A DNA stretch of 39,121 bases, from positions 1,146,063 through 1,185,183 of the forward strand of contig NZ_JOKH01000001.1 of assembly GCF_000722635.1 (NCBI RefSeq). Direction: 5' to 3'. The notes beneath the pieces were generated by a model that saw only the letters and a list, made by a program, of their open reading frames with translations, was not told the origin of the DNA and did no database searches. This document shows, piece after piece, positions 1 through 39,121 of this stretch. The translations under genes were made by a program, and so were the position numbers. This DNA comes from Endozoicomonas numazuensis (GTDB lineage Bacteria; Pseudomonadota; Gammaproteobacteria; Pseudomonadales; Endozoicomonadaceae). Positions within the stretch are counted from its first letter, which is position 1. Each line of letters starts with the position of its first letter.

Positions 1-1200
1 AGGGCTCGGTGAAGTGGGCTGGTTGTCGTCTATAGCGACAGAAGAGCTAACCACCACCATCGTTACCGTCGAAGTTGGCTGCAAGGTTGGCTGTTCGGTT
101 AAAGAAAGTTCAGGCAGTCCTTCCAGAGAATAGAGCTCAAGGTCGCTTTGCCTGTTGCCTACCGCCAGCCAGGTGCCATTGGGGTGAAAGGCGAGAGAAT
201 ACACCTCACTCATATTGTTTGCCATTGTCAGGGTATCGAGCTGGGTCTGGTTTGTGGCCTCATACAGGTGAACCCTGGGGCCTTCGGCCACCACATAATG
301 TTCGCCACCGGGGTGGTACAAGACAACGCGGGCGTCCGCATCAAATGTCATGTTTTGAATCAGGGTAAAATGACCCTCAGCCTCCCTGAGCCAGAGGCGT
401 GCCCGTTCATCGTCACCGCCAGAAAGCAGCCGGGTGCCATCGGGGCTAAAGCTGAGATCCTGCACGATATCATTGTGCGCCGTTATATTAACGTAGCTGA
501 TGTCACTGAGGTGGGTGAGGTTATGCACCCGGATCTCGCCATCCCCGTCACCCGAAGCCAGCCATGGCCCTTGGCTGTCCAGTGCATACACGTCACTGGG
601 GAATGCGCCCGGCAAGGGTATACTGACCGTTTGGTTCGCCGGGTTTATCAGTGATAGCTGGCCTTCGCGACCGTATGCCAACCAGGTATCATCCAGAATG
701 TAGGTGTGAGCGCGAATATTTGTTGAATCTGCAAAATTTACAACGTATTGCTCCATTAAATCGCCCTCATCGGTTGAGGCCAGAAAGGAGTATAAATAAT
801 CTCGTCTACCAGTTGCTATACAGCCCCCCCCCGAACAGATACTTGCCTTCCGTAACGTAGCTGATGTCAAATGTTGATGTCTAAGCCGATGAATGTTTTT
901 CTGGGCAGGGGTGAGAGCACTGGTATTGAAACGCTGAACAAACGTTTGTTGAATGCCAATTACTGTGGACCCTGTCATCACCAATTCAGAACCGTCCGGT
1001 TTAAAGCGGAGCGCTGTCACCCAAACTGGCGACCCATAGGCTCTGCCTTCTTCATCCAGCTCCATCAACTCAGTGGAGTTGAACTTTATCGCCGGGCCGG
1101 GAATAAACCTTACGTCTTCAGGCTTGCCACTGCCTTCGGTTATCCCGTGGCTGATGCTGGCCAGAACGCCCAGCATCAGCCCGGCCAGTTTGCTGATCAT
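1..1200 (-). CDS. Secreted WD40-repeat protein, C-terminus beyond window edge
   Basis: An open frame runs on the minus strand from the ATG at 1200 to the left edge (400 codons, no stop reached). The N-terminus MISKLAGLMLGVLASISHG looks like a signal peptide, so export is likely. WD40-type blades are visible at about residues 205-225 (LASGDGDGEIRVHNL), 244-268 (LSFSPDGTRLLSGGDD then RLWL) and 332-357 (LAFHPNGTWLAVG). Such repeats form a beta-propeller used for protein binding; the partner is unknown. In-frame alternatives are GTG at 1227, which gives a more basic n-region, and ATG at 1254; no start has a strong Shine-Dalgarno sequence. Around residues 105-126 the propeller pattern is lost in this frame but appears in another frame, next to a run of nine C (824-832), so the gene may carry two compensating frameshifts. 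Confidence 0.8.
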   Translation of the reverse strand, partial: MISKLAGLMLGVLASISHGITEGSGKPEDVRFIPGPAIKFNSTELMELDEEGRAYGSPVWVTALRFKPDGSELVMTGSTVIGIQQTFVQRFNTSALTPAQKNIHRLRHQHLTSATLRKASICSGGGCIATGRRDYLYSFLASTDEGDLMEQYVVNFADSTNIRAHTYILDDTWLAYGREGQLSLINPANQTVSIPLPGAFPSDVYALDSQGPWLASGDGDGEIRVHNLTHLSDISYVNITAHNDIVQDLSFSPDGTRLLSGGDDERARLWLREAEGHFTLIQNMTFDADARVVLYHPGGEHYVVAEGPRVHLYEATNQTQLDTLTMANNMSEVYSLAFHPNGTWLAVGNRQSDLELYSLEGLPELSLTEQPTLQPTSTVTMVVVSSSVAIDDNQPTSPSP

Positions 1201-1461
1201 GGTTAATGCTCGATTTCTTTTCAGCACAATGTTTACCTGTGGAAGTTCACCCATGAAAGTTCACCAATGGAATTTTATAAACCGGGATGGTGATTGTAGT
1301 TCAAGTTCACAAGGCAGGGTCATGATTCAAATGCGGTGATAAATCCATGGGAAGGCACTGTTCGTGGTGGAGTCCCACCTCCGTGGGAATATCACTTTTT
1401 TCAGGAACAGTGAACACTTTCACCAAAAGATTTCAGCAAGCGTTTGGCGCATAAGACTTAA

Positions 1462-1637
1462 TACCAATCGCACTTTCAAAATCCCCTATTGTGCAGCCAT
1501 TTGAGTCCAATATTCTGCGTTGGGGATCGTCGCCATAGCTACGGCTATGACTCCTCACCCCGCCTTTATGCCCTGTGGGTATTGCCTATTGGGCTCAAAT
1601 GGCTTGCTCATAACGGGGTTTGAAAGTTTGATTGGTA
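1462..1637. mobile_element. Palindromic MITE-like element, 176 bp
   Basis: The two ends are inverted copies: TACCAATC at 1462-1469 and GATTGGTA at 1630-1637. The similarity continues inward for about 60 bp per arm (ACTTTCAAA, CCCC, GCCATTTGAG, CCAATA in both arms). A short inner palindrome CATAGC-TACG-GCTATG sits at about 1533-1548. There is no coding capacity. This is the architecture of a miniature inverted-repeat element or a palindromic repeat that folds as a long hairpin. A gene fragment begins directly at its right end, which suggests it inserted into or recombined with that gene. Confidence 0.7.
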
Positions 1638-1638
1638 T

Positions 1639-1779
1639 AACAACCTGAGTGAGCGACAGATCAGTGAGTATGTAAAACGGCGAAAGATCAATGGTGGAAC
1701 TCGGAGTACTCTCGGTCGAAATGACCTGGTGCGGGAAACATCTGCTCAGCTTCTGGGTATCCCTGCCTTCGAATTTTGA
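1639..1779 (+). pseudogene. C-terminal remnant of an unidentified gene
   Basis: An open frame of 46 codons ends at TGA 1777-1779, with no start codon of its own and no ribosome-binding site. It begins directly where the 176-bp palindromic element ends. The peptide begins NNLSERQISEYVKRRK and ends LLGIPAFEF; it looks protein-like (mixed charged and hydrophobic residues) but I do not recognise the family. Most likely it is the tail of a gene cut off by the element. It could also be a chance open frame. Confidence 0.35.
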
Positions 1780-1879
1780 GCAGTTACTCTAATTTTGCAT
1801 CTTGTAGGTAAAAGCAGTAAAAATAAAAAGACAGCCGTAAATTTAAAAATAATAAAAATAAACAAAGAGGCTGATTTTC

Positions 1880-2431
1880 ATGAGTAATACTAAGAAAAAT
1901 AATCTTTCTGAAGATATTCACGCTTCAGGTTTTCCTGCTTTTGAACAACATCTGTTGTATTTAAAGCTCGCTATTCAAAAGTTTGCATTATCGATAGGCA
2001 GTTCTGTCAGGAAGTCCTCTTCAGGGAATTTTGGAACCTGGCCTGAGCAATTAGAGCAATTGAGATGGCGATACAAGCTCCGTTTTATTGATTTTTATCC
2101 CGTCAAAAAGAGCTGGGTCAACGAAACGGATTTGTTGCCTGTCTGGGCGCAGGAGGCTCTGAAAAGTCAGCAATTATATTTGATTGCTTATGTGCCCTTC
2201 CAGAATGTGCATTCTGCAGTATATTTAGGCGCTGATAAGTCGATGGCAGCAGGTTGTCTTAGCAGCGGTATTGAAGCAGATGAAGCGATCTCGACATGGT
2301 GTCGTCGGTCTGGATTTACTGTTACAGGCGTCTGTCTTAATTCTTTTTTAAATGAAGAGACACTCAATCGGCTGGCTTCACGCAGTGCTGATACTCGCTA
2401 TCTTCTGACTGACCTGCCATTTGTTCACTGA
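1880..2431 (+). CDS. Hypothetical protein, 183 aa
   Basis: The ATG at 1880 follows an AGAGG ribosome-binding site (about 1866-1870). I do not recognise the family. The protein has no signal peptide or membrane segment and is predicted to be cytoplasmic. It is rich in aromatic residues (for example FIDFYPVKKSW and LYLIAYVPF) and contains two closely spaced cysteines near the C-terminus (TWCRRSGF, TGVCLN). A stem-loop follows the stop codon. It is a single gene with a smaller secreted-protein gene about 110 bp downstream on the same strand. The length and well-placed ribosome-binding site make it likely to be real, but its function is unknown. Confidence 0.6.
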   Translation: MSNTKKNNLSEDIHASGFPAFEQHLLYLKLAIQKFALSIGSSVRKSSSGNFGTWPEQLEQLRWRYKLRFIDFYPVKKSWVNETDLLPVWAQEALKSQQLYLIAYVPFQNVHSAVYLGADKSMAAGCLSSGIEADEAISTWCRRSGFTVTGVCLNSFLNEETLNRLASRSADTRYLLTDLPFVH

Positions 2432-2440
2432 TTTTATCCT

Positions 2441-2470
2441 CCTGTCGCTGTCTATATTTTCAGCGGCAGG
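2441..2470 (+). terminator. Stem-loop after the 183-aa gene
   Basis: CCTGTCGCTG (2441-2450) pairs with CAGCGGCAGG (2461-2470) with one G-U pair; the loop is TCTATATTTT. The following TGTGCTCTTTATTTC is only moderately T-rich, so termination may be weak. Confidence 0.5.
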
Positions 2471-2538
2471 TGTGCTCTTTATTTCACCAGTGCATAGCCG
2501 ATAACTCCTGCTCCGTTTATTAACAGGAATAATTCGAG

Positions 2539-2778
2539 ATGAAAGTACTCGTCGTATCTTTCGTCGCTGCGGTGCTGTCTGGAAGTGCCCTGGCGAGTGA
2601 AAAAGCTGAGAGCCATAAACCGGTATGCAAACCTCTGGCTCAGGTGCATGTTGAACAGTCTGGAAGGGCTCCGTCTATTTCTCCCAAGTTCTATGTGACC
2701 AGTGAAGCAGATTACAAGGCTTGCCGTAAAATGGCTGCTGAGAAGGGCGCGCATGTGATTATTGATCCAAACGCTTGA
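2539..2778 (+). CDS. Small secreted protein, 79 aa
   Basis: The first 20 residues (MKVLVVSFVAAVLSGSALAS) form a clear Sec signal peptide with a probable cleavage at ALA|S, leaving a mature protein of about 60 residues. The mature part has two cysteines (PVCKPL and YKACRK), which could form a disulfide in the periplasm. The ATG at 2539 has an AGGA ribosome-binding site about 12 nt upstream. A strong bidirectional terminator follows. I do not recognise the family. Confidence 0.65.
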   Translation: MKVLVVSFVAAVLSGSALASEKAESHKPVCKPLAQVHVEQSGRAPSISPKFYVTSEADYKACRKMAAEKGAHVIIDPNA

Positions 2779-2791
2779 TCTGAATAGTCAT

Positions 2792-2822
2792 AAAGCCCGG
2801 AGACTTATGTCTGCCGGGCTTT
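2792..2822. terminator. Bidirectional rho-independent terminator
   Basis: AAAGCCCGG (2792-2800) pairs with CCGGGCTTT (2814-2822), extended inside by AGAC-TTAT-GTCT. T-rich and A-rich flanks on the two sides make it suitable for both the plus-strand gene ending at 2778 and the minus-strand gene ending at 2839. Confidence 0.85.
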
Positions 2823-2838
2823 ATTATTTAGTAGCAGG

Positions 2839-4767
2839 TTAGAAGGTGTAGCCTATAGATCCAACCAGAACACCTTTTCTCAGCATGGTACTTGCATCAC
2901 CCTCCCAGGATAGTTTGGCAATAATATCGTCATACTTGCCTGTAACCCCCAGAGTCAGTTTTTTCTCACCTTCTTCAAATCGGCCAGTTCTATGAGAATT
3001 ACCGCTTACATCATGAGTAAACCGAAGGGTACTTTCGATATCAAAGCCCTCAGTCAAAACATTATTCCAATTTGCGCCGAGCATAACATTGTAGCCCCAG
3101 CTTAATCGATCAAGACGCTCATCAGCATTTAATGATGGGTTTTCTTTAGCGTACGCATTTGAACCTTTGGCTACGTATCGGTCGTAGTCATCCAGACCGC
3201 CAACTAATTGAAACGCTGCTTCTGTGACGACATACATCAAGTCAGTACCAAGAACAGCGCCAAAAGGTTGAATGACCGATAAGGAGCCGTCCCAAAGGTC
3301 TACTTTTGTATAGTTTTGATACCACTGATTATTTGCAGAAATGGTTCTTGCAGGATCTGCAACAGATATTGGAATATCTTCGCCGGCCAGAATGCCGTCA
3401 CCGCTTGTTAATAAACGAGCAGCTCCGGCATAACCATAAGTGAGAATATCATCGGGGTGATCTATCCAAATGGGAGCGTCAGGGCGGTAAGAGAGTTCTC
3501 CGGCAATTTGAGTATACCCAAACACTTTTGTATTAAAGCTGGCTGCCCAGATTTCAATATCTTCTACATAGCTTGCCCGAGCATTGACATTGTTTGCCAA
3601 TAGATTGGCTGGAGCAAAAGCACCTAGCCCTGAAGCTGCTAATCCCTGGGTTTCTGCCAGTACTTTTGAGTTGGCCTGAATGTCTATTGTAGGAATACTG
3701 GAGTGGTAGTTAGCGTAGTATAAAGCTATTTCTGTATCCGGTAATGATTCAGGTGTGAAACTAAGTCGGGCTCCCCACTGTCCATCATTACGGGCATCTT
3801 TTGTAGCTGATACATCGGCAACTTTTATATAGTCACTGGTGGCAGCTCCTGCACCCAGAATTGCATTCAGTTGATCCGCTGTGGGTTTAAATCCTAGCGG
3901 AGCAAAAACCGACTCAATGGTATAGTAACCGTATTCAGAACCGGGAACAAAAAGGTCTGTATCCTGACCGAAGGTGCCTCGACCCGGGAGTATAGAAGCT
4001 TCCCAGTCATACTGAATGAAAGTGGCAAGGCTGACCTGATCATTGAAGTCAAAGTCAACTTTCAGCATGCCTTGTGCAAGTTTAAGATCGTCTGTTGATC
4101 CTGGCATGCTGGCAAGAGCTCCATCATAGGCATTCAAGTCCATCAATCCACCACCGTAGAAGATAGTTTCTCCCCAGTTGTGGACTTGATCTCCGAGACT
4201 TATTTTCAGCTTTTTGTCACCCTCAAATGCCCAGCTACCATAAACATAGGCTTGTTGGAATTTTGCTCCACGGCCCTGGTTGTCTTTAACTTTATCGCTC
4301 CAGCCGTTAAATGTGCCGGTTTCATCAGGGAGCCCTTTGGCAACGTCATCAGCATTATTATCTACCCATTTGTTGTTACCATTCATAAGTACGTCGTCGT
4401 AGAATGCTGTGCCGCGAACAAACAGTCCGTAATTTTCTTTTTTTAGTTCTAATTCAGAAGAAGCCCTGAAAACCTTACTGACAAAATCACCGTCAAATGA
4501 GCGAAGGCCGTCGTTTATGTTTTCGTCGTGCGTCAAAGCCCCTGTATTGTGATCTTCAGGGGTTTCATACCCTTTCAGGTCGTACTTTGCGCCAATACTA
4601 ATGGTGGTGTTCAGAGAGCCCTGAATGTCTCCGTCTGCGAAATCAAATTCGTAAGCGTGTGCAGATGTCAGTGCGATTGAGCCGGTCAGCAGAAAGCCGG
4701 CAGCTTTAGGGGCGAGCTGTAGCGCCCGCACAGATGTGCGGGCAACTACGGAAGGTTCGTCCGTCAT
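2839..4767 (-). CDS. DUF1302 family outer-membrane protein
   Basis: This 642-residue protein matches the DUF1302 family: the mature N-terminus begins YEFDFADGDIQGSLNTT and the long beta-rich body ends in the terminal Phe (GSIGYTF) typical of outer-membrane barrels. Residues 1-38 look like an export signal ending TSAHA. DUF1302 proteins are exported and often encoded next to a DUF1329 partner, which is absent here; their substrate is not firmly established. I prefer the ATG at 4767 over the in-frame ATG at 4785 because AAGGA lies 8 nt upstream of it. The gene stands alone and ends at the shared terminator at 2792-2822. The upstream region is very AT-rich (runs of T and ATT repeats). Confidence 0.85.
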   Translation of the reverse strand: MTDEPSVVARTSVRALQLAPKAAGFLLTGSIALTSAHAYEFDFADGDIQGSLNTTISIGAKYDLKGYETPEDHNTGALTHDENINDGLRSFDGDFVSKVFRASSELELKKENYGLFVRGTAFYDDVLMNGNNKWVDNNADDVAKGLPDETGTFNGWSDKVKDNQGRGAKFQQAYVYGSWAFEGDKKLKISLGDQVHNWGETIFYGGGLMDLNAYDGALASMPGSTDDLKLAQGMLKVDFDFNDQVSLATFIQYDWEASILPGRGTFGQDTDLFVPGSEYGYYTIESVFAPLGFKPTADQLNAILGAGAATSDYIKVADVSATKDARNDGQWGARLSFTPESLPDTEIALYYANYHSSIPTIDIQANSKVLAETQGLAASGLGAFAPANLLANNVNARASYVEDIEIWAASFNTKVFGYTQIAGELSYRPDAPIWIDHPDDILTYGYAGAARLLTSGDGILAGEDIPISVADPARTISANNQWYQNYTKVDLWDGSLSVIQPFGAVLGTDLMYVVTEAAFQLVGGLDDYDRYVAKGSNAYAKENPSLNADERLDRLSWGYNVMLGANWNNVLTEGFDIESTLRFTHDVSGNSHRTGRFEEGEKKLTLGVTGKYDDIIAKLSWEGDASTMLRKGVLVGSIGYTF

Positions 4768-4897
4768 GGTTGCTGTCCTTGCCATTATTATTATTTTTTT
4801 AATGGTCGTGTTTTTTTATTATTATTACGGTGGCGTAGGTATCTTTACCTATTCAAACGAACGTTTCAAGTTCTTTTGATGATTTTTGTCTGTTTTT

Positions 4898-5249
4898 TCA
4901 GCATTCTGACTCTATTTTATTTATCCGCTGTCGTACTGTTTTCAGGCCTTCCTTGTGTACCAAAGCCTTCGCCAGTTCCGGCATCTTTTCACCAGAATCT
5001 TTGCTGTGCATCTTGTAGGTCAAAATGGATTTATCGGCATTACCCGGTTTAATGTCTACGGCAAAACCACCACGGCCCCGGCCTGCCGTAATCGGTTGTT
5101 TATATATCTACGGACGTGTATTGGGGCGTGTATTGGGAGGTGTATTGGGAGGTGTATCCATACTCAGGAATAAGCCGCTGGTGTTACCAGGTCCTTTGGT
5201 GTCATGACAATGACTGCAGTTGGCGTCGAGGTGGCTTCGTGTTCTTTTG
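4898..5249 (-). pseudogene. Truncated SO2930-type diheme cytochrome c, C-terminal heme domain
   Basis: On the minus strand a single frame, interrupted by one in-frame TAG at about 5111-5113, encodes a C-terminal cytochrome c domain. It shows HLDANCSHCHDTKG (a CxxCH heme-binding motif), NTSGLFL, YKQPITAGRGRGGFAVDI, then SILTYKMHS and MPELAKALVHKEGL, in the order found in the SO2930 family of diheme c-type cytochromes. The N-terminal two thirds are missing, and the frame is closed at its 5' end by the neighbouring gene's stop region. A 12-bp tandem repeat replaces the short linker between the two conserved blocks, just before the TAG. Non-functional as it stands; family assignment is from memory of its conserved motifs. 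Confidence 0.7.
5115..5150 (-). repeat. 12-bp tandem repeat in the cytochrome remnant
   Basis: Three near-identical units of 12 bp (CGTGTATTGGGG, CGTGTATTGGGA, GGTGTATTGGGA) with a partial fourth to about 5157. On the minus strand they encode repeating Thr-Pro-Pro-Asn / Thr-Arg-Pro-Asn in the cytochrome frame, so expansion keeps the frame. Confidence 0.85.
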
Positions 5250-5250
5250 T

Positions 5251-6369
5251 CTAACTTTCAATATCTAATCGAGTAGTCGTGATGCCTTTAAATTTTTTTT
5301 CGAGCCTTAGTTGATCGGCGGCGAATAACGTATGGTAGTTTTTGCAAAACCTTTCTTCATGGGGTTCAAGTAGTGCTTCTATTGCCGTAGCAATGCCATT
5401 CTTATAGGGAGGTAAATCAATATCGTGTAGTCTGCAAAGTGTTTTTGTAATCAATTCGGCAATTGCACCGGAACCTCGTATAGTGGGTGCCAAGTGAGCA
5501 TACCACCAATGTATTTTTGGTATTACCGTTAAATCACCCTCTATTGCTTTTTGAATCAGCTGTTCAATGTATGGTATCACTATTTTTATTTGTCTGTGAT
5601 ATGTGTGAATCCAAATTGCAGATTCTAAGTGGTCTCCCTGATAGCTTTCTGGGTATTTACCAAAGGTAGCTTCAGTCTTTTTGGTTACATTTAGTATTGG
5701 GATAAATACAGTCTGAGTTAATGGGACTTTAATATTACCCATATACCCCTGAACCAACCCGAAACGAGCTGCAGTGAACTCTGTGTTTCTAAAAGTCCAA
5801 CCGATCGTCTCCAGATTGCATGCGTCTTCATAGTGGCCTTTTTCGTAGGGGATATTAATAGCTCTTGGTAGTACATATCCATAGGCTCTGTGATTGCCTT
5901 CTATTGGGGTATGGTAAGTGAATCCTTGACTGATTTCGCGAGCTCTTTCGGTGTTGCGACGTAAACCAAAGTGTTCATGGTTAAGTTCATTACGTTTGAC
6001 TGCAATGTCATGCCTTGCTGTCTCAAGGTGACGAATTAAAGTTTTGGAAGTTAACCGTTTTGATTTTAAATATTCAACCGACTTTATTATGGTGTTTTCT
6101 ATCTCGCGGTTCCATATATCTTCATCACCATAATATAGCCACGAGTCAATATTTCTATGAGCGATATGCTTGCCTTTAACAGATAGACTATCTTGATTGT
6201 TGAGCAGTACCGGGCTTGGATTGAATTTTTTTATTTTCATAACAGGCCCCGAATATACGGAATCACCTTTATTAGTTAAAGATGCAGGGGCTGATGATAT
6301 CGATGGTGATATCGATGGTGATGTCGATGGTGATGTCGATGGTGATGTCGATGGTGATGTTGTGTCCAT
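5251..6369 (-). CDS. Effector-like protein with TSPS repeat N-terminus, 372 aa
   Basis: I do not recognise the family with certainty. Residues 2-25 are a low-complexity Thr/Ser/Pro/Ile tract encoded by 12-bp tandem repeats, followed by a globular region with no signal peptide or membrane segment. The C-terminal part contains IHWWYAHLAPTIRGSGAIAE and LPPYKNGIATAIEALLEPHE, a strongly patterned block rich in His, Trp and Arg that looks like a conserved catalytic or binding core. The gene is clearly more AT-rich than its neighbours, which suggests horizontal transfer. A disordered N-terminus without a Sec signal is common in type III secreted effectors, so that is a reasonable hypothesis, not a demonstrated role. 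The start at 6369 has an AGAAAGAG ribosome-binding site; the same site and start codon are duplicated just upstream. Confidence 0.6.
   Translation of the reverse strand: MDTTSPSTSPSTSPSTSPSISPSISSAPASLTNKGDSVYSGPVMKIKKFNPSPVLLNNQDSLSVKGKHIAHRNIDSWLYYGDEDIWNREIENTIIKSVEYLKSKRLTSKTLIRHLETARHDIAVKRNELNHEHFGLRRNTERAREISQGFTYHTPIEGNHRAYGYVLPRAINIPYEKGHYEDACNLETIGWTFRNTEFTAARFGLVQGYMGNIKVPLTQTVFIPILNVTKKTEATFGKYPESYQGDHLESAIWIHTYHRQIKIVIPYIEQLIQKAIEGDLTVIPKIHWWYAHLAPTIRGSGAIAELITKTLCRLHDIDLPPYKNGIATAIEALLEPHEERFCKNYHTLFAADQLRLEKKFKGITTTRLDIES
6296..6355 (-). repeat. Five 12-bp tandem repeats encoding TSPS/ISPS
   Basis: Five units on the plus strand: two of GATATCGATGGT and three of GATGTCGATGGT. 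They lie within the first 25 codons of the 372-aa gene and encode four-residue Ser-Pro units in frame. Unit number could vary without breaking the frame. Confidence 0.9.
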
Positions 6370-6436
6370 CTCTTTCTATACCTTGGTTATAAGATCTATG
6401 TGTCCATCTCTTTCTATACCTTGGTTATAAGATCTA
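6361..6436. repeat. Perfect 38-bp tandem duplication of a start region
   Basis: Two exact, adjacent copies (6361-6398 and 6399-6436). Each carries, on the minus strand, the sequence AGAAAGAGATGGACACA, that is a ribosome-binding site and start codon. The copy nearer the gene starts the 372-aa protein; the upstream copy starts a three-codon frame (Met-Asp-Thr) that stops at TAG. Confidence 0.95.
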
Positions 6437-6850
6437 ATAGATATAGTATTTTGAGTTTGCTCGTTACTGTTGGTTCAACAACGTGGGTAACGATATGGTT
6501 AGGGAAACTGACAGGTGAGCCTTTTCTTTGGCAAGGAAGCGGTGGCTGTTCATGTGGTCTGTGGTTTTGCCCATCGCCCGAAAAAGCTCGGAGTTGCAAT
6601 TGCAGTCATCTTCTATTCCATTAAAGAAACAGGCTTTATACAACCCGGCTGTCTGGTTGACGACTTATGTGCTCAATTGCAGGCTCAGGAAGCTTCAGTA
6701 TCAACTGGAGTTGGATCATGTCGAGAAACAGAAGCGTTTGAGTCTTTTGCACAAGCTTTTGATTAGCCCTCTGCCTGATGCTATCAAGCTCTCCGGATAA
6801 GTGCGGATATTTATACAGGATAAATTGCGTTTATTCGGCAGGGAATGCTA
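6437..6850. other. Intergenic region between divergent effector-like genes
   Basis: This 414-bp stretch separates two divergently transcribed unknown genes and should contain both promoters. An open frame from a TTG at 6528 to 6800 on the plus strand encodes a basic peptide ending QYQLELDHVEKQKRLSLL...IKLSG; it has no good ribosome-binding site and could be a gene remnant or chance. I see no convincing RNA gene or terminator. Confidence 0.4.
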
Positions 6851-9800
6851 ATGGAAACCAGTGGCAGCGGGCGATCCAGAAGACCGGGGGGGATTACAGC
6901 CGGGTCTGTTCCCCAGACTCCGACCAGCAGCAGTAGTAGTGTGTTGCATAACCAGAGAACGGTCAACAGTAAAAAAAACGTTCAGTCTCAGAGGCATTTG
7001 GAGGCAGGTGGTTCCCCAGATACTTTTGTTCCCCTGTCAATGAGGAAGATTACTTCGGTAGGGAGCTGGTTGGCTGGACTGGTGGGTTTCCTGAAAGCGC
7101 CGGTTATGGCTTTCGTAAGAGGTTCTATCCAGAGTGCTGCTGACGATCAGGTTAAGAAGTTAAAAAAATCCATTGATGTCCTTAAAGGTGAGATAGCCGG
7201 GCTTGAGGGCGAAGTGGTAACAGCACGGCAGACAGCCCAAAAGTATCAGACGGAGCTTGATCAAACAGAAAGAGATCCGGCTACGATGACGGCCGACGAT
7301 GTCAAAATCTATACCTTGACCCTCAGGGCAGTGGCGGACAATGAAGCGGACATTGCTGAAAAGAACGCAAAGATTGCGGATAAAAAAGCCAAAATTGCTA
7401 GAAAAGCTGCAGAAATCAAGGAACAACCCGGTCAGGTAGAGCTCACCGCTAAAATGACGTCGGATAATCTTGAGCCCGGGCTGAAAATTTTATTGGGTTT
7501 GAGGAGCGTTTTCGAAAAGAAAAAGTCGGACAAATCTGGCAAGAAAACCTATGAGATTTCGGCGGGTAATATGGTTTATTCAGAGCCAGGAGCCCCTCCA
7601 CTGTCCATTGAAGACCTGAAGATCTACATTGATGAATTCAGTGAATCGCCAGGGCCTGTTTTAACGCTTAATATTCCTGCTATTCAAGGCTGGATTAAAG
7701 GAACCGGCGAGCGAATGAAACTCTCTGTAGGGGGTCGCGTGGTTATTTCACCTCCACTGAGTGAGCCTCTGAAAGAAATACTGACCTGTAGAAAGCTGAG
7801 AATAACTGACAAGTTGGATGCCCTGTCCAAGGTGTTCACTCAGTTCAGCAAACAAATTGCCAAACCAGATAGCACAGCGCTTTTCAGTGATGCAATTAAG
7901 GTGGAGATCCGTCATTTTGATCAGCTGGAAGGTAAAAAAGAACACAGTGTTTTAACTCATCCTGTTGCCTCAGCCATGGCGACGTTGCTGAACCCTATGC
8001 TGACAGGGTGGCAGAACGCCAAGAACAAGAGTGGGCTGGAGTCAGCACGATCATTGGCAGGGTTTGACCGGAATCAGTGTGACCGTTTTCAGGCCAAGCT
8101 GGATGCTCTGAGAAAAATGGAGAGTGGGCTTCAGGCTATGCAGCCCAAGCTGGTTGACCCTGAGGGAAAGCAAGTATTAAAAGAGCAGCTTGAGCGAACT
8201 CAGCAGCAAATCAGGAATGCCCATGGCAGTCATGTGTTTAATCAGAGGCATCTGTCAGCCAGGGAGAAATCTATCCAATCTCTGGAAGGGCGGTCAGCAC
8301 CCGCCAGACAGGCTCTGAACAATTATCAGAACCTGCTGCACATGTTCTTTGGTTTAAGAGCCCGGCTTTTGGGCCATGTGGAACAAAAGCCTGTACACAT
8401 CACAATGCCTGAGCAACAGGTGGACATCACAGGTGCAGGCCATCTCCGATTATATGATCTGAACATGCATCTTCAGGATCTGGTCACAAATGAAGACGGC
8501 TCTGTTGATATCACCATTCCTCAGTTGGAATCAAAGGTGGCCTTACACAACAGCGCCAGTAAAAAAGAAGAGTCTGTGCCTGTTGCTTTCAGAGATGTAA
8601 AAATACATCTCCATCCGACCATTGCTCCTCTGGTATTGGGAGCATTGAATACCCGTTTCCCTATTGATATTGAAAAAGTTGAACGGCTCATCCGGTCATT
8701 CACTCAGCAGACATCAGCTTACAGAGACCCGGGCAGTGGTGGGTTGAGCCCAAAAGCCATTGGTGAGCATCTGGACATCAGTATCGGCCACGTTTTCTTT
8801 AAAGATGGAACGTCAGCCGTGGAGTGTGATGACAGAGTCCGGTCAGACCTCAATCAACTGACTGAAAAAATGTCCGATCTGTTGGCCAGTCCCATGTCGC
8901 CTCAGAAACTGGGAACGGTTCTGGAAAAAGAGCTTGGTCTCAGAGGGGAGCATGCAGTCAAAGTATTGAATGTGCTTTCGCTGGGGTTGTTGGGCCCTGA
9001 GCCGGAACCTGTTCACTTGTCTGTGCCTGATCCTGATCCTGTGATCCCAAGGATGGCGCTTGACGAAGAAGGGCTGACGGCAGGGCAAAGGTTTGATCCT
9101 CAGTTATCGGTCACTTCTGAGCCGCTGGAGGTAGAGCACCCGGAGCGAGTAGAAGAAAATGTTGATGTTAATCCAGAACGAACGGTTCCTGTTTCTGAGA
9201 AGCCCGACAGTCTGGCTGCTGTTGTAGAAGATGACACTGATTTGGAGCTCAGTCCTGCCGCGATTCACTCTTCAGTTTCATCGTCTCCTGAACCACTCGT
9301 TGAAAATCTGGAAGATAAAACGGAGTCAGTCACACCCCCACCTCTCACTCATATTGAGCATCTGGATGAAGTTAACGAGTCTGATGAGGTGAGCCCGACA
9401 GTAGAAGTGCTTTCTGACGAACCCATTGTTGAAACACCGGCTCCCCGCACAGGTGAGAGCAATCGTCTTGAAGAGAGTGGAGAACTTTTATCCATAGGGT
9501 CAACAGGACCTGTAACGTTTACCCCTGTTCGTCAGGACAGTCTGGAAGATTCCATTCCTCAAAGTTCTGTCGTAGAAGCGTTTCAAGAAACGCCTGTACT
9601 GCACCAGATTACCCTGGCAGAGCTTCAGCATTGTGAAGGGATTACGAACCCTGCGGTGGATGATGAGGCGTCTGGTGAACCTGTCGTCAGTTTTGATATG
9701 GAGACGGACGTCGGAAAACTGTTCGGTAAAGTGAACGTCTTTATTCGCTGGTTGCTGGGAGGCGAAAAGGCTTCTCTGGCTGTTTCCAGTGAAACCGAGG

Positions 9801-9982
9801 GCGGTGTTCTGGAGCTCGGCAAGCCCAGAATATCTGTGAAAAAGTCCGGTTTTCTGGGGTGGCGAAGTTTGCTGGCAAATTACTGGTTACAGAGACAGTT
9901 GAAGAAAAGGCCGCTGACTTTGGAGCTGGGTATCAGAGCAGAGCAGAAGACATTGAGTTTGCAGTGTGTTGAAGCATCGTAA
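6851..9982 (+). CDS. Large coiled-coil protein of unknown function, 1043 aa
   Basis: I do not recognise the family. Residues 1-55 are Ser/Arg-rich and probably disordered, with no signal peptide. Residues about 63-85 form an amphipathic or weakly hydrophobic stretch (WLAGLVGFLKAPVMAFV). Residues about 90-195 are a Lys/Glu/Ala-rich coiled coil. Further on, beta-rich modules (for example ADDVKIYTL, VLTLNIPAIQGW, HLRLYDLNMHLQDL, DVKIHLHP, HLDISIGHVFF) alternate with helical stretches around 400-500. Residues about 715-910 are acidic and Pro/Glu-rich, and a basic C-terminal module resumes WLLGGEKASL and ends in QRQLKKRPLTLELGIRAEQ. I chose ATG 6851 because AGGGA lies 6 nt upstream; the ATG at 6845 is too close. 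The layout suggests a lipid- or membrane-associated scaffold or effector, which is inference only. Confidence 0.65.
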   Translation: METSGSGRSRRPGGITAGSVPQTPTSSSSSVLHNQRTVNSKKNVQSQRHLEAGGSPDTFVPLSMRKITSVGSWLAGLVGFLKAPVMAFVRGSIQSAADDQVKKLKKSIDVLKGEIAGLEGEVVTARQTAQKYQTELDQTERDPATMTADDVKIYTLTLRAVADNEADIAEKNAKIADKKAKIARKAAEIKEQPGQVELTAKMTSDNLEPGLKILLGLRSVFEKKKSDKSGKKTYEISAGNMVYSEPGAPPLSIEDLKIYIDEFSESPGPVLTLNIPAIQGWIKGTGERMKLSVGGRVVISPPLSEPLKEILTCRKLRITDKLDALSKVFTQFSKQIAKPDSTALFSDAIKVEIRHFDQLEGKKEHSVLTHPVASAMATLLNPMLTGWQNAKNKSGLESARSLAGFDRNQCDRFQAKLDALRKMESGLQAMQPKLVDPEGKQVLKEQLERTQQQIRNAHGSHVFNQRHLSAREKSIQSLEGRSAPARQALNNYQNLLHMFFGLRARLLGHVEQKPVHITMPEQQVDITGAGHLRLYDLNMHLQDLVTNEDGSVDITIPQLESKVALHNSASKKEESVPVAFRDVKIHLHPTIAPLVLGALNTRFPIDIEKVERLIRSFTQQTSAYRDPGSGGLSPKAIGEHLDISIGHVFFKDGTSAVECDDRVRSDLNQLTEKMSDLLASPMSPQKLGTVLEKELGLRGEHAVKVLNVLSLGLLGPEPEPVHLSVPDPDPVIPRMALDEEGLTAGQRFDPQLSVTSEPLEVEHPERVEENVDVNPERTVPVSEKPDSLAAVVEDDTDLELSPAAIHSSVSSSPEPLVENLEDKTESVTPPPLTHIEHLDEVNESDEVSPTVEVLSDEPIVETPAPRTGESNRLEESGELLSIGSTGPVTFTPVRQDSLEDSIPQSSVVEAFQETPVLHQITLAELQHCEGITNPAVDDEASGEPVVSFDMETDVGKLFGKVNVFIRWLLGGEKASLAVSSETEGGVLELGKPRISVKKSGFLGWRSLLANYWLQRQLKKRPLTLELGIRAEQKTLSLQCVEAS

Positions 9983-10542
9983 GCTTAGGTTCGAATTTGT
10001 CAGAGTGGAGTCGGCCTGAAGCAGAGTGACAGCCTGAGTTTTAATAGCCCATCTCCCTTGAATAGGTGAGGATATTCGGCAACTGCTCTTGTGTTGCTCT
10101 ACCTTCTGCATCCTTGCAGTTGTCGCTCACTCCGATCACAGGCTCCTAGGAGGCTGACCGAGAATAGACAGTCCGGCCTAAAATCCAGAAAGAACGGCCA
10201 TCTTTTCCACTGGATTTGCTTAAATAGGTCAACTATTCGCACAAATCCAGTGAAAAAGCTGACTCGTTCTACTGAATTTTATGCTCGGACGCTATTCTCG
10301 GTCAGCCTCCTAGCTTATTGCCTCCTCATATTTCCAATGGTAATGGGTATATTCGTTATCTTCTGATTCCTGTGAAATCACGATCTGCTTTCAGATAGAT
10401 GACTTCTGTCCCAGCCCGGTCTACTTTTGTGGGTGGGGTTAACTATAAAAACACTTCCCTGAAGGATAACTGGCTATAAAGGCCTTCTTGCGTTTTGGCT
10501 ATATTTTGATGGCTGGAACGTATTAGCGCGGTTTGTTCATTG
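9983..10542. other. Intergenic region containing a hairpin MITE
   Basis: Apart from the 168-bp inverted-repeat element at 10146-10313, no gene, RNA or clear terminator is seen. The 230 bp between the element and the EIIA-HPr gene probably hold that gene's promoter. Confidence 0.5.
10146..10313. mobile_element. Hairpin MITE, 168 bp, 22-bp perfect terminal inverted repeats
   Basis: Terminal inverted repeats at 10146-10167 and 10292-10313 are perfect (core AGGAGGCTGACCGAGAATAG). The inside continues as an imperfect palindrome: GTCCGGCCTAAAATCCAGAA matches the reverse complement of the right half, and CCACTGGATTTG pairs with CAAATCCAGTG. There is no coding capacity. A shorter relative lies at 23195-23267, so this is a repeat family in the genome. 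Confidence 0.85.
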
Positions 10543-11355
10543 ATGTTAAAACTCGAAAAAGCACAGATATTTTTACAGCAGGAAGCAAAAAGCAAGCAGG
10601 AAGCTTTGCAGTTGGCAGGTAAAAAAATGCTGGAGACCGGTCTGGTTTCGGCTGACTATCTTCCCGGTATTCATACCAGGGAGACGCTTGCCTCTACTTT
10701 TCTGGATCATGGTATAGCGATTCCCCATGGCATGCCGGAGCACAGGCACGCCATCAAGAAAACGGGCATCGTTGTCATTCAGTTTCCTGAAGGCGTGGAG
10801 TGGGGGCTGGATCAGCACGTCTTTCTGGCTTTTGGCATTGCTGCACAATGCAATGAGCATCTCAGGATTTTGAGTGGCCTCACTCGTGTTCTGGATAATC
10901 GTCCTTTATGCAGTTATCTGGCTCGTACCCGTGAGCCTGACAGAATTGTTGATGCTCTGGAAGGAAAACCACTTCCTGGGCTTGGTAGTTTGTCTGAGTG
11001 GCAAAAGGCCTACTTAAACCAGAGCCAGAGAGAAACCTGCGAAAGAGGCTGGGTCAGCCGTTCACGCAGCAAAGCCAGAGAGTTGTCCAGAGAGTATGTG
11101 ATTCACAACTGCAATGGTTTGCATGCCCGGTGTGGCAGTGCCTTTATTTCAGCTCTCACGGATTACGATATGCGGGTTGATGTGAGAAATGTCAGTAAAA
11201 ATGGTGAGTATGTGAATGGGCGAAGTCTGGTTAAGTTGCTGGGGCTTGAGCTGGTCTGTGGTGAAGTTCTGGGGGTCCGACTTTCAGGGCAGCATGCAAC
11301 GGCTGCGTTAAAGCGTCTGGATAAGCTTCTTTCAGAAGAGTTCGCTTCGATATAA
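10543..11355 (+). CDS. PTS EIIA-HPr fusion protein
   Basis: Residues about 1-145 are an EIIA domain of the mannitol/fructose (EIIA-2) type, with the phosphorylatable His62 in GIAIPHGMPEHRHA. Residues about 183-271 are an HPr domain with the active His194 in NCNGLHARCGSAF and a Ser at 228 in GRSLVKLLGL, the position of the regulatory serine. Phosphate would pass from enzyme I to the HPr His and then to the EIIA His, in the cytoplasm. FruB-type proteins join the same two domains, but usually next to fruK and an EIIBC permease; none is nearby here, so this is an orphan and may be regulatory. The residue after GLHAR is Cys instead of the usual Pro. I used ATG 10543; the ribosome-binding site is weak. 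A terminator follows at 11382-11404. Confidence 0.88.
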   Translation: MLKLEKAQIFLQQEAKSKQEALQLAGKKMLETGLVSADYLPGIHTRETLASTFLDHGIAIPHGMPEHRHAIKKTGIVVIQFPEGVEWGLDQHVFLAFGIAAQCNEHLRILSGLTRVLDNRPLCSYLARTREPDRIVDALEGKPLPGLGSLSEWQKAYLNQSQRETCERGWVSRSRSKARELSREYVIHNCNGLHARCGSAFISALTDYDMRVDVRNVSKNGEYVNGRSLVKLLGLELVCGEVLGVRLSGQHATAALKRLDKLLSEEFASI

Positions 11356-11381
11356 CACTCTTTATACGATGCCAAAAAGGC

Positions 11382-11404
11382 AAGCGCCCTTAAATGGGCG
11401 CTTT
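11382..11404. terminator. Rho-independent terminator
   Basis: AAGCGCCC (11382-11389) pairs with GGGCGCTT (11396-11403), loop TTAAAT, followed by TTTGG. It sits between the convergent EIIA-HPr gene and the minus-strand 152-aa gene and could serve the plus strand. Confidence 0.7.
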
Positions 11405-11482
11405 GGCTAACGCTGACTGGAGCTCAGGTCTCCAGAAAGTCATATGTTTCATCTACCTGAGTGATGAAAGTTGAGGCAACCC

Positions 11483-11941
11483 TTAATGACGGGTTTCACT
11501 GGCTGGCATAATGTTTGGGTGATCAAGCCAGTCTTCAGGGCACTCATCAATAGAGTCCACTGCTTCGGCTTCATTCAATTCCTCCCGGGTTGCCAGCACT
11601 GCCAGATCCTTGGCAAAACTCTGTAATAGATCGATGACTTCCTCCCTGTCAGGATCGAGACTTTCATCAAAATTGATATTGAAGAGAGGATTGTCATTTT
11701 CGTACTCCTCTCCTTTACGCATGAGCGTCATTTGAAGGCCGGGGTGCTCATAGTCCGCTACTTCGGCCAGTTTGAATGTGACTGACTGGGCTTCCCTGAG
11801 AACAGACAGCAGTTTCAGGGCTTCGGCAGCACTGATATCACCTGAATCAACACAGGCTTCAACATATTCCCTGGCCGATAACCCCGAGTCCAGGTAGTTG
11901 TCCACCAGATCCTGCAGTTCTTTGTACTTGTTATGGCTCAT
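11483..11941 (-). CDS. Hypothetical acidic protein, 152 aa
   Basis: A very strong ribosome-binding site (AAGGAGG, 6 nt before the ATG at 11941) supports this gene. The protein is acidic and mostly helical: the N-terminal half contains LQDLVDNYLDSGLSAREYVE and AAEALKLLSVLREAQ, the C-terminal half contains EEVIDLLQSFAKDLAVLATREE and DECPEDWLDHP. It has no signal peptide or membrane segment. I do not recognise the family and it has no operon partner. It is probably cytoplasmic. Confidence 0.65.
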   Translation of the reverse strand: MSHNKYKELQDLVDNYLDSGLSAREYVEACVDSGDISAAEALKLLSVLREAQSVTFKLAEVADYEHPGLQMTLMRKGEEYENDNPLFNINFDESLDPDREEVIDLLQSFAKDLAVLATREELNEAEAVDSIDECPEDWLDHPNIMPASETRH

Positions 11942-12432
11942 GGACCCTCCTTACTGCGCTTTCAGTAATGCCTGTAAACAGGTTTGACCCGGGAGGTAGC
12001 TCAGACAATCTCCCGGGGGCAGTCGGGCCGTATATCACAGCACAACCCGCTATGGCTTCCGGACTGCTGGACAGTACCTGTAAACGAGCGCACATCTCCA
12101 GTGTACCTGATTACGAATCAAATGAAAGTTTAAATAGGTATTTGTACTTTGTCGTGTTTCGGGTGTTACGGAAAGGTGTGGTGGGGCTCTTCTAACGGGG
12201 TGCTTTCAATGGTACTTTTAAGCGGAATGATTTTTTAAGCGCAATGATTCTTTCAAAAAAGTTTTGTGGAAGTTTTTATTCATTGTGGAAGTTTTTATTC
12301 ATTGTGGAAGTTTTTATTCATTGTGGAAGTTTTTATTCATTGTGGAAGTTTTTATTCATAATGTAGGGCTGTTTAGCCATACTTTCATTTTCTACACTCC
12401 CCTCTGCTACTTCTCTTTCGCTATGGGCATTT
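11942..12432. other. Intergenic region with five 19-bp repeats
   Basis: This stretch lies between divergent genes and must carry promoters for both. The left part is GC-balanced, with no gene I would support; the right part is AT-rich and holds the 19-bp repeats at 12265-12359, ending about 75 bp before the LysR gene. ORFs that read through the repeats are artefacts of repetition. Confidence 0.6.
12265..12359. repeat. Five perfect 19-bp direct repeats upstream of a LysR gene
   Basis: The unit TGTGGAAGTTTTTATTCAT is repeated five times with no mismatch and no spacer. A further TTTT/TTTTTAAGC context precedes it. Position 75-170 bp upstream of a regulator gene makes either repeated operator sites or a length-variable promoter element possible. 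Confidence 0.97.
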
Positions 12433-13410
12433 ATGAATCTTTCCAGACTGAACCTTAACCTGCTGCCCGGCCTGAAAGCCCTGCTGGACACTCAGAGTGT
12501 TTCCAAAGCCGCGCAGATGATGTGTGTTACCCAGTCTGCCATGAGCCGAACGTTGGCTCAGCTTCGGGAAGCATTGAATGACCCGATTCTGATCAGAAAG
12601 GGCAATCGAATCTTTTTGTCCGAGAAAGCGGTGTCTCTGCACGAAGATGTGAACAGGGTGGTCTCGGAAGCCAGCAGCATCTTTGAAAACCAGCAGTTTG
12701 ATATAGCAACGACCCAAAGACATTTTCGGATCGCTTCAGGACACACAGTTCTGGAGCGGATTCTGCCAGAAGTGTTGCAAAAAATCTGGGCTGTGGCACC
12801 TGGGCTGACCTTTGAGTTACAGGCGATAAACCCTGCTGTGGATGTCGCGGCGGGCAAGCTTGATTTGTCCATAGGTTATATGGGTCTTCAGGGAGAGGGG
12901 TTGTCCAGTTTTTCATTGATGAAAGACCGGATGTGCCTGATTCTTTGTGACAACCACCCTCTGGCTCATGAGTCTTTTTCAGAGGAGGCGTTAAAGTCGT
13001 TCTCCTTTGTTGTCCAGCGGGACAATATGAACCTGCATCAGCAGGGAGAAATTAACAGTTTTCTCCGTACCGTGCAGGTGAAAACCTGGTCTCCCAGTCT
13101 TTCTGTCAGTCTGGCACTGATCAAGAGAACCGATTGTGTTTTTCTTGCTCCTGCCTCCCTGTCGATGTTTATGGAAGATCTTTCAGGCTTTGTCATCAGG
13201 GAGTGCCCACAAAGCATCCCGGACGTGAGCTTTAATATTGTCTGGCCTGAATACTGGGAGCTGAACAGAGCCCATCGATGGATGAGAGAGTTTGTTAGAG
13301 ACGAGCTGCTGGAACATATCCAGAGTAAAGAGCTGGATATGTTCATGAGTGAATCTGAGCGGGGTCAGGAAGAAGAAAATGTTTCCCTTCCTGACCCGGA
13401 ATCTCCTTAG
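12433..13410 (+). CDS. LysR-family transcriptional regulator
   Basis: The N-terminal 60 residues are a LysR winged helix-turn-helix: LNLLPGLKALLDTQSVSKAA, then VTQSAMSRTLAQLRE and DPILIRKGNRIFLSEKA. The rest (about residues 90-300) matches a LysR co-inducer-binding domain. LysR regulators usually bind as tetramers upstream of a divergent target and respond to a small metabolite, which cannot be predicted here. The upstream neighbour is divergent (152-aa gene), and the gene is convergent with ilvM, whose stop codon it overlaps by 3 bp. Five 19-bp repeats lie upstream. At 325 aa the length is normal; the last 25 residues are an acidic tail. No strong ribosome-binding site is visible at 12433. 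Confidence 0.9.
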   Translation: MNLSRLNLNLLPGLKALLDTQSVSKAAQMMCVTQSAMSRTLAQLREALNDPILIRKGNRIFLSEKAVSLHEDVNRVVSEASSIFENQQFDIATTQRHFRIASGHTVLERILPEVLQKIWAVAPGLTFELQAINPAVDVAAGKLDLSIGYMGLQGEGLSSFSLMKDRMCLILCDNHPLAHESFSEEALKSFSFVVQRDNMNLHQQGEINSFLRTVQVKTWSPSLSVSLALIKRTDCVFLAPASLSMFMEDLSGFVIRECPQSIPDVSFNIVWPEYWELNRAHRWMREFVRDELLEHIQSKELDMFMSESERGQEEENVSLPDPESP

Positions 13411-13697
13411 AAGATACTTTCCTGAGTCATGGTATTAGCCGCCATGGGCTGGCGAACATAGAGGACGTCATAAAGTTTCTCAATCTGGCTGGTGAGCATT
13501 TCAATAGGGCGCTCACTGCAGACATCCAGATCTGCAGACACCATTTTTCCACACTCAGAGCTGCTCATGGAGCAGCTCTCAAGATCAAACCCCCTGTGTC
13601 TGACTACGCGCAGGAGCCGTTCCATCACCTCTGGTTTTTTATGGCACTGAATGGTCAGTGAATAGTTTGTTTTCGGTGATTGTTGGGAAGAGCTCAT
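13407..13697 (-). CDS. ilvM: Acetolactate synthase II small subunit
   Basis: This 96-residue protein has the ACT-like regulatory fold of the IlvM family: [32 protein letters not shown] and a C-terminal [10 protein letters not shown]. It associates with IlvG to form the acetolactate synthase of isoleucine, leucine and valine biosynthesis in the cytoplasm. Its start overlaps the ilvG stop by 4 bp, the usual sign of translational coupling in this operon. ilvE, ilvD and ilvA, which follow ilvM in E. coli, are absent here; instead the convergent LysR gene abuts and overlaps the stop codon. Confidence 0.92.
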
Positions 13698-15340
13698 GCG
13701 CTTGCCTCCATCATTTCGTGGTTAGCGGAACCAGGTGGCACCAGGGGCCAAACATTTTCTCGTTCATCAATGCAGACATGAAGAATTCTTGCACCCGGTG
13801 TCTGGAGCATTTCATTCAGAGCCGGAAGCACTTCCTGTCTTTTGGTGATCATTCTGCCTTCAATGCCAAATGCCTTGGCCAGTGTTACAAAGTCGGGATT
13901 GTCCGAAAGATCGGTTTCACTATAACGCTGGTCAAAGAAGAGCTCTTGCCATTGCTTAACCATGCCAAGACGCTGGTTGTCGAGTAAGACAATTTTGACG
14001 GGAAGTTGTTTTCGTTTGATAGAAGCCAGTTCCTGAACATTCATCATGAAAGAACCATCCCCTGAGACCAGTATTACGTCGTCTTCTGGTCTTGAAATAG
14101 CTGCACCTATGGCTGCTGGGAGACCAAACCCCATTGTTCCCAGGCCTGCGCTGGAGAGGTGGTTGGAGGGATGATAAAAGCTCATGTGTTGGGCTACCCA
14201 CATCTGGTGCTGGCCCACGTCACAACTGATCACTGTGTTTTCGCTGGTGGCTTCGGATAACTGTTTCAGAAGCAATGGTGCAAAGATATCTTCACCGGGT
14301 TTGTCGTAGCACCATTGGCTGGAGGCACGGCTGGTTTTGCAGTGCTGTAACCAGTGATTTTTTTCGAGTGCAATAGTCAGACTGTTGAGGTTTTTTTTCA
14401 GGCAGCCGCTCAGGCTGACGTCAGCAAGGCGACGTTTTCCAAATTCTGCTGGGTCGATATCGAGGTGAACAACTTTAGCGTTGGGAGCAAAACGCTCAAG
14501 TTTGCCCGTTACCCGATCATCAAAACGCGCTCCGATAGCCACTAACAGATCGCATTCCTGAACTGCCAGATTGGCAGCCCGGGTTCCATGCATACCTAAC
14601 ATGCCAAGATAGGCATGGTCGTCAGGACGAACGGCGCCAATGCCTTTCAAGGTGCAAACGCTGGGGATGCCGGTTCCTGCCAAAAATGCCCGAAGCTCTC
14701 CCACTGCATTGGCCATTCCCACGCCTCCACCGATATAGGCAACCGGTTGGCTGCTCTTCTGGAGTAAGGTGATGGCCTGGTTGATTTTGTCAAAACTGTC
14801 AGAAGCTCTTTCCTCAATCACATCAAGAGGTGGTGCATAGTGGGCCTCTGCCTGTTGAACATCTTTTGGCAGATCAACCAGCACAGGACCAGGGCGGCCA
14901 GACTGAGCCAGAGCAAAAGCTTTGTTGAGTGTTTCGCAGATATCGTTCGGATCTGTCACCAGAAAGCTGTGTTTTGTGCAGCTCAGAGTCATTCCTAAAA
15001 TATCGATTTCCTGAAAGGCATCGGTGCCCATCATGGCGGTGGGTACCTGACCAGTGATGGCAACCAGTGGAATAGAATCCAGCATGGCGTCAGATAACGC
15101 TGTGATCAGATTGGTGGCACCGGGACCTGAGGTGGCAATACAGACTCCGGTTTTACCACTGGCTCTGGCATAGCCGATAGCGGCAAAAGCGGCCCCCTGC
15201 TCATGCCTGCAAAGCAGATGTTCAACATTGGATCCCAGAAGGGCGTCATACACCGGCATAATGGTACCACCGGGATATCCAAAAACGTGCTGGATACCAC
15301 GTTGAGAGAGGTTCTTTACCAGTGCATTAGCGCCGTTCAT
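13694..15340 (-). CDS. ilvG: Acetolactate synthase II large subunit
   Basis: The enzyme condenses two pyruvates, or pyruvate with 2-oxobutyrate, to acetohydroxy acids using thiamine diphosphate, FAD and Mg2+. The catalytic Glu lies in [19 protein letters not shown], and the thiamine diphosphate-binding motif [17 protein letters not shown]...[14 protein letters not shown] is complete. The FAD-domain and C-terminal domain sequences are intact, so the gene looks functional. I place the start at ATG 15340, giving 548 residues, the length of E. coli IlvG; an upstream in-frame start would add 34 unlike residues. It overlaps the small membrane-protein gene by 14 bp at its start and ilvM by 4 bp at its end. 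Regulated by the ilvL attenuator. Confidence 0.97.
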
Positions 15341-15539
15341 GGGGCTGTTCTCTCTTCTGCTGGGGATGAACTTCTGCCTTGATACGTGCCGGCTTTTGAG
15401 TGTTGTGTTCAAACCACTGCTGCAGAGAGAAAAACGCGGCAACAGGGAGGATAATCAGTAACAGTTCAGGAAAACTGACGACAGCGACAATGACCAGGCT
15501 TAGAACAGCAATGATCAGTGTGTTGTTTACGTTTAGCAT
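15327..15539 (-). CDS. Small Ile/Leu/Val-rich membrane protein in the ilv operon, 70 aa
   Basis: The ATG at 15539 has a good ribosome-binding site (AAGGA, 8 nt upstream), and the stop lies 14 bp inside ilvG, which argues for a real, translationally coupled gene. Residues about 6-42 form one or two hydrophobic membrane helices, where more than half the residues are Leu, Ile or Val; a Phe-Pro-Glu turn (SFPELLL) separates them. The C-terminal 28 residues are basic and hydrophilic ([18 protein letters not shown]), predicted to be cytoplasmic. It lies after the attenuator and before ilvG, the position of the tiny ilvX of E. coli, but is far longer. I do not recognise a family. Its function is unknown; its composition would make its translation sensitive to branched-chain amino acid supply. 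Confidence 0.7.
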
Positions 15540-15604
15540 GGCTCTATCCTTTCTGTTCGGAGCAAGACTCTTTTTTGCTCCCGGGTTTTACAGACCCCAA
15601 ATAT

Positions 15605-15638
15605 GAAAAAACCCCCGGACCTTTCGGTGCGGGGGTTT
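15605..15638 (-). terminator. ilv attenuator (rho-independent terminator)
   Basis: On the minus strand the stem AAACCCCCG...CGGGGGTTT (15630-15638 with 15609-15617), extended by ACC/GGT inside, is followed by a run of six T. It lies between the ilvL leader peptide and the small membrane-protein gene, as the attenuator of the ilvGMEDA operon does in E. coli. Confidence 0.92.
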
Positions 15639-15676
15639 CCTGGAAACTCTGATCTGTCAGCCAACAGACCCCCGCG
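15629..15676 (-). promoter_or_regulatory. Antiterminator pairing for the ilv attenuator
   Basis: In the RNA, GCGGGGGT near the end of the leader ORF (plus coordinates about 15668-15675) is complementary to ACCCCCGC (about 15629-15636), the 5' arm of the terminator. The two pairings exclude each other. A ribosome stalled at the branched-chain codons would leave this antiterminator free to form. Confidence 0.75.
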
Positions 15677-15737
15677 CGATGATGTTAATCACCACGACTA
15701 GTAGCATAATAATGTTGCTGAGGGGGGTAAGTTTCAT
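15657..15737 (-). CDS. ilvL: ilv operon leader peptide, 26 aa
   Basis: A 27-codon frame from ATG 15737 to TGA 15657-15659 encodes a peptide with 13 of 26 residues being Ile, Leu or Val, and ten of twelve in NIIMLLVVVINII. It lies 20-50 bp before the terminator in the same orientation as ilvG. When charged tRNAs for Ile, Leu or Val are short, the ribosome stalls within these codons and transcription continues into the operon. The sequence is unlike E. coli IlvL except for composition and position. The ribosome-binding site is weak. Confidence 0.88.
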   Translation of the reverse strand: MKLTPLSNIIMLLVVVINIIARGSVG

Positions 15738-15938
15738 GACTGACAAATACACATTGGGTTGATCAATGAATTTTTAGATATAACACACGAAGGCAATATG
15801 TGCCAGAATTTCTTTTCAGATCGTTTGAGGGTATCTAATAAAAATAGCCAGGCAATTATTCTCAAAATGCGTATAAATTGAGTAGATTGCTTTTGGAATG
15901 CTATTATCTTTCTCAATAATGGTTATTCTTGAGAGGTT

Positions 15939-17300
15939 GTGGTGTATAAAAAGCCACCGTTAATTGATTATGATAAGACTGCTATTGAGCAGTTAAAGGA
16001 AGTAAACCCTTCAGGTGGTGCGATTCTGGACTATCTCGACTTTATGGGGGCTACTGATTCAAAAGGCAGATACTTACCTTTCAATGATTTTCGGTTCCGA
16101 GTTAGCAAGGGTATTGATACTGACCTAGCCTGGCGTTTCACTAAGGAGGCTAGGAACAAAACCTCTTTATGTATGTTTAAAGTTGGAGAGGGTGAGTTTT
16201 GCTTCTACAACTATACGCCTGCTATCTACAGAGCGATGTCCATGGTTGACCGGCATACTACTACATCTCATATAAAGTATTTGATTAGAGAGTTGGGAGA
16301 ATCGGAGGGTATCGGCTATCTCTTAGAGGATTTAATTGAAGATGAAGCAATTAGCAGTAGTCAGCTGGAAGGTGCTGCTACTACAACAAAGGTAGCTAAG
16401 GCTATGCTGGCTACTGAAAGAAAGCCCAGAACAGCGGATGAAAAAATGATTCTGGGTAATTTTAGAATGATGAATTTTGCTTGGGAAAATCGATTAAAGT
16501 CCCTCACCCCTGATTTGATCAAAGAGATGCACAAAATAGGTGTTGAAGGTATTGATGATGAAGAATATACACCAGGGACCTTCCGTCACACTGATGACAT
16601 ATTTGTGGTGGGCGCAGAGGGTGAGGTAGTGCATAAGCCCCCATCCGCAGAAAAACTTGAAGAAAGGTTGTCTGACCTGTGTCGTTGGGTTAATGCTGAC
16701 CATGAATCTGAAGAAATACATATTCATCCACTATTAAAGGCTATCGCAATCCATTTTGCTATAGGTTATGAACATCCATTTAGAGATGGGAATGGCAGGG
16801 TTGCCAGGTCTCTGTTTTATTGGTTTATGTTTAAGAATAGTTTTGAGGGTTTTAGGTATATTTCAATTAGTGTGTTACTCAAAGCTGCAGCAGTTCAATA
16901 TGGTATGTCTTACGTCCATACAGAATCAGATGAGATGGATTTAACTTATTTTATTGAGTATCAAGTTAAAGTTGTTGTTAGAGCCATAAATAATTTTATG
17001 GATAGGTATAAGGCTGCAATGACTGAAGAAAAGGACTTCATGGTCTGGCTCGTCAGGAGTGGTAGCTATGCGAAGATGACAACCAGGCAAAGAATGGTTT
17101 ATTTCTCATCGAGCCACAAGCAAGCTGGTTTGTTGACAGCGAAGTCGACTTCGAAGTTGTTGAATATATCTCAAAATACTGCATTAAAAGAGCTTAATGG
17201 ACTATGCCATATGGGTTTGCTAGACAAGTTTAAAGAGGGAAATAAGTGGATTTTCCGAGTTAAGAGTAGAAAAGATATTCTTGATGGTCCTGCAGATTAA
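15939..17300 (+). CDS. Fic-family AMP-transferase-like protein with winged-helix C-terminus
   Basis: The Fic core motif HPFRDGNGRVAR (catalytic His about residue 279) is complete. An inhibitory-helix motif of the (S/T)xxxE(G/N) type, SSQLEG, lies at about residue 141, so the protein is predicted to be auto-inhibited (class II). The N-terminal domain (PPLIDYDKTAIEQL) and a C-terminal DNA-binding-like domain (SKLLNISQNTALKELNGLCHMGLLDKF) match the common Fic/DUF4172-type cytosolic architecture. Fic proteins transfer AMP, or sometimes other groups, to target hydroxyls. Start is GTG at 15939 or 15942, with GAGAGG upstream. The gene is AT-rich relative to the ilv and csd genes, suggesting transfer. 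It has no obvious antitoxin partner. Confidence 0.9.
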   Translation: MVYKKPPLIDYDKTAIEQLKEVNPSGGAILDYLDFMGATDSKGRYLPFNDFRFRVSKGIDTDLAWRFTKEARNKTSLCMFKVGEGEFCFYNYTPAIYRAMSMVDRHTTTSHIKYLIRELGESEGIGYLLEDLIEDEAISSSQLEGAATTTKVAKAMLATERKPRTADEKMILGNFRMMNFAWENRLKSLTPDLIKEMHKIGVEGIDDEEYTPGTFRHTDDIFVVGAEGEVVHKPPSAEKLEERLSDLCRWVNADHESEEIHIHPLLKAIAIHFAIGYEHPFRDGNGRVARSLFYWFMFKNSFEGFRYISISVLLKAAAVQYGMSYVHTESDEMDLTYFIEYQVKVVVRAINNFMDRYKAAMTEEKDFMVWLVRSGSYAKMTTRQRMVYFSSSHKQAGLLTAKSTSKLLNISQNTALKELNGLCHMGLLDKFKEGNKWIFRVKSRKDILDGPAD

Positions 17301-17324
17301 GTTGGTTTTTTATAAATATCTTCA

Positions 17325-17342
17325 GAGGGGCTATTGCCCCTC
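17325..17342. terminator. Stem-loop between convergent genes
   Basis: GAGGGGC (17325-17331) pairs with GCCCCTC (17336-17342), loop TATT. It separates the convergent Fic and outer-membrane-protein genes. The T-rich side lies to the left (GTTTTTTATAAATATC), so it would terminate best on the minus strand. Confidence 0.6.
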
Positions 17343-17352
17343 AATGCTCTTC

Positions 17353-18741
17353 TTAGAACGGCTGGTTGATAAAGATACGCAGCTGGTTGTCTTCTTTACT
17401 GCTGGCGATCTCAGTTCTTACGGTGACACCTTCCACTTTGAAACGGATACCACCACCCACGCTGTATTTCATATCGCTGTGGAGTTCTTTCAGGTCGAAA
17501 TCGTCAGCCACTCTGCCGGCATCGATGAACAGAGTCCATTGCCACCAGGGAATATCGTAAAGGGGGCCGATAACAGGCAGGTCTTCAAGGGGTTGCCAAT
17601 GTGGGATTGCCCTGAATTCCAGACTGTAAGAAACAGCAGACCGGCCATAAAAACGGTCGGTATTGTATCCTCTCAGCTTGTCCCACCCTCCCAGCGAAAC
17701 GCCAGCAAAGGAAGGGGGGCGCTTGTACTCTTCTACACCATTGACACGGGTCGTGTCGTTCCAGGTGGGGGTGTCAGCAATCCAGGCATTGAATGCGATA
17801 ACCTGTTGATCGAGGTATTCATTGCTGCCGAGATTGATGAATTTACTGAACTCAAACTCCCAGGTAGCCCAGTCAGCCCGGTCTTCACTGCCCCAGTCTT
17901 TGGTGTAGGTGAAAGTGGTATGACTGCCTCGAGTAGGAAGCTGGCTGGAGTTACGGTTATCGTAATCCAGAATAAACTTGATGCCTGCTGCCTTGTCTGC
18001 AGAATCTGGTGAAAAGTCCTCAAGCTCCTGGCTTTCATAGAACGGCTGAACTTCGAAAGAGCTGACACCAGATGTCAACGGATTCCAAACGTTACCTGCC
18101 GAAGAATGACCCAATGCATCCTGTTTCAAGCTGACAAGCGCCCCGTTTCGCCCATCAGCAATAGGCAGAATATATTTAAAACGGGCTGCGTAGCGTTGTT
18201 CAACACTGCTGGTCGTTATGAAGTTATCCTTGCTGGAGTCATTACTGCCAGACTGTTCATTCCCGAAATTGGGATTACCTGGCAAGTAGTAGCTGGATTG
18301 GGTGTAATCGCCATAGAGAGCATTGACGCTCACGAGCATCTGATCCAATCCGGGAAGAATGATGTTATGAAGGCCGGTATATACCAGAGCAGAACCGTTA
18401 CTGGAGGCAATAACCGTTCCGAACAGTGAGGCCTGTGGCTGTCCAATACCCTTGATGATTCCGGCACCACCAAAAGCAGTGCCCCAGTCTTCAGAGCTGA
18501 ACAGAAAGGGCACGCCAGCAACATCATGTTTTTCAGCTGGGCTTTTCTTAGCTGAAGGCTCTTTCTTAGCTGAAGGCTCTTTCTTAGCTGAAGGCTCTTT
18601 CTTAGCTGAAGGCTCTTTGTTGGCTGAAGGCTCTTTGTTGGCTGATGGTTCATCAGCCAGAACATTTTGAAGTCCACAAGCCAGGAGCATGAACGCTGCA
18701 GCGCGCTTTATTTTTTGTCCGTTATGGGCATTTTTGAGCAT
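17353..18741 (-). CDS. BamA/TamA-family beta-barrel protein without POTRA domains
   Basis: The C-terminal part is an Omp85-type barrel: it contains the conserved loop motif KLRGYNTDRFYG, GGIRFKVEGVTVRTEIASS, and the terminal Phe (FINQPF) recognised by the Bam machinery. Residues about 1-30 are a signal peptide (AAAFMLLACGLQNVLA). Then a six-unit Glu-Pro-Ser-Ala-Lys/Asn-Lys repeat (residues about 31-66) takes the place of POTRA domains, so the protein is essentially a barrel (462 aa) with a charged periplasmic tether. Its substrate is unknown; TamA relatives help assemble outer-membrane proteins. The repeat is encoded by 18-bp units and could change in number without loss of frame. Confidence 0.8.
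   Translation of the reverse strand: MLKNAHNGQKIKRAAAFMLLACGLQNVLADEPSANKEPSANKEPSAKKEPSAKKEPSAKKEPSAKKSPAEKHDVAGVPFLFSSEDWGTAFGGAGIIKGIGQPQASLFGTVIASSNGSALVYTGLHNIILPGLDQMLVSVNALYGDYTQSSYYLPGNPNFGNEQSGSNDSSKDNFITTSSVEQRYAARFKYILPIADGRNGALVSLKQDALGHSSAGNVWNPLTSGVSSFEVQPFYESQELEDFSPDSADKAAGIKFILDYDNRNSSQLPTRGSHTTFTYTKDWGSEDRADWATWEFEFSKFINLGSNEYLDQQVIAFNAWIADTPTWNDTTRVNGVEEYKRPPSFAGVSLGGWDKLRGYNTDRFYGRSAVSYSLEFRAIPHWQPLEDLPVIGPLYDIPWWQWTLFIDAGRVADDFDLKELHSDMKYSVGGGIRFKVEGVTVRTEIASSKEDNQLRIFINQPF
18547..18654 (-). repeat. Six 18-bp tandem repeats encoding EPSA(K/N)K
   Basis: Four identical units CTTAGCTGAAGGCTCTTT (18547-18618) followed by two variants starting GTTGGCTGA (18619-18654). They encode a hexapeptide repeat just after the signal peptide of the barrel protein. 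The variants at the 5' side of the gene look like older copies, and the identical ones recent duplications. Confidence 0.95.
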
Positions 18742-18970
18742 TATGTGTGTTCAGCAGGATTTATGTTAACGCGCTATTTTCTATTGGGTTCCAACGTTCT
18801 GGTATAAGAGGTTATTCCTATTGACCTGCTGAACTTTTTCTAAGTCGGTTGGTTTAGGTGGTGGGTCTAGCCATTTTGAAAGCTTGAATGCTGGAAGGCA
18901 TTAAAGCTTGAAGGCTGAAAGATGAACTCTTGGGCTGAGATGAGGTCTGAATGTCTTTTGGGGGATGTTT

Positions 18971-19318
18971 ATGAATTTCGAGAATTTGATCGTTTGGAAA
19001 AAGTCAGCTCGTCTTAGCGTTGCACTTTATAAATACTTTCGAAATTTACGTGATTATGGTTTTAAAGACCAGGTTACCCGGTCTGGCTTATCGATACCGA
19101 GCAATATAGCTGAAGGTTTGTCTATGAATAGTACTGGCCAAAAGCGACATTTTCTTTCAATAGCCAAGGGGTCATGCGCAGAATTAAGGACCCAAATCTA
19201 TATAGGTATCAAGATAGGCTACATCAGCAAAGACCATGGAAATGTCTGGTTAAATGAAACCAGGCTGATAGCTGCAATGCTTACCGGCTTAATAAAAACA
19301 CTGGACAACCCGCTATAG
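18971..19318 (+). CDS. Four-helix-bundle protein of the S23/rRNA-intervening-sequence family
   Basis: The family pattern is complete: NFENLIVWKKSARLSVALYK, then FKDQVTRSGLSIPSNIAEGL, then KRHFLSIAKGSCAELRTQI. These proteins form a four-helix bundle, are often encoded within 23S rRNA intervening sequences or near repeats, and have no known biochemical role. The ATG at 18971 is best because GGGGG lies about 6 nt upstream; ATG 18965 is an alternative. An 8-bp tandem repeat (19330-19401) follows within 12 bp of the stop codon, and degenerate related copies of GGCTGGAAGGC type lie upstream (about 18885-18930), so the gene is embedded in a repeat-rich module that looks mobile. Confidence 0.88.
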   Translation: MNFENLIVWKKSARLSVALYKYFRNLRDYGFKDQVTRSGLSIPSNIAEGLSMNSTGQKRHFLSIAKGSCAELRTQIYIGIKIGYISKDHGNVWLNETRLIAAMLTGLIKTLDNPL

Positions 19319-19329
19319 CGGGATAATCT

Positions 19330-19401
19330 TTCCAGCCTTCCAGCCTTCCAGCCTTCCAGCCTTCCAGCCTTCCAGCCTTCCAGCCTTCCAGCCTTCCAGC
19401 C
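19330..19401. repeat. Nine perfect 8-bp repeats (TTCCAGCC)
   Basis: Nine uninterrupted copies of TTCCAGCC (72 bp) lie directly after the four-helix-bundle gene. Related but degenerate GGCTGGAAGGC-like sequence occurs on the other side of the gene. Reads through the repeat on the minus strand give a WKAGRLEG peptide that I regard as an artefact. Confidence 0.97.
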
Positions 19402-19467
19402 CGTCAAAATTCTTTAACTCCAGTGGGTTCTCAGTACAATGCCTGAATCGGATCAGGATAGGCTCTC

Positions 19468-21156
19468 ATGAACCTGAAAAAGCAGTTCCCCATTCTGGAA
19501 CAACATGCCCATGGCCACCCGCTGGTGTATCTGGACAATGCAGCTACGACACAAAAGCCTTTACCGGTTATAGAAGCCATTGATCGTTTTTACCGGGAAG
19601 CCAATGCTAACGTACACCGTGCGTCACATTACCTCAGTGCCCGTTCTACTCATGCATTTGAAGAAGCCAGAGAAGAAGTAAGGCATTTTCTGAATGCCGC
19701 TGGCTCTGATGAAATTATCTGGACTCGTGGAGCCACAGAAGCCCTGAATCTGGTAGCTCAAAGCTGGGGAAGAAGTCAGTTGCAGCCGGGAGACGAAATT
19801 CTACTATCGGCTATGGAGCATCATGCCAATATTGTGCCCTGGCAGCTGGTAGCGGAACAAACCGGGGCCTTGATCAAAGTGATTAACGTTACAGAGCAGG
19901 GGGAGCTTGATCTCAACAGCTTTCGTGAGCTACTGACCGATAAAACCCGGATTCTTGCAATTGCTCATGTGTCTAATGCTATAGGGACTGTAAACCCTGT
20001 TGAAACTCTGGCCTTTGAGGCTAAGGCCAAAGGTGCAGTGGTATTGCTCGATGGTGCACAGGCTGTATCTCATGCGTCTATTGACGTACAAAAGCTGAAT
20101 TGTGATTTCTATGTTTTTTCCGGGCATAAAGTATTTGGCCCCACCGGTATAGGGGTTTTATACGGGAAAAAAGCACTGTTGGAAGCTATGCCTCCCTGGC
20201 AGGCCGGAGGAGAAATGATTCGGGAGGTTAGTTTCAAAGGTACCACGTTTAATGAACTTCCTTTCAAATTTGAAGCCGGTACCCCCAATGTTTCAGGCGT
20301 GATTGGGCTCAGGGAAGCGGTTCGATTTGTGAGAGCGCTGGATATGAAACAGGTGGTCGAACATGAAAACAGGTTGAGAGTGAGAGCGGAAGAAGGCCTG
20401 AAAAATCTGCCTGGAGTGACTCTGGTAGGTGAGGCCAGACACAAGGTATCTGTCGTTTCGTTTGTGGTGGAAGGTATCCATAATCAGGATATTGGTCTTT
20501 TGCTGGATCAGCAGGGTATTGCCGTAAGAACCGGGCACCATTGCACTATGCCTTTAATGGAGCATTTGGGTTTGTCTGGAACTGTCAGAGCTTCTTTTTC
20601 TGTCTACAACACTCTGGAAGATGTCGATGTATTCTTGGCGGCTCTTTCCCGAATTCTGAAAGGAGAACTGGGTGCTTCACAAGCGGGGGAAGAAGCGAAA
20701 GGGCATTCTGTGTTCTTCAATCAACTGGAAGGTGAACACGCTTCTGGGTTTTCTCAAGACCAGATCTTCCAAAAGATCACTTCTTCTCGAAGCTGGCAGG
20801 ATAAATACCGACACATCATGCTATTAGGGAAAAAGTTACCTTCATTACCTGAAGTGATGAGGACGGAAGAGTCTCGGCTGCATGGCTGTGAAAGTACGGT
20901 CTGGTTGCATCATTTTTATGATGAGCAGACCATGAAACTGTATTTTGCTGTTGATTCAGATGCGCGTGTCATCAGGGGACTGATTGCATTGGTGCTCTCT
21001 GTCTTTAATGGTCGGACAGCACAAGACATAAGTCGTTTTGATATAGATGACTGGTTTACCAAACTGGATCTCTATAACCATCTGAGCCCATCACGGGGTA
21101 ATGGACTCAGGGCTATCATTGAAGAGATCCGGTCTCTTGCTCACAGGTTTGAGTAA
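19468..21156 (+). CDS. csdA: Cysteine desulfurase-sulfur acceptor fusion (CsdA-CsdE)
   Basis: Residues 1-405 are a class II (SufS/CsdA) cysteine desulfurase: pyridoxal-phosphate Lys221 in FSGHKVFGPTG and catalytic Cys359 in RTGHHCTMP. Residues about 425-562 are a SufE/CsdE domain with the sulfur-accepting Cys474 in SRLHGCESTVW. The first domain removes sulfur from L-cysteine as a persulfide and the second accepts it, here within one chain. In E. coli csdA and csdE are separate genes next to csdL (tcdA); here tcdA lies 1.1 kb away. The ATG at 19468 has an AGGATAG ribosome-binding site about 12 nt upstream. Both sets of catalytic residues are intact. Fused desulfurase/SufE proteins are known in other lineages. 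Confidence 0.95.
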   Translation: MNLKKQFPILEQHAHGHPLVYLDNAATTQKPLPVIEAIDRFYREANANVHRASHYLSARSTHAFEEAREEVRHFLNAAGSDEIIWTRGATEALNLVAQSWGRSQLQPGDEILLSAMEHHANIVPWQLVAEQTGALIKVINVTEQGELDLNSFRELLTDKTRILAIAHVSNAIGTVNPVETLAFEAKAKGAVVLLDGAQAVSHASIDVQKLNCDFYVFSGHKVFGPTGIGVLYGKKALLEAMPPWQAGGEMIREVSFKGTTFNELPFKFEAGTPNVSGVIGLREAVRFVRALDMKQVVEHENRLRVRAEEGLKNLPGVTLVGEARHKVSVVSFVVEGIHNQDIGLLLDQQGIAVRTGHHCTMPLMEHLGLSGTVRASFSVYNTLEDVDVFLAALSRILKGELGASQAGEEAKGHSVFFNQLEGEHASGFSQDQIFQKITSSRSWQDKYRHIMLLGKKLPSLPEVMRTEESRLHGCESTVWLHHFYDEQTMKLYFAVDSDARVIRGLIALVLSVFNGRTAQDISRFDIDDWFTKLDLYNHLSPSRGNGLRAIIEEIRSLAHRFE

Positions 21157-21197
21157 ATAGGCGTTTGCTGCTCTTCCCTGACTTTATACTCATAAAC

Positions 21198-22124
21198 TTA
21201 AGGCTTACAGACCTCAGAATCCTTTCGAGCCCACCAGGTGGCGAGGGCTGAACCAGTCATGTTGTGCCAGATACTGAAGAACGTCGCAGGTAAAGCCGCT
21301 GCAGGTGTAAAGAACTGGGTGGCCAGTACCACGGCCAGGCCGGAATTCTGCATACCCACTTCTATGGCTACGGTCTTGCACGTTTTACGGCCAAAGCCCA
21401 GCAGATGAGCGGCCAGATAACCCAGACTCAGCCCAGCGCCATTGTGCAATGCCACAGCCAGAACAGTAATCAATCCAATTTCTGGCAGATCCTGAGCATT
21501 GGAGGCAACGACAACAGCAATCACCAGAATGATGGTCGCCATAGAGCAGAGCGGAAATACCGGGTTCAGCTGCTGCACGAATCGATGGCAGAAGTGATTG
21601 GTCAACACTCCCAGTGCTACTGGAAAAACAACAATTTTTGCCAGACCCCACATCATTGCCAAAGGGTCCACTTCAATATACTGGTGGGCCAGAAGGCTGA
21701 TTAACAAAGGGGTAGCAAAAGCGCCAATTAAAGTGGATACAGCGGTCATTGAAATAGATAACGCAACATCGCCTTTGGCCAGGTAACACAGTACATTTGA
21801 GGCTGTTCCGCCAGCAACACTGCCTGCCAGAATCATTCCTACTGTCAGGTCGACGGGCAGGTTAAGAAGTTGTGCAATCAATAATCCGGCAAAAGGCATG
21901 ATGCCAAATTGAACTACTACTCCGATTGATAATGCAGGCAGACGATTTTTGATACTAGCGAAATCGTTAAGAGATAACGTCAGACCCATAAACAGCATGA
22001 TCAAACTGAGCCCGGGCGCAATAAGGTAGCCAAGGTGATTGAATCCGTCAGGAAAAGAATAAGCGAGGGCTGAAAAGATAACAGCCCACAAAGGAAACAG
22101 TCGTGTAATCGTGTTTAACAGCAT
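21198..22124 (-). CDS. Bile acid:sodium symporter family transporter
   Basis: This 308-residue protein is almost entirely hydrophobic with about nine or ten membrane helices and matches the BASS family (PF01758): LSLIMLFMGLTLSLNDF, then LAGSVAGGTASNVLCYLAKGD and VEVGMQNSGLAVVLATQFF. The two crossing segments with GGTASN and EVGMQNSG carry the Na+ site. Bacterial members import organic acids with sodium; the natural substrate cannot be told from sequence. It lies between csdA-csdE (convergent) and tcdA (same strand, 109 bp upstream), so it probably is co-transcribed with tcdA, perhaps by accident of arrangement. Confidence 0.92.
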   Translation of the reverse strand: MLLNTITRLFPLWAVIFSALAYSFPDGFNHLGYLIAPGLSLIMLFMGLTLSLNDFASIKNRLPALSIGVVVQFGIMPFAGLLIAQLLNLPVDLTVGMILAGSVAGGTASNVLCYLAKGDVALSISMTAVSTLIGAFATPLLISLLAHQYIEVDPLAMMWGLAKIVVFPVALGVLTNHFCHRFVQQLNPVFPLCSMATIILVIAVVVASNAQDLPEIGLITVLAVALHNGAGLSLGYLAAHLLGFGRKTCKTVAIEVGMQNSGLAVVLATQFFTPAAALPATFFSIWHNMTGSALATWWARKDSEVCKP

Positions 22125-22233
22125 AAAAGATTATTTTTCAGTTTCTTTGTTATTGAAAGTTCTTCAGTGCTCTGAACATTTATAGAATCTATCTTGTTCA
22201 GAGCCGTTTAAAAGTCGTTCCGTTTTCCAGTGA

Positions 22234-23058
22234 TCATGCTTTCTTTTCGGTGAGCTTTTTAATAATGCGAGAAACCGCCACAAATCCAAACGTTGCAGTG
22301 ACCACTGTTGCTGCACCAAAGCCACTGGCACAATCCATTTTGGTGGTGCTCAGGTCAGAGGGTTTTTGCTGACACACCGTACCATCCGGTTGAGGGTATA
22401 CGGCTTGCTCTGAAGAGAATACACAGTCCACCCCAAACTTTCGTTTACTGTTTTTAGTAAAACCATGGAAATCTCTCAGGTGGCTTTTGACTTTTCTTGC
22501 CAAAGGGTCATGCCAGGTTTTGGTGAGATCGGTAATCTGAATCTGGGTCGGGTCCATCTGACCACCTGCTCCCCCTGTAGTAATGATGGGAATCTTGTTC
22601 CTTTTACAGTGATTGATCAGGGCTGCCTTGACCCTGAAACTGTCGATAGCATCCAGTACATAATCAAAGTCCTGAGTGATCAGTTCTGACAGGTTATCCA
22701 CCGTTATAAAGTCTTCAATAACATGACACTGGCACTCAGGGTTAATAGAGAGGACTCGGCTGGTCATGACCTCACATTTGGACTGGCCAATGGTTTCTGT
22801 TGTGGCATGAAGCTGACGATTGATGTTGGTGACACAGACATCATCCAGGTCGATCAGGGTAATGGTGCCCACACCGGTTCTGGCCAAAGCTTCTGCTGCC
22901 CAGGAGCCGACCCCCCCGATGCCTATAACGCAAACATGAGATTGTCGCAGTTTGTCTACGGCATCGCTTCCATAGAGGCGGCGGCTCCCTCCAAAACGGT
23001 CCTCAAAACCTTTAGTGGATAACGAGCCATTGGGAACGTTTTCTGAAGCAACTGTCAT
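22234..23058 (-). CDS. tcdA: tRNA threonylcarbamoyladenosine dehydratase TcdA
   Basis: TcdA (CsdL) uses ATP to dehydrate t6A37 in tRNA to the cyclic form ct6A. The E1-like fold is shown by RRLYGSDAVDKLRQSHVCVI, the nucleotide-binding GIGGVGSWAAEALARTG, DLDDVCVTNINRQ and DYVLDAIDSFRVKAALI. The C-terminal part has GAATVVTATFGFVAVSRIIKKL. At 274 aa it is normal length. In E. coli it lies in a cluster with csdA and csdE, whose sulfur-relay partner CsdE binds it; here the fused CsdA-CsdE lies just beyond the symporter gene. A good sigma-70 promoter precedes it (23157-23185). Confidence 0.95.
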   Translation of the reverse strand: MTVASENVPNGSLSTKGFEDRFGGSRRLYGSDAVDKLRQSHVCVIGIGGVGSWAAEALARTGVGTITLIDLDDVCVTNINRQLHATTETIGQSKCEVMTSRVLSINPECQCHVIEDFITVDNLSELITQDFDYVLDAIDSFRVKAALINHCKRNKIPIITTGGAGGQMDPTQIQITDLTKTWHDPLARKVKSHLRDFHGFTKNSKRKFGVDCVFSSEQAVYPQPDGTVCQQKPSDLSTTKMDCASGFGAATVVTATFGFVAVSRIIKKLTEKKA

Positions 23059-23156
23059 AGAAGGGGTCCAAACGCTTTATTAGGATAAACTTTCTCTGCC
23101 GAAGCGAAGAAAGGTTCTTTCAATCGCTCATTTCAGGTCACGATTCTGGGCGCGGG

Positions 23157-23185
23157 ATTATAATACTGACATCCGCACTTGTCAT
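23157..23185 (-). promoter_or_regulatory. Sigma-70 promoter upstream of tcdA
   Basis: On the minus strand ATGACA (23180-23185) is separated by 17 bp from TATAAT (23157-23162), five of six and six of six matches to consensus. Transcription would start about 23150, roughly 90 nt before the tcdA start codon. The short MITE begins only about 10 bp upstream of the -35 box. Confidence 0.75.
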
Positions 23186-23194
23186 GAAGCCAAT

Positions 23195-23267
23195 AGGAGG
23201 CTGACCGAGAATAGATAGCTCGATCGACTGAACTTTTCGCTCGAGTGCTATTCGAAGTCAGGCTACC
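23195..23267. mobile_element. Short MITE, internally deleted relative of the 10146-10313 element
   Basis: Left end AGGAGGCTGACCGAGAATAG (23195-23214) is identical to that of the 168-bp element. The right end CTATTCGAAGTCAGGCTACC (23248-23267) matches its reverse complement at 14 of 20 positions. The interior (TCGACTGAACTTTTCGCTCG) resembles the right half of the longer element, so this 73-bp copy looks like a deletion derivative. It sits between the tcdA promoter and glk. Confidence 0.8.
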
Positions 23268-23292
23268 GGGTTTTCTCTTAACTTGGGTGTAT

Positions 23293-24267
23293 ATGATGAC
23301 TACAGCGTTGCGATCTCTGGTGGGTGATATTGGTGGTACCAATGCCCGGTTTGCCCTGGTGAACCCTCACAGCCTGGTGCTGGAGGGTATTCAGAGAATG
23401 TCCAGTATTGATTATCCCGACCTTGAAGAGGCTGTCAGAGCCTATCTGAAAAATCAGGGGGTTGAGACGATCGCCAGAGCCTGTCTGGCCGTGGCTGGTC
23501 CGGTTCTGGATGGAAAGGTTCGTTTTACAAACAGTCATTGGCAGATTGATCAACAGCGGTTCAGGCAAGATTTTGACCTTGAAGTGATGGAATTGATTAA
23601 TGACTTTGCTGCTCAGGCATTAGCGGTGCCACATCTCCCTCCAGATGAATTAATGACGATAGGTCCAGAGCTGGAGGTGGACCCGGATGCGGTCAAACTG
23701 GTCATAGGCCCAGGTACAGGCTTGGGCGTCTGTGGACTGATTGAAACCCCTCTGGGCTGGAAAGCTCTGCCTGGGGAAGGAGGGAATGCAGATTTTGCTC
23801 CCGCTTCAGAAAGAGACATCAGTGTCTGGCGATTTATTCGTAAAGAAGTTGGGGGCTTACTCGGCGTAGAGAGAATCCTCTCGGGTTCGGGTCTTGAGTT
23901 GCTCTATGAAGCGCACTCCAGTCTCGATGGCCGGTTGGATAGACTGCAGGCAGCAGACATTACCGGACAGGCTCTGGAGGCGCATGATTCTTTGGCCTAT
24001 GAGGTGCTGGATCACTTTTTTGAGATATTGGGTAATACCGCAGGGAATGCGGCGTTGATTATGGGAGCAAGGGGAGGTGTCTATATTGCCGGAGGTATCA
24101 TTCCTCGAGTGAGCAAGCTGGTGGCTAAAGGTACATTCAGGAAAGCGTTTGAACGAAGAGACAAGATGAAAAGCTACATGTCCGGGATACCTACTTCGTT
24201 GATACTGTCAGAGCATCCGGGCTTGACCGGTGCCGCCGCTTATTTAAATTGTTCAGGGAGTTATTGA
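23293..24267 (+). CDS. glk: Glucokinase
   Basis: The enzyme phosphorylates glucose to glucose 6-phosphate with ATP. It has the phosphate-1 motif LVGDIGGTNARFAL near the N-terminus, ELINDFAAQALAVP, GPGTGLGVCGL, LPGEGGNADFAP (sugar-binding residues) and VYIAGGIIPR near the C-terminus, in the order of the bacterial Glk family. From ATG 23293 it is 324 aa, close to E. coli Glk; upstream in-frame codons add an unlike stretch that overlaps the MITE. It is the first gene of the carbohydrate block and would use glucose released by MalQ. A strong bidirectional terminator follows and separates it from lamB. Confidence 0.95.
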   Translation: MMTTALRSLVGDIGGTNARFALVNPHSLVLEGIQRMSSIDYPDLEEAVRAYLKNQGVETIARACLAVAGPVLDGKVRFTNSHWQIDQQRFRQDFDLEVMELINDFAAQALAVPHLPPDELMTIGPELEVDPDAVKLVIGPGTGLGVCGLIETPLGWKALPGEGGNADFAPASERDISVWRFIRKEVGGLLGVERILSGSGLELLYEAHSSLDGRLDRLQAADITGQALEAHDSLAYEVLDHFFEILGNTAGNAALIMGARGGVYIAGGIIPRVSKLVAKGTFRKAFERRDKMKSYMSGIPTSLILSEHPGLTGAAAYLNCSGSY

Positions 24268-24392
24268 GTTGGTTAAGAAGGTTAAAACATATCCCCAAAG
24301 GCTGTGGATAAGTCTGGTATTAACCTTGGGGTGGTTGCTCATACTTCAGTAAAATGACAATTCAGCAAAGGTTGGTTGAATTTTGATCAATA

Positions 24393-24420
24393 AAAAGGGG
24401 CCGTTAAAAATGGCCCCTTT
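24393..24420. terminator. Bidirectional rho-independent terminator
   Basis: AAAAGGGGCC pairs with GGCCCCTTT around the loop GTTAAAAAT; A- and T-runs flank both sides. It serves convergent glk and lamB. Confidence 0.9.
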
Positions 24421-24446
24421 GTACACGACATATCAACGGTAATGGT

Positions 24447-26226
<1,780 letters not shown>

Positions 26227-27435
26227 ATGAATAGGTGGGAGAAGGTCTGGAGGTTCCAAAGGTTGTATAAAGCAATGACCGTTTTGGTCCCTCTCAAAAG
26301 AATGTCTGCTCTTACAACACTTTTCACTACGGGGAAAGCAGGCAGGTCAGGAGCAAGACGTTGCTACAAGCGTTTATGGATGTTAGCACCTTTCGTATTT
26401 TTGACAGGTTGTTCCTATCTGGACATTCACGATACGTTTCAGGAAGAAACACCTGAGCAGGTGGAAAGTGAGGGGAAACTTTATGATTCAATTAAGGGTA
26501 TAAAGTGCCAGTCACTGAAGTTTCCTGAAGGGAAGAGCAGAGCCAGAGTGGTAGTGAACGAATTCACGTCACGCTTGAAACAACCCTCAGGGGAAACACC
26601 GTTTCTGGCTTTTAAATTACCAGAGACCGGTGTACATAAAGTCATCATAGATAGCTATGTCATTAAAGAGGGCGATCAGGAAGCGCTTTTTTATCCAGAG
26701 ATTGTTCTGTTAGACAAAAAGGGTTCCATTGTTGGCCGCGTTCCGAAAAGTCAGGTCAAATACAGAAAGCCAGGGTTTACGACACCGGAAGGTATTGAAG
26801 CACAGTTTGTTGTGGACAATCGTATTCCTTCAGCGGAGCGTGCCACTTGTATGCTGATCTATACCACCGATGCATTAAGGCAGGGCAAGACCACCCTGAT
26901 CAATGAGCAAGTGGCGTTTGCCAAAGCAAGAGGAGTGGTCCCCCCTCCGGTACCTGACCCGGTTGCTTTACATGGTATTCAGGGGCACTTGGGCATAACG
27001 ATGAAAAGCTCAGGTGCTTTCACTTCGGAAGTGGTGCCTTTACCTGTTGCTACTTCGATGACCGCTCTGACAGCGGACTTACCGCCTGCAGTCGAGGACA
27101 GTTTTTCCAAAGAAGTTAAACAGCACTATGTTGATGCCGTGAATAAAAGTTTGAAGTCTGGAAGTATTTCTCATGCTCTGGATGCAAGATCTGAATTAAG
27201 GAATATTGTCAGAGCAACAGAGGGCTACTTTGTCAGTCAATATGGCAAGTCGGCTGAACAATTAAGTGCACCTAAAGCACCGGATAACAAAGCCGGTTAT
27301 GCAGGAAAGGTGTTGTATCACTATCAGATGCAGATAGCTGACCATTTGAAGTCAGGGCAGGGCGCTGCTGCCTTGCAAACTGTGGATCAAGTCAAGAGCA
27401 TTCAGGAAGAGGTGGATCAGCTGTTTAACAAGTAG
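26227..27435 (+). CDS. malM: MalM-family maltose-operon lipoprotein
   Basis: The segment ATCMLIYTTDALRQGKTTLI...AFAKARGVVPPPVPDPVALHGIQGHLGI matches the conserved core of MalM (PF07148), the periplasmic protein of the E. coli maltose regulon whose role is not well defined. Unlike E. coli MalM it has a lipobox, VFLTGCSYL, so it is probably a lipoprotein. The start codon ATG 26227 has AAGGTG upstream, but this puts about 50 residues before the lipobox, more than usual; a later start is possible. C-terminal helices end QEEVDQLFNK. It follows lamB divergently, as part of the same gene cluster. Confidence 0.8.
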   Translation: MNRWEKVWRFQRLYKAMTVLVPLKRMSALTTLFTTGKAGRSGARRCYKRLWMLAPFVFLTGCSYLDIHDTFQEETPEQVESEGKLYDSIKGIKCQSLKFPEGKSRARVVVNEFTSRLKQPSGETPFLAFKLPETGVHKVIIDSYVIKEGDQEALFYPEIVLLDKKGSIVGRVPKSQVKYRKPGFTTPEGIEAQFVVDNRIPSAERATCMLIYTTDALRQGKTTLINEQVAFAKARGVVPPPVPDPVALHGIQGHLGITMKSSGAFTSEVVPLPVATSMTALTADLPPAVEDSFSKEVKQHYVDAVNKSLKSGSISHALDARSELRNIVRATEGYFVSQYGKSAEQLSAPKAPDNKAGYAGKVLYHYQMQIADHLKSGQGAAALQTVDQVKSIQEEVDQLFNK

Positions 27436-27462
27436 TCATGAAAGGCTGGAGCAGTTTCCAGA

Positions 27463-27496
27463 CATGCACTCCCATGGCTCTTGGTGGGAGTGCATG
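27463..27496. terminator. Perfect 12-bp stem-loop after malM
   Basis: CATGCACTCCCA (27463-27474) and TGGGAGTGCATG (27485-27496) are perfect inverted repeats with a 10-bp loop. There is no T-run, so it may be an mRNA-protecting hairpin or an operator-like palindrome rather than an intrinsic terminator. It sits between convergent malM and malQ. Confidence 0.6.
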
Positions 27497-27617
27497 CTTC
27501 GCATATCATTGGATTCTGAGCTCTATCAGAGCATATAGGTTCCCAAGCAGGAGTATGGGAACCAGAGTTTTTTGATTGGCCTAGTGGCTGAACCTTTTTG
27601 AGGTAACGGCTGCTATG

Positions 27618-29810
27618 TTATGAGCGATGTCTCCTGATCACGCCTACATTTTTGAAGAAAGATTGGTTGGCTTGATTTGAAAATATAGTCTCCACCGTAT
27701 CGGTCAACTTCCTGCGCCAGTTTGGGTACTCGTCGCTGGTGCCTGGAATATTCACCGGGGACTCTATCTGTAAAACCTCTTCCAGTTGAATCACCGTAAT
27801 CTTCGACGCAGTTCTGGCGAGGTAATAGTGGGCTTTTTCCATTAATTCTCTTGAATAACCCAGTGTTGATAAGTCATCCGGATCCATGCCTTCTGGGAAC
27901 TCGTGGATACTCGACAGTGTTTTCAGTAAAGCCAGCTTTTGCTGATGTCTTTCCTCTTTTTCCTGTTGCGCCCGGTTGTGATCGTAAATGCCCAGTTGGA
28001 GGCGCAAGTCCAGGTCTATGCAATTCCACCAGGCTTTAAGTGGAGGGATATCGTGGTTGCTGATGCAGGTGAGTGCCATCGGCTTGTAATCCTGAGGCTG
28101 GGTAAAATGATCACCCAGACATTCAAACAGTACCACTTCATTGGAATAAAAGAGGGCAGGTGGCAACGATGCTTCTATTTCGGGGGGAATCGTTCCGAGA
28201 TCTTCACCGAAGACTAAACACTGACGACGGTGGCTTTCCAGTTTAATAATGCCAAGAAAGTCGTCCAGAGGATAATAAACATAAGCCCCATAGTCTGCGG
28301 TCTTTCCTTTAGGGCACCACCAGAGCCTTAATAAACCCATGACATGATCGATCCTTAATGCACCGCAGTGGCTCATGTTCGCCTGGACCATTTCAATAAA
28401 AGGCTGGTATTGCTGTTCTCTGAGTACTTGAGGGTTAAAGGGAGGCAGCCCCCAGTTTTGTCCTTGAGGAGCAACACCATCGGGTGGTGCACCTACACCT
28501 GCGTCCAGGCAGTATAACTTGCGATTGCTCCAGACGTCTGAACTGCCACTGTCGACACCTACGGCCAGATCTCGGTAGATCCCTACCAGCATACCGGCTT
28601 CAATGGCCGCTTCCTGAGCTTTGGTTAACTGATCTTCAGCAAGCCATTGCAGATACATGTAGTACTGGATACGTTTCTGATTATGACGAGCAAACTCTTT
28701 GACTGCATTGGATTCTGGATCCTTAAACGGTGACTCCCAGCAGGGCCATCCCCAATTATTAATATCCAGGCTTTTGTAATGCTCATAAATAGTTTCGTAG
28801 AGTGCATGCCGCTCCAGAGCATTTCCACGATTTCTGCAGAAATTGAGAAAGGTTTTGCCGCGAGTGCTTTCACTCATCAGGTGCTGATGATAGAAGTGAT
28901 CGAACAGCGTATTTAGAAAACCAAACTTCAGCCATGCCACCAGGCTGTAGTCGACATATTCCTCATCTCTTGCCTGATGCAGTTGCCGCTTGAATTCTGG
29001 TTCTTCAAAGCGCTTCTGTGCTTCTTCGCATTCACTAAAGTCCGGGACGGCGGTGACATCAATGTACAATGGATTAATAAACGTCCGGCTTGAGGGACTG
29101 TAAGGACTGGAGTGAAGAGGGTTTGCGGGGTAAAGGGCATGAATAGGATTCAGTCCAATAATGTCGGCGCCTTGTTCTGCAAGCTCAGTGGCTAACTGGC
29201 GGAGGCTTGAGAAGTCCCCCATGCCCCAGTCATGATTTGTTCTGAGGGTATACAGTTGAATGGCACTGCCCCAGATCTTGTTACTACTTCCAAGCTGTTC
29301 AGGCTCGTAGCAGGTTTCAGGCGCAATAATAATCAGTGAGCGCCCTTCCGTCTTGTCACTTTTAAGGGAGAGTTGATGGTAGCCAAGAGGTAGGTCATCG
29401 GGCAATTTGAACATCAGATGATGATAAGTGCTTCCTTCAAACGTTCGGCTGGCCTCCACGGTCATTGCTCCGGTATCCAGGGTCAGTAAGTGCTGACTTC
29501 CGGTTTCAAGCGTAATTTCTCCTTTGAACAAATGACCGAGTTGCTGATCTTCAAGGTGCAGACTGACCAGGCAAGCTTGTCCCTGTGTGTAAACGAATAC
29601 AGGGTGCAGTAATTGTTGCCATCGTTGCTGCTCGCTGTCTTGAATCGCCTGTTTAATGGTATCGTCAGATTCAACATTCAGCCCCATGGCTTCAAGAATC
29701 GGCAACTTGTATTCAGTCGGAACGCTGACAGGCTGGCCTGACCAGTCACTGTATTCACCTGAGACGCCGCAGTGCCCGGCCAGCTGCTCAATCAGATTGG
29801 AATCAGACAT
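27618..29810 (-). CDS. malQ: 4-alpha-glucanotransferase (amylomaltase)
   Basis: MalQ transfers glucosyl chains between maltodextrins, releasing glucose. The GH77 active site is visible: ALRIDHVMGLLRLWW contains the nucleophile Asp, VFGEDLGTIPPEI the acid/base Glu, and ISNHDIPPLKAWW the third carboxylate. The 730-aa length with an N-terminal extension of about 180 residues is of the E. coli type. It is the last gene of the malEFGKQ operon, separated from malK by only 11 bp, with a GAGAAC-type ribosome-binding site. Product glucose would go to Glk. Confidence 0.95.
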   Translation of the reverse strand: MSDSNLIEQLAGHCGVSGEYSDWSGQPVSVPTEYKLPILEAMGLNVESDDTIKQAIQDSEQQRWQQLLHPVFVYTQGQACLVSLHLEDQQLGHLFKGEITLETGSQHLLTLDTGAMTVEASRTFEGSTYHHLMFKLPDDLPLGYHQLSLKSDKTEGRSLIIIAPETCYEPEQLGSSNKIWGSAIQLYTLRTNHDWGMGDFSSLRQLATELAEQGADIIGLNPIHALYPANPLHSSPYSPSSRTFINPLYIDVTAVPDFSECEEAQKRFEEPEFKRQLHQARDEEYVDYSLVAWLKFGFLNTLFDHFYHQHLMSESTRGKTFLNFCRNRGNALERHALYETIYEHYKSLDINNWGWPCWESPFKDPESNAVKEFARHNQKRIQYYMYLQWLAEDQLTKAQEAAIEAGMLVGIYRDLAVGVDSGSSDVWSNRKLYCLDAGVGAPPDGVAPQGQNWGLPPFNPQVLREQQYQPFIEMVQANMSHCGALRIDHVMGLLRLWWCPKGKTADYGAYVYYPLDDFLGIIKLESHRRQCLVFGEDLGTIPPEIEASLPPALFYSNEVVLFECLGDHFTQPQDYKPMALTCISNHDIPPLKAWWNCIDLDLRLQLGIYDHNRAQQEKEERHQQKLALLKTLSSIHEFPEGMDPDDLSTLGYSRELMEKAHYYLARTASKITVIQLEEVLQIESPVNIPGTSDEYPNWRRKLTDTVETIFSNQANQSFFKNVGVIRRHRS

Positions 29811-29821
29811 AACGGGTTCTC

Positions 29822-30958
29822 TTATAAGTCGTAGGCGGGAGCCTGGGTACGATGAAAAGCTTTGCCTTCAGCATTGAACAGGTGACAAAACCGGGTCGGG
29901 AGCTCAATTTTCATTTTGCTGCTGGCTTCCCGCTTTCGTGAGTCTTCCACCCGGACAATAAAATTCTCTCGAATGGTGTCGTGACTCATGTAGATGTATG
30001 ACTCAGCACCCAGTCGCTCGATTGTTTCAACCTTGCCTTCTACTGCATTGCCGTTGTCGGTTTCTGCAAGGGCATCTTCAGGGCGAATGCCCAGTACGAC
30101 CCGGTCTCCTTGGTTGGCAGCCTGGCTATCAACGTTAGCCTTGAGAACTTCTCCAGTGGTCAACTTAACCTGTGTTTCGTTGCTATCGGTTTGTTCAATA
30201 AACCCATCAAAGAAATTCATTTTTGGTGAGCCAATAAAACCGGCAACGAACAGGTTGGCAGGGTGATGATAGAGTTCCAGAGGCTTGCCTACTTGCTCCA
30301 GGTTACTTTCAGCATCAGGGGCCAGAGGGCTGAGAACGACAATATGATCTGCCAGAGTCATAGCCTCTACCTGATCATGAGTGACGTAGATAGAAGTGGT
30401 TTGTAGACTGTTATGAAGCCTGGCTATTTCCTGACGCATCTGAACCCTGAGGGCTACGTCCAGATTGGACAAGGGTTCGTCAAACAGAAACACTCTTGGC
30501 TGTTGTACAATAGAGCGCCCAATAGCCACCCTTTGTCGTTGACCACCGGACATGGCTTTGGGCTTTCTCTCCAGTAAAGCTTCGAGCTGAAGAATGCGGG
30601 CAGCTTCTTCTACCCGGCTGTTGATCAGTGACTTGTCTGCCTTGGCCAGTTTCAGGCCAAAAGCCATGTTTTCAGCAACGGACATATGCGGGTATAGAGC
30701 ATAAGATTGAAAGACCATTCCGACCCGACGCTCGTTGGGCGGCCAATCGTTTATTTTCTCTCCGGCAATGTACATATCGCCTTCAGTGATATCTTCCAGA
30801 CCACACACCATACGAAGCAGAGTTGATTTACCGCAGCCGGAAGGCCCAATAAAAGCAATAAAATCACCTTCTGCAATGTTCAGGTTGATGTTCTTCAGAG
30901 TCCAGGTTTTTCCCTGGTCGTAGCTTTTGGAAACATTAACCAGCTTAACTTCAGCCAT
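29822..30958 (-). CDS. malK: Maltose/maltodextrin ABC transporter ATPase
   Basis: ABC ATPase of the MalFGK2 importer. Walker A GPSGCGKST, Q-loop VFQSYALYPHMSV, signature LSGG-type MSGGQRQRVAIGRSI, Walker B VFLFDEPLSNLD and the switch His in IYVTHDQ are all present. The last third (about residues 245-378) is the TOBE-type regulatory domain that in E. coli contacts EIIA-Glc and the activator MalT. Length 378 aa matches E. coli MalK. Separated from malG by 78 bp. Confidence 0.95.
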   Translation of the reverse strand: MAEVKLVNVSKSYDQGKTWTLKNINLNIAEGDFIAFIGPSGCGKSTLLRMVCGLEDITEGDMYIAGEKINDWPPNERRVGMVFQSYALYPHMSVAENMAFGLKLAKADKSLINSRVEEAARILQLEALLERKPKAMSGGQRQRVAIGRSIVQQPRVFLFDEPLSNLDVALRVQMRQEIARLHNSLQTTSIYVTHDQVEAMTLADHIVVLSPLAPDAESNLEQVGKPLELYHHPANLFVAGFIGSPKMNFFDGFIEQTDSNETQVKLTTGEVLKANVDSQAANQGDRVVLGIRPEDALAETDNGNAVEGKVETIERLGAESYIYMSHDTIRENFIVRVEDSRKREASSKMKIELPTRFCHLFNAEGKAFHRTQAPAYDL

Positions 30959-31036
30959 AGAGTTTTCCGTTTTTCATTCGCTATTTTGCGAGCAATACAG
31001 CCCAGGGTGGGTTAACAGCTATACATCATTGAGCAA

Positions 31037-31924
31037 CTACCCTTTCACTCCGCCTGATGTCAGGCCACCAACAATCCAACGTTGGCACAGCAGGAAAATA
31101 AGAGAAATCGGGAGGCCAGACAGTACAGCGGCTGCGGCAAAATCTCCCCAAAGGTAGTTCTGGGGATTCAGATACTGTCTGGAGCCCACAGCCAGTGTCA
31201 GGTTATCCATGCTTTGTAAAAGCACTGAAGCCACAGGATACTCGGCAATGCTGGAAATGAAGGCCAGGATAAACACCACTGCCAGAATCGGTGTAGAAAG
31301 GGGAAGTAATACAAAGCGAAAGGCCTGCCAGGGCGTGGCACCATCAATCGCAGCGGCTTCTTCAAGGGATTGATCAATGGTTTCAAAGTACCCTTTGATC
31401 AACCAGATATGCAGGGCAAGTCCACCGAGATAGGCAACAGTGACCGACCCCAGGCTGTCTAATCCCAACCAGGGAACATAGCCGCCTATTTGATCAAACA
31501 GGGAGTAAATGGCTACCAGTGCCAGCACGGCTGGGAACATTTGCAGAATCATCATGGCGGTCAGCATGGATTCCTTGAAGCGAAATCTCAGCCTGGCAAA
31601 TGCATAGGCCCCAGTTGTTGAGAGCAGTAAGATCAATACTGTGGAAATAAAGGCTACCTTGATGGAGTTCCATAACCATAAAAGAACCGGAAAAGGAGGT
31701 TGGGTAAAGGAACCATCGGCGTTTTCCCAGGGAATACCAAACGCCAGATACCAGTGTTCCAGACTGGGATTGCTGGGAATCAAGTCACCGGTGGCGAAAT
31801 TCCCAGAACGAAAAGACACCGAAATGATCATCAGAAAAGGGAATATAATCAGGCAAAGGAACAGGATCATGAAGATTCTGGCCATCCATACCCGGTATCT
31901 CAGGTTTCTAGATTGTACCATCAT
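31037..31924 (-). CDS. malG: Maltose ABC transporter permease
   Basis: A 295-residue membrane protein with six helices and the EAA loop [22 protein letters not shown], which docks on MalK. It matches MalG of E. coli (296 aa), including the periplasmic loop before the second helix ([16 protein letters not shown]). It forms the pore with MalF. GGAG lies upstream of the ATG-ATG start, and the gene follows malF after 6 bp. Confidence 0.95.
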
Positions 31925-31930
31925 AGTCGT

Positions 31931-33481
31931 TTACTCCAGTACCCGTTTGGTCGCTTTCAAGTTCACCCAGGCTATGACGCCCACCATAATGAATATAAAG
32001 GTCGCAATGGCAGAAGCCAGTCCGTAATCCTGGCCATACTGACCAAATGCGATCCGGAAGGTATAGCTCACCAGTATGTCCGTTGCACCTGCCGGTGTAG
32101 TGGCTCCAATAATGTTGGGTGCGCCGTCAGTCAGGAGGGCAATCAGTACAAGGTTATTGAAGTTAAAGGCAAAACTGGCGATCAACAGTGGCGTTAAAGG
32201 TTTGATGATCATGGGCAGGGTGATGCTCAAGAAGTTCTGCACAGGAGACGCACCATCTATGGCTGAGGCCTCGTACAGATCATCAGGAATTGATTTCAGC
32301 AAACCAATACTGAGAATCATCATGTAGGGATAGCCCAGCCAGGTATTGACGAGCACCACCATGGTTTTTGCCAGAAACTCATTGCTGAACCATTCGGGCT
32401 GTGCACCAAAGAGCAGGTTAAGCAGCATGTTGATTTCGCCGAAGTTCTGGTTAAACAGACCTCTGAAAATCAAAATAGAGATGAAGGCGGGTACTGCGTA
32501 GGGAAGTATCAACAGCAAGCGGTAAGCACCGTTGCCTTTCAAGGGTTCCCATTGAACCAGACAGGCCATCAGTAAGCCGATAACCAACGTAAAAAATACC
32601 GAGAGTCCTGCAAATATAAGAGTCCAGGTAAAAATTTGTAAAAAAGGCCCCTGAATGCCGGGGTCTTTTAGTACTCGAACGAAGTTGCTCCAGCCGTTAT
32701 AAATGACAAATCCCGGCCCCATCTGCTTGCCTGCTGAGATCGGCTGACCTTCAGACACTTCTATATAGAAACCCGTAGCATAATCTGGTTTTAGCAGGTG
32801 ACCGCTTCTGACATCTTCCAGCGTATCATGACCGATATCCCGATAAAGTTTCGACATGGGCCCAAATTTTCTCAGGCTGGTCAAAGACAGTTCGCTGTTA
32901 TCAGGCAGCTGTACAATCAGCTTTTTCAGAGTTTGTCGCAGCTTGATCGTGTCCCTGAATGGAAGTTCCTTGCCATCCGGAAGATCCGGTGAAAAGTCAG
33001 CTTTCAAAGGGGCAGGAATCGATAATTCGTTAAAAGGGGAACTGATCAGATGCTTGTTAGTTTCCTTGTTACTGATAAACAGTAACCGGTAGTCATCACC
33101 TTGCTGATACACCTTGAAGTTGTAGGACTCACCTTCGGTTTTGTAGGTTTTATTCAGGTGGTGTTTTTTGACTCGCTCCAGAGGTAACAGATGACTGGAA
33201 CTGTAATTCGTAAAGGCGACATTGACCGTGTAGATGAGAGGGAAAACGATAAAAATGGAAACGCCCAGGAGCGCAGGGAAGACATAACGATAATTGTAAC
33301 CCTTGTTACTGATGAAGACCCAGGTGCCTGTGCAGACGATCAAAAGAATGGTTAGGGCAAAGGCTATTTCTTCCTGGGCGTACATCAAGGTCACGCCATA
33401 GAGCAATATCAGGTCAATCAGGCCAACTAATCCCCATGCCAGCCAGGTCATCGGGCTTTGGACTTTCTGAACAGCCTCCAT
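31931..33481 (-). CDS. malF: Maltose ABC transporter permease
   Basis: A 516-residue membrane protein with a large periplasmic loop (about residues 100-260) between helices 3 and 4, as in E. coli MalF (514 aa), and the EAA loop DLYEASAIDGASPVQNFLSITLP. It holds the maltose-binding site inside the membrane. I place the start at ATG 33481 because GGGAGG lies 7 nt upstream; a longer frame to 33511 adds ten residues without support. Confidence 0.95.
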   Translation of the reverse strand: MEAVQKVQSPMTWLAWGLVGLIDLILLYGVTLMYAQEEIAFALTILLIVCTGTWVFISNKGYNYRYVFPALLGVSIFIVFPLIYTVNVAFTNYSSSHLLPLERVKKHHLNKTYKTEGESYNFKVYQQGDDYRLLFISNKETNKHLISSPFNELSIPAPLKADFSPDLPDGKELPFRDTIKLRQTLKKLIVQLPDNSELSLTSLRKFGPMSKLYRDIGHDTLEDVRSGHLLKPDYATGFYIEVSEGQPISAGKQMGPGFVIYNGWSNFVRVLKDPGIQGPFLQIFTWTLIFAGLSVFFTLVIGLLMACLVQWEPLKGNGAYRLLLILPYAVPAFISILIFRGLFNQNFGEINMLLNLLFGAQPEWFSNEFLAKTMVVLVNTWLGYPYMMILSIGLLKSIPDDLYEASAIDGASPVQNFLSITLPMIIKPLTPLLIASFAFNFNNLVLIALLTDGAPNIIGATTPAGATDILVSYTFRIAFGQYGQDYGLASAIATFIFIMVGVIAWVNLKATKRVLE

Positions 33482-33579
33482 AAATGTGCCTCCCGGGCAG
33501 GTGTTGTTCACGTTTACGGATGCAGAGAGCTGGGCTCAATCGTCATCGTTGGTGGCTTTTATGCTGGGTTCTGTCGAAA

Positions 33580-33625
33580 GGCTGACAACGACAGGTCTCT
33601 TTTTTTAGTCCTGCCGGGATCAGCC
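33580..33625 (-). promoter_or_regulatory. Intercistronic hairpin between malE and malF
   Basis: GGCTGA (33580-33585) pairs with TCAGCC (33620-33625), and CGACAGG with CCTGCCG (G-U allowed) inside, around a loop with a run of T on the plus strand. On the malE transcript this would form a stable hairpin. Such elements downstream of malE commonly protect malE mRNA, giving more binding protein than permease; this role here is inference. Confidence 0.6.
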
Positions 33626-33713
33626 ATTGCAATCATTAAGTGGGCACGAAACCTTCTATTGAAATAGAGTCGACGGCATGCCCTGTCGGGTTGTGTTTTC
33701 AACGCTAAATAGC

Positions 33714-34937
33714 CTAGTTTACAATCCGCCTGGCTGCGTCATTAAGCGCGCTCTTGTAATCTTGTCTTCCCGATGTGATGTTCAGCAGTGCTGATTCCAT
33801 TGCTGACCAGAACTTACCCATTTCCGGTACATTAGGCATCAGCAGACCGTTGATAGCATTGTCATAGGTGGCCTTGATACGAGGATCTTTTTCCAGTTCT
33901 TTCATGTAGGCCTTGTTAGCCACAGCACCCAGGGGAACGTCACCGTTCATGGTACGCAGACCGTTTTCAGTCAACAGGTAGTTTTCAAGAAACTCCTGGG
34001 ATAGAGACTTATTTGGACTGGCGCTGTTGAGGGTTGCGCCCCATACACCCACAAAGGCTTTGGATTGCTGACCATTGATGCTGGGGAGTGGTGCAACACC
34101 GTAGTTTAATTTTTTGCCGTTAATCTTGCCTTTGTCGAGATTAGACCAGGCCCAGGGACCTGTTATCATCATGGCAGACTTGCCGTTATTAAAACTGGAT
34201 TCCATGACTCCGTAGTCTACCCCTCTGGGCAGAACGCCTTTATCTATCAGTTCTGTCAGCATTTTCCCGCCTGCCATGGCACCTGCATCATTGACGCCGG
34301 TATCCTTGACGTCGTAGCCGGTGGGCGTTTTCTTGAAAACATAGCCACCGTCAGCTGCCAGCATGGGCATGGTGAAGTAGGGTTGGATCTGGTCCCACAT
34401 AATAGTGGTCACTTTTCCTTCCTTGCGTTCGGCCAGCTTGTCTTTGAGCGGAAACATCTCTTCAAAGGAGCTGGGAGGGGCAGGCAGAATATCTTTGTTA
34501 TAGATCAAGCTGATGGCTTCCATGGAAATGGGGTAACCATAGGTCTTGCCATTGACCGTCATGGCTTCCCAGCCCAGATTATCAACCTTGCTTTTGAAGT
34601 CGGGGGTTGGGTTAACCGGTGAAATCAGCCCGCTTTTTACCCATTCACCGTAACGGTCATGCGCCCAGAAAAGAATGTCGGGACCACTGCCTGACGCAGC
34701 CGCTTGCTGAAAGCGGTCGGTCAGGTTTTCCGGAATTTCGACCTTGACCTTGATCCCTGTGTCATCCTGAAATTCCTTGGCCACTTCCCGGATACCGTTG
34801 TAGGCCTTGTCACCGCCTACCCAGATCACCAGTTCATCATCCTGAAAGGCAAAGACTTGAAGCGGACTGCAGGCGGCCAGAATGATAGCCGCAGCAACTA
34901 CGGCTTTGCCAAGTGTTGTACCCAGTAATTTGATCAT
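33714..34937 (-). CDS. malE: Maltose/maltodextrin-binding protein
   Basis: Periplasmic substrate-binding protein of the importer. A signal peptide (KAVVAAAIILAACSPLQVFA) precedes LVIWVGGDKAYNGIREVAKEF; GYPISMEAISLIYNKDILP, MITGPWAWSNLDKGKINYG-type and YAVAPLPS-like segments (here YGVAPLPSINGQ) follow the MalE fold. Length 407 aa. The cysteine near the end of the signal (AACSPLQV) is not in a standard lipobox position relative to cleavage at VFA|F, so a soluble protein is likelier. First gene of malEFGKQ, with a GGGAGC ribosome-binding site. Confidence 0.95.
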   Translation of the reverse strand: MIKLLGTTLGKAVVAAAIILAACSPLQVFAFQDDELVIWVGGDKAYNGIREVAKEFQDDTGIKVKVEIPENLTDRFQQAAASGSGPDILFWAHDRYGEWVKSGLISPVNPTPDFKSKVDNLGWEAMTVNGKTYGYPISMEAISLIYNKDILPAPPSSFEEMFPLKDKLAERKEGKVTTIMWDQIQPYFTMPMLAADGGYVFKKTPTGYDVKDTGVNDAGAMAGGKMLTELIDKGVLPRGVDYGVMESSFNNGKSAMMITGPWAWSNLDKGKINGKKLNYGVAPLPSINGQQSKAFVGVWGATLNSASPNKSLSQEFLENYLLTENGLRTMNGDVPLGAVANKAYMKELEKDPRIKATYDNAINGLLMPNVPEMGKFWSAMESALLNITSGRQDYKSALNDAARRIVN

Positions 34938-35437
34938 CAGTCAACGGCTCCCGATCAATTTGGCTGTTCAGGTAAAAGCGTTGGGAATAATCCTCATGCG
35001 CTTTCTGAAGGACAGGTTTCATTCGCAACCGGACATAAGACTCTTCCGTTTAGTCTCCTGATGATTCCCTTACCTGTGTTTAATGAGCGGTCATGAATGA
35101 AGTTTTAGTGTTTACAGACAACAAGGGTTATGACTGCCTGTCTAAAAGAGAAACTTTAGTCTGCTTTTAGCCAAGCAGAAACGAAAAAACTTATTCAATA
35201 ATAGCGGCAGAATGGGAGGTCATAATGATGTGAGCAACAATTTTTATCAAGAGTGTGCTTTTCTCATAATGTTCTAAAAAATCAGGTTTATATGATAGTT
35301 AAATAAATCACTGAATAAACGACGATTGAAAATCAATGAAGAAAATGAAATAAGGTGTTTTTATTCTGAATTCAAATATTATCAAGGCCCCAACTATTAT
35401 TGTAATGAGTCGGTTGGAGCCGCTTTAAATGTGATTT
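34938..35437. other. Region upstream of malE, no intact gene
   Basis: This 500-bp stretch should contain the malE promoter. It is very AT-rich from about 35180 on. A small stem-loop TCTGCTT-TTAGCC-AAGCAGA lies at 35160-35179. I see no gene. One weak match to a MalT box is noted among rejected items. Confidence 0.5.
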
Positions 35438-35751
35438 TTAGAAAAAATCGTCATCGCGAGACAGGTGCCCAGCTCTGTCGATGATAGTCAGAGCTGCCCG
35501 AGTATCATCTCGTTTCATTATCGAAACCAGCTGATATTCGAAGTGGTTGTTCAATAAGGCAGTGAGAGAAGCATTATCAAGCTTTGCAGGTGGTCGTGTA
35601 ATTGACGAGCATTTTCCCTCAAAGCCAGTGCGGTTTTAATATCGTTTTGCTCTATGGCGGTTTTCACCAACTTCATATAAGTGTCAGAAACCGATTGTGT
35701 TTCTGGGGAGATGCCGGGCTGAGACTTCTCAGGGATTACAAAGGTCTTCAA
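35438..35751 (-). pseudogene. Frameshifted remnant of an unidentified helical protein
   Basis: Two frames join into one protein-like sequence. The first runs from about 35751 (SVSDTYMKLVKTAIEQNDIK, ALALRENARQLHD) and the second, in another frame, runs to TAA at 35438-35440 (KLDNASLTALLNNHFEYQLV, DDTRAALTIIDRAGHLSR). A frameshift near 35590 separates them. The first frame stays open upstream until it meets the TnpB remnant, and only a TTG is available as start, so the gene is probably also 5' truncated. Not recognised; helical, short, soluble. Confidence 0.4.
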
Positions 35752-35947
35752 TAGCGATAACGCTGAAGTTTGTCGTCAGATAATCACTGACCTCATGCAG
35801 AATGGCCAGACGTTGGTTGCTGATGCGATAGTGAAGTTTGGCAACCGCTTGCTTGGCTTTCGCACGACGGTTGCTGCCTTTCGTTTTGCGGCTCAATGCT
35901 CGCTGTTTGCGAGCCAGACGTTTCAGGGAGTGTTGCTTTCTACTGTC
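35729..35947 (-). pseudogene. TnpB fragment (IS200/IS605 family)
   Basis: The minus-strand frame contains SLKRLARKQRALSRKTKGSN, RAKAKQAVAKLHYRISNQRL and FSVIAIEDL, the characteristic Arg/Lys-rich helix and RuvC-like IAIEDL motif of TnpB, the RNA-guided nuclease-like accessory protein of IS200/IS605 transposons. Both ends are missing (stops at 35948-35950 and 35729-35731); the zinc-ribbon and the rest of the RuvC core are absent. A dead remnant. No guide-RNA (omega RNA) region can be assigned. Confidence 0.8.
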
Positions 35948-36140
35948 TCATCCCGCTATGGCTGAGGTTTAAGGCCATTCAGCGTGTTGAATAGTGCTGA
36001 TTTTATAATTCTACCTAGGTCCCTTGAGAATTGATGGTTTGTCATCGATGTAAACGATTACAGTCATAAAGACTTGCCGGGGATCAAATTTGCTGCTTTT
36101 TTTCATAGAGCCCTTTACCGGTAATTCCGAGGTTAACACT

Positions 36141-37334
36141 ATGCCTGTGGACATCGGCACTTCATCCTCAGATGACACTCTTGAAAACAATCTTTCCCAG
36201 CCCGAACATCGTATGGGCATTATTGAGGCCTGGCTGCAAAAGGCAGACATCCGGCTAAACGGAGACAGGCCATGGGATATACGAGTACATAATCCGAAGC
36301 TGGTATCGAGAGTCAGGCGAGAGCGCTCCCTGGGTCTGGGTGAAAGTTATATGGAGAATTGGTGGGATTGCCTGGCGCTGGATGAACTGTTTTTTCGATT
36401 ATTGCTCAAAGAGCAGAATCATGAGTCGATCACTGCCGGTCAGCACATCATGAACTGGATAGTGAGTCATGTCCTCAACCAGCAATCCAGAACCAGGGCC
36501 TTTCAGGTCGGAAAACAGCATTATGATACGGGCAATGAGCTGTTTGAGCGGATACTGGACCCTCATATGCAATACAGTTGTGCCTATTGGAAAGGCGCTG
36601 AAAATCTGGCGCAGGCTCAGGAAAATAAACTGGACCTGATTTGTCGCAAGTTGCAGTTTGAGCCTGGTCAAACATTACTCGACATTGGTTGTGGCTGGGG
36701 GGGGCTGGCACGATACGCCGCAAAAAATTACGGTGTTGAGGTAACAGGGCTAACTATCTCAAAAGAGCAACAGCAGCTGGCGCAGGAGCGATGTGCAGGT
36801 TTGCCCGTCACCATTCTGCTTCAGGATTATCGATCCTTAATAGGTAAGTTTGACCGTATGGTTTCGGTAGGCATGTTTGAGCATGTTGGTTTGAAAAATT
36901 ATCGGACTTATATGAAACAGGCTCACAGGTTGTTAAACAGGAACGGACTGTTTTTACTGCACACCATTGGTACGAATATTACCAGCTGTGACACGGACCC
37001 CTGGATTCAGAAATACATATTTCCTAACGGGAAAATCCCTTCACAGACACAAATTACCCACGCAATGGAAGGTTTCTGGGTGATGGAGGACTGGCAAAAT
37101 CTGGGGCCTGATTATGATAAGACCCTTATGGTCTGGCACGAAAACTTTGTACAGAAATGGCCTGAGTTATTGAAGAATTACCCAGAGAAACAGTATGACG
37201 AAACCTTTTATCGTATGTGGAACTATTATCTTTTGCAGTGTGCCGGGGCATTTCGTGCCAGAGCATTGCAGCTCTGGCAATTGGTATTGAGGCCTCGGGG
37301 AATAGCAGTGGATCGTTACGATGCTCCTCGGTAA
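36141..37334 (+). CDS. cfa: Cyclopropane-fatty-acyl-phospholipid synthase
   Basis: Cfa adds a methylene group from S-adenosylmethionine to double bonds of membrane phospholipid acyl chains. The SAM-binding motif LLDIGCGWGGLARYAAKNYG, the acyl-binding YDTGNELFERILD and QYSCAYWKGAENLAQAQ, and MFEHVGLKNYRTY are all present. 397 aa, slightly longer than E. coli Cfa (382). Start at ATG 36141 with GAGG about 9 nt upstream; longer frames start at a TTG without support. It stands alone between remnants of transposons and is likely intact. Confidence 0.95.
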   Translation: MPVDIGTSSSDDTLENNLSQPEHRMGIIEAWLQKADIRLNGDRPWDIRVHNPKLVSRVRRERSLGLGESYMENWWDCLALDELFFRLLLKEQNHESITAGQHIMNWIVSHVLNQQSRTRAFQVGKQHYDTGNELFERILDPHMQYSCAYWKGAENLAQAQENKLDLICRKLQFEPGQTLLDIGCGWGGLARYAAKNYGVEVTGLTISKEQQQLAQERCAGLPVTILLQDYRSLIGKFDRMVSVGMFEHVGLKNYRTYMKQAHRLLNRNGLFLLHTIGTNITSCDTDPWIQKYIFPNGKIPSQTQITHAMEGFWVMEDWQNLGPDYDKTLMVWHENFVQKWPELLKNYPEKQYDETFYRMWNYYLLQCAGAFRARALQLWQLVLRPRGIAVDRYDAPR

Positions 37335-37340
37335 ACGAGA

Positions 37341-37560
37341 TTAGAAGATCGCCTGGTAAAGGAAACCCGCGCCTACAGTCATGGACAGAATGACGACCAG
37401 GAAGGCAATGATCATTTTGTTCTTGAACAATGATTTCAGCAAGATCACTTCCGTAAGACTGGCGCCAGCGCTACCAATGATCAAGGCCGTCACTGCACCC
37501 AGCCCCATACCTTTGGCGGCCAGAGCCGAGCTGGGAGGAATGAAGGCCTTCTTGGTTTGG
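37341..37560 (-). pseudogene. C-terminal fragment of a permease (DUF318/YraQ-like)
   Basis: The minus-strand frame ends KGMGLGAVTALIIGSAGASL, TEVILLKSLFKNKMIIAFL, VVILSMTVGAGFLYQAIF, which resembles the end of the predicted YraQ/DUF318 permeases with two membrane helices. The N-terminus is lost and the frame continues into the broken second maltoporin on the other strand, so the two fragments were joined by a deletion or rearrangement near 37560. Not functional. The family assignment is moderate. Confidence 0.55.
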
Positions 37561-38371
<811 letters not shown>

Positions 38372-38382
38372 TCGAAAGAGTG

Positions 38383-38431
38383 CTCCCTGCGACCTAGCAG
38401 GGAGGTGAATTTCGTCAGCCCGTCAGGGCTG
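38383..38431. repeat. Two adjacent hairpins at an IS200/IS605 end
   Basis: CTCCCTGC-GACCTA-GCAGGGAG (38383-38404) is a perfect 8-bp stem, and CAGCCC-GTCA-GGGCTG (38416-38431) a 6-bp stem. IS200/IS605 elements have subterminal hairpins recognised by TnpA in place of inverted repeats, so one of these is probably the element's end; the first could be a terminator. Confidence 0.6.
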
Positions 38432-38653
38432 ATCTTGGTTCTCGATATACTCCTTAATTACATCCAATGGTGCGCCCCCGCAGCTTCCGGCAAAATATGA
38501 TCTCGACCATAAGACAGGCTTTCGATAAGCACCCGCAATATCACAAAACTCTTGCCTTAGTCTTCTGGACGAAACAGCTTTTAAACTGTTTATCAGTTTG
38601 GAAATAGACGGGGTTTTGGGCGTAAACTCAACCAGCAAATGCACATCCGACAT
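38423..38653 (-). pseudogene. TnpA fragment (IS200/IS605 Y1 transposase), C-terminal part
   Basis: The minus-strand frame contains VHLLVEFTPKTPSISKLINS, LKAVSSRRLRQEF, KPVLWSRSYFAGSCGGAPLD and VIKEYIENQ, which is the C-terminal half of the single-strand transposase TnpA with the catalytic Tyr in EYIENQ. The first part is missing, and the family's HUH motif (normally DHVH) is reduced to DVH, so the protein cannot cleave. It was probably cut by the neighbouring IS1634-type element. Confidence 0.85.
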
Positions 38654-38723
38654 TCACCACCTAACCTGATATTTTCCCTATATCTGCTATTTATCAGATA
38701 AGCCAACTTCAGGAAGCCGTATT

Positions 38724-39121
38724 ATGCCTCCTATTCAGTACAGCACTCAGGTCATGGATCACCTCGGTTTGGTGGCGGGTATGTGTAAAGAGCTGGGGAT
38801 CGCCGAGCATATAGACAGGCGCGCCCCAAAGGTGTCCGACGAATGGAACGTGTCTCATGGCGAGGCTGTTGTCGCCATGATCATCAACGGCCTTGGGTTT
38901 ACAGGGCAATCCCTCCATATGTTTCCCCAGTTCTTCGACAATAAGCCCCTCGACAAACTGATCAGGGAAGAGATTAAACCAGAGCATTTAAACGACAAGG
39001 TTCTGGGAAGAGCACTGGATGAACTCTTTGATCTGGATGTCAGTAAAGTCTCTTTTGAGCTGGCTATCAAGGTGGTGACGCACCTCAAACTACCCTGTGA
39101 TGCACTAAACCTTGATGGCAC
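38724..39121 (+). CDS. IS1634-family transposase, N-terminal part, runs off the window
   Basis: An open frame from ATG 38724 to the right edge (132 codons) begins MPPIQYSTQVMDHLGLVAGM and continues GEAVVAMIINGLGFTGQSLH, FFDNKPLDKLIREEIKPEHL and NDKVLGRALDELFD. This is the conserved DUF4277 N-terminal domain of IS1634-type (IS4-superfamily) transposases. The DDE catalytic domain lies beyond the window, so intactness cannot be judged. The element's left end probably lies between 38655 and 38720, just where the TnpA fragment stops. Confidence 0.88.
   Translation, partial: MPPIQYSTQVMDHLGLVAGMCKELGIAEHIDRRAPKVSDEWNVSHGEAVVAMIINGLGFTGQSLHMFPQFFDNKPLDKLIREEIKPEHLNDKVLGRALDELFDLDVSKVSFELAIKVVTHLKLPCDALNLDG

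Follow-up and report, generated by a model that had tools for sequence, protein, structure and literature searches.

Between the ilv attenuator and ilvG of Endozoicomonas numazuensis lies a short open reading frame (ORF) rich in Ile, Leu and Val codons, whose end overlaps the ilvG start. That this ORF is conserved and maintained beyond chance is well supported by sequence comparison. We propose that it may act in cis as a leader ORF that would sense charged Leu, Ile and Val tRNA a second time after the attenuator and adjust translation of ilvG(M); we judge the chances of this proposal to be about even. The complete arrangement is more tentative, i.e., a tandem sensor in which the first element would control transcription termination and the second, the ORF overlapping ilvG, translation initiation, with the rare codon CTA tuning both.

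Layout of the ilvGM leader

The window, i.e., the whole stretch of 39,121 nucleotides that we analyzed, contains ilvG (acetolactate synthase 2 catalytic subunit, 13694–15340; NCBIfam NF006524, 943.8 bits, cut-off 738) and ilvM (acetolactate synthase 2 small subunit, 13407–13697; NCBIfam NF008362, 89.3 bits, cut-off 68). Both genes are encoded on the minus strand, as are all leader features described in the following. A plus-strand frame, LysR-like as named by eye (12433–13410), overlaps the ilvM end by 4 nt, and the operon hence seems to consist of ilvGM only, without ilvEDA.

On inspection and in folding, the layout preceding the ORF resembles a normal ilv attenuator. A leader peptide ORF of 26 codons (15657–15737, minus strand) encodes MKLTPLSNIIMLLVVVINIIARGSVG with clustered branched-chain codons. 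It is followed by a terminator hairpin with T-run (15606–15640, minus strand; −25.8 kcal/mol) and a competing antiterminator (−33.2 kcal/mol), the 5′ arm of which (15668–15675, minus strand) pairs with 15636–15629 in the fold of 15700–15622. The simple consensus scan for terminators gave 0 matches and hence passed over this hairpin, and an Rfam scan of the window returned no family at its threshold. Two small stem-loops are predicted in the interval between terminator and ORF (15559–15597, minus strand); comparable pairing is predicted in the related locus L090, partly in L091 and not in L093.

The ORF itself (15327–15539, minus strand) comprises 70 codons from an ATG, with CTA as codons 2 and 13, and is preceded by the ribosome-binding site AAAGGA (15547–15552). 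Its TAA stop is made by the GCT codon of ilvG Ala4, so that ORF end and ilvG start (15340) overlap by 14 nt (15327–15340). Length, good ribosome-binding site and overlap are thus as given in the original prediction, and its statement that more than half of the first 40 residues are Ile, Leu or Val (ILV) was confirmed as well (21 of 40). A weak candidate ribosome-binding site for ilvG, AAGAGAGA (15349–15356, minus strand), was assigned from the sequence and from counterparts in relatives and lies within the ORF. When we searched the window's own genome for a second copy of the ORF, only weak matches were obtained (E 0.15 or worse).

The distance from the terminator T-run to the ORF ATG ranges from 23 to 68 nt, with 66 nt in the window's own genome and 23–24 nt in eight genomes. 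A promoter of its own would hardly fit into the spacing of these eight, so that the ORF is very probably transcribed by read-through of the attenuator. A consensus scan for such a promoter found two matches (1.0 on average in shuffles, SD 0.9). Both lie on the plus strand and none on the minus strand, which says little since the scan gave none there for the attenuator itself either.

Conservation of the ORF in relatives

An IlvG search of 38 genomes of the family (E ≤ 1e-150) gave matches in 21 and none in 17. Our counts refer to the 17 genomes in which the ilvG start is readable and of the same type; eight belong to the window's genus and nine to a second one. Loci L106–L108, from two related genera, were left out for their different ilvG start type: there, the ilvG frame is open upstream to just past the terminator and no such ORF was seen. 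These three may carry an N-terminal ilvG extension of some 20–36 residues. Also left out was L109 (genome G027), where transposase-like sequence replaces the ilvG 5′ end; roughly the first third of the gene is gone, the match begins at residue 190, and a transposase-like frame, recognized by eye, lies directly upstream.

In 16 of the 17 genomes we found an ORF with its stop 14 nt into ilvG, and each of these frames is open back from the stop to an ATG preceded by a purine-rich site. A conserved frame of 60–80 codons had been anticipated between attenuator and ilvG; the position holds in these 16 genomes, at lengths of 70 (four genomes), 62, 61, 56, 38, 37 and 35 codons (seven genomes). An in-frame deletion in L091 removes nearly half of the ORF and retains cluster, frame and stop. 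The sole exception is L099 (genome G021), which lacks the ORF, keeps ilvG open, has GCA instead of GCT for Ala4 and carries AAGGGGG before ilvG. Loss or breakage of the ORF next to an intact ilvG, which the original prediction had named as speaking against it, is thus found in one of 17 genomes, and L099 is counterevidence to a sensor. The interval between terminator and ilvG is filled in L099 by a long inverted repeat that looks like a small mobile repeat insertion; the region folds at −87.7 kcal/mol.

With the 70-residue protein as query, the ORF was found in 5 of 58 genomes, the own genome included, a count that understates its distribution, probably because the short forms are too divergent. 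One record, L013, is titled Salinisphaera sp. G21_0 and has an Endozoicomonas-type ilvG leader; its name may be wrong. Among 72 outgroup loci (L017–L088; Aeromonas, Shewanella, Rheinheimera, Ferrimonas and others), we found no ILV-rich frame (>30%) overlapping ilvG. The nearest ILV-rich frames have 15 and 17 codons and end 32 and 51 nt before ilvG (L058 and L076, respectively). Nine of the 72 loci have a frame of at least 12 codons with an SD-like string that ends near the ilvG start, with an ILV content of at most 25% among the frames displayed.

The stop of the ORF depends on the wobble base of ilvG Ala4. This codon is GCT in all 16 ORF-bearing genomes compared with 6 of the 72 outgroup loci, 22 of which have Gln at ilvG codon 5, so that Ala4 alone could not make the stop there. 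Within ilvG codons 2–120, Ala4 is one of two invariant sites among 46 four-fold sites, and the neighbouring Gly3 varies. The 14-nt overlap places the ORF end over the ilvG initiation site in 16 of 16 ORF-bearing genomes.

Codon content and candidate functions

Branched-chain residues are concentrated at the beginning of the ORF. Pooled over the 16 genomes, ILV accounts for 217 of the 384 residues encoded by codons 1–24 and for 7 of the 192 encoded by the last 12, and all 16 genomes have 12–15 ILV in the first 24 codons, regardless of ORF length. The late depletion is partly forced, as the purine-rich ilvG binding site sits there.

Moreover, CTA is over-used about five-fold among the Leu codons of the ORF (31 of 120, pooled related set). 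Backgrounds were about 22 of 958 in ilvG genes (2.3%), 447 of 9177 in 225 ORFs, 50 of 1008 in the first 40 codons of these and 50 of 1015 in ILV-rich windows from 400 kb of the window's genome, where ORF set and ILV-rich windows were unfiltered for overlapping frames. As the genomes are related and the effective sample is small, we also counted a single genome per clade. One choice of genomes gave 9 of 33 (nominal P = 2e-5) and, with codon 2 disregarded, 6 of 29 (P = 0.0025); another choice gave 6 of 35 (P = 0.007) and, with codon 2 disregarded, 3 of 31 (P = 0.19). We regard a CTA enrichment in the ORF as likely but not overwhelming on these counts. Of the Leu codons in the attenuator leader peptides, 15 of 30 are CTA in the window's genus (8 genomes) and 5 of 23 in the second genus (9 genomes). 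For control of leu in E. coli, the portion of Elf and Ehrenberg (PMC1183508) available to us names CUA as the best-suited codon; we assume that Endozoicomonas tRNAs behave like those of E. coli for this codon. Codons for the same residue were identical more often in the ORF than residue-matched ilvG codons (0.73 versus 0.60 and 0.84 versus 0.69), but a column-wise test for invariant codons gave only P = 0.06 and 0.10.

Judging from this layout, transcripts reading through the attenuator would carry the ORF, and it would be translated only on transcripts already allowed by the first sensor. Ribosomes would enter at the ORF's own binding site and cross the early ILV codons, rare CTA included. 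With ample branched-chain amino acids, they would terminate 11 nt past the A of the ilvG ATG, cover the initiation region and limit ilvG. Upon branched-chain shortage, an early stall upstream of the ilvG ribosome-binding site would leave this site free and permit more ilvG translation; the peptide itself is probably a by-product. The sign of control, i.e., that stalling raises ilvG, is the least certain step. We favour interference relieved by stalling because positive coupling would lower ilvG on starvation, which is wrong for a biosynthetic gene. The preferred sign is weakened by single Ile, Leu or Val codons 10–31 nt before ilvG in 13 of 16 genomes, as a ribosome stalled there could cover the ilvG site. 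The original prediction had seen in the ORF a possible second layer of control after the attenuator. This regulatory reading is supported by position, overlap and ILV bias and gains further strength from the preference for CTA and the unvarying wobble base of Ala4.

The same features were weighed against a constitutive coupling cistron, which would bring ribosomes to the ilvG start and keep the start unfolded, with ILV incidental to a hydrophobic peptide and no sensing involved. The fixed overlap and the invariant Ala4 wobble base are consistent with coupling, and so is the ilvG site, only AGAGAG in the window but AAGGGGG in the ORF-less L099. Several ORF-bearing genomes, however, also have GAGG or GGGGG before ilvG, and coupling leaves unexplained the CTA over-use, the 12–15 early ILV codons at any ORF length and an ILV share that in 14 of 16 genomes lies above nearly all sampled membrane-like segments. 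We consider such a cistron rather unlikely. A translation attenuator of the ermC type, in which the ORF coding region would pair with the ilvG ribosome-binding site and stalling would open it, appears very improbable. In the window's own genome (L089), the SD is more closed than in 60 synonymous resamples (accessibility 0.05 versus a mean of 0.33), and the group with 35–37 codons shows a predicted 11-pair helix between ILV cluster and GGGGG site with 94.3% of cells pairing. Yet SD accessibility was unremarkable against resamples in 14 of 16 genomes and L093 was more open (0.79 versus 0.43), the 11-pair helix had 0 compensatory pairs in 8 sequences, and masking of stalled ribosomes in the folds led to mostly small and inconsistent opening. 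Sequestration of the ilvG site is hence unsupported across genomes by folding, ribosome masking and synonymous resampling.

We also consider it unlikely that the ORF encodes a small membrane protein with a function of its own, made together with ilvG and, e.g., anchoring acetolactate synthase or touching a transporter. The best 21-residue segment of the product has a Kyte-Doolittle mean of 1.85–3.06 and, judged from sequence, is hydrophobic enough to span a membrane; N-termini are similar (e.g., MLNVN, MLNLN, MLALN, MLNLI), and pN/pS is below 1. The latter amounts to 0.43 in the 70-codon group (0.33 in codons 1–30) and 0.69 in the 35–37 codon group, compared with 0.09 and 0.29 for ilvG codons 6–500, where the value of 0.29 includes windows spoiled by indels. 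Amino-acid constraint on the protein thus appears weak but not absent. Synonymous differences in the ORF (0.37 and 0.23) are below every ilvG window in both clades (8 and 15 windows), which speaks for the sensor. Against a protein function stand this weak constraint, the absence of any Pfam or NCBIfam family above its cut-off for the ORF protein, the lack of nearly half of the protein in L091 and of about half in the 35–37 codon group, and, likewise in this short group, the polar Thr, Ser and Asn that break up the segment. ILV makes up 0.81–0.93 of the segment's hydrophobic residues in 14 of 16 genomes, which exceeds the 99th percentile (0.80) of 228 membrane-like segments from 400 kb of the window's genome (mean 0.56; non-overlapping frames, segments dominated by one residue dropped); L093 (0.67) and L098 (0.75) are unremarkable. 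Earlier backgrounds (means 0.35 and 0.41) were discarded as they contained antisense frames and poly-Ala segments. Of the membrane microprotein originally predicted, the hydrophobic segment hence stands, whereas weak constraint and the high ILV share make the reading as a membrane microprotein a weak one, and nothing in this analysis favours a transport role. We favour the tandem translational sensor over a membrane protein with its own job, because ILV share, choice of codons and a second half that can be lost are more easily explained by a sensor, although none of the three is decisive against a protein.

Comparison with known leader systems

Amino-acid operons under ribosome-mediated attenuation are usually regarded as having a single sensor, which acts on transcription. 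If our proposal is true, adding a translational sensor to the same leader would make the response steeper or sharper. The ORF resembles the ilvL and leuL attenuator leader peptides in its clustered branched-chain codons and CTA preference; it differs in its location past the terminator, the lack of a second terminator and the overlap with a structural gene. As had been pointed out originally, E. coli has only the tiny ilvX at this position, and the annotated K-12 ilvX (L110, 1008–1058) is indeed located there. It, too, is short and has a ribosome-binding site of its own, but its 16 codons include none for Ile, Leu or Val, and its end lies 2 nt ahead of the ilvG start. In the absence of such codons, translation of ilvX could continue when branched-chain amino acids run short, contrary to what would be expected for the ORF described here. 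IlvX and the ORF gave no local alignment at E ≤ 100, where a 16-residue query has little power. Among titles and abstract beginnings of open-licence papers on ilvX with ilvG, none dealt with a role of E. coli ilvX, and open-licence papers yielded none on ilvGMEDA with an upstream open reading frame and none on Endozoicomonas ilvG.

Two further systems share single features with the ORF. Staphylococcus aureus rbfL is, in the accessible part of PMC13009471, a leader ORF over the SD of the next gene in which an amino acid is sensed via rare codons; it differs in having eight residues, pause codons that adjoin the next start and pausing that represses, whereas the control codons of our ORF are mostly placed well ahead of the ilvG start. 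Mycobacterial poly-cysteine uORFs (Canestrari 2020, as summarized in part of PMC13236596) are said to be amino-acid-responsive and to control translation of biosynthetic genes, but they involve cysteine, are leaderless and belong to another phylum. If true, our reading would be a warning against annotating such ORFs as membrane proteins. A search for further cases could be guided by control codons that mostly precede the next start by a good distance, by the use of rare synonymous codons and by a stop made from an invariant wobble base.

The leader peptide of Bacillus subtilis rtpA (anti-TRAP) reportedly has 10 residues and ends before the SD, and stalling on it is said to relieve interference. 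According to the part of PMC11255114 available to us, which cites Chen and Yanofsky (2003, 2004), translation of the anti-TRAP leader is regulated by tRNA-dependent ribosome stalling; an uncharged-tRNA transcription switch followed by tRNA-dependent stalling that acts on translation of the next gene would correspond to the order proposed here. In rtpA, however, a T-box forms the first layer and Trp is the amino acid concerned, in contrast to a ribosome-mediated attenuator and three amino acids here, and our ORF, with 35–70 codons, stops within the gene that follows. As a kind, tandem sensing through leader ORFs is known, and this variant would be new as far as the open-licence literature shows. 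If true, it would mean that the logic described for a Gram-positive Trp regulator has also been reached in proteobacteria.
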